From Gammaproteobacteria bacterium (GTDB lineage Bacteria > Pseudomonadota > Gammaproteobacteria > Pseudomonadales > Pseudohongiellaceae), in the NCBI GenBank assembly GCA_002711845.1, contig PASF01000001.1, forward strand, positions 479,537 through 543,536: 64,000 bases of DNA, written 5' to 3'. A program made the position numbers and the translations under genes. Positions 1 to 64,000 of this stretch are shown here, one piece after another; positions within the stretch are counted from its first letter, which is position 1, and each line of letters opens with the position of its first letter. Below the pieces are notes generated by a model. It saw only the letters and a list, made by a program, of their open reading frames with translations, was not told the origin of the DNA and ran no database searches.

Positions 1-1
1 G

Positions 2-1186
2 CGGTTGACGGTCTACGACGAAGTCTTTGAGCAGGTCAATGCACAGCTGGCGCAACAGAATGATGCATGGACGCTGACCGCCAACAGTGAGTCAGTGGCC
101 GGCACCATCCGCCTGCCGAATACGGCCACGGAGCCATGGCATGTCAACCTGGACTATCTGCATCTTGACCAATCCATTGACGGCGCCCGCGAGCCCGGGC
201 TGTTGGCGGTGGCACAGGATAATGCTGGCGACCCGGCAGGCACGCGGGTGGAACTGGATCTGCAGGAGTTGCCCACGGTGGAATATAACCTGCCCCGCAG
301 TGATCCGCTGGAAAATCTGGATCCCCGGGAGTTCCCCGACACCCGACTGGCAATTGATGAGTTGACCCTGGCTGGCGCACCCTTCGGGCAGTGGCGGTTT
401 CTGATGCAAACCAATGAGCAGGGCGCTGAATTCAGTGACCTCATGGTCAATGCACGGGGTCTGCGAATCGGCAGTGACGAGGCGCCGGCAACATTCCGCT
501 GGTACTATGACGGTGACGCGCATGAGAGTGAGCTGACAGGCATCGTGTCAACCACAGACCTTGCTTCGGTGCTCAGTGCCTACGGTTATGCACCCAGCAT
601 CCAGAGCCAGTCTGCGCGGTTCGATTCACGTTTGCACTGGCGTGGCAGCCCTGCCTATTTTTCCGCACTGGGCCTGAACGGTGAAATTGAACTGGCGTTA
701 AATAACGGGCGGTTCCAGCAGCGTGCCGGCGTCGCCAACAGTGCTTTGCGCCTGATCAGCATTATCAACTTTGATGCGGTGCTGCGCAGGCTGCGTTTCA
801 GCGAAGATATCACCGGCTCAGGGCTGGCCTATGACGAAATCCGTGGCAAGGTCGTACTGGAAGACGGGCTGGTGTCTATCGAGGACAGGTTGCAGATCAT
901 CGGCCCCTCCAGTCTGTTCCAGATTGCGGGTGAAGTGGACCTGGCGGCAGAGACCATTGACGGTGATCTCTATATCACCTTGCCGGTCAGTGACAATATT
1001 CCGTGGCTCAGCGGCCTGGCTGCGCTCAACAACCTGATCAACTGGCAGGTCGCTGTCGGGGTGTTCCTGCTGGATCAGTTTTTTGGTGATCAGGTGGATG
1101 ATCTGACCAGTGCGCACTACACTCTGGATGGGCCCTGGGAGGGCCTGGAGCCACGCCTGAATCAGGTATTCACAGGAGGCAGTTGA
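2..1186 (+). CDS. yhdP: YhdP-family AsmA-like protein, C-terminal part (5' truncated)
   Basis: The frame is open to the left edge of the window, so only about the last 394 residues are present; the family protein is usually about 1,270 residues. YhdP-type proteins are inner-membrane-anchored AsmA-like bridges that move phospholipid towards the outer membrane. The visible part has the typical repeating beta-strand pattern and ends in the AsmA-C-like region, with residues such as GRFQQRAGVANSALRLISI and a hydrophobic helix near the end (LNNLINWQVAVGVFLLDQFF). The next gene starts on the base right after the TGA stop, and its ribosome binding site (AGGAGG, 1173-1178) lies inside this gene, so the two are co-transcribed. 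The yhdP-nitrilase order is common in gammaproteobacteria. The assignment rests on family resemblance and context. Confidence 0.85.
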   Translation, partial: RLTVYDEVFEQVNAQLAQQNDAWTLTANSESVAGTIRLPNTATEPWHVNLDYLHLDQSIDGAREPGLLAVAQDNAGDPAGTRVELDLQELPTVEYNLPRSDPLENLDPREFPDTRLAIDELTLAGAPFGQWRFLMQTNEQGAEFSDLMVNARGLRIGSDEAPATFRWYYDGDAHESELTGIVSTTDLASVLSAYGYAPSIQSQSARFDSRLHWRGSPAYFSALGLNGEIELALNNGRFQQRAGVANSALRLISIINFDAVLRRLRFSEDITGSGLAYDEIRGKVVLEDGLVSIEDRLQIIGPSSLFQIAGEVDLAAETIDGDLYITLPVSDNIPWLSGLAALNNLINWQVAVGVFLLDQFFGDQVDDLTSAHYTLDGPWEGLEPRLNQVFTGGS

Positions 1187-2041
1187 ATGTCGACGAAAAA
1201 CGCCCGTGTGGCGGCGGTGCAGATGGTCAGCACTGCCGATATCCATGCCAACATTAAAGCTGCCGGCAGGCTGATTGGCGAGGCTGCCGGGGCGGGGGCA
1301 GCGCTGGTGGTGCTGCCGGAAAATTTTGCGGTGCTGGACGGCGGGCCGCAGGCTCAGTTTGCCGAGCATGAAGGTGATTATGAGGGGCTGCTGCAAGGGT
1401 TTCTGTCGGCGCAGGCACAGCGGCATGGTATCGAGCTGGTGGCGGGCACTATCCCGCTTGTGACACGCCCGGCGCCCGCCGGACAGGATGCTGAGCTGCT
1501 GGTTGATGGGCGTGTGCGGCCGGCCTCACTGGTCTTTGATCGCCACGGCGCCATTATCGCCCGTTACGACAAAATGCACCTGTTTGATGTTGAGGTCAGC
1601 GACCGGCAGGCCCGCTATGCTGAGTCGGACAGCTTTGAGGCCGGTGACGAAGTGGTTGTGGTTGATACAGCAGTGGGGAGGCTGGGGCTGTCGATTTGTT
1701 ACGATATCCGGTTTCCCGAGCTGTACCGGCGTCTGTTCAACGAGCGCGCGGAGCTGGTCACAGTGCCGGCGGCATTCACCCGGGTGACTGGCGAGGCGCA
1801 CTGGGAAGTTCTGCTGCGCGCCCGCGCCATTGAGAACCAGTGTTATGTCATTGGCGCCGGCCAGGGTGGTGTCCACAATGAGCGGCGCGAGACCTATGGT
1901 CACAGCACGATCATTGACCCCTGGGGGCGCGTAATGGACATGCTCGACAGTGGCGAGGGTATCGTCGTGGCAGATATTGATTTGCCGGCTCTGCATGAGC
2001 TGCGCCGAAAAATGCCTGTGTTTTCGCATCGGCGTCTGTAG
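1187..2041 (+). CDS. Carbon-nitrogen hydrolase (nitrilase superfamily, Nit/omega-amidase-like)
   Basis: A 284-residue enzyme of the nitrilase superfamily, which hydrolyses C-N bonds of amides. The catalytic triad is visible: Glu45 in LPENF, Lys129 in YDKMHLFD and Cys171 in GLSICYDIRFPELYR. Length and motifs fit the Nit1/Nit2 branch (omega-amidase or deaminated-glutathione amidase), so a cytoplasmic metabolite-repair role is likely; the exact substrate cannot be read. ATG follows the yhdP stop with no gap and uses AGGAGG at 1173-1178. In many relatives tldD follows this gene; here a DUF445 gene follows instead. Confidence 0.9.
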   Translation: MSTKNARVAAVQMVSTADIHANIKAAGRLIGEAAGAGAALVVLPENFAVLDGGPQAQFAEHEGDYEGLLQGFLSAQAQRHGIELVAGTIPLVTRPAPAGQDAELLVDGRVRPASLVFDRHGAIIARYDKMHLFDVEVSDRQARYAESDSFEAGDEVVVVDTAVGRLGLSICYDIRFPELYRRLFNERAELVTVPAAFTRVTGEAHWEVLLRARAIENQCYVIGAGQGGVHNERRETYGHSTIIDPWGRVMDMLDSGEGIVVADIDLPALHELRRKMPVFSHRRL

Positions 2042-2064
2042 CATTTTAAGGAAGGAGTTCCCCC

Positions 2065-2802
2065 TTGAACAAAGGTTTTATCACCAATTTGTGTGCCCTG
2101 TTGCTGACCGTTCTGGGCAGTGTACTGCCGGCGCCGTATGGCGGCGTGGTGCTGAGCACAGGCCTGTTTGCACTGTCCGGTGCGCTGACCAATTCACTGG
2201 CGATTCACATGCTGTTTGACAAGGTTCCCGGGTTCTACGGGTCCGGTGTCATTGCGCTGCATTTTGAGGAGTTCAAGACCGGTATCAAAGAACTGGTCAT
2301 GGAGCAGTTTTTCAGCGCCGACAATCTTGACCGGTTCTTTGACGCGGAAACCGTCATGGGCAGCGGCATTGAGCGTCTGATGCCGTCGATGATAGAGGAG
2401 CTGGACCTGGACAAAGCATTTGACTCACTGTCGGAGGCGATCATGCAGTCCTCCATGGGAGGCATGGTGGGCATGATTGGCGGCCCCAAGGCGCTGGAAG
2501 GGCTGCGCCAGCCGTTCGCCCAGCGCATGCGCGAGTATCTCAATAACTTTGTGGCGTCCCCGGCTTTTACCCAGGCATTGAGTGACCGAATCAGCGCGGT
2601 GAGCCACAGTGACGCGGTCATAGGCAGAATCGAGGCGCTCGTCGACCGACGGTTGCAGGAGCTGACGCCGCAGCAGGTCAAGACAATTGTGCAAAAAATG
2701 ATCAGGCAGCATCTGGGCTGGCTGGTGGTCTGGGGCGGTGTTGTGGGTGGCTTGCTGGGACTCCTGTTTGCGGTTATCGGCATGTTGCGTGCCGGCGTCT
2801 GA
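2065..2802 (+). CDS. DUF445 family membrane-anchored protein
   Basis: A 245-residue member of the DUF445 family (COG2733, YheB/YjiN type), of unknown biochemical role. A hydrophobic N-terminal segment (about residues 6-45, with GGVVLSTGLFALSGALTNSLAIHMLF) and a C-terminal transmembrane helix (about 218-242, LVVWGGVVGGLLGLLFAVIG) enclose an amphipathic helical middle part. The start is TTG at 2065 with a strong GGAAGGAG ribosome binding site seven bases upstream; no ATG fits. It lies 23 bases after the nitrilase gene and is probably the last gene of the yhdP operon. Confidence 0.85.
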   Translation: MNKGFITNLCALLLTVLGSVLPAPYGGVVLSTGLFALSGALTNSLAIHMLFDKVPGFYGSGVIALHFEEFKTGIKELVMEQFFSADNLDRFFDAETVMGSGIERLMPSMIEELDLDKAFDSLSEAIMQSSMGGMVGMIGGPKALEGLRQPFAQRMREYLNNFVASPAFTQALSDRISAVSHSDAVIGRIEALVDRRLQELTPQQVKTIVQKMIRQHLGWLVVWGGVVGGLLGLLFAVIGMLRAGV

Positions 2803-2920
2803 CCGGAAACGGTACGGTTGTTCAGAAATGGCGGCTAGCCGATTTGCGCCTGCGTTTGCCGTAATCGTGCGGAATTGTGGCATTTTGTATCATTAGATGT
2901 AAAAAGCCGTGGCAATAGTC

Positions 2921-2926
2921 TAGAAT
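2921..2926 (+). promoter_or_regulatory. Possible -10 box before the tetR-like gene
   Basis: TAGAAT at 2921-2926 matches five of six -10 consensus bases. The best -35 at 17-bp spacing, TGTAAA (2898-2903), is poor. It is the most promoter-like sequence in the 199-base gap between the DUF445 gene and the regulator gene at 3002. Confidence 0.3.
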
Positions 2927-3001
2927 CGCCGGGACAAAAATCGAGTAGCAGTATTGGTTCGTTCCAAAAATCCGTTTTTTTACCAGAGTGTGTGATTTAT
3001 T

Positions 3002-3586
3002 ATGGCAAGACCAGTTGAGTTTGTTTACGAAGATGTGTTGACCAACGCAATGGAGCAGTTCTGGCGCGAAGGATTTGAAGCCAGTTCGGTGCAGAAGTTG
3101 CTTGATGTAACCGGCATAAATCGTGGGACGTTGTATAACTCATTCGGCGATAAAGATACCTTTTTCAAATCCTGTCTGCAGCATTACAGCAAGCTTGTTG
3201 ACAAGGAGCTGGCGGCTTCCCTGAATAACGAAGAACTGGCACCTTGGGCGGCCATCGAAAAGTACTTCGATCTGGCTGTGCTCAGCGCCACCAACAAGCG
3301 TCGCAGCATGGGTTGCCTGCTGGTGAACTCCCTGTGCGAAAGCATCAATTACGACAAGGATATCCAGAAGCTGGTCAAGACCTATTATGGCAACATCCGC
3401 AAAGCGCTGCTGAAACGTCTCAAGGATGCCGATAAAGCCGGCAACCTGGTCAAGGGTGTCACGCCGGAGCTGGCGGCGGATGTACTGATGAACACGCTCA
3501 GCGGCCTGCGGGTGCATTCACGCGAAGGCAAGAATGCCAAACAGCTGTCTGAGGTGGTTGCCTTTACGGTGAAAACCCTGAAGTAA
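3002..3586 (+). CDS. TetR/AcrR family transcriptional regulator
   Basis: A 194-residue one-component regulator. The N-terminal TetR helix-turn-helix covers about residues 9-55 (VLTNAMEQFWREGFEASSVQKL, then VTGINRGTLYNSFGDKDTFF); the all-helical rest would bind ligand and dimerise (GCLLVNSLCES and the LMNTLSGLRV helix are typical of this class). ATG at 3002 gives the normal family length. The gene stands alone between the yhdP operon and exbD, so its target cannot be told from context; the palindrome CTGTCGG-CATA-CCGACAG at 3678-3695 downstream is one candidate operator. Confidence 0.9.
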   Translation: MARPVEFVYEDVLTNAMEQFWREGFEASSVQKLLDVTGINRGTLYNSFGDKDTFFKSCLQHYSKLVDKELAASLNNEELAPWAAIEKYFDLAVLSATNKRRSMGCLLVNSLCESINYDKDIQKLVKTYYGNIRKALLKRLKDADKAGNLVKGVTPELAADVLMNTLSGLRVHSREGKNAKQLSEVVAFTVKTLK

Positions 3587-3638
3587 CCGGTGGTCTCTGC
3601 GACATCGATGGCCCGGCGTGTATGTGTTGTTTACCCTG

Positions 3639-3666
3639 TTGTGGTCGGGTCGATATCAGGTATACT
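3639..3666 (+). promoter_or_regulatory. Putative sigma-70 promoter of exbD
   Basis: TTGTGG (-35, 3639-3644) and TATACT (-10, 3661-3666) are separated by 16 bases. Transcription would start near 3673 and give a 5' leader of about 115 bases before the exbD ATG. Confidence 0.5.
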
Positions 3667-3677
3667 TGGGCCATCAA

Positions 3678-3695
3678 CTGTCGGCATACCGACAG
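3678..3695. repeat. Perfect inverted repeat just after the exbD promoter
   Basis: CTGTCGG (3678-3684) and CCGACAG (3689-3695) form a perfect 7-bp dyad around CATA, about 5 bases after the predicted transcription start. It can be an operator for a dimeric regulator or a 5'-leader hairpin. Confidence 0.5.
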
Positions 3696-3787
3696 AGCAA
3701 TGTCGTAGGGCTGCTGGTCAGCACTGTTGGGTGTCTGGCTAAAAGCCAATAAAAACAAATATTTAAGATTTCTGTGGTATTAATTTT

Positions 3788-4201
3788 ATGAAAAAACTGG
3801 CTGGCAGCAGAAAAAAAGACGAAGGCAATATTGATCTGACACCCATGCTCGACGTGGTGTTTATCCTGTTGATTTTCTTCGTGGTAACGGCGACATTCCT
3901 GTCCGAGCAGGCGATTGATGCGGCCAGCAACGAGAACAATGATACGCCACCCGAGACCGACGACGAGAACAAGAACATCCTCGTTGAACTGAGTCAGAAC
4001 AACGAGATCCGCTTTAACGGAGAGCCGCGTGCTGTGCTCGAGAGCCAGATTCGGGCCAATATTGACCGCCTCAAGGCAGAGAATCCCGCTGCAACCGTGA
4101 TCATCCGTCCGCATGAGTCTTCCAACGTCAGTACGATGGTCACTGTCATGGATGCTGCCCGCCAGGCAGGCATCGTCAGCATCTCGATTGTTGAGCCCTG
4201 A
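3788..4201 (+). CDS. exbD: ExbD/TolR family proton-channel subunit (orphan)
   Basis: A 137-residue ExbD/TolR protein, which with ExbB/TolQ uses the proton-motive force to energise TonB or Tol systems. It has a short cytoplasmic N-terminus, one transmembrane helix (about residues 20-42) carrying the proton-conducting Asp in LTPMLDVVFILLIFF, and a periplasmic domain (about 60-137). No ExbB, TonB or second ExbD gene lies beside it, so it must pair with partners encoded elsewhere. No clear Shine-Dalgarno precedes ATG 3788. A terminator follows at 4315-4344. Confidence 0.88.
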   Translation: MKKLAGSRKKDEGNIDLTPMLDVVFILLIFFVVTATFLSEQAIDAASNENNDTPPETDDENKNILVELSQNNEIRFNGEPRAVLESQIRANIDRLKAENPAATVIIRPHESSNVSTMVTVMDAARQAGIVSISIVEP

Positions 4202-4314
4202 TCTGCGGGAACCTGTCCGGCCGGACGTAGTTTGTCGGATCTGGCTGTTCATATGTAGCCGTTCGGAACCAGCCGTTCGGTCATTATGACGCTGATCCGG
4301 TCAGCGCCCGTCTC

Positions 4315-4344
4315 AAAAAACGCACCCGTAAAGGTGCGTTTTTT
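4315..4344 (+). terminator. Rho-independent terminator after exbD
   Basis: The stem CGCACC (4321-4326) / GGTGCG (4333-4338) with a six-base loop is flanked by A6 (4315-4320) and T6 (4339-4344), so it could act on both strands. It separates exbD from mtnA. Confidence 0.9.
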
Positions 4345-4421
4345 AATTGCGGGCAGGTAAAATATGTCTGCGCCCAGCCATTGAACGGTCCTTCGTTTGC
4401 CCCCTGCACAGGAGTTACCGC

Positions 4422-5516
4422 ATGAACAATAACCGCGATGATATGCGTACCCTGTGGTATGACGATAACAGCCGGCAACTGCAGATCATTGACCAGACCC
4501 AGCTGCCACATACGCGCAAGGTGGTGGTAATAGATACGCTGGAGCAGGCCTGTGATGCGATTGTCCACATGCAGGTCCGGGGTGCACCATTGATTGGTAT
4601 CACGGCCGCCTTTGGCGTACATCTGGCTCTGAAGCGAGATCCCGATACCCTCAGTGCGGCTTGCGAAACGCTGGCCAAAACACGGCCCACGGCAGTGAAT
4701 CTGCAATGGTCATTGACCCGACTGGCCGAGGGCCTGGTGTCGGTGCCCCCGGTACAACGCGCTGAAGCGGCCCTGGAAATGGCCAAAACCCTGCTGGCTG
4801 AAGATGCTGACGCCTGCAGCGACATTGGCGATTTCGGACTGGCGCTGTTGCGGGATCTGCTGGAAGCCAAGCAGGCACGGGGCGGTGAGGCCACACTGAA
4901 TGTACTGACGCACTGCAATGCCGGCTGGCTGGCAACAGGCGCCTGGGGTACCGCTCTGGCGCCCATTTACAAGGCGCATCTGGCGGGCCTGTCTGTTCAT
5001 GTCTGGGTTGATGAAACCCGCCCACGCAATCAGGGTGCTTCATTGACGGCCTGGGAGCTGGCCCACAGCGGTGTGCCTCATACATTGATCGTTGATAACG
5101 CGGGAGGCCACCTGATGCAGCACGGGCTGGTGGATGTCTGCCTGGTGGGCAGTGATCGCACAACCGCGCACGGTGACGTGTGCAACAAGATTGGTACCTA
5201 CCTCAAGGCATTGGCGGCGTTCGACAACCAGGTGCCGTTCTACGTGGCGCTGCCAACATCGACGATCGATTTTGCCATTGAGGATGGATTGAGCGAGATT
5301 CCCATTGAGGAGCGGGCGGCCAGCGAAGTCAGCTACATGCCGGGGCTCGATGACACCGGCAAGTTGCGCAGTGTCGCCATAGCGCCACTGGGCACCCGTG
5401 TCAGTAACGCGGGCTTTGATGTGACGCCGGCGCGTCTGGTGTCAGGTCTGATCACCGAAATAGGTGTGTTCCCGGCCACCGCGGAAGGGTTAATGGATAT
5501 CAAAGCCTGGCTCTAG
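4422..5516 (+). CDS. mtnA: S-methyl-5-thioribose-1-phosphate isomerase
   Basis: A 364-residue MtnA, which isomerises 5-methylthioribose-1-phosphate to the ribulose form in the methionine salvage pathway. Diagnostic stretches are RGAPLIGITAAFGVHLA, LTHCNAGWLATG (catalytic Cys), VGSDRTTAHGDVCNKIGTY (catalytic Asp) and LPTSTIDF. ATG 4422 is chosen because AGGAG lies at 4410-4414; longer in-frame starts would lie in the upstream terminator. No other mtn gene is nearby, but speD/speE at 31-33 kb make the methylthioadenosine that feeds this pathway. Confidence 0.93.
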   Translation: MNNNRDDMRTLWYDDNSRQLQIIDQTQLPHTRKVVVIDTLEQACDAIVHMQVRGAPLIGITAAFGVHLALKRDPDTLSAACETLAKTRPTAVNLQWSLTRLAEGLVSVPPVQRAEAALEMAKTLLAEDADACSDIGDFGLALLRDLLEAKQARGGEATLNVLTHCNAGWLATGAWGTALAPIYKAHLAGLSVHVWVDETRPRNQGASLTAWELAHSGVPHTLIVDNAGGHLMQHGLVDVCLVGSDRTTAHGDVCNKIGTYLKALAAFDNQVPFYVALPTSTIDFAIEDGLSEIPIEERAASEVSYMPGLDDTGKLRSVAIAPLGTRVSNAGFDVTPARLVSGLITEIGVFPATAEGLMDIKAWL

Positions 5517-5529
5517 TTTGCCCGTGTCA

Positions 5530-5877
5530 TCAGCCTGGGGGCCAGTTCATCTGGCGCCCGCCCAGAATATGCAGGTGAACGTGGTAAACGGTCTGACCGC
5601 CCTGGTCACCGGTATTGATGACCAGTCGGAAGCCGTCATCGGCCAGGCCCTGCTGCCGTGCAATAGCCTGTCCGGTCAGTAACAGTTTGCCCATCAGCGC
5701 CTCGTCGTCCGGTCCGGCAGCAGACACGCTGCTCAGGTGTTTACGCGGAATTACCAGTATATGTGCAGGCGCAGCCGGGTTAATATCATGAAACGCATAG
5801 ACATGATCGTCGCTGTACACTTTTTGTGATGGAATTTCTCCGGCCGCAATGCGGCAAAACAGACAATCTTTGCTCAT
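5530..5877 (-). CDS. HIT family nucleotide-binding protein (HinT-like)
   Basis: A 115-residue histidine-triad protein, the purine-nucleoside phosphoramidase type (HinT/HinT-like). It has the N-terminal CLFCRIAAGEIPS motif, INPAAPAHILVIPRKH in the middle and the catalytic HVHLH near the C-terminus (YHVHLHILGGRQMNWPPG). It is convergent with mtnA, with a 13-base gap and no clear terminator between them. Confidence 0.93.
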   Translation of the reverse strand: MSKDCLFCRIAAGEIPSQKVYSDDHVYAFHDINPAAPAHILVIPRKHLSSVSAAGPDDEALMGKLLLTGQAIARQQGLADDGFRLVINTGDQGGQTVYHVHLHILGGRQMNWPPG

Positions 5878-5924
5878 AGACAGGCATCCTCAACGAACTG
5901 ACAGACATTAGCGCGGAAAATAAC

Positions 5925-6707
5925 ATGATGCACTCACAAATACACCTGGTCGTACGAAGACTGCTGGTGCTGGTGCTGGTGCTGGCCAGCTGCGGGGCAC
6001 GGGGTGAAATCACCCTTTATGACTACACGGTGGTCAACAGCTATCCGCACAACACGCGTTTTTTTACCCAGGGACTGTTAGTCCATCAGGGGTACCTGTA
6101 CGAAGGCACTGGGCGGTATGGTGAGTCGGCGCTGATGCAGATACGCCTTGATGACGGTGCTGTGCTCAAGCGCAAGGCGCTCGGCAGTCGTTATTTCGGT
6201 GAGGGTATAGCGGTGGCCGGTGATCGCATTTTTCAGCTTACCTGGCGGGAGAATATGGTCTTTGAGCATGACCTGGCAACCTTCGATAGCGTTAACTCAC
6301 ACTACCTGCCCACCGAGGGTTGGGGCTTGACCTGGGACGGTGAGCACCTGATTTTGAGTGACGGCAGTGACCGGTTGTACTTTTACGATCCTGATGGCTT
6401 TCAGCTGGTGCGCAGTGTGGCAGTGACTATCCAGGGCCGGCCGGTGCGATTTCTCAATGAGCTGGAATACATTGATGGCGAAGTCTGGGCCAATGTCTGG
6501 ACCAGCAATGAAATTGTTCGCATTGATCCGGCGACCGGTGAGGTACGCTCGGTCGTCGATCTGCGAGGGCTGCGCGATCAGACGACCGCCGGCGGCAGTG
6601 ATGCTGTGCTAAACGGCATCGCCTGGGATGCCGACAACCGCAGGCTGCTGGTAACCGGCAAATTATGGGCGCATATTTTCGAGATTGAATTGCACGAACG
6701 GGATTGA
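5925..6707 (+). CDS. Glutaminyl-peptide cyclotransferase, probable lipoprotein
   Basis: A 260-residue beta-propeller of the plant/bacterial glutamine cyclotransferase family (PF05096), which forms N-terminal pyroglutamate. Family features include NTRFFTQGLLVHQGYLYEGTGRYG, WGLTWDGEHLILSDGS, FLNELEYIDGEVWANVW and LNGIAWDADNRRLLVTGKLW. The N-terminus is a signal peptide with a lipobox-like LASC (about residues 19-22), so the protein is probably lipid-anchored and acts in the periplasm. The signal region is encoded by repeated CTGGTG units. The stop overlaps the region of the following gene's ribosome binding site, so the two form an operon. Confidence 0.88.
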   Translation: MMHSQIHLVVRRLLVLVLVLASCGARGEITLYDYTVVNSYPHNTRFFTQGLLVHQGYLYEGTGRYGESALMQIRLDDGAVLKRKALGSRYFGEGIAVAGDRIFQLTWRENMVFEHDLATFDSVNSHYLPTEGWGLTWDGEHLILSDGSDRLYFYDPDGFQLVRSVAVTIQGRPVRFLNELEYIDGEVWANVWTSNEIVRIDPATGEVRSVVDLRGLRDQTTAGGSDAVLNGIAWDADNRRLLVTGKLWAHIFEIELHERD

Positions 6708-6715
6708 GGGACCGG

Positions 6716-7768
6716 ATGACAGGCAAATTTCGAATTCTGCTGATCGGTCTGATTGCGCTGGGCACGGTCAGTGCCTGTGACAGTGTCGCCTACTATGCAC
6801 AAGCGGTGAGCGGTCAGGCGGCCTTGCTGTGGCGGCGCCAACCCATTGACCAGTTGTTGGCGGACCCGGCGCTGGCGCCTGAACTGCGTCATAAACTCCT
6901 GCTTATCCAGCAGGCAACCGACTACGCCGACAGGCAGCTCGGGTTGCCCGCCGCCGGCAGCTACGACAGCTATGTCGAGCTGCAACGTCGGCATCTTGTG
7001 TGGAATGTGTTTGCTGCGCCGGCGTTCTCCGTGCAGCCCATGTCATGGTGTTTTCCCATCGCCGGTTGCGTTGACTATCGTGGTTACTTTTCCGAAGCGG
7101 CAGCCTGGCGGTTTGCCGAGGACCTGCAGTCCCAGGGCTTTGATGTCTATGTGGGTGGCGTCGATGCCTATTCAACGCTGGGCTGGTTTAACGATCCTGT
7201 GCCCAGTACCGTGATCCGGCGCCCGGATCATCAGTTGGCAGGCCTGATTTTTCATGAGCTGGCGCATCAGCGCATCTACGTCCCCGACGATACCTCTTTT
7301 AATGAAAGTTTCGCCAGTTTTGTCAGTCTGGAAGGTTTGCGGCGCTGGTTAGCTCAGCAGGATCAGCCAGAACTCTACCTGCAGTCCCTTGCAGATCTGC
7401 AGCAGCAACAGCGCTTCATTGATTTTGTCCTGGGCTACCGAGAGCGTTTCGCGGCCCTGTATGCACGTGACCTTGGCGCCGATGCCATGCGTGAGCAAAA
7501 GGATCACTTACAGGCGCAGATGCGGGCCGCCTGGCAGATACCCGGAGAGGCTGCCGGTGATCGTTATGAAGGGTGGTTTCAGGGGCCATTGAACAACGCC
7601 CAGCTGGCCACGGTCGGCTCCTACTACACCTGGGTGCCTGCCTTTGCTGCCCTGTTCAGGGAAGCGGGTGAGGACTTCGATGTGTTTTACCAGGCCGTTG
7701 CCGACCTTGCATCACTGTCGCCCGATGTCCGCCGGCGCCAGCTTCTGGCACTGATGCCCGCGGACTGA
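6716..7768 (+). CDS. Putative zinc aminopeptidase lipoprotein (PF10023 type)
   Basis: A 350-residue predicted aminopeptidase. The zinc motif HELAH has ligands His180 and His184 with catalytic Glu181; Glu197 in FNESFASFV is the likely third ligand, as in the 'predicted aminopeptidase' family PF10023. The N-terminus is a lipoprotein signal (VSAC, Cys21). ATG 6716 is preferred over the in-frame TTG 6704 because GAGGG (6706-6710) sits five bases upstream. It follows the glutaminyl cyclase by eight bases; both act on peptide N-termini, which suggests linked work on exported peptides. The gene ends directly against the convergent TPR gene. Confidence 0.85.
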   Translation: MTGKFRILLIGLIALGTVSACDSVAYYAQAVSGQAALLWRRQPIDQLLADPALAPELRHKLLLIQQATDYADRQLGLPAAGSYDSYVELQRRHLVWNVFAAPAFSVQPMSWCFPIAGCVDYRGYFSEAAAWRFAEDLQSQGFDVYVGGVDAYSTLGWFNDPVPSTVIRRPDHQLAGLIFHELAHQRIYVPDDTSFNESFASFVSLEGLRRWLAQQDQPELYLQSLADLQQQQRFIDFVLGYRERFAALYARDLGADAMREQKDHLQAQMRAAWQIPGEAAGDRYEGWFQGPLNNAQLATVGSYYTWVPAFAALFREAGEDFDVFYQAVADLASLSPDVRRRQLLALMPAD

Positions 7769-8512
7769 TCAGCCTTGGGCCTGCTGGCTGATACGGGTTT
7801 CCAGATTCTGTACCAGTTCACGGTAGAACTGTGAGCCAAGGTCGGTTTCGGCCGCCTGGCGGTACTGCGCCAGCGCGTCTTCCAGGCGGCCCTCGCGTTC
7901 GTAGAGCCTGCCCAGTGTCCGGTTCATGAAGGCATTGCCGGGCATCACCTCAGCAGCCGTCTGGTAGATGCGGATGGCTTTGTCGACATGCCCGGCGTTG
8001 TCGTACAGGTTGCCCATCAGGTGTACCTGTGAATCATCGCGCGGGTCAGCGCGGATCGCCCGCACGTCGTATTCAATGGCCTCCTCAAAACGCTCGGAGC
8101 GGCGCAGGAGTTCTCCAATGGTTTTCAGGGAAGCGGTCAGTGGTGTGCTGGCTTCCTGCTGCAGGTCGATAAACCGTGCCAGCATCGGAACAGCCTCCTG
8201 CAGTCGGTCCTGGCTCAGGTAGATATTGGCCAGATTGCGATAGGCGTCAGCCAGACTAGGGTCGGCCGCCACTGCCAGACGATACTCATCAATGGCCTCG
8301 TCATAGCGCTCCAGATTGTTGTAGGTATTGGCGCGGCGATAGTGACGCTGTGCCAGTTCAGAGCTTGTCCCGGCAACCGCACGCTCCTGCACGGTCGCAC
8401 CGCCAGGCTGTGCGGCAACATCAGCTGCCGGTGCGGACAGCAGCGCTGCGCCCAGCACCAGCAACATGGCACCAAAACGCGAGTGGATCGGGTTGCTTAT
8501 TGATGTACTCAT
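7769..8512 (-). CDS. Exported tetratricopeptide-repeat protein
   Basis: A 247-residue protein with an N-terminal signal peptide (MLLVLGAALLSAPAADVAAQ, residues about 15-34) followed by five to six TPR units, e.g. AQRHYRRANTYNNLERYDEA, PSLADAYRNLANIYLSQDR and GNAFMNRTLGRLYEREGRLE. TPR arrays are protein-protein interaction scaffolds; this one should lie in the periplasm. No partner is evident. The start ATG at 8512 is chosen because it gives a proper signal peptide; the frame stays open about 160 bases further upstream without a plausible start. Confidence 0.8.
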   Translation of the reverse strand: MSTSISNPIHSRFGAMLLVLGAALLSAPAADVAAQPGGATVQERAVAGTSSELAQRHYRRANTYNNLERYDEAIDEYRLAVAADPSLADAYRNLANIYLSQDRLQEAVPMLARFIDLQQEASTPLTASLKTIGELLRRSERFEEAIEYDVRAIRADPRDDSQVHLMGNLYDNAGHVDKAIRIYQTAAEVMPGNAFMNRTLGRLYEREGRLEDALAQYRQAAETDLGSQFYRELVQNLETRISQQAQG

Positions 8513-8746
8513 ACTCTTGTTCAAACCTGCGAAATGAAAACCTGCATGATTGTGCCTGCGCCGGCGCTGGCGGGCAAGCCTGGGCCACAATAGTAACGGG
8601 CAGCGCGGGTGCAGGCCAAGTTGTGGCGCGGCCAAGCTGTGATAATTTGTGACGCTGAAGACTGATCTTGCCATAAGTTTGACTTATAATGCAGCCTTAA
8701 TCTGAATTGCCATCTCAGGATACGATGCCAATGATCAACGACTGCC

Positions 8747-9832
8747 ATGACCTCTCTTAAGGTGTTTGCCGGGCCCCGCGCCCTGCGGCAATTACAGGCT
8801 GAGGGTTGGCAGCCTGACAGTTTTTCGTGGCTGGCCGGCGCCTCCGGAGGACCCAAGTGGTTCGTTCTGCACGGGCTGGACCGGTACCTGGGGTCGACGT
8901 TTTTTCAGAACCGGCAGGCGCCCTTGCATATGATTGGTTCCTCGGCCGGTGCCTGGCGCCTTGCCTGTTTTGCGCAGCGTGACCCGGAAGCGGCCATGAT
9001 CCGGTTGGCCACACGCTACTCACGGCAAACCTATTCGGCGGCGCCTGATGCCCGGGAAATCTCCCGGGAAGCCAGGGCGATGCTGGCTGACGTCATGGGT
9101 GCGCAGGGCGCGCAGGAGATTGCCGGCAACAGTGTCATGCGCTTGCATGTCATTGCTGACCGGGCCCGTGGCCTGTTGCGCTCGGACCGACGGCTGCCAT
9201 TGAGCCTTGGGCTGGCCGCCAGCGCGGTCGGCAATCTCATTAGCAGGCGCGGACTGTCATGGTTCTTTGAACGACACATTTTCCACAACGCGCTGGATTC
9301 CGCCCGGACGTTGCCGCTGACTGACCTGCCCAGTCACTATGTGCCACTGACGCCGGCAAATGTGCCCGAGGCATTGATGGCCAGCGGGTCCATACCTCTG
9401 GTCATGGAATCGGTACGCGATGTCGCCGGCACCGAGCCAGGCAGTGTGTTCCGGGATGGCGGAATCACCGATTACCACCTGGATTTGCCTTTTCAACAGG
9501 CACAAGGGCTGGTACTGTACCCGCACTTTTACGCAGGCGTCACACCGGGGTGGTTCGATCGCTTTGTGCCCTGGCGCAGAGCCAGCGCAGAGCATTTTGA
9601 CAACGTCGTGCTGCTGTCGCCATCACGGGAATTTGTCGAGTCGCTGCCGTACGGTAAAATTCCTGACCGCAATGATTTTAAACATCTGGATGCTGCACAG
9701 CGATTGCGCTACTGGCAGACAGTACTGCAGGAAAGTGAACGTCTGGCTGATGAATTCCGGACTTTAGTGGAAACCGGGATCGGCCTTGAAGCGATTCAGG
9801 GCTTCCCATTACAGAGAGCAAAACATGTGTGA
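8747..9832 (+). CDS. Patatin-like phospholipase
   Basis: A 361-residue protein of the patatin fold (Ser-Asp lipid acyl hydrolases). It shows the oxyanion-type GASGGPKW (31-38), the nucleophile elbow GSSAG (Ser66) and FRDGGITDYHLDLPF, whose DGG supplies the catalytic Asp. There is no signal peptide, so it is cytoplasmic or membrane-associated. No clear ribosome binding site precedes ATG 8747. The stop overlaps the next gene by eight bases, which suggests translational coupling with the small lipoprotein and thioesterase that follow. Confidence 0.85.
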   Translation: MTSLKVFAGPRALRQLQAEGWQPDSFSWLAGASGGPKWFVLHGLDRYLGSTFFQNRQAPLHMIGSSAGAWRLACFAQRDPEAAMIRLATRYSRQTYSAAPDAREISREARAMLADVMGAQGAQEIAGNSVMRLHVIADRARGLLRSDRRLPLSLGLAASAVGNLISRRGLSWFFERHIFHNALDSARTLPLTDLPSHYVPLTPANVPEALMASGSIPLVMESVRDVAGTEPGSVFRDGGITDYHLDLPFQQAQGLVLYPHFYAGVTPGWFDRFVPWRRASAEHFDNVVLLSPSREFVESLPYGKIPDRNDFKHLDAAQRLRYWQTVLQESERLADEFRTLVETGIGLEAIQGFPLQRAKHV

Positions 9833-10022
9833 TCCGAATGTCAGGCACGGCACCCGGCTGCTGACTGCGGCGGCGATGATCATATTGCTGACCGGCTGCC
9901 TGGGCACGGTAGTGGGCACTGCCGTTGATGTAACGCTGGAAGTGGCAAAGGTTCCCTTTAAGGTTGCCGGCGCGGCTGTTGATGTGGCAACCGGTGATGA
10001 CGAGGACAAGGATGACAACTGA
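9825..10022 (+). CDS. Small lipoprotein
   Basis: A 65-residue protein with a lipoprotein signal ending in ILLTGC, a short hydrophobic Gly/Val-rich stretch (LGTVVGTAVDVTLEVAKVPF) and a very acidic tail (GDDEDKDDN). Relatives are small outer-membrane lipoproteins of unknown role. ATG 9825 overlaps the patatin stop by eight bases, and its own 3' end overlaps the thioesterase gene by eleven bases, so this is the middle gene of a tightly coupled trio. Confidence 0.75.
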   Translation: MCDPNVRHGTRLLTAAAMIILLTGCLGTVVGTAVDVTLEVAKVPFKVAGAAVDVATGDDEDKDDN

Positions 10023-10473
10023 CCAGGCGCAAACGACGGCTGCCGACAGCCCGGACGCTAAAGCCGTTGATGTGCCTGACGGCTTCAGGCACTGGCACGG
10101 TGATCGCGCCGAGGATCATAACGGCCCGTTTTTCTTCCGGCTGGAGGGTGATGACATCGTCACCGCGTTTCGCGTTCGCCCGGAAAATTGCAATGCACAC
10201 AATACCCTGCATGGCGGTATTCTGATGATGTTTGCCGACTATACGCTGTGTCTGGCAGCCATTGGTGGCACCCATGAAGGCGTGGTGACGGTGACTTGCA
10301 ACAACGAGTTTGTTGGTCCGGCTTTTGACGGGGATCTGGTGACCGGCCGTGGCGAAGTGACCCGCAAAGGCGGCTCGCTGATTTTTGCCCGGGCTGTTAT
10401 CGAGGCCAACGGCAAGACCATCCTGACCAGCAGCGGTGTCCTTAAACGCGTGCCACACCCGTCCGCCAGCTGA
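10012..10473 (+). CDS. PaaI-type hotdog thioesterase
   Basis: A 153-residue single-hotdog acyl-CoA thioesterase. The active-site helix is NAHNTLHGGILMMFADYTL, with HGG as in the PaaI/YbgC-like group, followed by the strands VTVTCNNEFVGPAFDGDLV and the C-terminal GKTILTSSGVLKRV. ATG 10012 has GAGG at 10001-10004 and overlaps the lipoprotein gene. Together with the patatin hydrolase this points to membrane-lipid or acyl-CoA turnover. Confidence 0.87.
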   Translation: MTTDQAQTTAADSPDAKAVDVPDGFRHWHGDRAEDHNGPFFFRLEGDDIVTAFRVRPENCNAHNTLHGGILMMFADYTLCLAAIGGTHEGVVTVTCNNEFVGPAFDGDLVTGRGEVTRKGGSLIFARAVIEANGKTILTSSGVLKRVPHPSAS

Positions 10474-10482
10474 CGATGTTAC

Positions 10483-11505
10483 CTAAGCCAGGCGATATAC
10501 GCTGGCGGCGGTGTCATGGAACATGGCCTGTTTCTCGGTTTCGGAAAAGTCAGCGCTTAATTTCTTGAACGCATTCCACAGCACCGGATAACTGATCGAC
10601 AGACGGTCAACCGGAAAGTTGCTTTCGAACATGCAGCGCTGCGGACCAAAACAGTCAATCATGTGCAGGTACCACGGTCTTTGGGCACTGACCAGTTCAT
10701 CCGAGCTGGCCGGCCGTTCCCGGGTATGCCAGTCAAAACCGTTATCCGGCATCGCCATGCCGCCCAGTTTGACATGGACATTGGGGCAGCGCGCCAGGCG
10801 TCGCATGTCCTGCTTCCATTGAGCGAATATGGCATCGCGTGAGCCGCGGTAGATGCCCACGCCCAGCGGTGTGCCAAAATGGTCCAGGATCAGTGTGGTG
10901 TCCGGCACCGCTTCCGCCAGTTCACAAAAGTCTTCGTTCTGATGGTGGTAGTGCCAGGTGTCATAGGAAAGCCCCAGCTCGCCCAGTATTCGCAAGCCCT
11001 GGCGAAAACTTTCCTGACCGTACAGGTAGGCGGGGGCGGGGCCGGGAATGATCAGGTCTTCAGGTCTTGGATCACGGGCGCCGGCCTGTCGGATGCCTTT
11101 GAACAGATCGCCGGCAATGGCCTGGTGTGCCTGCAACACGTCACGAAGTGCAGCGGGGTCGGCGCCCAGTCGCAGGTCGGCATGGGCAACGATGCCATTG
11201 AGCTGTGCCCGGTCAGCCTGTTGCCGGCTTTGTCTGGCAATGTCGGTGATGACCCGGGTTTCACCCAGGGACTGCCGGTGGGCGGGTGCTTCCTTGTCGT
11301 AAAATGCACGGCATTCGATAAATACCGTCTGCTGAATATTGTGGCCGCTGCCGGTATCAGCCCACAGATCGTCGAGCAGATAGTCCTGATTAAAGCGTTT
11401 GCGCCACAGATGGTGGTGAGGATCGATGATGGGACGCTGCGGGTCGATGATGTCTTCCTGCACCAGTTGCAACCAGTCAGTGCTGCCGGGTGTCGCCTTG
11501 CTCAT
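10483..11505 (-). CDS. Amidohydrolase family 2 metal-dependent hydrolase
   Basis: A 340-residue TIM-barrel hydrolase of PF04909, the family of lactonases and decarboxylases such as L-rhamnono- and fuconolactonases. Metal-binding residues are visible in IIDPHHHLW near residue 27, in TWHYHHQNEDF and in ILDHFGTPLG (catalytic Asp region), with MFESNFPVDR near the end. ATG has AGGAG three to four bases upstream. Substrate unknown. It converges on the thioesterase gene, with a 9-base gap. Confidence 0.82.
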   Translation of the reverse strand: MSKATPGSTDWLQLVQEDIIDPQRPIIDPHHHLWRKRFNQDYLLDDLWADTGSGHNIQQTVFIECRAFYDKEAPAHRQSLGETRVITDIARQSRQQADRAQLNGIVAHADLRLGADPAALRDVLQAHQAIAGDLFKGIRQAGARDPRPEDLIIPGPAPAYLYGQESFRQGLRILGELGLSYDTWHYHHQNEDFCELAEAVPDTTLILDHFGTPLGVGIYRGSRDAIFAQWKQDMRRLARCPNVHVKLGGMAMPDNGFDWHTRERPASSDELVSAQRPWYLHMIDCFGPQRCMFESNFPVDRLSISYPVLWNAFKKLSADFSETEKQAMFHDTAASVYRLA

Positions 11506-11542
11506 GTCTCCTCGCCTGTTTTGTTGTCAGCCCTCGTGGATG

Positions 11543-11818
11543 TTAATCATACCAGTAATCGCGTCGTGGTTTGATCGGGGCAAGCAGGAAATAGAATATC
11601 CAGGCAAACCATGACAGGAAGATGATGGCCAGAATCCACGCCAGTTTTTCGCCGCCACTGGTTTTGTCCGAATTCAGAATAATCAGAATGGGCAACAGCC
11701 AGATAAACACGGCTGCCAGCACCACCATCAGGCCCAGGCCGGCACCAATCAATGGCAAAGCCAGCATGGCCAGAACAAGGAATACCAGGATGGTGCAGAT
11801 ATTTTTTACGGCGTTCAT
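11543..11818 (-). CDS. Small membrane protein with PLD nuclease N-terminal (PLDc_N-like) domain
   Basis: A 91-residue protein with two or three transmembrane helices (about residues 7-45 and 58-78) and the DKTSGGEKLAWILAIIFLSW signature that otherwise occurs at the N-terminus of cardiolipin synthases. There is no HKD catalytic domain, so it is a stand-alone PLDc_N protein of unknown role. Start ATG 11818 is supported by GGAGAA eight bases upstream. Confidence 0.72.
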   Translation of the reverse strand: MNAVKNICTILVFLVLAMLALPLIGAGLGLMVVLAAVFIWLLPILIILNSDKTSGGEKLAWILAIIFLSWFAWIFYFLLAPIKPRRDYWYD

Positions 11819-12055
11819 GGTCAGATTCTCCAGTGTTGCGTAGCGTGACTGCAACACAATCGATAGTGTTAATCTCCGGCTCGATTGCTGAACCGGCGTC
11901 TATCGAAACAAGTAGCTAATTCCATGCCAAAACACCAAAATCAATAAAAACAAAAGGTTAGGCTAAAATAGCCAGGCGTGTGCGGTACGATTTCGGCGCT
12001 GGATGCCAATCCTTGGCGAAATTGCTCAGACATTGCCGCTTTGTACCAGTGCCGG

Positions 12056-13609
12056 TCAGCACATCGCCTGAATCAGGAAGGGCCCCGGCTCCTGGTAACT
12101 GCGTGTCAGCAGGCGGGCAAATTCCTCCGCGGTATTGGCCGTGGCGGCCGGCACGCCCATGCTCTTTGACAACATTTCCCAATTGATGTCGGGATTGCCG
12201 ATGTCAAACAGACTGGCAGCAATCGGGCCTACCTCGGTAACACCAAGGCGGCCGTATTCAATATTGAGAATATTGTATTTGCGGTTGGCAAAAATCACCG
12301 TGGTCACATTCAGTTGTTCGCGCGCCTGTGTCCACAGGCTCTGAATGGTGTACGCAGCCCCCCCATCGCCGAGCAGCGCCAATACCCGCCGGTCCGGGCA
12401 CGCCAGCGCCGCGCCGGTCGCGACCGGGCTGCCCTGACCGATCGAGCCACCGGTGAGACTCAGCCAGGTATTGGGCGCGGCAGTCTGGCAGACCGGATGT
12501 GCGGCGTTGCCGGCACCCGAATCAGTGGCGACAATCACGTGCTCCGGCAATGTGGCGGCAATTGCCTGCAACATATTGCGGGTGTTCATTTCGCCGCTGG
12601 GCACCGTCATGTCGGCGAGTTCGAAGCGGGTGGCGTTTGCCGAGACCGCGGCCAGGCGCTCGGACAGCTGCTCCAGGGCGCCGGTGGCGTCCTCCTCGAT
12701 GCGGGCCAGGGTATGCACGTCGCAGCCGTCGGGCACCAGGCGGCTGGGCGTGGTGCGGTACGCAAAGAAGCTGGCCGGTTCCTGGCCACCCACCAGGATC
12801 AGGTGTTTAACGTCGGTCAGCGACGCGAGAATGTGTTCCGGGAAGTAGGGCATGCGTTCGACCGCGACGCTGCCTGCTCCACCGTCGATACGGGCCGGAA
12901 AGGTGCCGGTCATGATACGGCAGCCGGTCTTGGCGCTGATGCGTCCGGCTATTTCCAGCGATGCGGCGGTAGCACCGTCGTGTTCGAGCACGACCAGACA
13001 TTTTTCGCCGCTTTCCAGCAGTTGTGCGACATTTTCCACATTATTGCTGTCAACCTGGGCGCGGCGGGGTACACCGTTGGCCTTGGCCACGCCGGGAGCG
13101 TCACCCCAGGCAGCATCAGCGCCCAGGATCAGGGTGGAAATCTGGCCCTGGGAACCGGGCGTTGCCCGCAGGGTCGCCGTGTAGGCTTCAGCGCCGTCCT
13201 GCGCCAACGTATCTGCGGTGCTGCAGGACTTGATCCAGCAGGAGAAGTTTCTGGCCAGCGTATCAATGTCCGAGGTCAGGGGCGCATCGTAGCCCATGTG
13301 AAATTGCGGGTGATTACCCACCAGATTGATGATGGGCGTGCCGGCCTTGCGCGCGTTGTGCAGGTTGGCAATGCCATTGGCCAGTCCCGGTCCCAGGTGC
13401 AACAGGGTCGCGGCAGGTTTGCCGGTCATGCGGCCATAACCATCGGCAGCCCCCGTACAGACACCCTCGAACAGGGCCAGCACGCTGCGCATCTTCGGCA
13501 CCTGATCCAGTGCCTGCACCAGGTGCATCTCTGAGGTGCCAGGGTTGGCAAGGCACAGCTCTACGCCGCAATTGGCCAGGGTTTCGATCAGGGCTCGGGC
13601 ACCATTCAT
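12056..13609 (-). CDS. Thiamine-diphosphate enzyme, acetolactate synthase large-subunit-like
   Basis: A 517-residue ThDP enzyme of the acetolactate synthase/benzoylformate decarboxylase superfamily. The conserved glutamate that activates the cofactor is Glu48 (ALFEGVCTGAADGYGR); the central domain follows; the ThDP/Mg motif GDGGAAYTIQSLWTQAREQL...ANRKYNIL lies near residue 390-420. It lacks a partner regulatory (IlvH/N) gene, so it is probably a catabolic decarboxylase or ligase rather than the biosynthetic enzyme (relatives are annotated 'acetolactate synthase large subunit' without proof). The start is ATG 13609; a much longer frame lies upstream but has no family similarity. Confidence 0.82.
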   Translation of the reverse strand: MNGARALIETLANCGVELCLANPGTSEMHLVQALDQVPKMRSVLALFEGVCTGAADGYGRMTGKPAATLLHLGPGLANGIANLHNARKAGTPIINLVGNHPQFHMGYDAPLTSDIDTLARNFSCWIKSCSTADTLAQDGAEAYTATLRATPGSQGQISTLILGADAAWGDAPGVAKANGVPRRAQVDSNNVENVAQLLESGEKCLVVLEHDGATAASLEIAGRISAKTGCRIMTGTFPARIDGGAGSVAVERMPYFPEHILASLTDVKHLILVGGQEPASFFAYRTTPSRLVPDGCDVHTLARIEEDATGALEQLSERLAAVSANATRFELADMTVPSGEMNTRNMLQAIAATLPEHVIVATDSGAGNAAHPVCQTAAPNTWLSLTGGSIGQGSPVATGAALACPDRRVLALLGDGGAAYTIQSLWTQAREQLNVTTVIFANRKYNILNIEYGRLGVTEVGPIAASLFDIGNPDINWEMLSKSMGVPAATANTAEEFARLLTRSYQEPGPFLIQAMC

Positions 13610-13748
13610 GGCACTATTCTCCGTGGTTCTTTGTGCAAGTGGGTTGTGCGGGTTGCGCGTCAAGGGGCTTATCATAGGCACTGACGGGTGGGACGGCAAG
13701 CCGGAGTTCGCCAGCATACAAACACCGCGGTGCGGCAGCATTGATTGC

Positions 13749-13776
13749 TTGATCAGCAAGATTTCTTTGATATGAT
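13749..13776 (+). promoter_or_regulatory. Putative promoter of the DUF4105 gene in the 327-base divergent gap
   Basis: TTGATC (13749-13754) and TATGAT (13771-13776) are 16 bases apart on the plus strand. This is the only good promoter-like element seen in the divergent gap 13610-13936; the rest shows no RNA gene, repeat or convincing ORF. Confidence 0.42.
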
Positions 13777-13936
13777 GACGCAGCTGACGAGTGACCGCGA
13801 GATGGCCTGCGGCCTCGCCGCTGCAACCTCACCTCTAATAACACAACAGAAGCATCATTGATCATTGATTTACGCCAATTTGATTCATGTACGACGCCTG
13901 AGCCATCCAATCCGCGTGCCGTCTGCTGCCAACAGC

Positions 13937-15259
13937 ATGCGCGGCGTGTGGTTGAGCCTGATGTTTCTGTTAGTGGCGGTGTCGGGCCTGTTGGCCGCAT
14001 CGCCGGTGCAGGCGCAGGCGGCAACGTCGCCCCCACCCATTGACGGTCCCGATATCCGACTGCCGGAAGATTTCAGCCAGGTTCGCTTTTACCTGATTAC
14101 CGTGGACGTTGGGGATCAGGTCTGGGATAACTTTGGGCATACCGCGCTGCGACTGGTCGACGACAACGCCGACACGGACCTGGTTTTCAACTGGGGACTG
14201 TTTGATGCCAGCATCGGTTATGCCCGGTTTGCCGCCAACTTTGCGCGCGGTATCATGGACTACCAGCTGGGTGTCACGCCGCCGTCATGGGAACTGGGGC
14301 GTTATCAGCAGGAAGCACGCACCGTCTGGCAGGATCAGCTGGTCCTCACCACGGATCAGAAGCGACGTCTGTACCAGCGGCTGGCGTGGAACATCCGTGA
14401 GGAAAATCTGGTTTACGAGTACGACTATTTTTACGACAACTGCACAACCCGGGTGCGTGATTATCTGGATGAAGCACTGGGCGGCACCCTCAGTGAACAG
14501 AGCAGGGCGCTGACACAATCGACATTCCGTGACGAGGTGCGGGCCCACTATGCCAGCCTGCCGCTGATATCGTTTTCACTCGATGTATTGATGAATGAGC
14601 GAATAGACCGGCGCATGACGCAATGGGAGCAGATGTTTCTGCCACTGGCATTGCGTGCGCAGCTCGATCGCGCTGGGCTGTTGACAGACCCGCAATTGCT
14701 GATGGAGTTTCCGACACCTGAGGCCGGCGCCAACCCCTATCGTCTGGCGGCACTGCTGCTGATTCCCTGCCTGTTGCTGCTGTTGTGCCTGAAGCGCGCG
14801 TCCATTGCCTCGTTCTCCAGTCAACCCGGTTTCAGCTTGAGGGTGCCTGCGCTCAGCTATCGGTTGTTAGGTCTGGTGGGGCTGGTTCTGGCGGTGTTCA
14901 GTGGCGTCTATGGCCTGATCATGAGCCTGGGCTGGCTGTTCTCCAGTCATCAGGATCTGCATGGCAATCTCAACCTGCTGCTGTTCTGGCCAACCGATCT
15001 GTTGGGGGCTGTGATCGCGCTGCGCTGGTTACTGACCGGGCGTGCCTGGTCTGTCAGTAGCGGCCGCCATCAGTGGGTAATGACCTATTTCATCATCCAC
15101 ATCATGGCGGCGCTGGTGTATCTGGTCATCGTCATGCTGGGCCTGACCGGGCAGCGTGTTGGCGCTCTGCTGTTGTATGTCATGCCGGTGCTGGCCTTGT
15201 TTTGCGTGCTGGCCATGACAGCGGGCATCAGTCGCGTCCGGTCTATCCGCTTCACCTGA
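13937..15259 (+). CDS. DUF4105 membrane protein, candidate Lnb-type lipoprotein N-acyltransferase
   Basis: A 440-residue protein: signal/anchor helix (about 5-25), a periplasmic DUF4105 domain (about 45-290) and four C-terminal transmembrane helices (from about 270 to the end). The domain keeps a conserved His68 in NFGHTALRL and Cys169 in YDNCTTRVRDYL, a plausible Cys-His dyad in the NlpC/P60-like fold. DUF4105 proteins have been linked to lipoprotein N-acylation (Lnb in Bacteroides); that is knowledge of the family, not proof for this protein. ATG 13937 gives the best signal sequence but lacks a ribosome binding site; an upstream TTG at 13865 is possible. Confidence 0.72.
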   Translation: MRGVWLSLMFLLVAVSGLLAASPVQAQAATSPPPIDGPDIRLPEDFSQVRFYLITVDVGDQVWDNFGHTALRLVDDNADTDLVFNWGLFDASIGYARFAANFARGIMDYQLGVTPPSWELGRYQQEARTVWQDQLVLTTDQKRRLYQRLAWNIREENLVYEYDYFYDNCTTRVRDYLDEALGGTLSEQSRALTQSTFRDEVRAHYASLPLISFSLDVLMNERIDRRMTQWEQMFLPLALRAQLDRAGLLTDPQLLMEFPTPEAGANPYRLAALLLIPCLLLLLCLKRASIASFSSQPGFSLRVPALSYRLLGLVGLVLAVFSGVYGLIMSLGWLFSSHQDLHGNLNLLLFWPTDLLGAVIALRWLLTGRAWSVSSGRHQWVMTYFIIHIMAALVYLVIVMLGLTGQRVGALLLYVMPVLALFCVLAMTAGISRVRSIRFT

Positions 15260-15283
15260 GTGCGGGTGCCGGCCCGGGCAGCA

Positions 15284-16081
15284 TCAGATGAACATCACAA
15301 TCAGCAACAACCCCAACGCGATGCGATAAATCACAAAGGGCTGCATGCCGATGCGTTTGATGAACTCCAGAAAGTAGTGAATGCACAAGTAGGCAGCGAG
15401 CCCGGAAATAACAGTGCCGATCAGCATCGCTGACCAGTCGGTGTCGCCACCGTGCTGGATCAGTTCCACCGTCATCAGGCCGCAGGCGATGGCGATGACA
15501 GGAATTGACAGCAGGAACGAAAAGCGTGCTGCCGCCTCACGGCTCAAACCCAGCATCAGCGCTGCGGTAATGGTGATGCCCGAGCGGGAGGTGCCCGGCA
15601 GCAGCGCCACGGCCTGCGCCATCCCGATAAATAACACGTCCTTCCAGGAAAGCTGACGTTCGTCGCGCTGACCCCGGTGTTGCCAGTCTGCCCAGCCCAG
15701 CGCCAGCCCGAACACGATCAGGCCAGCTGCCATGTACAGCGGTGAGCGCAGCGTATCCTCGATGATGTCGGCAAATGCCAGCCCGGCCAGGCCGACCGGG
15801 ATGGTGCCGAGCACGACTGCCCATGCCAAGCGTGCGTCCGCGTCCAGGCGGCGCGTTACCAGAGAACGGGTCCAGCTGCGGGTCATCATCATGATGTCGC
15901 GGCGAAAGTAGATCAGCACGGCCAACAGGCTGCCCAGATGCAGGGCAACATCAAATGCCAGGCCCTGATCCGGCCAGCCGGTCAGTACCGGTACCAGAAT
16001 CAGGTGAGCGGAACTGGATACCGGCAGGAACTCGGTCAGGCCCTGTACCAGTGCCAGCACCAGTATTTGTAGCCAATCCAT
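15284..16081 (-). CDS. uppP: Undecaprenyl-diphosphatase
   Basis: A 265-residue polytopic membrane phosphatase (BacA/UppP) that recycles the undecaprenyl carrier of peptidoglycan synthesis and gives bacitracin resistance. Hallmarks are the N-terminal ALVQGLTEFLPVSSSAHLIL with the (E/Q)GxTEFLPVSS motif and LLPGTSRSGITITAALMLG (PGxSRSG motif). It is complete, with about eight predicted helices. It lies convergent to the DUF4105 gene. Confidence 0.95.
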   Translation of the reverse strand: MDWLQILVLALVQGLTEFLPVSSSAHLILVPVLTGWPDQGLAFDVALHLGSLLAVLIYFRRDIMMMTRSWTRSLVTRRLDADARLAWAVVLGTIPVGLAGLAFADIIEDTLRSPLYMAAGLIVFGLALGWADWQHRGQRDERQLSWKDVLFIGMAQAVALLPGTSRSGITITAALMLGLSREAAARFSFLLSIPVIAIACGLMTVELIQHGGDTDWSAMLIGTVISGLAAYLCIHYFLEFIKRIGMQPFVIYRIALGLLLIVMFI

Positions 16082-16164
16082 GGACAGGTCTCTTTAGCTG
16101 GGGTGGGTTGATGGTGGCGCCATTATCTACCAAAGCCGGCGTCGCGGCCTACTGCTGAATCACC

Positions 16165-16995
16165 CTAGTATTGCTCCGGGTCAACCATCGGCGCCCAGTT
16201 GCCCATGAACTGGGCGCCGTCCGCGACGATACTGGCACCATTAATATAGCGCGCGGCCGGCGAGCACAGGAACAGGGTAACCGCGGCCATTTCCTCGGCT
16301 GTGCCCATCCGGTGCGCCGGCACGTCCCGCAACGTCGATTCAGCCAGGTCGTGAAACTCGGCTGAAGCAAACTCTTCCTCGTGGACACCCTGGGTATCGA
16401 CGGTGCCTGGCGCCAGCGCATTGATGGTGACACCCTTGCGGGCCAGGTAATAGGACATGCTTTGGGTCATGCTGACCACACCGGCGCGTGCGGCACCGGA
16501 ATGCACGAAAGGCGGAGCGCCGCGATTGAATGAATAGACATGCACCATATTGACGATGGCGCCAAAGCCACGTTCGGCCATCAAGGGGGCAACGCGACTG
16601 CACATATTCCAGGTGCCGTTCAGGTTGAGGTCAACCACCGCGCGCCAGCCGCCGTCGCTGATCTGCGAGGGGCGCGCCGGGAACTGACCACCGGCGTTAT
16701 TGATCAGAAAATCAATATGGCCGAAGCGGTCGGTAGCGGCGGCGACCAGTGCGTCAACCTCCGTGGTGTCGCGAATATTGGTTTTCACCGCCAGGCAGGC
16801 AGTGCCCTGTTCAGCGAAATGTCCGGCCGCCGCATTCAGGTTGTCGTCATGGCGACCGGCAATCACCAGGTTGGCACCGTAGCGGGCAAAACCCTCTGCA
16901 ATGGCCAGGCCGATGCCGCGGCCACCGCCGGTGATCAGGGCGGTCTTGCCGCGGAAAAGATCGGCGCGAAAAATGTCCATTGGGCTCTGGTTCAT
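16165..16995 (-). CDS. PECR-like short-chain dehydrogenase (trans-2-enoyl-CoA reductase type)
   Basis: A 276-residue SDR. The NADP-binding motif is TGGGRGIG (about 23-30), with NNAGGQF and GTWNMC further on. The usual catalytic YxxxK is replaced by HSGAARAG (His and Ala at the Tyr and Lys positions). The same HSGAARAGV segment, the CNIR-like strand and the NNxGGQF motif are known from peroxisomal trans-2-enoyl-CoA reductase (PECR), so a 2-enoyl-CoA reductase role is more likely than an alcohol dehydrogenase role. ATG 16995 has AGGAA six bases upstream. It lies divergent from the acyl-CoA dehydrogenase cluster. Confidence 0.8.
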   Translation of the reverse strand: MNQSPMDIFRADLFRGKTALITGGGRGIGLAIAEGFARYGANLVIAGRHDDNLNAAAGHFAEQGTACLAVKTNIRDTTEVDALVAAATDRFGHIDFLINNAGGQFPARPSQISDGGWRAVVDLNLNGTWNMCSRVAPLMAERGFGAIVNMVHVYSFNRGAPPFVHSGAARAGVVSMTQSMSYYLARKGVTINALAPGTVDTQGVHEEEFASAEFHDLAESTLRDVPAHRMGTAEEMAAVTLFLCSPAARYINGASIVADGAQFMGNWAPMVDPEQY

Positions 16996-17274
16996 GGCAG
17001 TTCCTGATAGCTGTCGGGTCCGGCGCGATGATATAGAACGTATGCGCCTGAAGGCCAGCGTTGAGGCGGTAAAAAATATCGAACAACTGTTCGGATATTG
17101 CGTTTTCACGGCTGGCAAAAAGTGTTAAAGTCTTGCTCCCTGCGCGGATTCTGTCGTAAAACTACATGATCTGGCGGCGGCCCCAGGCCGTAATGTGGGT
17201 GACAGGATGCAGTCTTTCAACTGCCTTTTTATTCTGCAACCAATTGAAAACTATACTGTTTCGGGAGATTCCCT

Positions 17275-18474
17275 GTGAATGCTGATTTCACTGCTGAAGA
17301 ACTAGAGTTTCAGAAAGAAGTCCAGGACTTTCTAAAAGCGGAATTTCCGCAAGACATCAAACACAAAGTCGACAACGGCATCAAGCTGGAAAAGGATGAT
17401 TTTGTCCGTTGGCAGAAAATTCTCTACAAGAAAGGCTGGGTAGCGCCCAATTGGCCGGAAGAATACGGCGGCACCGGCTGGTCGCCGACACAGAAATACA
17501 TTTTTGCCCTGGAAATGGGCTTGTACGGTGCCATGGAACCCGTCGCCTTTGGCGTGAAAATGGTTGCGCCGGTCATTTACAGCTACGGCAATGAAGAACA
17601 GAAAAAGCGCTTCCTGCCCGATATTCTGCAAAGCAATGTCTGGTGGTGCCAGGGCTATTCCGAACCCAATGCCGGCTCCGACCTTGCGTCATTGAAGACC
17701 ACGGCCGTGCGCGAAGGCGATCATTACATTGTCAACGGCACCAAGACCTGGAATACCCTGGGCCAGTATGCCGATTGGATCTTCTGCCTGGTGCGCACCG
17801 ACAACACCGTGAAGAAACAGGAAGGCATCAGCTTTCTGCTGATTGACATGAAAACGCCAGGCATCAAGCTGTCCCCGATTGTCCTGCTTGATGGCGAGCC
17901 GGAAGTCAATGAAGTGCATTTCGACAACGTCAAGGTGCCCGTGGAAAACCTGGTGGGCGAAGAGAACAAGGGCTGGACTTACGCCAAGGTTCTGCTGACC
18001 CATGAACGCACCAACATAGCCCAGGTGCCCAACTCCAAGCTCAAGCTGCAGAAACTGCGCAAGCTGGCGGCTAGTACCCCTGACGGTTTTGGCGGCACAT
18101 TGCTGGATAACCCGGTGTTCATCAAAAAGCTGGCCGAGGCCGAGATTCAGGTGCAGGCGCTGGAGTTTGCCGAATTGCGGACACTGGCCGCGGTGAGTGT
18201 TGGCAAGGCGCCGGGGCCCGAGTCATCCATCCTGAAGATCGTGGGTACCGAGGCGACTCAGTTTATCGACGAACTGTACATGGAAGTGGCCGCGTACCAC
18301 AGTCTGCCGCATGTGCCCGAGCAGTTCACCGAGGGCTTTGACGGGGAGCATGTGGGTAACGGATCGCTGGCAGCCAGCGCCAACACCTACTTCAACAACC
18401 GTAAAAAGTCGATTTACGGTGGCTCCAACGAGATTCAGAAAAACATTATCAGTAAAGCCGTGCTGGGCCTGTAA
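17275..18474 (+). CDS. Acyl-CoA dehydrogenase, large subunit (PimC-like)
   Basis: A 399-residue flavoprotein resembling the large subunit of pimeloyl-CoA dehydrogenase. It has WCQGYSEPNAGSDLASLKT (FAD/acyl contact), the middle beta domain and the C-terminal IYGGSNEIQKNIISKAVLGL. The usual catalytic Glu of the YEGT motif is Gly here; the base is more likely Glu244 in THERT, as in isovaleryl-CoA dehydrogenase and the heteromeric steroid-side-chain FadE enzymes. Start GTG 17275 has GGGAG at 17263-17267. The next gene, 34 bases on, is the likely partner subunit. Confidence 0.87.
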   Translation: MNADFTAEELEFQKEVQDFLKAEFPQDIKHKVDNGIKLEKDDFVRWQKILYKKGWVAPNWPEEYGGTGWSPTQKYIFALEMGLYGAMEPVAFGVKMVAPVIYSYGNEEQKKRFLPDILQSNVWWCQGYSEPNAGSDLASLKTTAVREGDHYIVNGTKTWNTLGQYADWIFCLVRTDNTVKKQEGISFLLIDMKTPGIKLSPIVLLDGEPEVNEVHFDNVKVPVENLVGEENKGWTYAKVLLTHERTNIAQVPNSKLKLQKLRKLAASTPDGFGGTLLDNPVFIKKLAEAEIQVQALEFAELRTLAAVSVGKAPGPESSILKIVGTEATQFIDELYMEVAAYHSLPHVPEQFTEGFDGEHVGNGSLAASANTYFNNRKKSIYGGSNEIQKNIISKAVLGL

Positions 18475-18508
18475 TCGCACCCTGACAATTTTCAAGAGGT
18501 AAGGCATC

Positions 18509-19642
18509 GTGGATTTTTCCTACAGTGATGAGCAGCAAATGCTGCAAGACAGCGTGCAGAAATTCGTCAAAGGCCAGTATGACTTTGATACACGCAAAAA
18601 ATTGATAGAAAGCGACAGAGGTTTCAGCGAAGACTACTGGAACCTGTTTGCCGAGCTGGGCTGGCTGACCGTGCCGTTCAACGAAGAGGATGGCGGTTTT
18701 GGTGGCTCTGCTGTCGACCTGATGGTGGTCATGGAAGAGTTTGGTAAGGGCATGGTGGTAGAGCCCTTCCTGGCCACGGCCGTGCTCAGTGGCGGGCTGA
18801 TCAGCGAGCTGGGTAATGAGGCCCAGAAGCAGGCGCTCCTGGGCGCCATCATGGAAGGCAAGCTGCAACTGGCAACCGCCTATGCTGAAGCCGACAGCCG
18901 CTATAACCTGGCATCCGTTGCCACCACGGCCAGCAAGTCTGCTGACGGCTATGTGCTATCCGGTGACAAGGTCGTTGTCTTCAACGGCCCGGCGGCGGAC
19001 AAGCTGCTGGTGGTGGCGCGTACCTCGGGCGACAAGTTCGATCGTGACGGCATTTCCGTGTTTATCGTTGATGCCGACGCAGCCGGCGTCAGCGCCCGTG
19101 CCTATACCGCGGTTGATGGTCATCGGGCGGCGGAGCTGCATCTGAACGACGTCAAGGTGCCTGCGGACGCCCTGCTGGGCGCCGAAGGCAAGGCACTGCC
19201 GGCGCTTGAACGCGTGGTCGACCGCGTCACGCTGGCGGTCAGTGCCGAAGCCGTGGGGGCGCTCGCCTGCCTGTTGCAGAAAACCGTGGAATACGCCAAG
19301 ACCCGCAAGCAGTTTGGTGTGGCAATTGGGACGTTCCAGGCGCTTCAGCATCGCATGGCAGACATGTTTGTTGAATGCGAGCTGGCGCGATCCATCGTGA
19401 TCATGGCGGCCATGAAGCTTGACAGTTCTGCCACTGCGGCGGACAAAACCAAAGCGGTTGCGGCAGCCAAGAGCCGTGTTGGTCGGGCCATGCGCCTGGT
19501 AGGCCAGGAAGCGGTGCAGATCCACGGTGGTATTGCGGTGACCGACGAGCTGGATGTGGGGCATTATTTCAAGCGGGTAACCACCATCGAGCATCTGTTT
19601 GGCGACACTGACTACCAGACCATGCGCTACGCCGCGCTGTAA
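18509..19642 (+). CDS. Acyl-CoA dehydrogenase, small subunit (PimD-like)
   Basis: A 377-residue partner of the preceding protein. It keeps the acyl-CoA dehydrogenase fold (YSDEQQMLQDSVQKFV at the start, TRKQFGVAIGTFQALQHRMADM and QIHGGIAVTDELDVGHYFKR near the end), but the C-terminal catalytic region reads LFGDTDYQTM, with no Glu. Such degenerate subunits form alpha2-beta2 enzymes with a catalytic partner. GTG start with AGAGGTAAGG upstream. A terminator follows at 19683-19719. Confidence 0.86.
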   Translation: MDFSYSDEQQMLQDSVQKFVKGQYDFDTRKKLIESDRGFSEDYWNLFAELGWLTVPFNEEDGGFGGSAVDLMVVMEEFGKGMVVEPFLATAVLSGGLISELGNEAQKQALLGAIMEGKLQLATAYAEADSRYNLASVATTASKSADGYVLSGDKVVVFNGPAADKLLVVARTSGDKFDRDGISVFIVDADAAGVSARAYTAVDGHRAAELHLNDVKVPADALLGAEGKALPALERVVDRVTLAVSAEAVGALACLLQKTVEYAKTRKQFGVAIGTFQALQHRMADMFVECELARSIVIMAAMKLDSSATAADKTKAVAAAKSRVGRAMRLVGQEAVQIHGGIAVTDELDVGHYFKRVTTIEHLFGDTDYQTMRYAAL

Positions 19643-19682
19643 CAGCCTGGCTCAAACGCGAGGTGTCCACCCGCTTGATGTC

Positions 19683-19719
19683 AAAAAAGGCTGACCTGTG
19701 ATCGCAGGCGGCCTTTTTT
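19683..19719 (+). terminator. Rho-independent terminator after the acyl-CoA dehydrogenase pair
   Basis: AAAAAAGGC (19683-19691) pairs with GCCTTTTTT (19711-19719); an inner CCTG (19695-19698) pairs with CAGG (19705-19708). The T6 run ends the structure. Confidence 0.85.
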
Positions 19720-19756
19720 GCATCCTGATGCACAACCCTACACGGAGACGTAACCC

Positions 19757-20464
19757 TTGAGTGAACTCATTCTGGTACGACATGGACAGGCGTCGTTTGG
19801 CGCTGAGTCATACGACAAACTGAGTGCGCAAGGCGTGCGGCAGGTTGCCATCCTGGCAGACTACTGGCGGACACTCGGCGACCAGTTTGATCATCTGTAC
19901 AGCGGCGAGTTGCAGCGTCAGATCGAAACCGCAGAGGGCTTGCGGCCGCTGCTGGTTGACCCGGACGCCATGCGAGTGCATCCGGGTTTCAATGAATACA
20001 ACGGCGAACCCATCATCAGCCTGTATTTGCGAGACCATGCCGCGGCTGACGGGTTCGGTGACGATGTGCGGCTGCCCATTACCAACCGCAAAACCTTTCA
20101 GCTGGTCCTGGAAGCCGCCACCACCCACTGGATCAATGGCACACTGCAAGCGTCAGCCGGAGACCCGGGGTATGAGCCCTGGCGCGATTTCCAGGCCCGG
20201 GTACACGGCGCCCTGGATGAGCTGATGCAGCGTCACAAAGGTGGCAGCCGGGTGCTGGTGTCCACGTCCGGCGGTGTCATCGCCCTGGCATTGCAGCGCG
20301 CCCTGCAGTTGCCTGATAATCAGGTACTCGCCACCAACTGGATGGTACACAACAGCTCGGTCACCCGGTTGGTTTATGGCCGGGGGAAGGTGTCACTGGC
20401 CAGTTTTAATGGCCTGGCACACTTGGAGGTACCTGCCTGGCGCGACCTCATCACTTTCAGATAA
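19757..20464 (+). CDS. Histidine phosphatase family protein
   Basis: A 235-residue member of the phosphoglycerate-mutase-like histidine phosphatases. The phosphorylated His9 lies in LILVRHGQASFG; the second catalytic His is in the C-terminal STSGGVIALALQ region, where the family motif (GHGG-like) is altered. TTG start with GGAG at 19744-19747. It lies 26 bases before the APH-type kinase gene; this phosphatase-kinase pair beside acyl-CoA dehydrogenases recurs in proteobacteria (my recollection, not searched here), but its substrate is unknown. Confidence 0.83.
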   Translation: MSELILVRHGQASFGAESYDKLSAQGVRQVAILADYWRTLGDQFDHLYSGELQRQIETAEGLRPLLVDPDAMRVHPGFNEYNGEPIISLYLRDHAAADGFGDDVRLPITNRKTFQLVLEAATTHWINGTLQASAGDPGYEPWRDFQARVHGALDELMQRHKGGSRVLVSTSGGVIALALQRALQLPDNQVLATNWMVHNSSVTRLVYGRGKVSLASFNGLAHLEVPAWRDLITFR

Positions 20465-20490
20465 CATCAGGGCCGAATAAAGGAAGACTC

Positions 20491-21585
20491 ATGACTCAGG
20501 ATGCGAAACTGGCAGATCAAAAACTGGTAGACCAAGCGCAGCAGGTACGTGCGGGGGAAGAGCTTGACCTGGATGTGTTGCGAGAGCACCTGCGTCCTGT
20601 GCTGGGTGGCCTGGTTGACGGGTTGAGTGTCAAACAGTTCCCCGGTGGTTATTCCAATCTGACCTATCTGCTGACCAGTGGGGAACATAAATGGGTGCTG
20701 CGCCGGCCGCCGTTCGGCAGCAAGGTCAAATCAGCGCATGACATGGGACGGGAGTTTCGTATCCTGACCGCGCTGGATAAGGTATTTCCGTACGCACCCA
20801 GGCCGGTGCACTTTTGTGATGATCACAGTGTATTGGGTTGCGACTTTTATCTGATGTCCTACATTGAGGGCATTGTCATCCGGCGTGAGTACCCGGCTGG
20901 CCTGCAACTGTCGCCAGAGCAGGTTCGCCAGCAGTTTTTCACACTGTTTGATGTGCTGGGTGAGTTGCATTCGGTGGACCTGAAAGCTGCCGGCCTGGAA
21001 AGTTTTGGCAAACCGGAAGGCTATGTGACCCGGCAGGTGGAAGGCTGGAGCAAGCGCTACCAGGCAGCGCTGACGGATGACGCACCGGATTTTGCGCCGG
21101 TGATGACGTGGCTGCGGGACAAGATGCCCGCGGAAAGCGGTGTGGTGGGTGTCATTCACAATGACTACAAACTGGACAATGTGATCTGGTCTCCAGACAA
21201 TCCGCTGCAGATGATCGGTGTGCTGGACTGGGAGATGGCCACGGTGGGGGACCCGCTGATGGACCTGGGCTGTACGCTGGGCTACTGGGCTCAGGCCGAT
21301 GACCCGGAATTCTTTCGTCAGTACCGGGCCATGCCCAGCGATGCACCGGGTGCGCCCACCCGGGAGGAGATCGTCGCCCGCTTCAGCGAACGCACGGGAA
21401 TCGCGGTCGACAACATCGACTTCTATTTCTGTTTTGGCCTGTTCCGCCTGGCCGGTATCGGTCAGCAGATCTATTACCGTTACGCCCAGGGCCTGACGCA
21501 GGATCAGCGTTTCGCGCGCTTGATCGACAAGGTGCACAGCCTGCGGCAGATGTGTGAGCTGGTTATTGAGCGATCTCGGCTCTAA
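20491..21585 (+). CDS. APH-type phosphotransferase (ACAD10/11 N-domain, LvaA-like kinase)
   Basis: A 364-residue kinase of the aminoglycoside-phosphotransferase fold. The nucleotide-binding Gly-rich FPGGYSNLTYLL lies at 50-61, the catalytic loop HNDYKLDN at 223-230 (Asp225, Asn230) and the Mg-binding DWE at 246-248. This subgroup matches the kinase domain of ACAD10/ACAD11 and LvaA, which phosphorylate 4-hydroxyacyl-CoA before elimination by an acyl-CoA-dehydrogenase-like partner. The neighbouring acyl-CoA dehydrogenases fit that pathway. It shares an operon with the histidine phosphatase. Confidence 0.82.
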   Translation: MTQDAKLADQKLVDQAQQVRAGEELDLDVLREHLRPVLGGLVDGLSVKQFPGGYSNLTYLLTSGEHKWVLRRPPFGSKVKSAHDMGREFRILTALDKVFPYAPRPVHFCDDHSVLGCDFYLMSYIEGIVIRREYPAGLQLSPEQVRQQFFTLFDVLGELHSVDLKAAGLESFGKPEGYVTRQVEGWSKRYQAALTDDAPDFAPVMTWLRDKMPAESGVVGVIHNDYKLDNVIWSPDNPLQMIGVLDWEMATVGDPLMDLGCTLGYWAQADDPEFFRQYRAMPSDAPGAPTREEIVARFSERTGIAVDNIDFYFCFGLFRLAGIGQQIYYRYAQGLTQDQRFARLIDKVHSLRQMCELVIERSRL

Positions 21586-21638
21586 GTCCGTTTTCTGGAT
21601 CTAGCCCTGACCGTTCTTGCAAGATGAAATGCTCTCTA

Positions 21639-22985
21639 TCACGCGGCGCTGTAAGCGTTTTTCCAGTCGCCGCGACGGAAGATGACAATGTACATGGATG
21701 ACTTGATGATGTAGTCGGCGATCAGCGCAGCGTAAACCCAGTACACGCTCATTTCCAGGAAGTAGAACACTGCCGTCAGGATGACCCGTCCGAACAGGAA
21801 CCCGGTGGCCATGATGCGTGCCGGAGAGCGGGTGTCGCCGGCCCCGCGCAGGGCGCCGCCAAGGGTGAATTCAATCGACATCATGGGCTGGACAACTGCC
21901 ACCATGATGGTGAGTGCAACCAGATAATCCAGCACCAGCGGATCGCTGATGAAGAAACCGCCAATGACGCGGGCATTGGCGCCCAGCACCAGGCCGATGA
22001 CGGCCATGGTGGCAAAGGAGATTTTCAGGTTGCGCCACGCGGCGTATTCAGCCTCATCGGGTCGGCCTGCACCCAGATTCTGGCCGGTCATGGTGGCTGT
22101 GGCGATGGCAAAGCCCATGCCGATGACAATGGAAATGGACAGGATGTTGACGCCAATGCCATAGGCGGTAAAGGCTTCCGTGCCGTACAGCGACACCACC
22201 CACATAAAAGCGATGATCGAGACATTAAAAATGAACTGCTCAATACCGGCCGGTAGCGCAATCCGCACCAGTTTGCGCAATCGCTGTCTGTCCAGAAACC
22301 GCTGCGGCCGGGGTTTCAGCAGCAAGCGCTGGTTGCGCCACAGCAGGTAGAACAGCAGCGCCACCAGGGCATAGGACAGACCGGCGGCATACGCCGCGCC
22401 CTGTATGCCCAGTGCCGGGATGATGCCGATGCCATAGACCAGCGTGTAGGCCAGGGCGATATTGACAATGTTGCCGATGGCGGCCACCCACACCGGGGTC
22501 AGGGCATCGCCGGCCGCCCGCAGCGCAGCGCTGATCACCGCCAGAAACGAGAAAAAAATGTTAAAGAATATCAGCACGGTCAGATAGTGAGCCGACTGAT
22601 CCAGCATCTCGCCCTGCAGACCAAAGATCCCCACCAGAGGGCGCGCCAGCCACGGCATGGTCACACACAGCAGGACAGAGGCAAGCAGGGTGACCACGGC
22701 CGACAGTTTGACCACCCGATCAGCCTCATCCGGCTGGCTGCTCCCCCAGGCATAAGCGACCATGGCAGTGGTGCCGGCGGTGATGGAAAATACGATCAGT
22801 TGCACCGCCATGTAAATACGGTCGGCGGCGATCACGGCCGCGACTGCGTCGGCGCCGAGGGCGGCAACAATCTTGATTGCCGCCAGGTGCACAACAGACA
22901 GTAGCAGGTTGCCGACAATGGTTGGTCCGGCGAGCCGGAACAGGCTGAGGCGCGCGGGCGGCGGGGCGGACGTGGTCGGCGACAT
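21639..22985 (-). CDS. MATE family multidrug/toxin efflux transporter
   Basis: A 448-residue membrane protein with about twelve helices in two homologous halves (LFRLAGPTIVGNLLLSVVHLA at the start; ALPAGIEQFIFNVSIIAFMWVVS at the start of the second half). MATE proteins export cationic compounds by Na+ or H+ antiport. It is a stand-alone gene convergent to the kinase gene; no local regulator is evident and no clear ribosome binding site precedes ATG. Confidence 0.9.
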   Translation of the reverse strand: MSPTTSAPPPARLSLFRLAGPTIVGNLLLSVVHLAAIKIVAALGADAVAAVIAADRIYMAVQLIVFSITAGTTAMVAYAWGSSQPDEADRVVKLSAVVTLLASVLLCVTMPWLARPLVGIFGLQGEMLDQSAHYLTVLIFFNIFFSFLAVISAALRAAGDALTPVWVAAIGNIVNIALAYTLVYGIGIIPALGIQGAAYAAGLSYALVALLFYLLWRNQRLLLKPRPQRFLDRQRLRKLVRIALPAGIEQFIFNVSIIAFMWVVSLYGTEAFTAYGIGVNILSISIVIGMGFAIATATMTGQNLGAGRPDEAEYAAWRNLKISFATMAVIGLVLGANARVIGGFFISDPLVLDYLVALTIMVAVVQPMMSIEFTLGGALRGAGDTRSPARIMATGFLFGRVILTAVFYFLEMSVYWVYAALIADYIIKSSMYIVIFRRGDWKNAYSAA

Positions 22986-23140
22986 GGGGGGCGGGTTTAT
23001 GTTGGTTGATGGGCTGGATGACAGTGGTTGGATATCAGGCGCGAGAGAATACGCCTATGTCCGCTATTTGGCAAATATCGCAGTCCGGGGGCTGATCGCA
23101 TTGGCCTGGCTGTGGTACTCTCGATAACCGTTTTTTATCC

Positions 23141-23881
23141 ATGAATATGCCTGCCAGAGGAAATGCCCGGATGCCAGCAGCGTCAACGTCATCGCAATCC
23201 CTATCGGTTGCCAGTGCCGCCCCGATCGAGCATACGCCCTACACCCGCCTGGTGATCCTGTGCGTGGCGTTTCTCAACGGCTTCGCCATCATGTCCATTG
23301 AGCTGTTGGGAGGACGTGTGCTGGCGCCGTATTTTGGCAGCAGTGTCCATGTCTGGGGCAGCATTATCACTGTGTTCATGCTGTCCCTGTCACTGGGTTA
23401 TCTGTGGGGTGGCCGACTGTCGCTGCGCCGGCCGGGGCCTCGGGTTTATGCATCCTTTTTTGTGCTGGCTGCGGTATTGTGCCTGCCCATCATCTTCCTG
23501 GCTGATGCGGTGATGACGACCATCTTTGTGGCTGTCGAAGACCCGCGGTATGGTTCACTGCTGACGGCCATGCTGCTGTATTTCCTGCCTATCTGCGTGA
23601 TGGGCATGGTGTCGCCGTATTCCGTGCGCCTGCTGGTCTCATCCAAGGAGCACAGTGGCGGTGTCGCAGGCATGCTGTATTTTGTCTCGACCCTGGGCAG
23701 CGCGCTCGGTACGCTGGGTACATCATTTTATTTTGTGCTCTGGTTTGATATCAATACGGTCATGTGGGGGTGTGTTGCCGCGCTGCTGTTGTGTGCGTGT
23801 GCCGTCATGCTGACATGTCGCAGTCCGGCACCGGAAAGTGATGCCGGCGCGATGGCCGCAACGTCGGAGGTAAGCCCATGA
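23141..23881 (+). CDS. Membrane half of a fused MFS/spermidine-synthase-like system
   Basis: A 246-residue protein with six to seven transmembrane helices (RLVILCVAFLNGFAIMSIELLGGRV...) matching the membrane half of 'fused MFS/spermidine synthase' proteins. Here the soluble domain is a separate gene that starts inside this gene's stop (ATGA overlap at 23878-23881), so they are translationally coupled. ATG 23171, with AGAGGA nine bases before it, is an alternative start. Function unknown; relatives may bind or transport nucleoside- or polyamine-related compounds. Confidence 0.8.
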   Translation: MNMPARGNARMPAASTSSQSLSVASAAPIEHTPYTRLVILCVAFLNGFAIMSIELLGGRVLAPYFGSSVHVWGSIITVFMLSLSLGYLWGGRLSLRRPGPRVYASFFVLAAVLCLPIIFLADAVMTTIFVAVEDPRYGSLLTAMLLYFLPICVMGMVSPYSVRLLVSSKEHSGGVAGMLYFVSTLGSALGTLGTSFYFVLWFDINTVMWGCVAALLLCACAVMLTCRSPAPESDAGAMAATSEVSP

Positions 23882-24783
23882 AAAAAGCCGCCATGATCCC
23901 TGGTGCCATGGCAGTCGCCGTGCTGATGTTCGCCATGACCATGACGCCGACACATGCGCAGCGCGAAATCATTCATGAAGAACGCTCGCAGTATCGCGAT
24001 GTTGTGGTGACTGAATTCAATGGTCAGCGCTGTATGCTGTTTAATGTGCATCGCGGAGACATGAACCAGACCTGCATGGATTTGCGTGACCCCAAACGAC
24101 TGGTGTTCAACTACACCAAGATGAGTTTTGCCGGCCTGCTGCTGAACCCTGAGCCACGGCGTATTCTGGTAGCCGGTCTGGGCGGCGGCACTATTCCCAT
24201 GGCCATGCGGGACCTGTTTCCGGAAGCAACCATTGATGTCCTGGAAGTGGATCAGGCTGTCATGAATGTGGCTGAGGAATTCTTCGGTTTCCGTGAAGAT
24301 GACGCCATGACCGCCCACATTGTGGATGCCCGGGTTTTTATCAAGCGCGCGGGACTGCGAGGAGAGCAGTACGATTACATTGTGCTGGATGCGTTCTCCG
24401 GTGAATACATTCCGGAGCATTTGCTGAGCAAGGAGTTCCTGGAAGAAGTCAGGGCGATCCTGACACCCGATGGTGTGGTGGTCGCCAATACCTTTTCATC
24501 AAGCCGCCTTTACGACTACGAGTCTGTGACCTACCAGGCAGTGTTTGGCGAGTTCTACAACTTCAAACTGCCCGGCAGTGGCAATCGCCTGATTCTGGCG
24601 ACCCGGGAAGGGTTGCCACCACCTGGGGAACTGAGGTCGCCGGCTCGCGAATTGTATGATGCCCTCGAGCCGTATGGTGTCAATCTGCTGGAGTACCCGC
24701 CCCGGCTGACGACACGGCCGGACTGGGATACGTCGACCCGCATTCTGACCGATCAGTATTCGCCGGCCAATCTGCTCAATTAG
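23878..24783 (+). CDS. Exported spermidine-synthase-like domain protein
   Basis: A 301-residue protein with a Rossmann SpeE-like domain (about 60-250; LVAGLGGGTIPMAMRD and the acidic DVLEVD at the nucleotide pocket). It starts with an apparent cleavable signal peptide (hydrophobic residues 8-22, cleavage after THA), so the domain would lie outside the cytoplasm, where S-adenosylmethionine is absent. Cysteines in QRCMLFNVHRGDMNQTCMD could form a disulfide. It probably works with the overlapping membrane protein. It is not the housekeeping spermidine synthase, which is at 31.2 kb. Converges with the DUF6691 gene (8-base overlap). Confidence 0.75.
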   Translation: MKKAAMIPGAMAVAVLMFAMTMTPTHAQREIIHEERSQYRDVVVTEFNGQRCMLFNVHRGDMNQTCMDLRDPKRLVFNYTKMSFAGLLLNPEPRRILVAGLGGGTIPMAMRDLFPEATIDVLEVDQAVMNVAEEFFGFREDDAMTAHIVDARVFIKRAGLRGEQYDYIVLDAFSGEYIPEHLLSKEFLEEVRAILTPDGVVVANTFSSSRLYDYESVTYQAVFGEFYNFKLPGSGNRLILATREGLPPPGELRSPARELYDALEPYGVNLLEYPPRLTTRPDWDTSTRILTDQYSPANLLN

Positions 24784-25228
24784 GGTGGGGCGCTGGCTTT
24801 TCAGTGGCTGTCTTGCGACGCTCAATGAGTTCGAATAACCCCATACCTGCCAGCATGGCTGCCACAAATACGGCCGCTTTTGCTTCGCCGGCGCCCAGCG
24901 CAACCAGCGCCGGGCCCGGACAGAATCCGGCCAGACCCCAACCCACACCAAAGCCCAGGCTGCCGGTAATCAAGCGGCTGTCCAGCGTGGTTTTGCTGGG
25001 TAGTCGCAGTGGTTCGCCCAGCAACGACTGACTGCGCCCTTTGATAAAGGTGAAGGCGATGACGCCCACGGCAATGGCGCCCAGCATGACCAGGGCCAGT
25101 GACGGATCCCAGTCCCCTGCCAGGTCCAGGAATGACAGCACCTTATCAGGGTTTGCCATGCCGGATAGCAACAGTCCCAGACCAAAAACCAGGCCGGTAA
25201 TGAACGCGGTTATGAAGTGTGTTTTCAA
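24776..25228 (-). CDS. YeeE/YedE-type (DUF6691) membrane protein, second half of pair
   Basis: A 150-residue membrane protein with four or five helices and the GFCPGPALVALG motif of DUF6691. Proteins of the YeeE/YedE/PmpA-PmpB group take up sulfur compounds such as thiosulfate or persulfides. TTG start at 25228 follows the neighbouring gene's stop by ten bases, with a weak GAGG before it. It is the fourth and last gene of the uspA-fnr-yeeE-yedE minus-strand operon. Confidence 0.75.
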   Translation of the reverse strand: MKTHFITAFITGLVFGLGLLLSGMANPDKVLSFLDLAGDWDPSLALVMLGAIAVGVIAFTFIKGRSQSLLGEPLRLPSKTTLDSRLITGSLGFGVGWGLAGFCPGPALVALGAGEAKAAVFVAAMLAGMGLFELIERRKTATEKPAPHPN

Positions 25229-25238
25229 GGTATCAACC

Positions 25239-25673
25239 TCAGGCTGCCAGCAGATGACGAACAATGTAAACGGTCAGGAAACCAGTCCCCATAAACGCCA
25301 GTGTCGCCACGATCGAGCGCGGCGACAGCCGTGAAATGCCGCAGACGCCGTGGCCACTGGTACAACCGGCCCCGTAGCGGGTGCTGATGCCAACGATCAG
25401 GCCGGCAACGATCAGCATGGGGTAGCCGGCGTCTATCTGTATGGCCGGCAATTGCGCGAAGAGCAGCCAGGCCAGCGGCGCCAGCAACATGCCGGTGACA
25501 AACAGCACACGCCAAAGGCTGTCTCCGCGCTGCGGTGTCAACAGGCCGCTCACGATGCCGGAGATACCGGCAATGCGACCGTTAAACAGAATGAACATGG
25601 CGGCTGCCAGGCCTATCAGCAGCCCGCCCGCCAGTGCTGTCCAGGGGCTGAACGCTACCCAGTCAATGGTCAT
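25239..25673 (-). CDS. YeeE/YedE family membrane protein, first half of pair
   Basis: A 144-residue membrane protein with the signature [19 protein letters not shown]. The two Cys are characteristic of the sulfur-handling YeeE/YedE transporters. It forms a two-gene pair with the DUF6691 protein that follows. The ribosome binding site AGGAG precedes ATG 25673. The pair sits directly downstream of fnr, so oxygen- or sulfur-linked control is likely but is not shown by the sequence. Confidence 0.8.
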
Positions 25674-25711
25674 GCCGTGAACTCCTGTGTCTGATCGGGT
25701 TGTTGGTCGTG

Positions 25712-26482
25712 CTAGTCGCCCAGAATGGCTTTCAGGGCAGTCATGTCGGTAATGGCTATCTCGCGACTCTTGACGGAAATGATGGCCTTTTTTTGCAGGC
25801 TTGAAAAGCCCCGGCTGACCGTCTCCAGCGTCAGCCCCAGGTATTCTCCGATATCACCGCGCGTCATCTGCAACAGGAACCGGTCCGGGGAGCGCTGACA
25901 ACGCGCATAACGTGTGGACAGACTCAACAGAAAAGAAGCCAGTCGCTGTTCAGCTGTGTAACTGCTGAGCAACGTGTGGATTTGCTGATCCTTGACGATT
26001 TCGTTGCCCATGATGGCAAAAAATCTGCTTTGCAGGTTGGGTAACTGATGACTCAATCGTTCCAGCTGCGAGAAGGGTATTTCACAAATTGACGCATGCT
26101 CAAGGGCCATGGTGGAGACACCGTGACTGCGCGTGCCAATACCGTCCATCCCCAGGATTTCGCCGGGCATATAGAACCCGGTGACGCGGCTTTTGCCATC
26201 ACTGGTGAGTGTGTAGGACTTGAAACTGCCACTGCGCACCGCATAGACAGAGCGGAACTCATCCCGTTGCCGGTACAGGTGCTCGCCTTTGCCCAGTGGA
26301 CGGTTGCGCTCGATGATATTGTCGAGTTGCTGGATTTCGGATTTGTTCAGGGCAATGGGCAAACACAGGTCACTGAGCCGGCAATTGCTGCAGCTGGCGG
26401 CGGCGTTGTGCGGGCAGGGTCGTGCACGCAGGACATCGGTACCGAGTGACTTGCCCGACGCGTCAGCAGATTGATATGTCAT
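25712..26482 (-). CDS. fnr: FNR/Anr-type oxygen-sensing transcriptional regulator
   Basis: A 256-residue Crp/Fnr regulator of the true FNR/Anr branch. It has Cys31, Cys34 and Cys40 (CSNCRLSDLC) and Cys133 (HASICEIPF), which match the [4Fe-4S] ligands of E. coli FNR. The cNMP-like beta barrel is in the middle. The DNA-recognition helix GDIGEYLGLTLETVSR (209-224) keeps Glu220, Ser223 and Arg224, which read the TTGAT half-site. It lies 9 bases after a universal stress gene and 175 kb-independent genes aside, its own consensus site is present at 26953-26966. Confidence 0.94.
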   Translation of the reverse strand: MTYQSADASGKSLGTDVLRARPCPHNAAASCSNCRLSDLCLPIALNKSEIQQLDNIIERNRPLGKGEHLYRQRDEFRSVYAVRSGSFKSYTLTSDGKSRVTGFYMPGEILGMDGIGTRSHGVSTMALEHASICEIPFSQLERLSHQLPNLQSRFFAIMGNEIVKDQQIHTLLSSYTAEQRLASFLLSLSTRYARCQRSPDRFLLQMTRGDIGEYLGLTLETVSRGFSSLQKKAIISVKSREIAITDMTALKAILGD

Positions 26483-26491
26483 GGTTATCCT

Positions 26492-26926
26492 TCAATTGCC
26501 GACACGGACGGTCATGATGTCGCAGCTGGCGCCATGAAGCACCTTGTTTGCGGTGGAACCGAGCAGCAGCTTCCAGCCTGATGTGCCGTGACTGCCAATG
26601 ACAATGAGGTCCGCGCCGATCTCCTCGGCTTTGCTGCGAATCTCGGTGGCTGCCGCGCCGGCCAGTATCTGCTGCTGCGCGGGCGGGATACGGTGCTTTT
26701 CTGCGATGCCGGCCAGCCGCTGACGGGCGATCGCCATGGCTTCTTCCTGCAACTTGGTCATGTTGATGGCATAAGCATCAATTGGATAGGCCGCAGCAAC
26801 AGGCTCGACCACGTGGGTCAGGGTGATTCGGCCAACCTCACCACCGGCCAGCTCCAGAGCCCGTTCGATGATGCGGGTGGATTCATTGGATAAATCGACG
26901 GCGACTAAAACGCTGTGATAGCTCAT
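26492..26926 (-). CDS. Universal stress protein, single-domain UspA type
   Basis: A 144-residue Usp domain with the ATP-binding motif GSHGTSGWKLLLGSTANKV (about 114-132) and the LVAVDLSNES start. It is the first gene of the minus-strand operon that continues into fnr. GGAG precedes ATG. The 175-base gap to the divergent tandem-Usp gene contains the FNR box, which sits about 33 bases upstream of this start codon. Confidence 0.88.
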   Translation of the reverse strand: MSYHSVLVAVDLSNESTRIIERALELAGGEVGRITLTHVVEPVAAAYPIDAYAINMTKLQEEAMAIARQRLAGIAEKHRIPPAQQQILAGAAATEIRSKAEEIGADLIVIGSHGTSGWKLLLGSTANKVLHGASCDIMTVRVGN

Positions 26927-26952
26927 GATTCTGTGCTCCGTCGTGCTGGGTG

Positions 26953-26966
26953 TTGATTAAGATCAA
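26953..26966. promoter_or_regulatory. Perfect FNR/Anr box in the divergent usp intergenic region
   Basis: TTGAT-TAAG-ATCAA is an exact match to the FNR consensus TTGAT-N4-ATCAA. A class II site centred at -41.5 puts the plus-strand start near 27001, which leaves a leader of about 100 bases to the Usp gene at 27102. On the minus strand the same spacing falls inside uspA (26918), so the site most likely activates the plus-strand gene and might repress uspA-fnr. Confidence 0.75.
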
Positions 26967-27101
26967 AAAGCGACCTGCCGTTCAGAGTTTAACTGAGTAC
27001 CTGCGAAATGAGAAGCCGCCCGCTCTGACTGCGTTGCTAAGTGTGACGGATTGGCATACTCTCGACAACGTCTGGTTTGCGACTCAATGACGGAGGCTCA
27101 C

Positions 27102-28022
27102 ATGTACAGGCTCAGTAAAATCCTGGTTGTCATCGAACCGGAGCAGGACGATCAGCTGGCGCTCGACAAAGCCATTCGTCTGGCGCGGGTCAGTGGTGCC
27201 AGTCTGGAACTGGTCATTTGTGATCATAATGCCTACCTGGAGGATGGTTTTTATTTCGATCCGCCGCAGGCGCAGCTGCTGCGCCAGGAACACGTTGAGC
27301 GCAACCGGCTGCTGCTGGAAGATATGGCGCTGGTAATCAGGCAACAGGGCTTTACCGTTGAAGTAGAGGCATTGTGGGGTAACCCGTCGTACCAGAAGGT
27401 GATCGACAAAGTGCTGACCAGCCGGCCTGACCTGCTCATACAGAGTACCCGTCATCACGACAAGATAGCCCGCCTGCTGCTGTCACACCAGGACTGGCAA
27501 TTGTTGCGTTACTGCCCCTGTCCTTTACTGTTGGTCAAGGATAAACCCTGGCCTGAGCACCCGCTGTTTGTGGCTGCCGTTGATCCGGTGCACAGTAATG
27601 ACAAGCCTGCTGACCTGGATCATCAGTTGACCGGGGTCGCACATACGCTGGCGCAACTCACAGGCAGTGATGTGCGTCTGTTTCATTCCTGTTACCAGGC
27701 GCCCGTTTCAGGCGTGTACCCGGTTGTGGTTGACAAGAACCTGTACCGTGAGAAAACGGCGGATCTGCTTGCCGCGCTGGCATTGCCGGACGACGCGTTG
27801 TTCATCAGTGATGAGCCAGTTGCCCAGGCGCTGCCAGCCTACCTGACGCAACACAACGCCAGTGTGCTGGTGATGGGCGCGGTATCGCGCTCAGCCATTG
27901 ACCGGTTCTTCGTGGGCAGTACTGCGGAAAAGTTATTGGACAGGGTTGATCAGGACGTGCTGGTGGTCAAACCCGCCGGCTTTACAGATAAGGTGAAAAA
28001 AGCCAGGCCAGAGAGTCTCTGA
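27102..28022 (+). CDS. Tandem-domain universal stress protein (UspE-like)
   Basis: A 306-residue protein of two Usp domains (about 1-150 and 155-306), like E. coli UspE, whose gene is next to fnr. The second domain has VMGAVSRSAIDRFFVGSTAEKLL (ATP-site type). ATG 27102 is preferred over ATG 27087 because GGAGG lies five to six bases before it. The perfect FNR box upstream predicts induction when oxygen is low. Its 3' end overlaps the convergent cardiolipin-synthase gene by 41 bases. Confidence 0.85.
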   Translation: MYRLSKILVVIEPEQDDQLALDKAIRLARVSGASLELVICDHNAYLEDGFYFDPPQAQLLRQEHVERNRLLLEDMALVIRQQGFTVEVEALWGNPSYQKVIDKVLTSRPDLLIQSTRHHDKIARLLLSHQDWQLLRYCPCPLLLVKDKPWPEHPLFVAAVDPVHSNDKPADLDHQLTGVAHTLAQLTGSDVRLFHSCYQAPVSGVYPVVVDKNLYREKTADLLAALALPDDALFISDEPVAQALPAYLTQHNASVLVMGAVSRSAIDRFFVGSTAEKLLDRVDQDVLVVKPAGFTDKVKKARPESL

Positions 28023-29400
28023 TACGCACGGGCAGGCTGCGCTGATAGAGGTCCTCAAGCCTGACCGGTGTCGAGTGCCTGGCTTTGCTGGCATAGTAGT
28101 CACTGACGCGCGCATTGACGTCCCCGGAAAACAGTTCCACCCCCAGCTCGTAGTTCAATCGCAGGCTGCGCGGGTCGATGTTGGCTGAACCGATGAGGGT
28201 GTAGCTGTCATCAATCAGCAACAGTTTGCTGTGCACGAAAGGTGCCGGCTGATAGCGGATATCCACCCCGGCTTCGAGTAGCTGACGCAGCGTGTTTTGC
28301 ATCGCCCAGTGGGCGGCCGCGATATTATTGTGACCCGGTAGCAGGATCTGAATGCTGACACCGCGCAGGTGCGCGGCAATCAACGCGCCGATGATATCGA
28401 AGGTGGGCAGAAAATAGGGCGTCATGATAAGCACCCGCGAGCGCGCCGCTGAAATAGTACCCAGCAACAGGTTATTGAGTTTATCGATGTGTTTGTTGGG
28501 GCCATCAAGTATCAGTCTGCTCCAGACCCGGGCATCCGCTGCATTAACGTTGCTGCCTTTAAAAGGCTCGGCAGGTTTGCTGTCGGTACAGTAATACCAG
28601 TCTTTCCAGAAAGCCCATTCAAGATCATCAACAATCTCACCCTGCAGGCAAAAATGCATGTCCAGCACCCGGTCCGGATTATCGTGATTGTCGGCAAGGT
28701 GGCGGTCGCCGATATTCTGCCCACCGGTAAACGCCAGTTTTCCATCCACTATCAGCAGCTTTCGGTGGCTGCGCATATTGATATTCAGCGCTGGCGGGAT
28801 CAGCGTCAGCGGGTTGAAGCGGGTAAACGGGATGTTTCGCGACAGTAGTGTGCGTCCTATACGCGGGAAGTTCATCATCTCACCCAGCCCGTCAACGATC
28901 ACCTTTACTTCAACACCGCGCTCAACAGCCGCAGCCAGGGCGTCAACAATCTGTAAGCCACTGGTATTGTGATCGAAGATATAGGATGCCAGCAGCACCC
29001 GGTTCCGAGCCCCGGTGATCGCTTTCAGCATGGCAGGATAAAGCTGTTCGCCGTTCTCCAGCATGTCCAGGTGGGTGCATGCACTGAGGCCTTTATGTGT
29101 CAGTGATTCTCCCACCGTCGACAACGGTCGAAAGTGGGTGCCGGGCGGGTCGTGGATGGTGGAGATTGCGTCCCGGTTGAGCTTGCTGTCGTAGTCTTTC
29201 CTGGCCCGCGTGCGAACCCGGTTGATGCCGAACAGGTAATACAGGATCGGGCCGCCCAGCGGCAGTATGATACACAAGGCAATCCAGCCGAAGGCGGCTT
29301 TTGGATCGCGCTTGTTCAGTAAGGCGTGGCCGGCAGTGAACAGGCCGGCAAACAGCAGCAACGGGGGCAGTAACCAGACCAGCATGCCATTTGTCATCAT
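27982..29400 (-). CDS. Cardiolipin synthase (phospholipase D family)
   Basis: A 472-residue PLD-family cardiolipin synthase. It has an N-terminal PLDc_N segment of two transmembrane helices (about 6-60) and two HKD motifs: HRKLLIVD in the first half and HSKLLLID in the second, each followed by GS/GGxN. The enzyme condenses phosphatidylglycerol (ClsA type) into cardiolipin. AGGAG lies before the start; two adjacent ATG codons are possible. It is the third gene of the usp-EEP-cls minus-strand operon. Confidence 0.9.
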   Translation of the reverse strand: MMTNGMLVWLLPPLLLFAGLFTAGHALLNKRDPKAAFGWIALCIILPLGGPILYYLFGINRVRTRARKDYDSKLNRDAISTIHDPPGTHFRPLSTVGESLTHKGLSACTHLDMLENGEQLYPAMLKAITGARNRVLLASYIFDHNTSGLQIVDALAAAVERGVEVKVIVDGLGEMMNFPRIGRTLLSRNIPFTRFNPLTLIPPALNINMRSHRKLLIVDGKLAFTGGQNIGDRHLADNHDNPDRVLDMHFCLQGEIVDDLEWAFWKDWYYCTDSKPAEPFKGSNVNAADARVWSRLILDGPNKHIDKLNNLLLGTISAARSRVLIMTPYFLPTFDIIGALIAAHLRGVSIQILLPGHNNIAAAHWAMQNTLRQLLEAGVDIRYQPAPFVHSKLLLIDDSYTLIGSANIDPRSLRLNYELGVELFSGDVNARVSDYYASKARHSTPVRLEDLYQRSLPVRIRDSLAWLFSPYL

Positions 29401-29449
29401 CCCTGCTCCTGTGCTCGCTTTGTATGTCAGCTCAAGTGGATGTCGGTGT

Positions 29450-30208
29450 CTATGTCCTGGTCAGGCTGATGTCTGTGGTCATGGCGCAGTGGTCGGAGAA
29501 CTCCCGCCAATGATTGCCCGACAAGGTCTGGCAGGTATGAATATCGAAACCGCGTACATAGATTCTGTCCATGGGCAAGACCGGCAAAAATGCCGGGAAG
29601 GTTTTCGCGCACCCGCCATTGACGGCCTCATGCGCTTCGACAACACCAAGGCCGTTCAGCAGGGCGCGGTGCGTCACCAGTCGCCAGTCATTAAAATCAC
29701 CCGCGATGACCAGCGGTGCGTCGGCCGGAATAGATCGCCCGACGTGTTCAATGAGGCGGGCGGTCTGCAGGCGACGTTCTTTTTCGAACAGGCCGAAGTG
29801 TATGCAGATCAGGTGAATATTATTGGCAATGACGCCATGCAGGAAGCCTCGCTGGGAAAAATTCACGAACGATGCGTCAATATTGTCCCAGCTCAGAAAC
29901 GGATTGGCGCTTAATATGGCATTGCCATGATGGCCATGTTGGTAAATGGCATTTTTGCCGTAGGCATGGTGTGTCCAGACTGTGTCAGCCAGGTATTCCA
30001 GCTGAGTCTCGGCAGGCCAGTGCTGCAACTTTCTGCGGTGCCTCTGATTGTCGCCCACCACTTCCTGTAAAAACACCAGGTCAGCCTTGCTGGCGCGAAG
30101 CTGTTCGCGGATGTGGGACAGCACCAGACGGCGGGGGCCCATGGCAAAGCCTTTGTGGATGTTCAGCGTCAGGATTCTTAAAGGCGTTCCGGACATGGCT
30201 GGAGGCAT
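29450..30208 (-). CDS. Endonuclease/exonuclease/phosphatase family protein (YbhP-like)
   Basis: A 252-residue metal-dependent EEP phosphatase. Typical motifs are LRILTLNIHKG (Asn), LVFLQEVVGD (catalytic Glu), APLVIAGDFNDW (Asp/Asn) and the final FSDHCAMTTDI (Asp-His). It has the same partner as E. coli ybhP, which lies next to clsB. The start ATG shares its last base with the stop of the Usp gene (30208), an overlap of one base. A shorter start at 30196 is possible. Confidence 0.86.
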   Translation of the reverse strand: MPPAMSGTPLRILTLNIHKGFAMGPRRLVLSHIREQLRASKADLVFLQEVVGDNQRHRRKLQHWPAETQLEYLADTVWTHHAYGKNAIYQHGHHGNAILSANPFLSWDNIDASFVNFSQRGFLHGVIANNIHLICIHFGLFEKERRLQTARLIEHVGRSIPADAPLVIAGDFNDWRLVTHRALLNGLGVVEAHEAVNGGCAKTFPAFLPVLPMDRIYVRGFDIHTCQTLSGNHWREFSDHCAMTTDISLTRT

Positions 30209-31119
30209 TACCTGTCTTGTTTCATGATGAGCACATCACACGGTGTATCGTATAGGATTTTTTCCGCTGTACTGCCCACGATGGCACTCTCGACAACATT
30301 GCGTGACAGGGCGCCGAGCACCAGTATGTTGACCCGGTCTTTGCGGATGGTCTGCAGCAACGTTTTGATCAGGTCGCCGCGCGTCATGCTCACCTGATCA
30401 TCACTGAGGTCATAATCGGCGATCAGCGCCCGAACCCGGGTCCAATGAGTATCACGCACTTCCCTGACATAGTCCTCGGCATCCATCACTTTGGGAAACA
30501 TTGAACTCAGGTCCGGGAAGTAGCAGTGAAACACCCGGGTGTTGAGTTGCAGTGATGCTGCCAGGCCTGCTGTGGTGTCCAGCAGCAAGTGATCGAGCTG
30601 ATTCTGCTGGGCCTTGCTGTGCAGGGGGTCTACCGCAGCCATGATCGCGCCGTCTTCGGCCCAGGCGCGGGCTTTGACCAGCAGCAGCGGTGAAGGGCAG
30701 TTTTTCACCAGTTTCCAGTCGGTGTTGGTAATCAGGATACGCGACAGTGCTGACTGGTTTTGCACGCTCTTCAGCGTCATGTCAGGCTTGAATTCGCGGA
30801 TCTTGCGCAGGATGACCGCCGCACTGTTTTTGTCGCTGGTGAAATAGGTGTCGGTGTCAATGCCCTGGACCTCAAACCGGGTTTGCAATGCCGCAAGCCG
30901 GGACTGGTAGTGTTCCAGGAATAACTGCTTTTGCGTGCGAAAAAACCGGGATGCCAGCCCCGGTTGGACGCCACTGTCCTGGGGCAGGACGTTGGCTTTG
31001 TTCATGAACAGCAGCACCTGCGCCCTGCTGTTGAAGGCCAACAATATTGCCCGCTCAATGACGAAGTCACTGTCGTTATCAGGGTCAACAATGACCAATA
31101 GTTTTTTCAGGCTTTTCAC
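30208..31119 (-). CDS. Tandem-domain universal stress protein
   Basis: A 303-residue two-domain Usp protein, related to the one at 27102. The N-terminal part begins KKLLVIVDPDNDSDFVIERA, and the second domain carries LVLGALSRNVVESAIVGSTAEKIL. It is the first gene of the operon with the EEP phosphatase and cardiolipin synthase. No exact FNR box was seen in the 94-base upstream gap to speE, although a TTGA-type half-site occurs there. Confidence 0.83.
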   Translation of the reverse strand: MKSLKKLLVIVDPDNDSDFVIERAILLAFNSRAQVLLFMNKANVLPQDSGVQPGLASRFFRTQKQLFLEHYQSRLAALQTRFEVQGIDTDTYFTSDKNSAAVILRKIREFKPDMTLKSVQNQSALSRILITNTDWKLVKNCPSPLLLVKARAWAEDGAIMAAVDPLHSKAQQNQLDHLLLDTTAGLAASLQLNTRVFHCYFPDLSSMFPKVMDAEDYVREVRDTHWTRVRALIADYDLSDDQVSMTRGDLIKTLLQTIRKDRVNILVLGALSRNVVESAIVGSTAEKILYDTPCDVLIMKQDR

Positions 31120-31213
31120 AGTGTTGCTTGTCCCGTCGCGTATCTTTGAGTCAACGGTCCATATTGGGTAAACAACGACCTGCTTGTCAAGTCGGGCAGA
31201 CCGCTTCTACGCT

Positions 31214-32080
31214 TCAGGCCTGTTTGAGAGGGGCGAGTTTGTCCAGCACATACTGCGGCAGGGCGAAGGCGGCATGGTGCAGTTCCGGCGTGTAGTACCG
31301 GCTGCGGATGCCACTGGCGTGCCAGCGTGATTGCAGGGTGGGCAGGTCTGTTCTGCGCAGCGAGGGCTCGTCACTTGCCCAGGCAAAGGTCATGATGCCG
31401 CCTACGTAGGTGGGTACAGCCGCACCGTAGAAATGCCAGTCCCGGTACAGGCGATTGAGCCGGGCGGCGGTATTGGTGACTTCGTCGGTTTGCATGAACA
31501 CCACCCCATTCTGGGTGACCAGGATGCCGCCGGGGTTCAGGCAGCGCTGGCAACCGGCATAGAAGTCCTTGGTAAACAGGACTTCACCGGGACCCTGCGG
31601 ATCAGTGGAGTCCGAGATGATGACATCGAAGCGCTGCTGTGTGGTCTGCACAAAGTCAAACCCGTCACCGATGACAATATTGGCGCGCGGGTCATCATAG
31701 GCGCCGTCGCTGTGGGCCGGCAGGTATTCGCGGGCCATGTCGATGACGGCCTGGTCAATCTCGACCTGGGTGACATGCTCAACGGCACGGTGGCGACAGA
31801 CCTCGCGCAGGATACCGCCATCACCGCCACCAATGATCAGTACGCGGGTTGCGTTACCATGCGCAATCAACGGTACATGTGTCAGCATCTCATGATAGAT
31901 GAATTCATCGCGCTCGGTGGTCTGCACGATACCGTCCAGTGCCATCACCCGACCAAACTGGCGATTCTTGAAGATCATCAGATGCTGGTGGTCAGTCTTG
32001 TGTTCAAACAGCACTTCGTCGATGGTAAAGGATTGGCCATAACCTGAATAAAGTGTTTCTGTCCAATGACCAGCTGACAT
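31214..32080 (-). CDS. speE: Spermidine synthase
   Basis: A 288-residue aminopropyltransferase that joins putrescine to decarboxylated S-adenosylmethionine. It has the nucleotide loop GGGDGG (84-89), the acidic strand TQVEIDQAV and the catalytic DSTDP (Asp157, Asp160). It follows speD on the same strand (100-base gap with a perfect hairpin at 32142-32159). It has no signal peptide and is cytoplasmic. The methylthioadenosine by-product would enter the mtnA pathway. Confidence 0.95.
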
Positions 32081-32141
32081 CCGGCGTCTCCTGTGACGGC
32101 AAGGCGTGTGTACGGCGAAAGGGGGTGGGTGGGGCTTGCCG

Positions 32142-32159
32142 GTGCGCCGGACGGCGCAC
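32142..32159. repeat. Hairpin between speD and speE
   Basis: GTGCGCC (32142-32148) and GGCGCAC (32153-32159) form a perfect 7-bp GC-rich stem with a GGAC loop. No T-run follows, so it may be an mRNA processing or partial termination point. Confidence 0.45.
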
Positions 32160-32180
32160 GGGCAGTCAGTAAAACGGACG

Positions 32181-32669
32181 TTACTCTTCGGTGGCCGGTT
32201 GCGTCAGGCCGCGCAGTTGCTCGCCGACTGTCACACGGGTGGGGCGGAATGCTTCCTTGAGGATAGGCACCGCTTTTTCCGGCTGGGCGTCGCCACACAT
32301 GAAGATATCAAACGCTGCGTAGCCGCGTTCGGGCCAGGTATGAACGCTGATATGCGACTCGGCCAACACGGCAACACCGGAGATCCCGCCATTGGGCGTA
32401 AAGTGATGCATGTGAATATGCAGCAGGGTGGCGCCGCAGTGGTCCACGCAATCACGGAAGGCTTTTTCCATGGTGTCGAGGTCGGTCAGATTCTCAGCGC
32501 CCCAAAAGTCTATCAGTAAATGCGTACCGGCGAATTCCAGACCGTTGCGGTGAATAAAGTGATCTTTCGCATCGTCCGCTGGCGCACCGGTGAAAGTAGG
32601 CCATTCACTCTCGTTCGCGCTGGTATCGGTTGGTTTGAGAGACTCTTTAATGGAGGAGATTGTGCTCAT
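32181..32669 (-). CDS. speD: S-adenosylmethionine decarboxylase proenzyme
   Basis: A 162-residue proenzyme of the small (SpeH/bacterial class 1B) type, which cleaves itself to form a pyruvoyl group. The processing site is [12 protein letters not shown] (Ser105), followed by [12 protein letters not shown] with the catalytic Cys. The protein carries an N-terminal extension of about 35 residues ([15 protein letters not shown]) compared with the minimal enzyme. It supplies decarboxylated S-adenosylmethionine to SpeE just downstream. Confidence 0.93.
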
Positions 32670-33066
32670 AATCCGGGCCCCAAAAAAAGCTGGCGGTGAA
32701 CTTATAAACCTGCGTTTTGCTGCGACTAAACAGTATTCGTCGGGCTATAAGCCTCCACACCATGCGTGGTAAATTTATCAATGTCAGTCGTGCTGCTCGA
32801 GGCTTTTTTGTTCGAGAAGTGACAGAGGGAACGCAGTTTATGGATTTTTGGCTGAAATACAAGTGAATATTGCGTTTTTTTGCCGTTTCGACGTTGATAT
32901 TGCTCAATATGGTGACGACGTATAAATGGGCAAATTTGGAGACCGCCCTGCGGCTGGCGGGTGCTGCCCCTCGGAGACGCCCGTAAACCCATCCCTGGGG
33001 GGCGCATACGCTTCTCGGGTCAGCACCCGCCACCCGCGCCGCAGGGCGGGTGCACTCGATCACGTG
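32670..33066. other. 397-base gene-free gap upstream of speD
   Basis: The stretch is A+T-rich near speD (32760-32930), so it should hold the speD promoter, but no clear -35/-10 pair stands out. The G+C-rich half at 32942-33050 is the long inverted repeat listed separately. No RNA gene was recognised. Confidence 0.6.
32942..33050. repeat. Long nested inverted-repeat element
   Basis: The outer arms are CCGCCCTGCGG (32943-32953) with CCGCAGGGCGG (33039-33049), then TGGCGGGTGCTG (32955-32966) with CAGCACCCGCCA (33021-33032); both pairs are perfect. An inner CGCCC/GGGCG pair (32978-32982, 33000-33004) surrounds CGTAAACCCATCCCTGGG. Intergenic elements with a GTAAACCCATCC core recur in marine gammaproteobacteria (my recollection, not searched). 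It follows the 3' end of the minus-strand acyl-CoA dehydrogenase gene. Confidence 0.65.
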
Positions 33067-34215
33067 TCAGGACGCATCCTTGATCATGTTGCGGGCAATG
33101 ATGATCTGCTGGATCTGGCTGGTGCCCTCGTACAGACGGAACAGGCGCACATCGCGGTAGAAACGCTCGACTGCGTATTCCGAGACATAGCCTGCACCGC
33201 CGTGGATCTGCACCGCACGGTCTGCCACGCGGCCGACCATTTCTGTGGCGTACAGTTTGCAGGCGGCTGATTCAGTGCTGATGTTCTTGCCCTCGTCACG
33301 CATGCGGGCCGCGTCCAATACCATGCATTTGCCAGCATAGCTTTCAGTCTTGGAGTCGGCCAGCATGGCCTGGATCAGCTGGTGTTCGGCAATGGGTTTG
33401 CCAAACTGCTTGCGCTCAATGGCATAGTGCAGCGCATCATCTATCAGCCGCTCGGCAATGCCGACGCTGAAACCGGCAATGTGCAGGCGGCCGCGGTCGA
33501 GCACCTTCATGGCGGTGATGAAGCCCTGGCCTTCTTCACCGATCAGGTTGGCAGCCGGTACGCGGCAGTCCTCGAAAATGACGTCGCAGGTCAGTGAGCC
33601 GGCCTGACCCATTTTCTTGTCGATGGCGCCCAGGCTGAGGCCGGGCGTGCCTTTTTCCACGATGAACGCGGAAATGCCGCGTGCACCCTTGATATCCGGG
33701 TTGGTGCGGGCCATCACATTGAAGGTGTCAGCGACCGGGCCATTGGTGATGTAGCGCTTGGTGCCATTGATGATGTAGTGATCACCGTCGCGTACCGCAG
33801 TGGTTTTCAGCGCGCCGGCATCGGAGCCGACATCCGGCTCGGTCAGGCAAAAGCAGCCCACCCATTCGCCGCTGGCGTACTTGGGCAGGAATTTCTGTTT
33901 CTGTTCTTCGGTGCCATCAAACACCACGGCGGCGGAACCGATACCGTTATTGGTGCCGAGAATGGAGCGAAAGGCGGGTGATGTGCGACCCAGCGCCATT
34001 GCCACATAGATCTCTTCTTCCATGGTCAGGCCCAGGCCGCCGTACTCCTCCGGTATGGTCATGCCAAACAGGCCAAGCTCTTTCATTTCCTGAATGATAT
34101 CGTCAGGAACCTTGTGCTCTTCGGCTACCTGCTGCTCGGCGGGAACCAACCGCTCGCGAACAAAACGATCAACAATATCAATGAGTTGATTCAGCGTTTC
34201 CTGGTCTCGTATCAT
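33067..34215 (-). CDS. Acyl-CoA dehydrogenase, homomeric medium/short-chain type
   Basis: A 382-residue flavoenzyme that oxidises acyl-CoA to trans-2-enoyl-CoA in beta-oxidation. It has LTEPDVGSDAGALKT, KRYITNGPVADTF and the C-terminal LYEGTSQIQQIIIARNM, whose Glu363 is the catalytic base as in MCAD/SCAD. Unlike the two paired systems in this window it keeps the canonical Glu. It is divergent from the thiolase gene, which together with the next genes completes a beta-oxidation set. Confidence 0.92.
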   Translation of the reverse strand: MIRDQETLNQLIDIVDRFVRERLVPAEQQVAEEHKVPDDIIQEMKELGLFGMTIPEEYGGLGLTMEEEIYVAMALGRTSPAFRSILGTNNGIGSAAVVFDGTEEQKQKFLPKYASGEWVGCFCLTEPDVGSDAGALKTTAVRDGDHYIINGTKRYITNGPVADTFNVMARTNPDIKGARGISAFIVEKGTPGLSLGAIDKKMGQAGSLTCDVIFEDCRVPAANLIGEEGQGFITAMKVLDRGRLHIAGFSVGIAERLIDDALHYAIERKQFGKPIAEHQLIQAMLADSKTESYAGKCMVLDAARMRDEGKNISTESAACKLYATEMVGRVADRAVQIHGGAGYVSEYAVERFYRDVRLFRLYEGTSQIQQIIIARNMIKDAS

Positions 34216-34376
34216 GCTTAGCCTCTGCCGTAAACGTTGCCAATAATTCTATAGAACGAAAGCTCGTCATAATAACGCGATTGCCCGTCCTGAGTCGAAT
34301 TCCACGGTATGTTTGCTTGTGCTACCATTGCGGCCCTGCTTATTTTGCATGCAATGGGGAACAAGAGAACAGTCCT

Positions 34377-35591
34377 ATGAGTCAATTACACGAAGCCTAT
34401 ATCTACGACGGTGGTCGCTCTGCATTCGGCCGCCATGGGGGGGCGTTGTCCCCCTTGCGGCCCGATGATCTGCTCGCTCACGTGATCAGGACCGTGGTCG
34501 GACGTAATGTGTTCAATCCGGAGGCCTATGAGGATGTCATCATGGGCAATACCAACCAGGCCGGGGAAGACTGTCGTAACGTGGGCCGCTTTGCCGCGTT
34601 GCTGGCGGGCATGCCCACCTCGGTCGGTGGACTGACCGTCAACCGCCTGTGTGGTTCCGGTCTGGCGGCCGTGCTGGATGCCAGTCGTGGCGTGAAAACC
34701 GGCGAAGGCGCCCTGTTTGTCGCTGGAGGCGTGGAGTCCATGAGCCGTGCGCCGCTGATCCTGTCGAAAGCTCAGTCCGCGTTTGATCGTGGCCAGCAGA
34801 TTGCCGATAGTACACTTGGAGCCAGATTTACCAACCCGTTGATCTCCAAAGGTTTTGGTGATGACACCATGCCGCAGACAGCGGACAATATTGCCAGCGA
34901 CCTGAGCATCAGCCGGGAAGACAGCGATGCGTTTGCCGCCGCGTCACAGGCTAAGTACGAAGCAGCCCGGGTGGCGGGTTTCTTCAAGGATGAAATTATC
35001 CCGGTAGAGGTGCCGCAGGGGCGCAAAAAGCCGCCACGTGTCGTGGACGCCGATGAGCATCCGCGCGCCGACTCCACGGTCGAGGTCCTGGGCGGGCTGC
35101 GGCCGCTGTTCGAGGGTGGTGTGGTCACCGCCGGCAATGCGTCCGGTATCAATGATGGTGCGGCTGCGCTGATTATTGGCAATGCGGCAATGGGTGAAAA
35201 GTACGGCGTCAAGCCACGTGCCCGCATCATTGCCGGTGCCATTGCCGGGGTCGAGCCTCGGGTGATGGGTCTGGGGCCGGTGTTTGCTGCCCGCAAGGCG
35301 CTGGATCGTGCCGGCCTGAAATTGTCTGATATGGACATTATTGAAATCAACGAAGCATTTGCGACCCAGGTACTGGGTTGTCTGAAGATGCTGGACGTGG
35401 ATTTCAATGATCCGCGTGTCAACCCCAATGGTGGTGCCATCGCGGTGGGTCATCCGCTGGGTGCATCGGGGGCTCGCATTGCGCTGACAACGCTGCGTGA
35501 ACTCGAGCGTACGGGTGGTCGTTATGCCATGGTCAGCCTGTGTATCGGCATTGGCCAGGGTGTCGCTGCTGTCATAGAGCGCCTTGATTGA
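34377..35591 (+). CDS. Acetyl-CoA acyltransferase (3-ketoacyl-CoA thiolase)
   Basis: A 404-residue thiolase. The acyl-enzyme Cys92 lies in NRLCGSGLAAV, the base His359 in GHPLGASGAR and the second Cys389 in SLCIGIGQG (usual CGGGMG altered). The family is PcaF/FadA-like degradative thiolases. ATG 34377 is chosen because it gives the usual N-terminus (EAYIYDGGRSAFGRHGG); the frame extends further upstream without a ribosome binding site. It is followed by the FadB/FadJ-type gene. Confidence 0.92.
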   Translation: MSQLHEAYIYDGGRSAFGRHGGALSPLRPDDLLAHVIRTVVGRNVFNPEAYEDVIMGNTNQAGEDCRNVGRFAALLAGMPTSVGGLTVNRLCGSGLAAVLDASRGVKTGEGALFVAGGVESMSRAPLILSKAQSAFDRGQQIADSTLGARFTNPLISKGFGDDTMPQTADNIASDLSISREDSDAFAAASQAKYEAARVAGFFKDEIIPVEVPQGRKKPPRVVDADEHPRADSTVEVLGGLRPLFEGGVVTAGNASGINDGAAALIIGNAAMGEKYGVKPRARIIAGAIAGVEPRVMGLGPVFAARKALDRAGLKLSDMDIIEINEAFATQVLGCLKMLDVDFNDPRVNPNGGAIAVGHPLGASGARIALTTLRELERTGGRYAMVSLCIGIGQGVAAVIERLD

Positions 35592-35696
35592 TCGGCTTTT
35601 TTATCAACTCCGGAACTGGCATGTCCAGGCATGTTCTTCGACAAATGTCAGCGCCGGAATCAAAATTTTCTGAAAAATAATGTAAAGGATTCACTC

Positions 35697-37802
35697 ATGT
35701 CCAGTGTCGTCAGTTACGAAATCGTCAACAATATCGGTGTCATCAAAGTTGACAGCCCGCCCGTCAATGCCCTGTCTCAAGCCGTCCGCGAAGGCATTCT
35801 TACTGCGGTGCAGAATGCCCAGAAGGATGACACCGAAGCACTGGTGTTGATGTGCGAGGGCCGCACCTTTATTGCCGGCGCCGATATCACTGAGTTTGGC
35901 AAGCCACCCAAGGCGCCTTCGCTGCCCGATGTGCTGGAAGCGTTGGAGAATTCCTCCAAACTGGTGGTGGCGGCTATCCACGGCACGGCTCTCGGCGGTG
36001 GCTTTGAGACCGCGTTATGCTGCCACTACCGTTGTGCAGTGCCATCGGCAAAAGTAGGTCTGCCAGAAGTGAAACTGGGCATCCTGCCCGGCGCCGGCGG
36101 CACCCAGCGTGTGCCTCGTATTGCCGGTGTCAAGGCCGCGCTGGATATGATCACCAAGGGTGACCCCATTCCTGCCGCCAAGGCCTGCGATATGGGCCTG
36201 ATTGATGAAGTGCTGAGCGGTGATGATCTGCAGACCTCGGCTGTCGCCTATGCTCAGGACCTGGTGGAATCCGGCGCCCTGCTGAAGCGTGTGCGTGATA
36301 TCACCATTGACCCGGCCAGTGTTGAGCCGGGCTTTTTTGATGGTTACCGCAAGGCCCTGGCCAAGCGTGCCCGTGGTCAGATTGCCCCGGACAGGATTGT
36401 CTCCTGTGTGGAGGCGGCTGTTAACAAGCCCATGGACGAGGGCCTGGCGGTGGAGCGAGATCTGTTTACCGAACTGGTTACCTCACCGCAGTCCCGCGCC
36501 ATGCGCCATGCATTTTTCGCCGAGCGCGAAGCAGCCAAGATCAAGGGACTGCCCAAGGGCACTCCGGTCCGGGATATCAAAAAAGTCGCGATTATTGGTG
36601 GCGGCACCATGGGCGGTGGTATCGCCATGTGTTTTGCCAATGTCGGTATTCCGGTGGTCATGGTGGAAATCAATGACGAAGCGCTGGAGCGCGGTCTGGG
36701 CATTATTCGCAAGAATTACAGTATGACCGTACAGAAAGGCCGCATGTCGGAACAGGACATGGACAAGCGCCTGGCGTTGATCAGCGGCACCACCGATTAT
36801 GCTGACCTGGGCGATGTGGATCTGGCCATTGAAGCGGTATTCGAAAACCCGGACATCAAAAAGGAAGTGTTCGCCAAGCTGGATGCAGCCTGCAAGCCGG
36901 GGGCGATTCTGGCCACCAATACCTCTTATCAGGATGTGAACCTGATTGCGGAAGCAACCCAGCGTCCGCAGGACGTGGTTGGTATGCATTTCTTCAGTCC
37001 GGCCAATGTCATGAAGCTGCTGGAGGTGGTGCGCGCTGACCAGACCGCTGATGACGTGCTGGCGACGGTCATGCAGATTGGCAAAAAAATCGGCAAGGTC
37101 TGCGCCCTGTCGCGCGTGTGCTACGGATTTATCGGTAACCGCATGTTGCAGGGATATGGCCGTCAGGCGCACATGTTGCTGCTTGATGGTGCCACGCCGG
37201 AACAGGTGGACTCGGCAGCCGAGGAATTTGGTATGGCCATGGGGCCGCTGGCAGTGGGTGACCTGGCAGGCCTGGATATTGGCTACAAGGCCAGGCAGGC
37301 ACGTACCGATGTTGAGCACGACCCCAGAACACATTGTATAGCCACCGCACTGGTGGAAATGGGTCGCATGGGGCAAAAGACAGGTGCCGGGTATTACAAA
37401 TATGATGCGGCCACGCGTGCGCGCCAGAACGATCCGGAAGTTGAAGCCTTGATCCGTGAAAAGGCCAAAGAGCTGGGAATCGAGCAGCGCGAGATCAGCA
37501 AGCAGGAAATAGTTGATCGTTTGTTCTTCCCCCTTATCAACGAAGGTGCGCTGATTCTGGAAGAGGGTATCGCTCAGCGTCCAGGCGACATCGACGTGGT
37601 CTATCTGTATGGTTATGGTTTCCCGGCTGCCAAGGGCGGTCCGATGTTCTATGCCGATGAAGTGGGCCTGAAGAACGTTGTGGCACGCATCAACGAATTC
37701 GCCCGCACTCTGGGTGAAGACAACTGGAAGCCGGCTCCGTTGCTGGTAAAGCTGGCCAGCGAAAATAAAACCTTTGCCGATTGGGCCAAAGAGAACTCAT
37801 AA
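35697..37802 (+). CDS. Multifunctional fatty-acid oxidation protein (enoyl-CoA hydratase / 3-hydroxyacyl-CoA dehydrogenase)
   Basis: A 701-residue FadB/FadJ-type protein. Residues about 1-190 are an enoyl-CoA hydratase/isomerase domain ([38 protein letters not shown]), about 298-480 the NAD-binding 3-hydroxyacyl-CoA dehydrogenase domain ([32 protein letters not shown]), and the rest the two dehydrogenase C-terminal repeats. ATG 35697 has AAGGA eight bases upstream. It lacks the FadB-specific N-terminal length and is closest to the FadJ/PaaH-fused form; I give no symbol because FadB and FadJ cannot be told apart here. Confidence 0.92.
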
Positions 37803-37813
37803 GGGGAATCGGC

Positions 37814-38851
37814 ATGATTGCATATCAGACTGCGGCGCCGGGCGCGCCGCTGGAGCGGATAGAAGCAGCAACCCCGACTCCTGAGGGTACTCAGGTGCTG
37901 GTGAAAATGGTGGCATGCGGGGTCTGTCATTCGGATATCCATCTGCACGATGGTGAATTCAACCTGGGCAACGACAAGAAGCTGGAGGTCGGTCGCCCCG
38001 GGTTGGTGCTTGGTCATGAAATTTTTGGTGAAGTGGTGGCGGTAGGCCCTGATGCCACCGACGTCAGCGTCGGTGACCGCCGGGTGGTCTATCCATGGAT
38101 CGGTTGCGGGGAATGCGCCTCCTGTCGACGGGGGGAAGAGCACCTGTGCACACCGGGTCGTGGGCTGGGGACGGTCGCTCAGGGTGGGTTTGCAGACCAC
38201 GTGATGGTCCCGCATCCACGCTATCTGTTCGACAAAGGCAGTGTCGATGATGCGTTGTCATCTACTTACGCATGCTCAGGTCTGACTGCCTACAGTGCGC
38301 TGAAGAAAGTGGGTGAACTCACCGACGGTGATGAAGTTGTGCTGATTGGCGCCGGTGGCGTCGGCATGATGGCGCTGCAGGTAGCGCTGGCGCAGGGTAT
38401 CAAACCGATTGTCGTGGATATTGATGAGGCCAAACTGGAAGCTGCCCGTGCACTGGGCGCCAAAGCGGTATTCAATTCGGGCGACCGGGCGACGGTAAAA
38501 GAAATCAAAAAAATGACCGGTGGCGGCGCATTTGCCGCGATCGATTTTGTCGGGGCTGAGGCATCGGTCAATTATGGTCTGGGTTGCCTGCGCAAGGGCG
38601 GCAAGCTCATCATTGTCGGGCTTTACGGGGGCGCGCTGAATATACCCTTGCCCTTTATCCCGATGAATGCCCGTATCATCCAGGGCACCTATGTGGGCAG
38701 CCTGCAGGAAATGGGCGAGCTGATGGCGCTGGTGAGGGCCGGACGTATCGCCCCCATCCGTATCGAAGAAAGGCCACTGGATCAGGCTACGCAGGCGCTG
38801 GCCGACCTGAAGGCCGGGCAGGTTCAGGGGCGTGTGGTGCTGCGCGGCTGA
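37814..38851 (+). CDS. Zinc-dependent alcohol dehydrogenase family protein
   Basis: A 345-residue medium-chain dehydrogenase. Catalytic zinc ligands are Cys38 (GVCHSD), His68 (GHE) and Cys154; structural zinc ligands are Cys98, Cys101, Cys104 and Cys112 (CGECASCRRGEEHLC). The NAD fold has GAGGVGMMALQVAL. ATG 37814 is preferred to earlier in-frame starts because AAGGGGAA lies at 37801. It is 11 bases after the FadB/FadJ-type gene, so it may oxidise an alcohol intermediate of the same pathway. Confidence 0.88.
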   Translation: MIAYQTAAPGAPLERIEAATPTPEGTQVLVKMVACGVCHSDIHLHDGEFNLGNDKKLEVGRPGLVLGHEIFGEVVAVGPDATDVSVGDRRVVYPWIGCGECASCRRGEEHLCTPGRGLGTVAQGGFADHVMVPHPRYLFDKGSVDDALSSTYACSGLTAYSALKKVGELTDGDEVVLIGAGGVGMMALQVALAQGIKPIVVDIDEAKLEAARALGAKAVFNSGDRATVKEIKKMTGGGAFAAIDFVGAEASVNYGLGCLRKGGKLIIVGLYGGALNIPLPFIPMNARIIQGTYVGSLQEMGELMALVRAGRIAPIRIEERPLDQATQALADLKAGQVQGRVVLRG

Positions 38852-38862
38852 TATCAGCACTG

Positions 38863-38895
38863 TTACCCACCCCGCTGTCGCTGTGGGGTGGGTAA
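38863..38895. terminator. Strong hairpin after the alcohol dehydrogenase gene
   Basis: TTACCCACCCC (38863-38873) and GGGGTGGGTAA (38885-38895) form a perfect 11-bp stem with an 11-base loop. No T-run follows on either strand, so it is a possible but atypical terminator or a transcript-end protector. A GCTGATATCAGC palindrome (38847-38858) overlaps the stop codon. Confidence 0.5.
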
Positions 38896-38976
38896 AACCT
38901 CCCAAAATAGCTGATTTAGCACTTATTGACTGTTATTCTGATCACATTATCCAGTGTTCAGGCAGCAGTACTCCTC

Positions 38977-40476
38977 ATGAATCATCTTATTGCCCGAATG
39001 GCTTTTGTCGGTATCGCCTACTACCTGATGGCGTTATTCGGTATCCGCTTTACCGTCACTGATATCGGTATTTCTGTTGTGTGGCCTGCCAACGCTGTCC
39101 TGTTGGCGGCGTTTCTGGTGTTCCCGCTGCGCCAGTGGCCCTGGCTGGCGTTGATGACCATGGCTGCAGAATTGCTGGCGAGTCGCGGGCTGTTCCCGGT
39201 GACTGCGTCAATCGCCTTCAGTCTGATCAATATCTTTGAGGTATCGCTGGCTGCCTGGCTGATCCGTCGAGGTATGACTGTTCAGTTTGACTTCGACCGG
39301 ATTGTCAGTGCTACCCGGTTTCTGGTGTTTGGCCCGCTACTCGCCTCATGCCTGGCCGGCCTGCTAGGGGCTGGCGTGTACACCTGGCTGGGTCAGGATG
39401 GCAGTAACTACTGGCCGCTTTGGCGACTGTGGTGGTTTGGTGACGCGCTGGGGTTGCTGTTAATGACGCCTTTGCTGGTGGCACTCTGGCGATTCATGGG
39501 GCGCGGATTGCCCGCCTTTGCTCCCCGACGTCTGTTGGAGCTGACTGCTCTGTGGGGTGCGCTCATACTGGCTGCACCGTTGGCATTTGAGCCCTGGGGT
39601 AATGCTGTTCAGGCATTCAGCCTGACGCCTATCGTGCTGCTGCCACTGGGTGTATGGGCGGCAATCCGGTTCGGTGTGCTGGTAACCGTGGCGACACTGG
39701 TACTGACTGCGGGACTGGCAATCAGCTACCTGGTCAACGATGTGTACCCATTGGGGAGCAGCAGTCCGCAGCATGCTGTCTGGCTTATCCAGGAGTTCCT
39801 GGCCATTCTGGCAGTGGTGTCTATCGGTCTGTCAGTCCTGTTGGCTGAAATTCGTCAGCAGAACCTGGCGCTTGAACAACGCATTGTCGAGCGGACATCG
39901 TCACTGGCGCAGGCCAACGCCGAGCTGAATGCCGCCAACGAGCGCCTGCAGACCCTGGTGTCCACCGACTTCCTGACCGGCATCGCCAATCGTCGCTCGT
40001 TTGATGAAAACGGCGCCCGTATCCTGCAGCAGATGAAGCGGGATGCCGCGCCGGTGTCTGCCATCATGTTTGACCTGGATCATTTCAAGAAGGTGAATGA
40101 CGTATTGGGGCATGATGCCGGGGATCTGGTGTTGCGTGACATTATTGCCCCGGTCACGGCTGTATTGCGGCCGCTGGATCTTTTCTGTCGTTATGGTGGC
40201 GAGGAGTTTCTGGTGCTGCTGCCCGGGGCAGATCTGCAGGAAGCTGCCGCGATTGCCGAGCGCATCCGTCAGACCATTGAAGACCTCGAGGTTCAATACC
40301 GGCACCAACGTATTCGGGTCACCGTTAGCCTGGGTGTCGCGCAGTGGGATGCCGCCCAGTATCTGGATGAATTGATCCATGCGGCCGACAAGGCGCTCTA
40401 TGAGGCCAAGCACAGCGGGCGCAACTGTGTACGGGTGTCAGGCCCGGGCGACATGCGCTCTGCTGCGCAGGCATAA
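38977..40476 (+). CDS. MASE1-GGDEF diguanylate cyclase
   Basis: A 499-residue membrane protein. Residues about 1-295 form the MASE1 sensor (eight or more helices, start MNHLIARMAFVGIAYYLMALFG), then a short coiled coil (NLALEQRIVERTSSLAQANAE, about 296-330), then a GGDEF domain (about 330-490). The active site is RYGGEEF (GGEEF at 407-411) and the inhibitory I-site RPLD (398-401) is intact, so it should make c-di-GMP under product inhibition. The ATG choice (38977) is uncertain; an in-frame TTG lies at 38926. The MASE1 ligand is unknown. Confidence 0.88.
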   Translation: MNHLIARMAFVGIAYYLMALFGIRFTVTDIGISVVWPANAVLLAAFLVFPLRQWPWLALMTMAAELLASRGLFPVTASIAFSLINIFEVSLAAWLIRRGMTVQFDFDRIVSATRFLVFGPLLASCLAGLLGAGVYTWLGQDGSNYWPLWRLWWFGDALGLLLMTPLLVALWRFMGRGLPAFAPRRLLELTALWGALILAAPLAFEPWGNAVQAFSLTPIVLLPLGVWAAIRFGVLVTVATLVLTAGLAISYLVNDVYPLGSSSPQHAVWLIQEFLAILAVVSIGLSVLLAEIRQQNLALEQRIVERTSSLAQANAELNAANERLQTLVSTDFLTGIANRRSFDENGARILQQMKRDAAPVSAIMFDLDHFKKVNDVLGHDAGDLVLRDIIAPVTAVLRPLDLFCRYGGEEFLVLLPGADLQEAAAIAERIRQTIEDLEVQYRHQRIRVTVSLGVAQWDAAQYLDELIHAADKALYEAKHSGRNCVRVSGPGDMRSAAQA

Positions 40477-40557
40477 ACACAGGGGGCTGTTTTGTCATGC
40501 GCTGATGTGTTAGATCCCAATCGCGTTAACTCGCGCTGATGCACAGCGGCATTCGTG

Positions 40558-40563
40558 TATACT
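40558..40563 (+). promoter_or_regulatory. Possible -10 box before the serine hydrolase gene
   Basis: TATACT (40558-40563) is a good -10 match, but the -35 (CTGATG, 40536-40541, 16-base spacing) is weak. Confidence 0.3.
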
Positions 40564-40600
40564 GCTGCTTCGAGTAAAACAATAAATGGGGACCCGCCAT

Positions 40601-41866
40601 ATGCCTATAGGAAAATATCTGCTCCCGATCCTGTTCAGTCTGTCGCTGCCCGCGATAGCGGACACACCTGCCTCTGGCCTGCCCATGGCCGAGCCGGGAA
40701 GTGTCGGCATGTCAGCGCAGCGACTTCAGCGCATTGATGATTTCATGCAGCGTTACATTGACGCTGATATGGTTGCCGGCACCGTGACGCTGGTAGCACG
40801 CAAAGGCAAGGTTGTGCATTTCCAGGCACAGGGCATGAAGGATGTCGAGCGAGGCCAGGAGATGACCACGGACACCATTTTCCGCATGGCATCCATGACC
40901 AAGCCAATCGCCTCGGTGGCACTGATGATGCTCTATGAGGAAGGCTGGTTTCAGCTGGATGATCCGATTTCCGACTGGCTGCCGGAATTCAGCAATATGA
41001 TGATCGAGGTGGAGAACGCGGATGGCAGTACCCGCCTGGCGCCGGCACAGACTCCGATCAACTTCACCCATATTCTGACGCATACAGCCGGCCTGATGAA
41101 CAGCTACCGTGGAGATGTTGCCCGGTATTCCGAGGTGTCGCGTGTTCAGGGCGATGAAGACCTGGCCAGCTGGACCGAGCGTCTGGCGACCCTGCCGCTG
41201 CGCTACGAGCCGGGCACACGCTGGGAGTACTCTGCAGCCACCAGTGTGGTCGGGCGTCTGGTGGAAGTGATCTCCGGTCAGGATCTGGATACTTTTTTGC
41301 GTGAACGGATCTTCACACCCTTGCAGATGCGCGATACACATTTTTATCTGCCACCAGACAAAGTGGGTCGCTTTGCCACGCTTTATGGTCCGAACCCGGA
41401 CAACGGTAATCGCATGATGTTGACCGAAGTGGGCGATGCCAACAGCCGCTACGTAACAGAGCCAAGGACGTTCTTCTCCGGTGCGGGCGGACTGGTCTCG
41501 ACGGCACACGACTATATCCGGTTCCAGCAGATGATGCTGAATGGTGGTGAACTGGATGGTGTTCGTTTGCTGGGTACAAAAACGGTGGAGCTGATGTTCG
41601 CCAACCATACCGGTGATTTACCATTGTGGCTGAGCGGACCGGGCATGGGCTTCGGCCTGGGTTATTCGGTCGTACTGGATCGCGCCGAAGCGTATACGTC
41701 GGACTCGGAAGGCTCAGTGTCCTGGGGTGGGGCATTTGGCACATTGTTTTGGATTGATCCGGCTGAAGAACTGGTGGCCATTGTGCTGACGCAGATCCGG
41801 CCTTATTCGCATATCCGCATACGCGAGGGTTTCCACAATGTGGTGAATCAGGCGATTGTGGATTGA
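40601..41866 (+). CDS. Exported serine beta-lactamase-like hydrolase (class C family)
   Basis: A 421-residue protein with a signal peptide (LLPILFSLSLPAIA, to about residue 20) and a penicillin-binding-protein/beta-lactamase fold. The SxxK motif is SMTK (Ser98, Lys101). The second motif, normally YxN, reads YSAAT (Tyr present, Asn absent), so it is likelier an esterase or peptidase-type family member than an efficient beta-lactamase. ATG 40601 is used because GGGGA lies eight bases before it; the ATG at 40586 is an alternative. The paralogue at 46.8-48.1 kb has the same motifs. Confidence 0.85.
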   Translation: MPIGKYLLPILFSLSLPAIADTPASGLPMAEPGSVGMSAQRLQRIDDFMQRYIDADMVAGTVTLVARKGKVVHFQAQGMKDVERGQEMTTDTIFRMASMTKPIASVALMMLYEEGWFQLDDPISDWLPEFSNMMIEVENADGSTRLAPAQTPINFTHILTHTAGLMNSYRGDVARYSEVSRVQGDEDLASWTERLATLPLRYEPGTRWEYSAATSVVGRLVEVISGQDLDTFLRERIFTPLQMRDTHFYLPPDKVGRFATLYGPNPDNGNRMMLTEVGDANSRYVTEPRTFFSGAGGLVSTAHDYIRFQQMMLNGGELDGVRLLGTKTVELMFANHTGDLPLWLSGPGMGFGLGYSVVLDRAEAYTSDSEGSVSWGGAFGTLFWIDPAEELVAIVLTQIRPYSHIRIREGFHNVVNQAIVD

Positions 41867-41895
41867 CTCTTGTCGTACTTCAGCCCGTCGTTGAT

Positions 41896-41975
41896 GGGCT
41901 GCGGCAGGGTGTTTGGGTCTCGGAACGGCGCTGCGCGCCTGATTGTTCCTCGACGCAAACACCCTGCCACAGCCC
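41896..41975. repeat. Long nested inverted-repeat element before the bacteriocin-like genes
   Basis: Left arm 41896-41915 (begins GGGCTGCGGCAGGG) and right arm 41956-41975 (ends CACAGCCC) match at 19 of 20 positions. Inside are GGAAC/GTTCC (41922-41926, 41945-41949) and GGCGC/GCGCC (41927-41931, 41935-41939). The design resembles the element at 32942-33050. It sits about 30 bases after the serine hydrolase stop and could end that transcript. Confidence 0.65.
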
Positions 41976-42053
41976 TCCTGAGTTGCCAGAGCAACAGGCC
42001 AGTATTGCGTTCCGCTCTCTTTGTCGATAAAAACTCTGCAGATCCCGCTCCCG

Positions 42054-42083
42054 TTGACTATATAAACAACGAGACGTTACATA
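42054..42083 (+). promoter_or_regulatory. Candidate promoter of the bacteriocin-like operon
   Basis: TTGACT (42054-42059) is a good -35. The -10 is unclear: TTACAT (42077-42082) at 17-base spacing or TACATA one base later. The surrounding DNA is A+T-rich. Confidence 0.35.
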
Positions 42084-42100
42084 TTCTCTCAGGAGAAAAT

Positions 42101-42127
42101 GTGAGCGTTGTTTATCACAACAGCTAA
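42101..42127 (+). CDS. Possible 8-residue leader ORF before the bacteriocin-like gene
   Basis: AGGAG (42091-42095) is followed by GTG AGC... coding MSVVYHNS and a TAA. The same ribosome site also offers an ATG-TGA start-stop at 42099-42104. Either would be a regulatory mini-ORF; there is no evidence that it is made. Confidence 0.35.
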   Translation: MSVVYHNS

Positions 42128-42146
42128 CGTGAAAAGGAGTTTCGTT

Positions 42147-42329
42147 ATGGTTGAATTAAATGAGCAGGAAATTGGTCAGGTGAGTGGTGGTATAGCACCA
42201 TTCGTCGGTTTGGCGGCTGCAGTGTATTCGCATTTCACCGCTACGTCATTAACCGGCGCCGTTGTCGCCAGAGTTGGGTTGGCCACCGCAGTGTATGGTG
42301 CAGGTTCCTATATCAACGATAACAGCTAG
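42147..42329 (+). CDS. Double-glycine leader bacteriocin/microcin-like precursor
   Basis: A 60-residue peptide. The N-terminus MVELNEQEIGQVSGG is a textbook double-glycine leader (hydrophobic residues at the conserved positions before GG), cut by peptidase-domain ABC exporters. The 45-residue core is small, hydrophobic and Gly/Ala-rich (IAPFVGLAAAVYSHF..., later GAVVARVGLATAVYGAG), as in pore-forming class II bacteriocins. ATG 42147 has AAGGAG seven bases upstream. No exporter, modification gene or second peptide is in the window. The DNA here is more A+T-rich than its neighbours, which may mean transfer. Confidence 0.75.
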   Translation: MVELNEQEIGQVSGGIAPFVGLAAAVYSHFTATSLTGAVVARVGLATAVYGAGSYINDNS

Positions 42330-42341
42330 AGTTCATGCTTT

Positions 42342-42373
42342 CCCGGCGGCTGGGCCAACACCCTGTCGCCGGG
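42342..42373 (+). terminator. Intergenic hairpin between precursor and second peptide gene
   Basis: CCCGGCG (42342-42348) pairs with CGCCGGG (42367-42373) around an 18-base loop, without a T-run. Such attenuating hairpins are common between a bacteriocin gene and a less-expressed immunity gene. Confidence 0.4.
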
Positions 42374-42397
42374 CAAGCTGGAGCCGGGAGGTTTAAG

Positions 42398-42535
42398 TTG
42401 GCAGGAACAATATTGACAGGAATAGTCGCAATTGCCGCTTACGCAGCAGGCGTGCCACTCATTCTGTTGTTGTTTTTCGTAGTTGCGGGAACTTACATCG
42501 AGTATCGCTGGATTCATAAAAAAAATAATGATTGA
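42398..42535 (+). CDS. Small membrane protein, candidate bacteriocin immunity protein
   Basis: A 45-residue protein with one or two membrane helices (LTGIVAIAAYAAGVPLILLL then FFVVAGTYIEYRW) and a positively charged tail (HKKNND). TTG at 42398 is chosen because GGGAGG (42386-42391) lies six bases before it; the earlier ATG 42335 has no such site. The size, charge pattern and position just after the double-glycine precursor are what is seen in class II bacteriocin immunity proteins; no homologue is recognised. Confidence 0.55.
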   Translation: MAGTILTGIVAIAAYAAGVPLILLLFFVVAGTYIEYRWIHKKNND

Positions 42536-42617
42536 GGCGCCCTCGTGTTTCATGTTTTGTAACACCGCTCATACAAGCGCATAATGCGCCGGTTTCTGGG
42601 TAATAGAGATTGGTGAT

Positions 42618-43505
42618 ATGACCTTGCGTGAGTGGTTCTGGATCTTGTTCCTCGGGGCAGTGTGGGGCGGGTCCTTTATATTCAATGCGCTGCTCATTCG
42701 GGAATTGGGGCCGTTGTGGGTCACGGCACTGCGGGTGAGTATTGGTGCACTGGGCTGCTGGCTGTTTCTGTTTGCGATGGGCAAGCCAGTGCCTCGGGAT
42801 CCGTCACTGTGGTTCAAGCTGGGCATGTTGGGCGTACTCAACTATGCGATCCCGTTCGCACTGTTTCCGATGGCGCAGGCCGATCTGGCCAGCGGTGTGG
42901 CGGCCATTGTGAATGCATTGACGCCGATCATGACGGTACTGGTGTCACAATTCTGGATCAATGGCGAGCGCATTACCTGGACCAAGGCGATTGGTGTGGT
43001 TGCCGGGTTTGCCGGTGTCGCCATCCTGGCCTCACCAGCGCTGCGTGAGGGCGGAGATAGCCGCTTGTGGGCCATTGCCGCCTGTCTGCTGGCAACCTTG
43101 TGTTATGCGCTGGCACTAAACATTGCCCGTAGTTTCCAAAAGGTGGAACCCACCGCGTTGACATCGATTGCGTTGACCGGGGCAGCTGTGGCCTCGGTGC
43201 CGGTGGCGCTGATGGCCGAGGGGCTGCCGCGGATGGTGCTGCCAGCGACCTGGATGGCAGCGCTGGCGATCGGCCTGATCTCCACGGCATTTACCTTTCA
43301 GATCATGTACCGGCTGCTGCCATTGGTGGGTGCTACCAATTTCTCTACGACCACCCTGATTGCACCGGTATCAGCCATCTTTCTGGGCCTGCTGTTCCTG
43401 GGCGAGGTTATCCTGCCTTCGCATATGCTGGGCATGCTGGTGATCTTTGTCGGCCTGATGTTTATCGATGGTCGACTGCCCAGATGGCTGGGTGTGATGC
43501 GTTAG
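42618..43505 (+). CDS. EamA/DMT family transporter
   Basis: A 295-residue transporter with ten predicted helices in two EamA repeats (WGGSFIFNALLIRELGPLW in the first; LIAPVSAIFLGLLFLGEVI in the second). Family members export amino acids or metabolites; the substrate cannot be inferred. It follows the bacteriocin-like pair by 82 bases, but a bacteriocin export role is unlikely for this family. Confidence 0.88.
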   Translation: MTLREWFWILFLGAVWGGSFIFNALLIRELGPLWVTALRVSIGALGCWLFLFAMGKPVPRDPSLWFKLGMLGVLNYAIPFALFPMAQADLASGVAAIVNALTPIMTVLVSQFWINGERITWTKAIGVVAGFAGVAILASPALREGGDSRLWAIAACLLATLCYALALNIARSFQKVEPTALTSIALTGAAVASVPVALMAEGLPRMVLPATWMAALAIGLISTAFTFQIMYRLLPLVGATNFSTTTLIAPVSAIFLGLLFLGEVILPSHMLGMLVIFVGLMFIDGRLPRWLGVMR

Positions 43506-43676
43506 GGCGGCTTCAAGACGCTCTGACTCGGTCTGATTATCACGGCTAGGTATTTGTCGCTCCTCTGCTATCAGTTTCATTGATTTTACCCCGTTTTTTC
43601 ATAGTGTTTCGGTATGTTGCTTGTTAGACTTCAGCGCAACTGAAGCAATTATTGAAGCTGAAAACGGAGGTGTGTC

Positions 43677-44975
43677 TTGCACGATCTGGAAACCTTTCGC
43701 GCGGAAACCCGCGCCTGGCTGGAGGCCAACTGTCCGGCCTCGATGCGCACGCCCATGCCTGAGGATGAAACCGTCTGGGGCGGGCGCCACGCGATATTCA
43801 AGAACCCTGACAGCAAAGTGTGGCTGGAGCGCATGGCCGACAAGGGCTGGACCACCCCGACGTGGCCGCAGGAGTACGGTGGGGGAGGTCTGAATAAGGC
43901 GCAAAGCCTGGTTCTGGCTGAGGAGTTGCAGCGCATCAAGGCGCGCCCCCCGCTGGTCAGTTTCGGTATCAGCATGCTGGGACCGGTGTTGCTGGAAATG
44001 GCGACGCACGAACAGAAGCTGGAGCATATTCCAAAAATTGTGCGTGGCGAGATTCGCTGGTGTCAGGGTTACAGCGAACCGGGCGCCGGCTCTGACCTGG
44101 CAGGCCTGAGCACCAAAGCCATTCTGGACGGGGATGAGTACATCATCAACGGCGCCAAGGTCTGGACCTCCTACGCGGATCAGGCGGACTGGATCTTCTG
44201 CCTGGTGAGGACAGATTTCGAAGCGCCCAAGCATAGTGGCATCAGCTTCATTCTGTTTGACATGGCCAGTCCCGGCGTCACCACCAAACCCATCAAGCTG
44301 ATCAGCGGCAATTCGGTTTTTTGTGAAACGTTCTTTGATGATGTCAGGGCGCCTGCCCGCAACCTGGTGGGGCGACTGAACGATGGCTGGACCATTGCCA
44401 AACGACTGCTTCAGCATGAACGTACCATGATCTCTGGTTTCGGCCTGAGCAGCGGGCGGAACAACCGGGGCGGACTGGCGGACAGTCTGGCGGAGACCGC
44501 GATGCTTTATCGGGGTGATATCGTGGAGTTGTCAGACCCGGTGCTGCGTGATCAGATCGCGCAGTTCCAGATCGACAGCGAGGCGTTTGCGTTGACCTCG
44601 CAGCGTTCCGCGCAGGAAGCCAAACAAGGCAGGGGGCCGAATGCCACCTCATCCATGCTCAAGAATTATGGTTGTGAGCTCAACAAGCGGCGCTATGAGC
44701 TGGCCTTGCAGGCCGCTGGGACACAGGCACTGGGCTGGGAGTCGTTGACCGACGATGGCAGTGATTTTGACCAGCAGGAACTCGCAGTTGCCCGGCAATG
44801 GTTACGCTCGAAAGGCAACTCCATTGAAGGTGGCACATATGAGGTGCAATTGAATGTGATTGCCAAGCGCGTACTGGGACTGCCGGATATGACGGCCATG
44901 GTGGGCCATGCGTCCGGGCAGAAAGTCGTCGGCAACGGCAAACCTGCCGACAGCGCAAAAGCAGCGGAGGCGTAG
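43677..44975 (+). CDS. Acyl-CoA dehydrogenase, large-subunit type
   Basis: A 432-residue acyl-CoA dehydrogenase of the same branch as the gene at 17275. It has WCQGYSEPGAGSDLAGL, Glu248 in QHERT (likely catalytic base) and the C-terminal IEGGTYEVQLNVIAKRVLGL, plus an extra Ala-rich tail. TTG start with GGAGG at 43666-43670. The partner gene starts three bases after its stop. Confidence 0.86.
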   Translation: MHDLETFRAETRAWLEANCPASMRTPMPEDETVWGGRHAIFKNPDSKVWLERMADKGWTTPTWPQEYGGGGLNKAQSLVLAEELQRIKARPPLVSFGISMLGPVLLEMATHEQKLEHIPKIVRGEIRWCQGYSEPGAGSDLAGLSTKAILDGDEYIINGAKVWTSYADQADWIFCLVRTDFEAPKHSGISFILFDMASPGVTTKPIKLISGNSVFCETFFDDVRAPARNLVGRLNDGWTIAKRLLQHERTMISGFGLSSGRNNRGGLADSLAETAMLYRGDIVELSDPVLRDQIAQFQIDSEAFALTSQRSAQEAKQGRGPNATSSMLKNYGCELNKRRYELALQAAGTQALGWESLTDDGSDFDQQELAVARQWLRSKGNSIEGGTYEVQLNVIAKRVLGLPDMTAMVGHASGQKVVGNGKPADSAKAAEA

Positions 44976-44978
44976 AAC

Positions 44979-46124
44979 ATGTCACTAGTCTTGAATGAAG
45001 ATCAACGCATGCTGCAACAGTCGGCACGTGACTTTTGTCGCGAGCAGGCGCCAGTGGCGGTCCTGCGACGTATCCGGGACAGCAAAGACCCTACGGGTTA
45101 CCCAGCTGATTTGTGGCGTGCCATGGTGGAGCTGGGGTGGGCGGGTATGGCCATTCCGGAAGCCTACGGCGGTTTCGGGTTTGGTTATTCCGGGCTGGGG
45201 CTGGTGCTGGAGGAGACCGGGCGCACGTTGGTGCCAACACCCCTGGTGTCAACGGTGTTGCTGAGCGCCACGTTAATCAATCTGGCGGGCAGCGAAGCGC
45301 AGAAACTGGAAACCCTGCCAGATATCGTTGCTGGCGAAACGGTGGTTGCCCTGGCGCTTGAAGAGACCGCCATCCACAATCCGCTGCACATCGAGCTGAA
45401 GGCCGTCAAGACTGGCTCGGGTTACATACTTAATGGTCAGAAAGATTTTGTGCTGGATGCCCATGTCGCCGATCAGTTTATTGTGGTGGCGCGTACCGAG
45501 GGTGAAACCGGCCACCAGGATGGCATCAGTCTGTTCCTGGTCGACGCCAGCAGCGTCGGTGTCGCTGTGCAGAAGCTGAGCATGGTTGACAGTCGTAATG
45601 CCGGCAATGTGGCGTTTTTTGATGTTGAGGTGCCCGACGATGCATTGCTGGGTGAGGAGAACCGGGGATGGCCGGCATTGTCCCGGACGCTGGACATCGC
45701 TCGCATCGGGCTGTCGGCAGAAATGCTGGGTGGCGTTCAGGAGGTTTTCGAGCGCACGGTGGAATACCTGAAGCAGCGCAGCCAGTTTGGTGTGCCGATT
45801 GGCGCCTTTCAGGCCCTGCAGCATCGGGCCGCCATCATGTACTCGGAGATCGAGCTGTGCAAGTCGCTGGTACTGAAAGCCCTGCACGAACTGGACCGAG
45901 GGCAGGAAGCCGAAGACATACCGGCGCTCGCCAGCATGTGCAAGGCGAAGTTGTCGGACGTCTACATGCTGGTCAGTAATGAAGGCATTCAGATGCATGG
46001 CGGTATCGGTATGACCGACGAGTTTGATATCGGCTTTTACCTGAAACGAGCCCGTGTTGCCCAGCAAACGCTCGGCGATGCAGCATTCCATCGTGACCGC
46101 TACGCCAGTCTGCGTGGGTTCTGA
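44979..46124 (+). CDS. Acyl-CoA dehydrogenase, small-subunit type
   Basis: A 381-residue companion. It keeps VLNEDQRMLQQSARDF, RSQFGVPIGAFQALQHRAAIM and MHGGIGMTDEFDIGFYLKR, but the catalytic YEG(T/S)xxIQ region is replaced by TLGDAAFHRDRYASL, so it is probably the non-catalytic subunit of a heteromer with the preceding protein. Three-base gap to that gene and two-base gap to the next one, the metallopeptidase. Substrate unknown; branched or ring-bearing acyl chains are usual for this branch. Confidence 0.85.
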   Translation: MSLVLNEDQRMLQQSARDFCREQAPVAVLRRIRDSKDPTGYPADLWRAMVELGWAGMAIPEAYGGFGFGYSGLGLVLEETGRTLVPTPLVSTVLLSATLINLAGSEAQKLETLPDIVAGETVVALALEETAIHNPLHIELKAVKTGSGYILNGQKDFVLDAHVADQFIVVARTEGETGHQDGISLFLVDASSVGVAVQKLSMVDSRNAGNVAFFDVEVPDDALLGEENRGWPALSRTLDIARIGLSAEMLGGVQEVFERTVEYLKQRSQFGVPIGAFQALQHRAAIMYSEIELCKSLVLKALHELDRGQEAEDIPALASMCKAKLSDVYMLVSNEGIQMHGGIGMTDEFDIGFYLKRARVAQQTLGDAAFHRDRYASLRGF

Positions 46125-46126
46125 CC

Positions 46127-46813
46127 ATGATCCTGCTGGTGCTCGGGCTGTTGTTGGCAGTGCTGGCGTTTTTCCCGCAGATGTGGGTCCGTTACGTGAT
46201 GAAGAAGTATCATCGGGAGGATCCCGGCATGGCGGGGACCGGCGGTGAGCTGGCCGAGCACCTGGTGTCACGCTTCAAACTGGATGGCATTGTTGTCGAA
46301 ACGACTGAGGAAGGCCGGGATCACTTCGACCCGGCGGCCCGGGCGGTTCGCTTAAGCCCCAGTAACTATAACGGTAAGTCCATAACGGCGGTTGCCGTGG
46401 CCGCGCATGAGGTCGGTCATGCAATTCAGTTTCATCGTAACGAAGCCATTTTTGAGTTGCGCAAAAAGTACATGCCCATGGCGGCCCGATTCAGCAAGAT
46501 AGGTGTGGCATTGATGGTGTCGGTGCCCGTTGCCGGGCTGGTGTTGCGCTCGCCCATTGCCATCGGCATCGTCATTGGCCTGAGTGTATTGTTTCAGTTG
46601 CTGGGCGCACTGGCTTATCTGATCGTGTTACCGGAGGAATGGGATGCCAGCTTTAACAAGGCATTGCCCGTGCTGATTGACGGCGAGTACATTTCAGCCG
46701 ACCAGCGCAACGGCGTTCAGAAAGTTCTGAAAGCAGCTGCGCTGACCTATTTTGCCGGAGCGCTTGCCAATATACTCAACATTGGCCGCTGGTTAATGAT
46801 TCTGCGGCGTTGA
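46127..46813 (+). CDS. Zinc metallopeptidase, YugP family (PF04298)
   Basis: A 228-residue membrane protease-like protein with three to four hydrophobic segments (2-20, 120-160 and near the end). The zinc motif HEVGH (His94, Glu95, His98) is followed by the probable third ligand in LPEEWDASFNKALPVL. ATG starts two bases after the acyl-CoA dehydrogenase stop, so it belongs to the same transcript, although no functional link is apparent. Confidence 0.85.
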   Translation: MILLVLGLLLAVLAFFPQMWVRYVMKKYHREDPGMAGTGGELAEHLVSRFKLDGIVVETTEEGRDHFDPAARAVRLSPSNYNGKSITAVAVAAHEVGHAIQFHRNEAIFELRKKYMPMAARFSKIGVALMVSVPVAGLVLRSPIAIGIVIGLSVLFQLLGALAYLIVLPEEWDASFNKALPVLIDGEYISADQRNGVQKVLKAAALTYFAGALANILNIGRWLMILRR

Positions 46814-46827
46814 TGCAGTAATGGGCG

Positions 46828-48120
46828 TCAATCCTCAATGGCCCCATACACCATGCGCTTGCTGATGCCCTGCAGCTGCCGGGCGTATCCCAGGTTACGG
46901 TTCTGGATCATGCCGATAAACACCAGGTCTTCCACCGGATCTATCCAGAACCAGGTGCCGCCGATGCCCCACCACCAGTAGCTGCCCTCGCTGACGCCGT
47001 CATTGCGCGCCGGGTCAGTGACAATGGCAAAGTTCAGACCGAACTGGTTGCCTGGGTAACCGGGAATTTCGTCCATGCCAGCAGGCAACTGATTGCTGCG
47101 CATGGCCTCGACCGATGCCTCGCTAAGCAGGCGGGCACCATCAAATTCACCACCATTGGCCAGCATCTGGGTAAAGCGCATGTAATCAGTGATGGTTGAA
47201 GCCAGTCCGCCACCACCACTCGGGAATGTAATGGGCGCGAGGTAGTCGCCGCCGAAACCGTCATTGGGTGCCACCAGCCCATTGGCGCCAGACATGTACA
47301 TGGTCGCGAAGCGATCGCGTTTTTCTTCCGGCACATAAAAACCGGTGTCGCTCATGCCCAGCGGTTCAAAAATGCGTGTCTGCAGGAATTCATCAAAGGG
47401 CATGCCGGACAGCACCTCCACCAGTCGGCCCTGTACATCGACGGACACACTGTAATGCCACAACGTACCGGGCTGCTGACGCAGCGGAATGTTGGCCAGC
47501 TTGTCAATCATGTCCTGAAGTGTGCCCTCGGTGTCGAGGATGTTGGCGGCCACGTATTGCGAATCAACCTGGGAGCGTGAGAACAGACCATAGGTCAGGC
47601 CGCCCGTGTGTGACATGAGCTCACGAATGGTCATTTCGTGGGTGGCCGGCTCGGTGACCGGGAAGCCGCCAGGGCCGTCCTCTATGGCCACCTCAAGGTT
47701 GGCCAGTTCGGGTATGTACTGTGATACCGGATCGTCCAGCGAAAACCTGCCCTCTTCCAGTAACATCATCATGGCGACACTGGTGACCGGTTTGGTCATC
47801 GAGAAGATGCGGAAGATGGTGTCTTCAGTGACCGGCTGCTGGTCTTCAACAGACTGGTAGCCATAGGCATCCAGATGAACCAGTTTACCATTACGCATCA
47901 GGGCGCTGACGACGCCAGCCAGATTGCCTTCGTCCACTTCCTTGCGCATGGCATCGGCAAGGTCATTGACCCCGTCGGCGCTGAGGCCGACTTCTTCGGG
48001 ACTGGCTCGCTCAAGATCGCGCTCCTGAGCATACAGTGACGGTGCTAGCGCCAGCGCTGTCAGTGTTGAACCGAGTAACACCAATCTGGCCAGGTGAGCG
48101 GGCAGTAACAGTTTTTTCAT
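46828..48120 (-). CDS. Exported serine beta-lactamase-like hydrolase (class C family)
   Basis: A 430-residue protein, paralogous to the gene at 40601. It has a signal peptide (LVLLGSTLTALALAPSLYAQ), SMTK at 107-110 (Ser107, Lys110), a YSV in place of YxN (HYSVSVDVQGRL) and a long C-terminal serine-hydrolase part with WWWGIGGTWFWIDP. AGAGG precedes ATG 48120. It probably hydrolyses an ester or peptide in the periplasm; the absence of the YxN Asn argues against true beta-lactamase activity. Confidence 0.85.
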   Translation of the reverse strand: MKKLLLPAHLARLVLLGSTLTALALAPSLYAQERDLERASPEEVGLSADGVNDLADAMRKEVDEGNLAGVVSALMRNGKLVHLDAYGYQSVEDQQPVTEDTIFRIFSMTKPVTSVAMMMLLEEGRFSLDDPVSQYIPELANLEVAIEDGPGGFPVTEPATHEMTIRELMSHTGGLTYGLFSRSQVDSQYVAANILDTEGTLQDMIDKLANIPLRQQPGTLWHYSVSVDVQGRLVEVLSGMPFDEFLQTRIFEPLGMSDTGFYVPEEKRDRFATMYMSGANGLVAPNDGFGGDYLAPITFPSGGGGLASTITDYMRFTQMLANGGEFDGARLLSEASVEAMRSNQLPAGMDEIPGYPGNQFGLNFAIVTDPARNDGVSEGSYWWWGIGGTWFWIDPVEDLVFIGMIQNRNLGYARQLQGISKRMVYGAIED

Positions 48121-48328
48121 GATGAGCCTCTTTCGTTGTGTTTTGTATGCTGCCATCAAGTCTATAACACTCTGTTGCCCGAAGTCACACCGTCGATACC
48201 GACGCGCGCCGGGCGCCCGGCTATTTGCGTTGACCTGACAGCAGGCGAACAAAGTGGTACTTTAGAGCGGGTATCAGACGATGTCTGGCACGTCAGTACA
48301 TGTTGAATTAAATCATGAGGTTAGTTTA

Positions 48329-49021
48329 ATGGCGAAGTATCTTATCACGGGCACCAATCGCGGCATCGGGCTGGAATTTGTCAAGCAGGTGCTGGCGCAG
48401 GGCCATGAGGTCGTGGCGACTTGCCGAAACCCGGAAAACGTTCCTGAATTGCGCCAGCTGCAACAGGCCAACGCTGCGCTGAGAGTGCTGCCGCTGGATC
48501 TGGCCAGCGCCGAGTCGCGTCAGGTGCTGGTCGATGCACTGAACGGTGATGCAATTGATGTATTGATCAATAATGCCGGCATTTATGGTCCTCGTGATGC
48601 CAATCTGGGCTCGTTGCGGGAAAGCGACTGGGCGGATGTCATGCTGGTGGACGTGATCGCGCCAATGTTGCTGACGCAGGCACTGCTGCCCAACCTGCGC
48701 AAAGGTAGCGAGCGCCGGCTGGCGTTCATCAGTTCCAAGATGGGCTCTGTCAGCGACAACGGCAGCGGTGGTTCTTATTTGTACCGTACGGCCAAAAGTG
48801 CACTAAATCAGGCCGTGAAGTCCCTGGCAATTGACTTGCAGCCGGAACAGTTTATTGTTTTAACCCTGCACCCCGGATGGGTCCTGACCGACATGGGTGG
48901 ACCCAATGCGCTGATTGACACGAACACCAGTGTCAGCGGCTTGCTCAAGGTGATTGAAGGCGCCCGGCCCCTGGACAGCGGCTTCTTTTTTGCCTATGAC
49001 GGTTCACCTATTGCCTGGTAA
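48329..49021 (+). CDS. Short-chain dehydrogenase/reductase (C-factor/sniffer-like)
   Basis: A 230-residue classical SDR. It has TGTNRGIG (NADP loop), NNAGIYG, SSKMGS and the catalytic YRTAK (Tyr and Lys present), plus the LHPGWVLTDMGG substrate loop found in C-factor-like enzymes. Typical activity is carbonyl reduction. ATG 48329 has TGAGG about eight bases before it; the frame extends upstream by 16 codons without a better start. Confidence 0.87.
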   Translation: MAKYLITGTNRGIGLEFVKQVLAQGHEVVATCRNPENVPELRQLQQANAALRVLPLDLASAESRQVLVDALNGDAIDVLINNAGIYGPRDANLGSLRESDWADVMLVDVIAPMLLTQALLPNLRKGSERRLAFISSKMGSVSDNGSGGSYLYRTAKSALNQAVKSLAIDLQPEQFIVLTLHPGWVLTDMGGPNALIDTNTSVSGLLKVIEGARPLDSGFFFAYDGSPIAW

Positions 49022-49132
49022 TCCCGCACCTGTGGGGCCGGTTGGTGACAGATGGTTTGGAAATTGCATTCAGCATGACAGCGTCAGCTAGTTGATCGAT
49101 TCATCAGGCATCTGCAACCGGAGATTACTCAC

Positions 49133-50284
49133 ATGACAGGCACTATCAGCAGGCGGAAATTGTTGTTGGGCGGGGCGGCGTTTTTGGGCGCGGGGCTGGC
49201 AGACACGGTGTTGCCGGGCATCCCGGCGACACCTTTCTCGCCGTCACTGAACTTTCTCAATAGCGCGCTGGCCGCCATCCCCCGGCCGGAGACCCTGATC
49301 CGCGCCAGTAGTAACGAAAACCCGTACGGACCCTCACAGATTGCCCGCCAGGCGATTGCTGATGCCCTGGTGGACGCCAACAAATACCTGAACCACGGCA
49401 GCGATCTGGTCGCCTATTTGTCGGAACTGGAAGATATTTCGCAGGACAACATTGCCATCGGGTCAGGCTCTGGTGAAATCCTGGCGGTGGGTGGACTGAT
49501 GGCCAGTCTGACACCCGGCTCCGTTGTTTGCCCGGATCCGACCTTTGGTGGCCTGATCAGTTATGCCGATGACTTCGGTGCTGAACTGATCAGGGTGCCG
49601 GTAAACACCGACATGGAGATCGATCTGCAGGCGATGTATAACGCGATTCGGCCGGATACCACGCTGGTTTATCTGTGTAACCCCAACAACCCGATTCCCA
49701 ATCTTATCGACAGGCATGCGCTGCGTGACTTTGTGCTGGAAGTCTCCCGGGACCGTATGGTGTTTGTTGACGAGGCCTACCACGAGTTTGTCAACGATCC
49801 GGCCTACGAGTCGATGTTGGGGCTGATACGTGATGGGCACAAAAATATCATTGTCTCGCGCACCGCCTCCAAAATTCACGGGCTGGCGGCATTACGTATT
49901 GGTTTTGCGTATGCGCACCCCGATCATATTGCTGACATGCAAAGCAAGATGACCGGTCAGTTGAATATTGCCGGTGCACGTGCAGCGCTGGCCAGCTATC
50001 AGGATATGGATTTCCAGCGCTACACACTGAGTCAGAACCGCAAGGCGTTGGATATAGTTGAAGGCATGTGTGATGACCTGGGGCTGCGGTACGTCAAATC
50101 ACATGCCAATTTCACCTTCATACATACCGGGCGCAATATTGGCGAGGTCAGTGCTGCCATGCGTGAAGCCGGTATTCTGATCGGCCGGCCGTTCCCGCCG
50201 ATGCTCGATTGGGCGCGGGTCAGTATGGCGAAACCGGAGGAAATGGAATACTTCGTGCAGGTTTACAAGACCCTGTATGGCTGA
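49133..50284 (+). CDS. Aminotransferase class I/II (HisC-like) with Tat signal
   Basis: A 383-residue PLP aminotransferase of the histidinol-phosphate aminotransferase family. PLP residues include Asn184 region (CNPNNP), Asp213 and Tyr216 (DEAYHEF) and the Schiff-base Lys247 (SRTASKIHG). The N-terminus SRRKLLLGGAAFLGAG (residues 6-21) is a twin-arginine export signal, so it may act in the periplasm. It lies just before the trp leader and fused TrpE(G), but no functional link is shown. The start ATG leaves the Tat motif directly at the N-terminus. Confidence 0.85.
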   Translation: MTGTISRRKLLLGGAAFLGAGLADTVLPGIPATPFSPSLNFLNSALAAIPRPETLIRASSNENPYGPSQIARQAIADALVDANKYLNHGSDLVAYLSELEDISQDNIAIGSGSGEILAVGGLMASLTPGSVVCPDPTFGGLISYADDFGAELIRVPVNTDMEIDLQAMYNAIRPDTTLVYLCNPNNPIPNLIDRHALRDFVLEVSRDRMVFVDEAYHEFVNDPAYESMLGLIRDGHKNIIVSRTASKIHGLAALRIGFAYAHPDHIADMQSKMTGQLNIAGARAALASYQDMDFQRYTLSQNRKALDIVEGMCDDLGLRYVKSHANFTFIHTGRNIGEVSAAMREAGILIGRPFPPMLDWARVSMAKPEEMEYFVQVYKTLYG

Positions 50285-50305
50285 CCGGACCGTGTCAGAG
50301 TGGGG

Positions 50306-50335
50306 TTGACAAACGGGTTGAGGCCGGCGCATCAT
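50306..50335 (+). promoter_or_regulatory. Putative trp promoter
   Basis: A perfect TTGACA (50306-50311), 18-base spacer and CATCAT (50330-50335). The start would be near 50342, within two bases of the trpL ATG, so the leader mRNA may have no 5' untranslated region. Confidence 0.55.
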
Positions 50336-50343
50336 TGCCGCCC

Positions 50344-50418
50344 ATGAACATTCAAACACAGTATTTCTGGTGGTTTACCGACAAGGGCCGCCAGAAAAAC
50401 AACGATCAGATCGACTGA
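50344..50418 (+). CDS. trpL: trp operon leader peptide
   Basis: A 24-residue ORF beginning MNIQTQYFWWF, with tandem Trp codons TGG TGG at residues 9-10. No ribosome binding site is visible; the predicted promoter puts the start of transcription at or just before the ATG. Such Trp-rich leader peptides control anthranilate synthase genes by ribosome-stalling attenuation. It lies directly upstream of trpE(G). The sequence after the Trp codons can pair with the distal stem of the downstream hairpin. Confidence 0.75.
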   Translation: MNIQTQYFWWFTDKGRQKNNDQID

Positions 50419-50460
50419 TCAACGTCTTTTTCAGGCTGCCCCCGTAAGGAAGGCGGCCTG
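50404..50460 (+). promoter_or_regulatory. Candidate trp attenuator hairpins
   Basis: Hairpin A: GATCAG (50404-50409)/CTGATC (50415-50420), overlapping the trpL stop and followed by a T-rich stretch. Hairpin B: CAGGCTGCC (50432-50440)/GGCGGCCTG (50452-50460), one U-G pair. GGCCGCC inside trpL (50386-50392) can instead pair with GGCGGCC (50452-50458), so B has a mutually exclusive alternative. Hairpin B lacks a good T-run, so the termination step is unclear. Confidence 0.55.
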
Positions 50461-50558
50461 TGTCTTGATAAAAAATCCTGTTTCAATCTGTGATTAGCTA
50501 TTGATTCCAACGTCGCCCAAGCATGGGGTGCAGCCTCTCTGATATGAGGGGAAACAAC

Positions 50559-52853
50559 GTGAATCATCTCAGCCAGACCCATTTTACCACCGCCGGCGGT
50601 GTCCGAGTGACGCATCAGCAGCAAGCCTGCGATGGTGCGTCGGAAATGTGCCGTCGTTTGTCCATGCTGGATGATCAGCTCGGTATGGCCATGCACTGTG
50701 GTGTTGACTATCCGGGGCGTTACCGTCGCCATCAACTGATCTTCGTGAACCCCCCGTTGCAGGTCACTGCCAGACGGCGAGAGCTGCACATCAAGGCGCT
50801 GAACAACCGTGGCGAGCTGCTGTTACATGAATGCCGACGCGCGTTAGCAGGCGCTCATCAGCACTTCCAGTGTCAGGCCGATGATGCTGCGCAGCTGATC
50901 GTCCGGGTAGCAGAGCCCGCCGGTGTATTCGCCGAAGAAATGCGGACCCGGCAATCCAGTGTGTTTTCCGTGCTCAGGCAATTGATTACGCACTTTGCCT
51001 GTACGCATGACCCATTGCCGGGGCTGTATGGTGCTTTTGCCTACGACCTGGCGTTTCAGTTTGAGCCGGTCCAGCAGCGGCTCCACCGATCCTCATCGCA
51101 TCGTGACCTGGTGTTGTATCTGCCTGATGAAATCCTGTCAGTGGACAGCGAAAGCGGGGCAGGCGTCATTCATCGTTATGATTTTGTATGCCGCGACGCA
51201 GACGGCGATCCGCATACGACGGGCGGACTGCGGCGCCAGGGTGATCGGCTGGGACCCCGGCTGGCCAGCGCTGGCAAAGCCATGGCCGGTGTGTCACCCC
51301 TGCACCAGCAATCGCCGGCGGCCGCCAGTGATCACGCGCCGGGCGAGTACGCTGCGGTGGTTGACAAAGCCAGGGCACGCTTCAGTCGCGGCGACCTGTT
51401 CGAGGTGGTGCCAGGGCAGACTTTCTCGACGCCATTGCGGTGCTTGCCGTCAACCCTTTTCCAACGGTTGGTGGCCGCCAACCCGGCGCCGTATAGCGCG
51501 CTCATCAATCTGGGGGAACAGGAGTATCTGGTTTGCGCATCGCCGGAAATGTTTGTGCGGGTGCGACCGGATGCCGTGCTGGGTGATCTGGTGGAAACCT
51601 GTCCGATATCGGGCACCATCGCCAGAGGCGCTGATGCCATCGAGGATGCTGATCACATTCGACAGCTGCTGAATTCGTCGAAAGACGAGGCTGAGCTGTC
51701 CATGTGCACGGATGTGGACCGAAACGACAAAAGCAGGGTGTGTGTGACCGGCAGTGTCAATATTGTTGGCCGGCGCCAGGTAGAACTGTACTCAAGGCTG
51801 ATTCATACTGTCGATCATGTGCAGGGTCGTTTGCAGAAACAGTTCGACGCCCTGGATGCATTTTTGTCACACACGTGGGCGGTGACTGTCACCGGCGCAC
51901 CGAAACAGCATGCCATGCAGTTTATCGAAGATCACGAAAAAACACCTCGCCGCTGGTACGGCGGTGCCTTTGGCCGCCTCGGTTTTGATGGAGCCATGGA
52001 TACCGGTTTGACCATAAGGACGGTCCACATCGACAAGGAAGTGGCATGCGTGCGTGCGGGCGCGACCCTGTTGCAGGATTCCGATCCGCTGGCGGAAGAG
52101 CAGGAAACCCGCCTTAAGGCGTCAGCTCTGCTGTCAGTGCTGCAACCGGAGGCAACGATACCCGCAACCATAGCCGCTGCTGAGTGTGATCGGGCTGCCG
52201 TTTCCGGCGCTGGGCTGCGGGTGTTGATGGTCGATCACCAGGACTCTTTTGTACACACGCTGGCGGCAGGCTTCCGGGCTGCCGGCGCCGAGCTGGTAAC
52301 CTTGCGACCGTCGGCGGCGCGCCAGGCACTTGCTACACAGGCATTTGGTAAACAGGCATTTGATCTGGTGATTCTGTCACCGGGGCCCGGTCGCCCCGAG
52401 GACTTTGACTGCCGGGCCACGCTGGCCTTGTGTGATCAGCTGGATATGCCGGTATTTGGTGTCTGCCTGGGGTTACAGGCGATGATTGAGTACGCGGGTG
52501 GTGAGCTGGCATTATTGTCACGTCCGGTCCATGGCAGCGCCTCAGCGATTGTGCATGAGGGCAGCAACCTGTTTGGTGGCATCGACAGTCCCTTCAGGGC
52601 CGGCCGGTATCATTCAATTCATGCCGGGCAGGTGCCGGCTGGGTTTGTGGTTTCCGCCCGTAGTGCGGATGACCAGTGTGTGATGGCCATCGAACATGAG
52701 CACAGACCCTGGAGTGCTGTGCAGTTTCATCCGGAATCCTTGCTGACACTTGCCAACGGTGCCGGCCAGCAATTGATCCAGAATGTTGTGCGGGCCTCAG
52801 TGCTGCGCCGGCAGTTGACGTCGACGCAGCGCGTTGGCGGGTATCACGGATAA
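50559..52853 (+). CDS. trpE(G): Fused anthranilate synthase TrpE(G)
   Basis: A 764-residue fusion. The first about 520 residues are TrpE (chorismate-utilising): PISGTIARG, ELSMCTDVDRNDKSRVC, TVTGAPKQHAMQFIE and WYGGAFGRLGFDGAMDTGLT. The C-terminal part (from about 560) is the glutamine amidotransferase: GVCLGLQAM (Cys636) and HPESLL (His724, Glu726). It makes anthranilate for tryptophan (or a secondary metabolite). GTG 50559 has AGGGGA six bases before it; earlier in-frame ATG codons lack a site. No other trp genes follow. Its 3' end overlaps the convergent HupE gene by 57 bases. Confidence 0.9.
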   Translation: MNHLSQTHFTTAGGVRVTHQQQACDGASEMCRRLSMLDDQLGMAMHCGVDYPGRYRRHQLIFVNPPLQVTARRRELHIKALNNRGELLLHECRRALAGAHQHFQCQADDAAQLIVRVAEPAGVFAEEMRTRQSSVFSVLRQLITHFACTHDPLPGLYGAFAYDLAFQFEPVQQRLHRSSSHRDLVLYLPDEILSVDSESGAGVIHRYDFVCRDADGDPHTTGGLRRQGDRLGPRLASAGKAMAGVSPLHQQSPAAASDHAPGEYAAVVDKARARFSRGDLFEVVPGQTFSTPLRCLPSTLFQRLVAANPAPYSALINLGEQEYLVCASPEMFVRVRPDAVLGDLVETCPISGTIARGADAIEDADHIRQLLNSSKDEAELSMCTDVDRNDKSRVCVTGSVNIVGRRQVELYSRLIHTVDHVQGRLQKQFDALDAFLSHTWAVTVTGAPKQHAMQFIEDHEKTPRRWYGGAFGRLGFDGAMDTGLTIRTVHIDKEVACVRAGATLLQDSDPLAEEQETRLKASALLSVLQPEATIPATIAAAECDRAAVSGAGLRVLMVDHQDSFVHTLAAGFRAAGAELVTLRPSAARQALATQAFGKQAFDLVILSPGPGRPEDFDCRATLALCDQLDMPVFGVCLGLQAMIEYAGGELALLSRPVHGSASAIVHEGSNLFGGIDSPFRAGRYHSIHAGQVPAGFVVSARSADDQCVMAIEHEHRPWSAVQFHPESLLTLANGAGQQLIQNVVRASVLRRQLTSTQRVGGYHG

Positions 52854-53876
52854 CAGCAGCAGTATGCCAACGTAGACGTAAAACGGTATATGCAGTTCAT
52901 GCAGATGCGCATCAGCGACGCTACCCAGGGTTACCTCGGTGGATGCATTGCCGTCGGCAGTCTGGACGCGGTAGGTCTGGTCAATCTGGCCACTGAACAC
53001 AAACCAGCCCTGACTGTCTGTGGTCAGTCGTGCGCTTTGCGTATTGCTGGCTGCCATTGGCTCGATCAGCAGACGGATGTCTGCCAGTCCGTTGCCGTCG
53101 CTGTCGAGCACCTGGCCCATCATCTGTTCGCGATCGCTGAAGACATTAAAGTTTATGTCCGGCGCGCTGCGTTCCTCCGCGAACCCGTAAAGCTGAAATA
53201 TCAGCAAACCGACACCGGCGGCAATGAGGCCCATGTTGGCAATCCGGCTGAACAGGTGCCAGCCGCTGACCTGCTGCCAGGCACGAATCGCAAATGCCAT
53301 CACCATCAGCGCGGCTATCTGGCCGAACTCCACACCGACGTTGAATAGCAGGATCTTGCTGAACAGCGCCGGGTCGTCGGCCAGCGTTACCGCCTGCAGT
53401 CTGGCGGAAAGGCCAAACCCATGAATCAGGCCAAAAATAAACACCATCAGCAGCAGGTTGGGCGCATTGATGCCGAGCCAGCGCCGGAAGCCGTTGAGGT
53501 TTTCAAATCCCTTGTAGGCCACGGTCACGGCAATGACGGCATCAATCAGATAATGGTTGGCAGTGATGCCGGCATAGGTGGCCGCGATCAGGGTAATCGT
53601 GTGGCCAACCGTGAAGGCGGTCACGAACTTGAGAATATCAACGAAGCGATTGAGAAAAAACATCACCCCAAGCAGGAACAGCAAATGATCGTAGCCACTG
53701 AGCATGTGTTCTGCGCCGGTCCACATGACCTCCAGGTAGCCGCCCGACGCCATGCGTTCGCGGGCGGTCTCGGTCATGTCGTGCGCCTGACCCGCCAAAG
53801 GCAGCAGTGCCAGTGTGATGCCGGTCATCAAGACCCAGCGCAAGGCTGGGGGCGGAATGCGTGAGGAGTCGGTCAT
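52797..53876 (-). CDS. HupE/UreJ family membrane protein
   Basis: A protein of about 359 residues with a signal peptide (LALLPLAGQAHD), a membrane domain with GYDHLLFLLGVMFFLN (HupE/UreJ_2 signature), HTITL and HGFGLS, and a C-terminal extracytoplasmic part (about 245-330) with LDSDGNGLADI, an EF-hand-like calcium loop, then a last helix. HupE/UreJ proteins transport metals such as nickel; this type (HupE/UreJ_2) is not tied to hydrogenase or urease here. The start is uncertain (ATG 53876 or GTG 53891). Confidence 0.78.
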   Translation of the reverse strand: MTDSSRIPPPALRWVLMTGITLALLPLAGQAHDMTETARERMASGGYLEVMWTGAEHMLSGYDHLLFLLGVMFFLNRFVDILKFVTAFTVGHTITLIAATYAGITANHYLIDAVIAVTVAYKGFENLNGFRRWLGINAPNLLLMVFIFGLIHGFGLSARLQAVTLADDPALFSKILLFNVGVEFGQIAALMVMAFAIRAWQQVSGWHLFSRIANMGLIAAGVGLLIFQLYGFAEERSAPDINFNVFSDREQMMGQVLDSDGNGLADIRLLIEPMAASNTQSARLTTDSQGWFVFSGQIDQTYRVQTADGNASTEVTLGSVADAHLHELHIPFYVYVGILLLLSVIPANALRRRQLPAQH

Positions 53877-54041
53877 GTTCAGGAAAATCACCGTGAGCCA
53901 GGGTCAGTTGTATCCCAATCTTGCCGCAAGGCAGGGCTGTTTTCAATCAGTTAGCCGTGCGCCCCGCAGAATCAGTGCAATCGGTGCTCAGCGTGCGTAA
54001 AATGGTGTCCCAACCCGCAAGTTGTCTGTACAGGATACCGT

Positions 54042-54941
54042 ATGTCTGATGCCAGTTCTGCCAAACCCGCCAACCCGTCAACCGATATCTGCCAGCGGTT
54101 TCTGTTCGCAGACGCCGATGTTCGCGGTGAAATCGTGCGATTGACACGCAGCTATACCGATACGGTCAGCAATCATGCCTATCCGCCTGCAGTCAGCAAC
54201 CTGTTGGGCGAATTCCTGGCAGCAGCGGTATTGCTGGGGTCAGCGATAAAGTATGACGGACGTCTGGTATTACAGGTGCGTGGTGATGGCGAGCTGAATC
54301 TGATCATGTCCGAGTGCACCAGTGAGGGGGCCATTCGTGGCATAGCACGATTCGACAAGGCACCGGAGAGCGAGGATTTTGATGTCCTTACCGGCGAAGG
54401 CCTGCTGGTGATCACTGTTGACTCGCGCCGTTCTGATCCCTATCAAGGCATCGTGTCCTTGGAAGGCGGGTCGCTGGCGGCGTCGCTGCAAACCTACTTC
54501 GAGCAGTCCGAACAGCTGGAGAGCTGGTTCTGTTTTGCGGTGGATGAAGAGCAGGCCTGCGGCTTCCTGCTGCAACAGTTGCCCGGTGCAGCATCAGCCG
54601 ATGCCGACGTGCGTGAAGAGCGCTGGCAGCATCTGCAGACGCTGGCGCAAACGCTGACGGCCAGCGAAATGCTGGCGCTGAGCAATGAGCAGTTGCTCAA
54701 CCGCCTTTATCACCAGGAGGAGGTGAACCTGTTTCCGCCCCGACAGTTTCACTATCAATGCAGTTGCTCACGCGAGCGGACCGCCAAAGCGCTCGTCTCC
54801 ATCGGCAAGGAAGAGGTGGACAGTATCGTTATTGAACAGGGTGAGGTGAGTATTGCCTGTGAGTTCTGTGGCACGGATTATCGCTTTAATGCCTCGGAAA
54901 TTGCCTTGCTGTTCCAGGACCGCGGTGACCTGTTGCACTGA
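54042..54941 (+). CDS. hslO: Redox-regulated chaperone Hsp33
   Basis: A 299-residue Hsp33. The zinc/redox switch is Cys240, Cys242 (CSC) and Cys273, Cys276 (CEFC) near the C-terminus; under oxidative stress they form disulfides and turn on holdase activity. The N-terminal chaperone domain includes AAAVLLGSAIKYDGRL and RGDGELNLIM. Complete length for the family. It is followed by a lipoprotein gene. Confidence 0.95.
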   Translation: MSDASSAKPANPSTDICQRFLFADADVRGEIVRLTRSYTDTVSNHAYPPAVSNLLGEFLAAAVLLGSAIKYDGRLVLQVRGDGELNLIMSECTSEGAIRGIARFDKAPESEDFDVLTGEGLLVITVDSRRSDPYQGIVSLEGGSLAASLQTYFEQSEQLESWFCFAVDEEQACGFLLQQLPGAASADADVREERWQHLQTLAQTLTASEMLALSNEQLLNRLYHQEEVNLFPPRQFHYQCSCSRERTAKALVSIGKEEVDSIVIEQGEVSIACEFCGTDYRFNASEIALLFQDRGDLLH

Positions 54942-54983
54942 GTTTCGTCGCTATTTAACCGACTATCTGTCAGGAGAATCAAC

Positions 54984-55457
54984 ATGAAAGGATTTATCAC
55001 CCATGCGGGTGCCATCAGCCTCCTGGGCGCGCTGCTGGCCGCGTGCTCCGGGTCGGGGGCGGACGATCCGCGACCGCTCGATAACCCGGCGGTCTATCAG
55101 AATCACCAGGGGCCCTATCGCAGTGAGCGTGTGCAGGTCATTCTGCAGCCCACGCAGCGTACCGAAATCAAGGCGGTCATGCAGCAGGACCAGATACTCA
55201 TGTATCAGTGGGTTGCCAGTGCACCGGTGTACGTCGACTTTCATGGCCATGAGCCGGATGACGACTCCTATTGGTATCGCTACCGTGAGCAGGAGCAGGG
55301 CATGAGCGCCTTCGGCAGCCTGGTGGCACCGGTTACCGGCGAGCATGGCTGGTACTATCGCAATGACAGTGACGGTGAGATTGTCATCGACCTGCGTGTC
55401 ACCGGTTATTTCGACCGCGTCCGGGACCTGGGGATATTCGCTCAGCCCGAATCATAG
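54984..55457 (+). CDS. Hypothetical lipoprotein (GOLD/emp24-like C-terminus)
   Basis: A 157-residue lipoprotein (lipobox LLAAC, Cys21). The mature part is a predicted all-beta domain ending in GEHGWYYRNDSDGEIVIDLRV, typical of GOLD-like folds, after QWVASAPVYVDFHGHE. No family function is known. ATG has AGGAGA (54972-54977) upstream. It follows hslO by 42 bases and converges with the esterase gene. Confidence 0.72.
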   Translation: MKGFITHAGAISLLGALLAACSGSGADDPRPLDNPAVYQNHQGPYRSERVQVILQPTQRTEIKAVMQQDQILMYQWVASAPVYVDFHGHEPDDDSYWYRYREQEQGMSAFGSLVAPVTGEHGWYYRNDSDGEIVIDLRVTGYFDRVRDLGIFAQPES

Positions 55458-55458
55458 G

Positions 55459-56265
55459 TCAGCGCCGGGCACCGACCGTGTCAAAGAAGTTAACCACCTT
55501 CCTCATATTGGTCCGGTCACGGGCAATGAAATTGGTATGATCTGCGCCCTCAAGCTCGACATAAACATGAGGCATGCCGATTGCGCGCATGGCCGCTACC
55601 CAGCGCCGGGTCATTTCCACCGGCACCAGTTCGTCGTCGGTACCCTGGATAACCAGTATGGGGGTGTCCCTGATCGCGGACAGCATGGTGGGTGACTGCT
55701 GTGGATGGGGCGCCGGTGCGGCAACCGCGAGCGCAGCAAACATGCCGGGGTTGTTGGCAGCGATATGGTAGGTGCCGGCGCCGCCCATGGAGTGGCCCCA
55801 CAGATAAGTGCGCGCCTCGTCGATGGAAAATTCATCTTTTACCCTGCTGATCACATTCATGACATCGGCTTCACTGCGCCCGGCGTGCACCGGGTTTTCG
55901 GTAGCGCGCGAACCATACCAGCCTCGACGCACGTAACCCAGAGGCGTGACCACAATAAACCCGTATGCTTCAGCGTCATCCAGGAACCCTTCGTAGCCCA
56001 TCAGCCAGTCATAGGTTCTGCCCAGACCATGCAGCGACACAACCAGTGGCGCCGGTGTGCCTGCACGGTAACTGTCGGGTATAAAAACCGCATAGGGGAT
56101 GGTTTCACCGGTGGGTTCAAACACATAGCTGCGGTGCTGAACCCGGGGGTCATCAATCATGCTTTCGTTATCGGTCGTGTCACGCGTGGCCTGCACGGTA
56201 TGGCAGGTCAGCAGCACGGGCATCAGGGCCAGCATCATGGCCGCACGTTTCAGCAGGTTTCTCAT
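55459..56265 (-). CDS. Exported alpha/beta hydrolase (PHB depolymerase/LpqC-like esterase)
   Basis: A 268-residue exported hydrolase with a signal peptide (MMLALMPVLLTCHTVQA), GLGRTYDW near the oxyanion hole, the nucleophile motif GHSMGG, and a late Asp/His (GTDDELVP ... ADHTNFI). It resembles poly(3-hydroxybutyrate) depolymerase and feruloyl esterase families; the substrate is unknown. It follows ltaE by two bases on the same strand. Confidence 0.82.
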   Translation of the reverse strand: MRNLLKRAAMMLALMPVLLTCHTVQATRDTTDNESMIDDPRVQHRSYVFEPTGETIPYAVFIPDSYRAGTPAPLVVSLHGLGRTYDWLMGYEGFLDDAEAYGFIVVTPLGYVRRGWYGSRATENPVHAGRSEADVMNVISRVKDEFSIDEARTYLWGHSMGGAGTYHIAANNPGMFAALAVAAPAPHPQQSPTMLSAIRDTPILVIQGTDDELVPVEMTRRWVAAMRAIGMPHVYVELEGADHTNFIARDRTNMRKVVNFFDTVGARR

Positions 56266-56267
56266 GG

Positions 56268-57305
56268 TTATTGTGCCTCGCTCTTGAAGGTTTCAAACGC
56301 CTTGATCGCGCGCGCCAGCGCGTCGTCGTCGATATCAAGGTGGGTAACCAGCCGGATACTGTCCCGGCCCAGGCAGTCAGCCTTGATGTGATGCTGTTCC
56401 AGCCAATGTGCCAGCCGTTCCCGGTTGAGTCCGGCGACGTTGACGAACAGGATGTTGGTTTGCGGCATGTTCAGCGAATAGCCGGCATCCGCGAGCCGCT
56501 GCGCAAGCTCGTGTGCCCGGCGATGATCGTCCGCCAGTCGCTGGACATGGTGTTTCAGCGCATGCAACCCGGCGGCCGCCAGCAGGCCGCTCTGTCGCAT
56601 GCCGCCACCGCAGACCTTGCGCCAGCGCCGAGCCTGGTCAATGAACCCGGCAGGCCCGAGCAGCACGGAGCCTACCGGTGCGCCCAGGCCTTTGGACAAG
56701 CAGATGGACACGGTATCAAAGTGCCGGGTGATGTCCTGCAACTGACATTGCAATGCCACCGCGGCATTGAAGACGCGGGCGCCATCCAGATGCAGTTGCA
56801 GCCCGGTTCTGTCGGTCAGGCTTCTGGCCTGAGCCAGGTAGTCAAGCGGCAGCACGTTGCCATGCACGGTGTTTTCCAGGCACAACAACCGGCTGCGAGC
56901 GAAATGGCAATCATCCGGTTTGATCGCTGCTTCAACCTCGTTCAGATTCAGTCCGCCGAAGTCGGCCATTGGCAATGGCTGTGGTTGAATGCCGCCCAGC
57001 GCTGCTGCACCACCGCCTTCGTATTTGTAGGTATGAGCCTGTTGGCCCACAATATACTCATCGCCGCGACCGCAATGTGTCAGCAGTGCCACCAGGTTGG
57101 ATTGAGTGCCGGAGGGCATGAACAGGCCGGCCTCCATGGCCACGCTGTCGGCGAGCGTCTGTTCCAGTTGCCGGACAGTGGGATCCTCACCCCAGACATC
57201 GTCACCCACCGCAGCACAGAGCATGGCTTGCCGCATGGCGTCCGTAGGCTTTGTGACTGTGTCGCTGCGCAGGTCTACCCAGTCGTGGGTGTTGGTATCA
57301 GACAT
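56268..57305 (-). CDS. ltaE: Low-specificity L-threonine aldolase
   Basis: A 345-residue PLP enzyme that cleaves threonine or allothreonine to glycine and acetaldehyde. Motifs: DLRSDTVTKPT, FMPSGTQSNLVALL, LHLDGARVFNA and Schiff-base Lys205 in SICLSKGLGAPVGS. ATG 57305 is supported by AGAGGA. It is the first gene of a two-gene operon with the esterase. Confidence 0.93.
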   Translation of the reverse strand: MSDTNTHDWVDLRSDTVTKPTDAMRQAMLCAAVGDDVWGEDPTVRQLEQTLADSVAMEAGLFMPSGTQSNLVALLTHCGRGDEYIVGQQAHTYKYEGGGAAALGGIQPQPLPMADFGGLNLNEVEAAIKPDDCHFARSRLLCLENTVHGNVLPLDYLAQARSLTDRTGLQLHLDGARVFNAAVALQCQLQDITRHFDTVSICLSKGLGAPVGSVLLGPAGFIDQARRWRKVCGGGMRQSGLLAAAGLHALKHHVQRLADDHRRAHELAQRLADAGYSLNMPQTNILFVNVAGLNRERLAHWLEQHHIKADCLGRDSIRLVTHLDIDDDALARAIKAFETFKSEAQ

Positions 57306-57324
57306 GGTATCCTCTTGTGCTCTA

Positions 57325-57346
57325 GTGGTATGTCGGTGGTATGTCG
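57325..57346. repeat. Tandem 11-bp duplication upstream of ltaE
   Basis: GTGGTATGTCG occurs twice back to back (57325-57335 and 57336-57346) in the 88-base gap between ltaE and the FAD oxidoreductase gene. It may be a direct-repeat protein-binding site or a slippage product. Confidence 0.5.
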
Positions 57347-57393
57347 GCGAGTGGCATCGTCGCCTGCCACTGATCTTGCGCAGGGATTCTAAC

Positions 57394-58554
57394 ATGGACT
57401 CGCTTCAGCACACCGAAGACACGCCACTGCGTGATTCAATGACAACCCCGCCGCTTCTGCTGGCTGGCGCCGGCCATGCGCACCTGGTGATGTTCCGGCG
57501 CTGGCTCGACAGCGGCTACCGGCCACCACCCGGCACTGCGCTGATAAATCCTGATCGTCATGCCTGGTATTCCGGCATGATGCCCGGATTGATGGCCGGG
57601 CGCTATGGTGCTGAGCAGTGCGCAATCGCATTGGCGCCGCTGTGCCGGGAGCTGGGTATCAGACTGATACAGGACGTGGTGCGGTCGCTGGATGCCGCTA
57701 GCAACACCATGAGGCTGGGCAGCGGCATGGTGCTGGGCTATCAATGCCTGTCGATCAATACCGGTTCGCAGCCGCCCGCGCCGCCCGAGGATGATGGCAG
57801 CATTCAGGTGGTGCCCGCCAAACCATTCCCGGCGCTGCATCAGGCCTGGTCGGACTGGCGGGACCAGGCGCCCCCTGCCAGGCTGGGTGTGCTGGGCGGC
57901 GGTGCCGCTGCCATAGAGCTGGCACTGGCGATGCGGGCCAGTCTGGCAGACACTGAGCTGCATGTCTTCAGTGCCAGTGAATTGCTGGCACAACAGCCCT
58001 TTGGTCTGATCCAGCGTGTGCATGAAATGCTGGCAGAACGGCGCATTAGCGTGCACACGCAAACCCGAATCACCCGTATCGAGCATTGCCATGTCATGGC
58101 GGAGATGCGCCCGATTTGCCAGCTGGACGCCTTGGTCCTGGCTTCCGGTGCGGCGCCGCTGCACTGGTATGCGGATAGCGGGCTGGCGCAGGATGGGCAG
58201 GGTTTCCTGTGTGCCACAGAGACCCTGCAAAGCACATCACACCCGAACGTTTTTGTCAGTGGTGACAGCGCCTCTTTGCCGGGCAGCAAGAAGTCCGGCG
58301 TGTACTCAGTACGTCACGGGCCGGTGCTGGCTGACAATATTCAGTCTTTCCTGCAAGACCGCCCGTTGACCCGCTACCAGCCCCAAAAAAAGGCCCTGGC
58401 GCTGCTGGCGACAGCGGATGGCGGCGCGCTGACGAATGTCGGCGGCTGGACCCTGGGTGGTCGTCTGATCGGGCGGTGGAAGGACTGGCTGGATCAGCGC
58501 TTCATGGCGCGTCACCGAGTTGAAAATGCCCCAGGGGATGACACTGACCATTGA
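57394..58554 (+). CDS. FAD/NAD(P)-dependent oxidoreductase (SelD-N-like)
   Basis: A 386-residue pyridine-nucleotide-disulfide-type oxidoreductase, the module fused to SelD in some bacteria. Motifs: LLAGAGHAHLVMFRRW, WYSGMMPG, GVLGGGAAAIELALAM (second dinucleotide fold) and VFVSGDSASL. Here it stands alone and no selD gene is near. ATG 57394 has CAGGGA nine bases upstream; ATG 57439 is an alternative. Its end overlaps the convergent AlkD-like gene by 53 bases. Confidence 0.82.
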   Translation: MDSLQHTEDTPLRDSMTTPPLLLAGAGHAHLVMFRRWLDSGYRPPPGTALINPDRHAWYSGMMPGLMAGRYGAEQCAIALAPLCRELGIRLIQDVVRSLDAASNTMRLGSGMVLGYQCLSINTGSQPPAPPEDDGSIQVVPAKPFPALHQAWSDWRDQAPPARLGVLGGGAAAIELALAMRASLADTELHVFSASELLAQQPFGLIQRVHEMLAERRISVHTQTRITRIEHCHVMAEMRPICQLDALVLASGAAPLHWYADSGLAQDGQGFLCATETLQSTSHPNVFVSGDSASLPGSKKSGVYSVRHGPVLADNIQSFLQDRPLTRYQPQKKALALLATADGGALTNVGGWTLGGRLIGRWKDWLDQRFMARHRVENAPGDDTDH

Positions 58555-59647
58555 TCAGCAGATCGACCTGATGGCGGCCGCCATACAATTTGCGTGTGGT
58601 CAAAGGCGCCAGTGATATCTTTTTTGTAACAGCCAGCGATTGGCCGGCACCCAGTTCCGTTTGTAGCAGTTTGAAAACCTTGGCACGGGTGTTGCCGTTG
58701 GCCTTTACAAAATGTATCTGGAAATCGATCATCAGCGACTGGGTGCGGGCACTGCCGTTGGTGACAACGCAGGACAGGGCCGTGGTGTCGCCAATGCTGA
58801 GCTGTCGTGGCGCGATGTCGGCCTGCGTCACCGCAATGGCATCGGTGGCCTCATAACCGAGCAGTGCCAGGGCCCGTCGGTCGCCTGCTTTAATGACATT
58901 CCTCAGGGCATGTCGGACAAGCCACTGGCGCTCTTTGCCGGCCCCCTGATACCAGCGCTCAGCGGTGGCCAACAGCAGGTCGGGGTGGTCCTTGCCAATG
59001 TCATTCAGGTTGTTGGCGACCGAACGCCGCACGTACAGCGATGGATCGTCGCGCAGTTGTTCCAGTAGTGCCAGCACCGGTGATGGGTCTCGCTGGAACT
59101 CCGGCAGTCTTGATGCCCACGGCAGGCGCGGGCGAGTGCCTTCAGAGACCAGCCGCCGCACATGCTCGCTGGGGTCATCGAGCCACGCCTGCAGCTGCCT
59201 CAACGTCGCCTGCTGATGCTTCTGCAAAAACGGACGGATGCTGAATTCCGCAGTAAAGCGTTGTGTCAATTCATATTGGGCACGCATGGAAGGTTCGAAG
59301 TCTGCCAGGCCGTAACGTGCCACAAAAAATGTGTGCGGCATAAACAGGAACGGTGCCAGTGAACCGCCCTCACGATCCTGCGTCGGTGACGTGACACTGG
59401 TGGCCGCTTTGGCTGGCGGCAGCGACGCCAGCAGAATGTCGATGGCATGCGCATAATTGCCGGGCAGGGCGTGGAAAAGGCCGTCCGCCATATGCCAGCC
59501 GCGTGGCATCAACTCAAGACTGTCATAGTCCGGCAGCACATGAGCCAGAAAGTCCTGGCGCCGGAACTCGGGAGACACTGCGGCAATCATGTCAGCGATA
59601 CGATGGGGGATGTCAGGGCCGTACTGATTTTTCAGGGGTTCTGCCAT
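58502..59647 (-). CDS. DNA alkylation repair (AlkD/HEAT-like) protein
   Basis: A 381-residue helical-repeat protein of the DNA-alkylation-repair family (COG4335). Most of it is HEAT-like repeats (RQLQAWLDDPSEHVRRLVSEG, PSLYVRRSVANNLNDIGKDH, ERQWLVRHALRNVIKAGD), and the last about 110 residues form a beta-rich domain. It may bind alkylated bases without the usual base-flipping helix-hairpin-helix. The catalytic residues cannot be picked with confidence. Confidence 0.78.
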   Translation of the reverse strand: MAEPLKNQYGPDIPHRIADMIAAVSPEFRRQDFLAHVLPDYDSLELMPRGWHMADGLFHALPGNYAHAIDILLASLPPAKAATSVTSPTQDREGGSLAPFLFMPHTFFVARYGLADFEPSMRAQYELTQRFTAEFSIRPFLQKHQQATLRQLQAWLDDPSEHVRRLVSEGTRPRLPWASRLPEFQRDPSPVLALLEQLRDDPSLYVRRSVANNLNDIGKDHPDLLLATAERWYQGAGKERQWLVRHALRNVIKAGDRRALALLGYEATDAIAVTQADIAPRQLSIGDTTALSCVVTNGSARTQSLMIDFQIHFVKANGNTRAKVFKLLQTELGAGQSLAVTKKISLAPLTTRKLYGGRHQVDLLINGQCHPLGHFQLGDAP

Positions 59648-59660
59648 GATGCTGACTCTG

Positions 59661-59705
59661 TTGGGGCTCTTGGCGCTCTCGGGGCTCTCGGTTCTCTCGG
59701 CAGCA
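59661..59705. repeat. Imperfect 9-bp tandem repeat
   Basis: Units TTGGGGCTC, TTGGCGCTC, TCGGGGCTC, TCGGTTCTC, TCGGCAGCA lie head to tail in the 67-base gap between the AlkD-like and mipA-type genes. It is a short degenerate minisatellite. Confidence 0.6.
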
Positions 59706-59714
59706 CTGGCAGGG

Positions 59715-60626
59715 CTAGGGGCGCATGACTGTGCGTTCGCTTTCGATCAGTGACCAGATAAACCCGACAGCCAGGCCAACGGTGAAGTCGTCTTCAAACA
59801 GCGGGCTGTCACGATTCTCGGCGCCATGATGGAAACTGGTCTGCACACCGGCAAACAGGCGCGCCTTATCGTTGATATGCCAGGTACCGGAGAAGTTGAC
59901 GCCGGTGCCAAAGTAGCCTGATACCGCCTGATATTCAGGACGTGAGGCGTTGACGAACGCCGACTCGACATCATAAAAATAACCATGCACATCGCGTGTG
60001 GCCCAGACCGGCCTGATGGAGATTGACCCTTCCAGTTGCGGCGCGAAAAGACCGTAGTGGCGATACCGCAACATCGGTTCAAACACATAACCATGGTGGT
60101 CAACGCTACTGAAGTCGGTGGACAGCGCGGCTCGGGCCTGCAAGGATAGCTCGACCTCGCTGTAGCTGGTATCGCTGTATTCAAAGTCAGCCAGGCTGAA
60201 CACCAGTTGGGGGCCCACTTCAAAAATGAAATCCAGGTCGGGCATGCCCTCGCGCAACTCATTGCCATCGCTGTCGGCATCAAAGGCCGCTGCGAATGAC
60301 AGGGACAGCTCGTAGAAACTGCTTTCGGCGGCCACGGCGCGGGCTGCCTGGCCGTCACCGATACGCAGGACATCGCCGCGATACACCACATAGGGCAGGC
60401 CCAGGCCGCGGGCCTGATGCTGTGATGAGCCGGGGTAATGTGGCTGCACCAGCGCGCCTGCACCCAGGCCCAGCTCCCACAGGGGTTTTTCCACCATCAC
60501 TGCCGTTTCAATGGTGTCGGTCGCTTCGGTTGTTCCAGTTGCTTCGGCAGCCGCGACCGGCCAGGACAGCAACGGTGTCAGCAGCAGTAAAACCAGGGGA
60601 TTAAGGCAATGGCGGTGTGGTGTCAT
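59715..60626 (-). CDS. MipA/OmpV family outer-membrane protein
   Basis: A 303-residue outer-membrane beta-barrel with a signal peptide (LLLTPLLSWPVAAAE) and aromatic C-terminal strands. Family features: LGLGAGALVQPHYPGSSQH, PYVVYRGDVLRIGDG, FGTGVNFSGTWHINDKARLFAGV and a final GLAVGFIWSLIESE. MipA interacts with peptidoglycan enzymes in E. coli; other OmpV proteins are general porins. The start ATG overlaps the preceding S1/P1-nuclease stop (ATGA), which suggests coupling. Confidence 0.87.
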   Translation of the reverse strand: MTPHRHCLNPLVLLLLTPLLSWPVAAAEATGTTEATDTIETAVMVEKPLWELGLGAGALVQPHYPGSSQHQARGLGLPYVVYRGDVLRIGDGQAARAVAAESSFYELSLSFAAAFDADSDGNELREGMPDLDFIFEVGPQLVFSLADFEYSDTSYSEVELSLQARAALSTDFSSVDHHGYVFEPMLRYRHYGLFAPQLEGSISIRPVWATRDVHGYFYDVESAFVNASRPEYQAVSGYFGTGVNFSGTWHINDKARLFAGVQTSFHHGAENRDSPLFEDDFTVGLAVGFIWSLIESERTVMRP

Positions 60627-61648
60627 ATGGAACCTGTGATGGCTGATAAAGTACTGCCTATTCTTACGCCAGCTTCTGCCAGACGGATGGTGGCAGTGTG
60701 TTTCATGTCAACTTGGTATTGCTGGCTCAGGGTGATACTGCCCAGGCGAGTGCCGGCGTTTTCGCTGCGCCGGACATTGTCGATGACGGGTGCAGGATAC
60801 ACCTGGCGCAACAGAATCAGCCGGCTTTCGTGGAGCCAGCGAGTCGGTGTAAATGGTTGCTCTGCTGGCAGGTTGGCGGCCAGCCGGGTCAGGGTGGCCA
60901 GGCTGTCATTGAGCGCCGGGCCGCGCAATGCCTGATCCCACACGGCGTGAAGATTGCCGTTCTGGATACGGATAGCGTTGCCGCCGCGGTCACCGTCGGG
61001 GAACAGTCGTGCGGTGACCAGGCCGCCCGTGTGCAAGGGTTGATGAATATCTCCGATCAGATGGAGTAGCCAGCACAGGGCTAACGCCCGCTGGGCGGCG
61101 TCGGTGTCATGTTCAAGCTGCCAGTGCGCCCGTTCCAGCGCGGTCAGCACATTACCGGCGTGGGCCGGATGCCGACTGTTGCTTGCAGGTACGCCATCAA
61201 TATCCGGTAACGCCGGCGTATCGATGTACAGGTTGCCCTGGGTCTGTGCCTCGTCTCTGACCCAGGCGCCGTCAATCCAGTGCCAGTCGGGTTGATTATA
61301 GCGGGGGCGAATGGCGTCAGGCAGGCCACGTGCCAGATCGGGCCAGACAGCGGCCTGTCCCAATAACCAGCGGGTTTGCAGATCCCGCGGCGCTGCGCGC
61401 AGGTCCTCCGGCATGGCCTGCTCGAAATCGTTGGCAAAGCGCGGATGATGCTGCAATATCTGATGCCAGTGTTCGCGTTGTGCTGGCGTCAGGTGCTGGT
61501 AGGCGACATAGACACTGAGCCGGTGTCCGGTGGCATCCCATGCATGCAGGGCAGAGCTTGAGGTGATTGCCAGTAACAGACAAAAACAGCAGGCGCAGAG
61601 TCTGAGCCCAAAACCGGGCCAGGCACTAGGCAACATTTGGGCTGGCAT
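60623..61648 (-). CDS. S1/P1-type zinc nuclease (exported)
   Basis: A 341-residue exported nuclease/phospholipase-C-like enzyme. After the signal peptide (CLLLAITSSSALHA) the mature N-terminus is WDATGHR, whose Trp and His bind zinc; HLIGDIHQPLHTGG, DGDRGGNAI and WHWIDGAW supply further ligands. It degrades single-stranded nucleic acids and 3'-nucleotides, likely for phosphate or nucleotide scavenging. ATG 61648 has GGGAA six bases before it. A terminator aimed the same way lies upstream at 61718-61755. Confidence 0.85.
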   Translation of the reverse strand: MPAQMLPSAWPGFGLRLCACCFCLLLAITSSSALHAWDATGHRLSVYVAYQHLTPAQREHWHQILQHHPRFANDFEQAMPEDLRAAPRDLQTRWLLGQAAVWPDLARGLPDAIRPRYNQPDWHWIDGAWVRDEAQTQGNLYIDTPALPDIDGVPASNSRHPAHAGNVLTALERAHWQLEHDTDAAQRALALCWLLHLIGDIHQPLHTGGLVTARLFPDGDRGGNAIRIQNGNLHAVWDQALRGPALNDSLATLTRLAANLPAEQPFTPTRWLHESRLILLRQVYPAPVIDNVRRSENAGTRLGSITLSQQYQVDMKHTATIRLAEAGVRIGSTLSAITGSI

Positions 61649-61717
61649 GATGGTTCCCGTCTGCAGCAAAAATCAGAAGTGTAGCAGACCTGAGTGCGTG
61701 TCAGGTTCGCTGCAGGC

Positions 61718-61755
61718 AAAAAAATGCCCACGTGACACCTCGGCATCACGTGGGC
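61718..61755 (-). terminator. Strong intrinsic terminator (minus strand)
   Basis: GCCCACGTGA (61755-61746) pairs perfectly over 10 bp with TCACGTGGGC (61735-61726), followed by AT7 (61725-61718) on the minus strand. No annotated gene precedes it in that direction, which is the main argument for the small RNA. Confidence 0.88.
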
Positions 61756-61829
61756 TAGATCACCCATCAATGGAAAAGGGGAGAGTCAGTTCCATTTCTA
61801 GCAACTGATAGGGGAGTATCAGTGCTACG
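61718..61829 (-). ncRNA. Candidate sigma-54-dependent small RNA with two CUCCCCU loops
   Basis: On the minus strand a near-consensus sigma-54 promoter (61840-61855) points to a start near 61829. The transcript of about 112 nt folds into hairpin 1 (ACUGAUA 61823-61817, loop CUCCCC, UAUCAGU 61810-61804), hairpin 2 (AAUGGAA 61796-61790, 14-nt loop with CUCUCCCC, UUCCAUU 61775-61769), and hairpin 3, a terminator. The loop core CUCCCCU is the same in both upstream hairpins and could pair with AGGGGAG-like ribosome binding sites. No ORF or known RNA family is recognised. Confidence 0.65.
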
Positions 61830-61839
61830 CTTAAGATAA

Positions 61840-61855
61840 TGCATTGAGCGTGCCA
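61840..61855 (-). promoter_or_regulatory. Sigma-54 (RpoN) promoter of the small RNA candidate
   Basis: Reading the minus strand from 61855: TGGCACG-CTCA-ATGCA, against the consensus TGGCACG-N4-TTGCA; only one base differs. The GG (61854-61853) and GC (61842-61841) are separated by the required ten bases. Transcription would begin near 61829, six bases before hairpin 1. Confidence 0.7.
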
Positions 61856-61993
61856 GGTTTTTGTTTTATTTTGTATCCTGTTGAAAATGATGGTTATAAA
61901 TAAAAATGGCAGCTAAAACTGCGCTGGCGGCCTGGAAGTTTGGCTGTTGAGCCCTTACGCTGACGATGCTTTTTGGTTCTTTATGAGGGCGGT

Positions 61994-62012
61994 TGCACCA
62001 GTTTGAAGCGCA
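61994..62012. promoter_or_regulatory. Weak NtrC-like enhancer site
   Basis: TGCACCA-GTTTG-AAGCGCA: the left half matches NtrC (TGCACCA) fully, the right half only four of seven. It lies about 173 bases upstream of the small-RNA start, a workable enhancer distance. Confidence 0.35.
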
Positions 62013-62065
62013 CCTCATGGTTATTTGACAGCACAGTGTCAAGTTTGTGTTTCGGGAAAACTTTT

Positions 62066-62470
62066 ATGCATTTTTTTGATATCTCTCCGGCAGACGTCGA
62101 GTTGACAGCCATCCGGGCGCAAGGTGCTGGCGGGCAAAATGTCAACAAGGTGTCTTCTGCCATTCATTTGCGTTTTGATGTGCAGGCCTCGTCATTACCC
62201 GATGACGTCAAGGCGCTGGTGCTGGCGCGTCGGGACCGGCGCATGACCAGTGACGGCGTCATCGTTATCAAGGCTCAGCGCTTCCGTACTCAGGAGAAGA
62301 ACCGTGAGGACGCGATGCGGCGTTTACAGGCGCTGATTGCCGATGCGGCCCATACCGATGCGCCACGGCGACCGACCCGGGTGCCGCGCTCCGCCAAACG
62401 CAAGCGACTGGAGGGCAAGCGCAAGCTCAGTACCACCAAATCTTTACGCAGCAAACCAGCGCCAGAATGA
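62066..62470 (+). CDS. arfB: Ribosome rescue factor ArfB (peptidyl-tRNA hydrolase)
   Basis: A 134-residue ArfB/YaeJ, which releases peptides from stalled ribosomes. The catalytic GGQ motif is Gly22-Gly23-Gln24 ([15 protein letters not shown]). The C-terminal basic tail ([20 protein letters not shown]), which enters the mRNA channel, is present. ATG 62066 gives the normal length; the longer upstream frame has no ribosome site. It reads away from the small-RNA candidate. Confidence 0.93.
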
Positions 62471-62504
62471 ATACAATAGGCCAAACCATCAAGAGGCTGA
62501 GTGC

Positions 62505-62945
62505 ATGCCAGCAACGTTAAAACCCTTTCACCTTGCCATCCAGGTTCGTGATCTGGAGGAGGCACGGACATTTTACGGACAAACCCTGGGGCTACCCCAA
62601 GGGCGCAGCTCCGACCACTGGATTGATTTCAATCTGTTTGGGCACCAGTTGGTGGTGCATGTGAACCCCGCTATTGGCAGGCAGGGGCAGGTGACCCAAA
62701 GCAGTAATCATGTCGATGGCCACGGTGTACCTGTGCCTCATTTTGGTGCGGTGCTGTCGATGGATGAATGGACTGCGCTGGCAGACAAGCTGCGGGCAAT
62801 CGGCACCCGGTTCATTATTGAACCCTACATCCGCTTTAAAGGTGAACCGGGCGAGCAGGCCACGCTGTTTTTTCTTGACCCGTCCGGTAATGCGCTTGAG
62901 TTTAAGGGCTTCCGGGACATTGAGGGACAGCTGTTTGCCGTCTGA
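62505..62945 (+). CDS. VOC family (glyoxalase/bleomycin-resistance-like) protein
   Basis: A 146-residue protein of two beta-alpha-beta-beta-beta units. Metal-ligand candidates are His9 ([20 protein letters not shown]), His in FGHQLVVHV and Glu in GNALEFKGF. The substrate is unknown; such proteins are often dioxygenases or isomerases. ATG 62505 has AAGAGG eight bases before it. It follows arfB by 34 bases. Confidence 0.85.
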
Positions 62946-62975
62946 TCCGATCCGACCAGTAGCAGGAACTATCTG

Positions 62976-64000
62976 ATGACACGTTGCATGCTGACCCTGA
63001 TGTGGATGTGCCTGGCCTGCGCTGCCCTGGCCAACGACAGCGACCCGCGTGCGCGCGAGGCCGGCCTGGCACCGGGCATTTATGATCCCGGCAGCTGGAA
63101 TGCCATCACCGATGTGGCCGGTGTGCTGGTCGGGCAGGTGACCATCATCGATAACGACGCAGTGCGCACCGGTGTCACAGCGGTCCTGCCGCACGGTGGC
63201 AATATTTACCAGGAAAAAGTACCCGCCGGATTTGCCCAGGGTAATGGCTACGGCAAGATGATGGGGACCACCCAGATTATCGAGCTGGGTGAAGTGGAAA
63301 CACCGATCTTGCTGACCAATACCCTGTCGGTGCCGGAGGCGGCGGCTGGGGTGATTGAGTGGACACTGGCGCAGACCGGCAATGAGGCAGTGCGTTCGGT
63401 CAATGCGGTTGTTGGCGAAACCAATGATGGCCGTATCAACAATATCCGCTTGCGTGCGGTTCGGCCCCACCATGCGTTGGAGGCGATCCGGGCTGCGCGC
63501 AGCGGCCCGGTGGCTGAGGGCAGTGTCGGCGCCGGTATGGGCACCGTCAGTTTTGGCTGGAAGGGCGGAATTGGAACCAGCTCCCGGGTACTGCCGGTTG
63601 CTGAGGGTGGTTACGCTGTCGGCGTGTTGGTGCAGACCAATTACGGAGGCGAGTTGACCATCATGGGTGTGCCTGTCCGGCCTGAAGATCTGCAGGTGCC
63701 CGGTAATCCGGTGGCGTCGGCAACCAGCCCGGATGGCTCGGTGATGATCGTCATCGCCACCGACGCGCCCTTGTCAGATCGCAACCTGGAGCGGCTGGCA
63801 GCCCGATCGTTTCTGGGTATCGCCCGCACGGGGTCAGCGATGTCGAATGGTTCCGGTGATTACGCACTGGCCTTTTCTACCGCTGCAGGCGTCCGCCGTA
63901 CAATATTGCGACGTGAGCGGTTGCACACACTGGAAGCCTTGCCAAACGAACATATGACGTCGCTATTCCAGGCCGTGGTCGAAGCGACAGAAGAGGCTGT
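62976..64000 (+). CDS. P1/S58 family peptidase (DmpA-like), 3' truncated
   Basis: The frame runs past the window end, so at least 341 residues are present of a family of about 375. It is a DmpA/BapA-type N-terminal-nucleophile aminopeptidase: LAPGIYDPGSWNAITDVAGVLVG near the start, MGTVSFGWKGGIGTSSR with the self-cleavage/nucleophile Ser (about 202) and a following TNYGGELTIMGVPV. A signal peptide is likely (MCLACAALAND), which suggests a periplasmic D-aminopeptidase or beta-peptidyl aminopeptidase. AGGAAC precedes ATG 62976. Confidence 0.85.
   Translation, partial: MTRCMLTLMWMCLACAALANDSDPRAREAGLAPGIYDPGSWNAITDVAGVLVGQVTIIDNDAVRTGVTAVLPHGGNIYQEKVPAGFAQGNGYGKMMGTTQIIELGEVETPILLTNTLSVPEAAAGVIEWTLAQTGNEAVRSVNAVVGETNDGRINNIRLRAVRPHHALEAIRAARSGPVAEGSVGAGMGTVSFGWKGGIGTSSRVLPVAEGGYAVGVLVQTNYGGELTIMGVPVRPEDLQVPGNPVASATSPDGSVMIVIATDAPLSDRNLERLAARSFLGIARTGSAMSNGSGDYALAFSTAAGVRRTILRRERLHTLEALPNEHMTSLFQAVVEATEEA

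Follow-up and report, generated by a model that had tools for sequence, protein, structure and literature searches.

GlnZ is the name given to a small RNA (sRNA) from the 3'UTR of the glutamine synthetase mRNA. In the available text of PMC9731577, an sRNA of this origin is released from the 3'UTR, represses sucA, and is linked to nitrogen limitation. NrsZ of Pseudomonas, as presented in the available parts of PMC9308961 and PMC8395346, is a stand-alone sRNA with repeated hairpins that depends on NtrBC and RpoN; it is encoded beside ntrC, is ~226 nt long, and carries the motif ACAGGCAG. The sibling NmsR sRNAs of Neisseria are portrayed, in the available sections of PMC5362039, as having three stem-loops and two UC-rich anti-Shine-Dalgarno (anti-SD) stretches with which they block ribosome sites.

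The element considered here lies in a 64,000-nt window (the whole stretch of DNA that was analysed) from a relative of Pseudohongiella, a genus placed by NCBI taxonomy in the Pseudohongiellaceae, Pseudomonadales (Table 1). An initial annotation had postulated a sigma-54-dependent sRNA at this position, with a minus-strand TGGCACG-N4-ATGCA, a transcript of about 112 nt, and no gene upstream on that strand. The sequence features hold: the promoter is present as TGGCACG-CTCA-ATGCA (61855-61840); a transcription start is predicted near 61829, ~12 nt past the promoter, which together with a T7 run that stops at 61718 fits the proposed length; and the upstream neighbour, arfB (NCBIfam ArfB), is divergent, so that the gap has no same-strand gene upstream. 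On the other side, an S1/P1 nuclease gene (Pfam), absent from that annotation, lies on the same strand as the sRNA with its ATG 69 nt past the T run, and is followed by a MipA-type gene (Pfam). The host genome contains a single copy of the element. The favored reading, to which a probability of roughly 0.6 is given, is that the element encodes a stand-alone Pseudohongiella sRNA that RpoN RNA polymerase would transcribe, with NtrC as the most likely activator at low nitrogen, and that would be self-terminated and act in trans.

Table 1. Positions of the predicted sRNA, its parts, and nearby signals within the window
Feature	Position	Strand	Basis
Predicted sRNA unit including promoter	61855-61718	minus	sequence and fold
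Predicted sRNA, ~112 nt	61718..61829	(-)	start and end predicted
Sigma-54 type -24/-12 promoter TGGCACGCTCAATGCA	61840..61855	(-)	sequence; TGGCAY-N6-TGCA in 15/15 congeneric genomes
NtrC-like half-site TGGTGCA, ~145 nt upstream of promoter	61994..62000	(-)	putative
Second conserved upstream block AGAACCAAAA	61971..61980	(-)	sequence conservation
Hairpin 1, loop CUCCCC at 61816-61811	61799..61827	(-)	fold; two-sided changes
Hairpin 2, loop CUGACUCUCCCCUU at 61789-61776	61769..61796	(-)	fold; conservation
Conserved single-stranded linker GATGGGTGAT	61759..61768	(-)	conservation
Intrinsic terminator with T7	61718..61755	(-)	fold; present in 15/15 congeneric genomes
Extended -10 motif TGCTACACT, likely separate nuclease-gene promoter	61678..61686	(-)	11/15 genomes

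Because the window contains two matches to the strict -24/-12 pattern (61855 on the minus strand and 40917 on the plus strand), the promoter match by itself is not significant. It becomes so through conservation, since the element is present in all 15 congeneric genomes and each copy has the promoter, over which mean pairwise identity is ~0.76 in an alignment of the 15 loci. The other match, at 40917, reads TGGCACTGATGATGCT. Upstream of the promoter, GGTGCA is found at a distance of 143-155 nt in 11 of the 15 congeneric genomes, and 10 of the 15 have GAACCAAAA near -124 to -135; in the same alignment, upstream identity peaks at 0.76 near -120. Together, promoter conservation and the NtrC-like half-sites suggest sigma-54 control. 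The genome encodes both NtrC (746 bits) and RpoN (503 bits), and ntrC lies on the same contig at C1:138407, away from the sRNA locus. However, a full NtrC dyad with two or fewer mismatches was not found upstream of the element in this genome, though some relatives have full dyads, and for this reason NtrC is a presumed activator.

The RNA is predicted to fold at -43.2 kcal/mol, compared with a mean of -26.5 for shuffled sequences (z = -4.6), and none of 200 shuffles was as low. In this fold, hairpin 1 consists of an outer 5-bp stem and a 6-bp stem that closes the hexaloop CUCCCC, hairpin 2 has a stem of 7 bp around a 14-nt loop, and the terminator has a stem of 13 bp; the linker between hairpin 2 and the GC-rich terminator is GAUGGGUGAU. 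Thus, of the two perfect 7-bp hairpins originally described, only hairpin 2 has that form, and the terminator and its T7 were correctly placed but the stem is longer than the 10 bp first assigned to it. The further claim that the two loops share a C-rich motif is borne out in 14 of the 15 congeneric genomes; in the remaining one (L014/L030), the stem of hairpin 1 is kept but its C-rich loop is lost.

In a DNA search, the element was found once per genome in all 15 genomes of the genus (g1), and every copy retains promoter, hairpins, and terminator, so that the loss in close relatives that would have told against the annotation is not seen. Identity in the 15-locus alignment reaches 1.0 in two 10-nt bins of hairpin 2 and is mostly 0.2-0.6 outside. 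In hairpin 1, the six pairs nearest the loop are all formed in 14 of 15 genomes; nine distinct stems occur, each of the six pairs shows two-sided changes, and across the 15 genomes the arms pair with their own partners at 5.7 of 6 positions on average, compared with 4.0 when arms are swapped. The exception, L024, forms 3 of 6 pairs in the fixed scheme, yet folds with a bulge. The stem of hairpin 2 is invariant in all 15 genomes, and its loop varies at two positions only, apart from one inserted C in L012; since the stem does not vary, covariation is uninformative for this hairpin within the genus. Compensatory change, which had been named as a check, is seen within the genus in hairpin 1. The linker GATGGGTGAT is invariant in 14 of 15 genomes and has GAC in L014. 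Taken together, the 15/15 retention of promoter, hairpins, and terminator and the two-sided changes in hairpin 1 support the idea of a sigma-54-dependent sRNA. The element is also carried by a public MAG contig, CALQJO020000019.1 (L068), which is titled Rhodoferax sp. but was matched to the congener G012; the title is probably wrong.

In the proposed mechanism, RpoN RNA polymerase would transcribe the RNA from the -24/-12 promoter, most likely upon activation by NtrC under nitrogen shortage, and the RNA's own terminator would end the transcript. The loops CUCCCC and CUCUCCCC would then pair in trans with G-rich ribosome binding sites of the AGGGGAG type and block translation, an anti-SD-like mechanism suggested by analogy with NmsR as it is described in the available sections of PMC5362039. 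The loops are indeed complementary to AGGGGAG, and in three genomes this sequence precedes ATG 59 times, compared with 19 for the reversed control. This excess could, however, reflect an ordinary preference for purine-rich ribosome sites. A comparison of 55 of the 59 sites yielded only pairs that were 25% alike or lay within one genome, and no shared target; the sites left out were two on C14 of the host genome (G000) that are identical to ones on C6, one on the opposite strand of the sRNA itself (G007), and one in G007 that lies close to another site. Across the 15 genomes, AGGGGAGA-N3-10-ATG has 46 matches compared with 28 for the reversed control, and among the 30 of these 46 sites that were translated, a gene was shared only among closely similar genomes (four groups). 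The seed-based search once suggested for target prediction has shown AGGGGAG-type sites to be commoner than their reversed control, but no target shared between genomes. Duplexes with sucA (14 genomes) and gltA (13 genomes), which were picked by analogy, have energies of -5.0 to -9.9 kcal/mol, weak values that stand without a control set; for L231 and L241, the start codon used in the calculation was evidently assigned to the wrong place.

Across the family, 137 genomes were searched with two models: R1 matched 27 of them at E 0.01, and R2, which includes the promoter, matched 41 at E 0.05, in some cases by the terminator only. Below E 1e-10, R2 matches 27 genomes: the 15 of g1, ten of g6, and a single one each of g5 and g8; four g6 genomes (G037, G040, G041, and G042) have no R2 match below this value. 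Hairpin 2 of g6 has a different stem, which changes on both sides; all 7 pairs form in six of seven copies, and L035 forms 6 of the 7. Seven g6 elements precede an NMT1-type gene, and another NMT1-type gene lies upstream (L032); a gene for a molybdopterin oxidoreductase comes after the element in L034 and L039 (in L034 by domain scan). These neighbors are taken, respectively, as probable nrtA, nasS, and nasA, although NCBIfam gave none of the three kinds of protein a name above its cut-off. Weaker matches in g3, g7, and g8, which are candidate relatives, have different folds. Ten of the 11 that were inspected combine a -24/-12-like promoter with C/U-rich stretches; the other, L134, is a terminator match only. 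In L112 and L129 (g3), L128 and L130 (g7), and L113, L114, L125, L126, and L127 (g8), a terminator comes after these stretches, and these loci could be additional sRNAs of this type or cases of convergent design. In an order-wide search of 293 genomes, R2 matched 21 at E 0.01, seven of them of the genus and 14 in other families. The scores of these 14 are weak (27 bits at best), and none was counted; among the six of them that were inspected, two (L116 and L119) have A1/G4 loops and resemble leaders of the nas type. A sequence scan beyond the genome set returned 20 stretches, 18 of them from genomes of Pseudohongiellaceae. A Rhodospirillaceae MAG (L071) and a Pseudonocardia sequence (L080), in which the stem of hairpin 2 is absent by eye, were treated as chance matches.

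The position of the nuclease gene, next on the same strand in all 15 congeneric genomes and here only 69 nt on, raises the main alternative reading, namely that the element would instead be a cis-acting sigma-54 leader of that gene. In such an attenuator, the hairpins would decide whether polymerase passes through the terminator, and thereby control a secreted nuclease used for nutrient scavenging. Consistent with this, the sequence UGGGU before the terminator could pair with the terminator's GCCCA arm. A gap of 31-74 nt separates the end of the T run from the start of the nrtA-like gene in seven g6 genomes, which leaves little room for another promoter, and in one weak relative, L113, an aminotransferase gene in the same orientation lies ~90 nt downstream. 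However, the association with the nuclease gene is not kept in g5 (L031). This copy has a nearly unchanged hairpin 2 and the upstream surroundings known from the genus, namely a glyoxalase gene and an arfB-like frame, but the next gene downstream, which starts ~290 nt away, encodes a Fer2-domain protein. Within the genus itself, the gap to the nuclease gene ranges from ~45 to more than 180 nt, and in 11 of 15 genomes it contains, within 150 nt, an extended -10 motif, for which a Markov control expects 0.3; L019 and L020 have the motif slightly further downstream, as judged by eye. Furthermore, nine of the ten weak g3, g7, and g8 relatives with a neighbor face a convergent gene, namely GyrI-like (L111), LysR (L112 and L129), FecR (L114), AsnC/Lrp (L125 and L126, and L127 by likeness), or an exonuclease (L128 and L130). 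A leader of the nuclease gene is thus unlikely, but it must be kept in mind because the related g6 element sits directly before the nrtA-like gene.

The g6 copies also bring up ANTAR (NasR/NasT) antitermination. All seven g6 genomes with the nrtA context have an ANTAR gene within ~2 kb upstream on the same contig, and all seven copies have one good A1/G4 hexaloop, GGGU[AAUGUA/G]GCCC; the other three g6 copies (L034, L039, and L110) have none. Within the genus, the 15 copies offer just one weak 3-bp candidate each, UCC[AUUGAU]GGG, and none has the two A1/G4 hexaloop hairpins seen in the positive controls L123 and L124. The ANTAR domain PF03861 is, moreover, absent from the host genome (G000) and from G005, G012, G013, and G014, although the element is intact there. 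Antitermination of this kind is consequently unlikely in the genus, and that the element itself is an ANTAR target is a very slim prospect. The remaining ten genomes of the genus do have PF03861, in ANTAR open frames of 418-541 aa, so that nitrate antitermination seems patchy, with ten genomes having an ANTAR protein and five lacking it. The controls are separate leaders in two congeners (L123:2925-3060 (+) and L124:498-631 (-)), each with the typical layout of NasR-type nas leaders, in which a sigma-54 promoter is followed by a pair of A1/G4 hexaloop hairpins and a terminator; that of L123 precedes an NMT1-type gene. Two other explanations concern the loops. The RNA could titrate a protein through its repeated C-rich loops without pairing to any mRNA, as might be thought from the presence of the motif in two hairpins and from target searches that found no mRNA target. 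Yet an invariant stem and linker go beyond what a loop-binding protein would need, and the motif is lost from hairpin 1 in L014, which makes such a sponge improbable. Alternatively, a short gene, ATG GAA CTG ACT CTC CCC TTT TCC ATT GAT GGG TGA, would overlap hairpin 2 and is open in the host genome and several congeners. However, its third codon is TAG in L008 and L012, the latter also having a one-base insertion, and its third codon positions vary no more than the rest, so that coding can hardly be entertained.

With the stand-alone sRNA as the preferred reading for the genus, a broader, tentative hypothesis, itself rather less likely than not to be correct, would accommodate g6. In this model, a single ancestral sigma-54 RNA element has come to lead two lives, as a free trans-acting sRNA in Pseudohongiella and g5 and as a read-through leader of the nrtA-like gene in g6, where ANTAR genes of the NasT type lie nearby; either an original attenuator would have turned into an sRNA, or an original sRNA would have been co-opted as an attenuator. 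The element may even now be both. The stand-alone copies and those before the nrtA-like gene would provide a natural series for testing a change between cis leader and trans sRNA.

How, then, does the element compare with the described systems? As the initial annotation had stated, it belongs to no named family in Rfam: neither the window nor 14 family loci gave a match at the gathering score, and ten sub-threshold matches were read as shared terminators and C-rich loops. A phrase search of the available literature, which misses other wordings, found no paper combining Pseudohongiella with an sRNA, and just one paper contained any of five phrases for an RpoN-, sigma-54-, or NtrC-dependent sRNA. 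With ANTAR-controlled nas leaders (nasF, nasA), as outlined in the available text of PMC5424462 and PMC3369931, it has in common a nitrogen-linked promoter, hairpins, and a terminator, and its g6 copies precede an nrtA-like gene; however, it has no pair of A1/G4 hexaloops and its genome no ANTAR protein. Like the sRNA of the glutamine synthetase 3'UTR, in so far as the available text of PMC9731577 describes it, it would link an RNA to nitrogen limitation, but it comes with a promoter of its own, and its pairing with sucA is weak. It resembles NmsR, judged from the available sections of PMC5362039, in having three stem-loops and two UC-rich anti-SD-like stretches, here at the level of sequence. 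Yet it scores 20.6 bits as NmsRb against a gathering score of 52 (RF02877), and it is a single-copy element with a sigma-54 promoter, whereas those sections give NmsR -35/-10 promoters. A further parallel in the available accounts is NrsZ, likewise a sigma-54/NtrC-linked stand-alone sRNA with repeated hairpins; in contrast to NrsZ as described there, the RNA is half as long, lies between arfB and the S1/P1 nuclease gene rather than next to ntrC, and lacks the motif ACAGGCAG in all 25 elements. Thus, as far as these descriptions go, the element would share its way of working with sigma-54 sRNAs, of which NrsZ is one, and perhaps with anti-SD sRNAs such as NmsR, while belonging to neither NrsZ nor NmsR; if this is true, it would represent a new RNA family of the Pseudohongiellaceae, probably in the response to nitrogen starvation.
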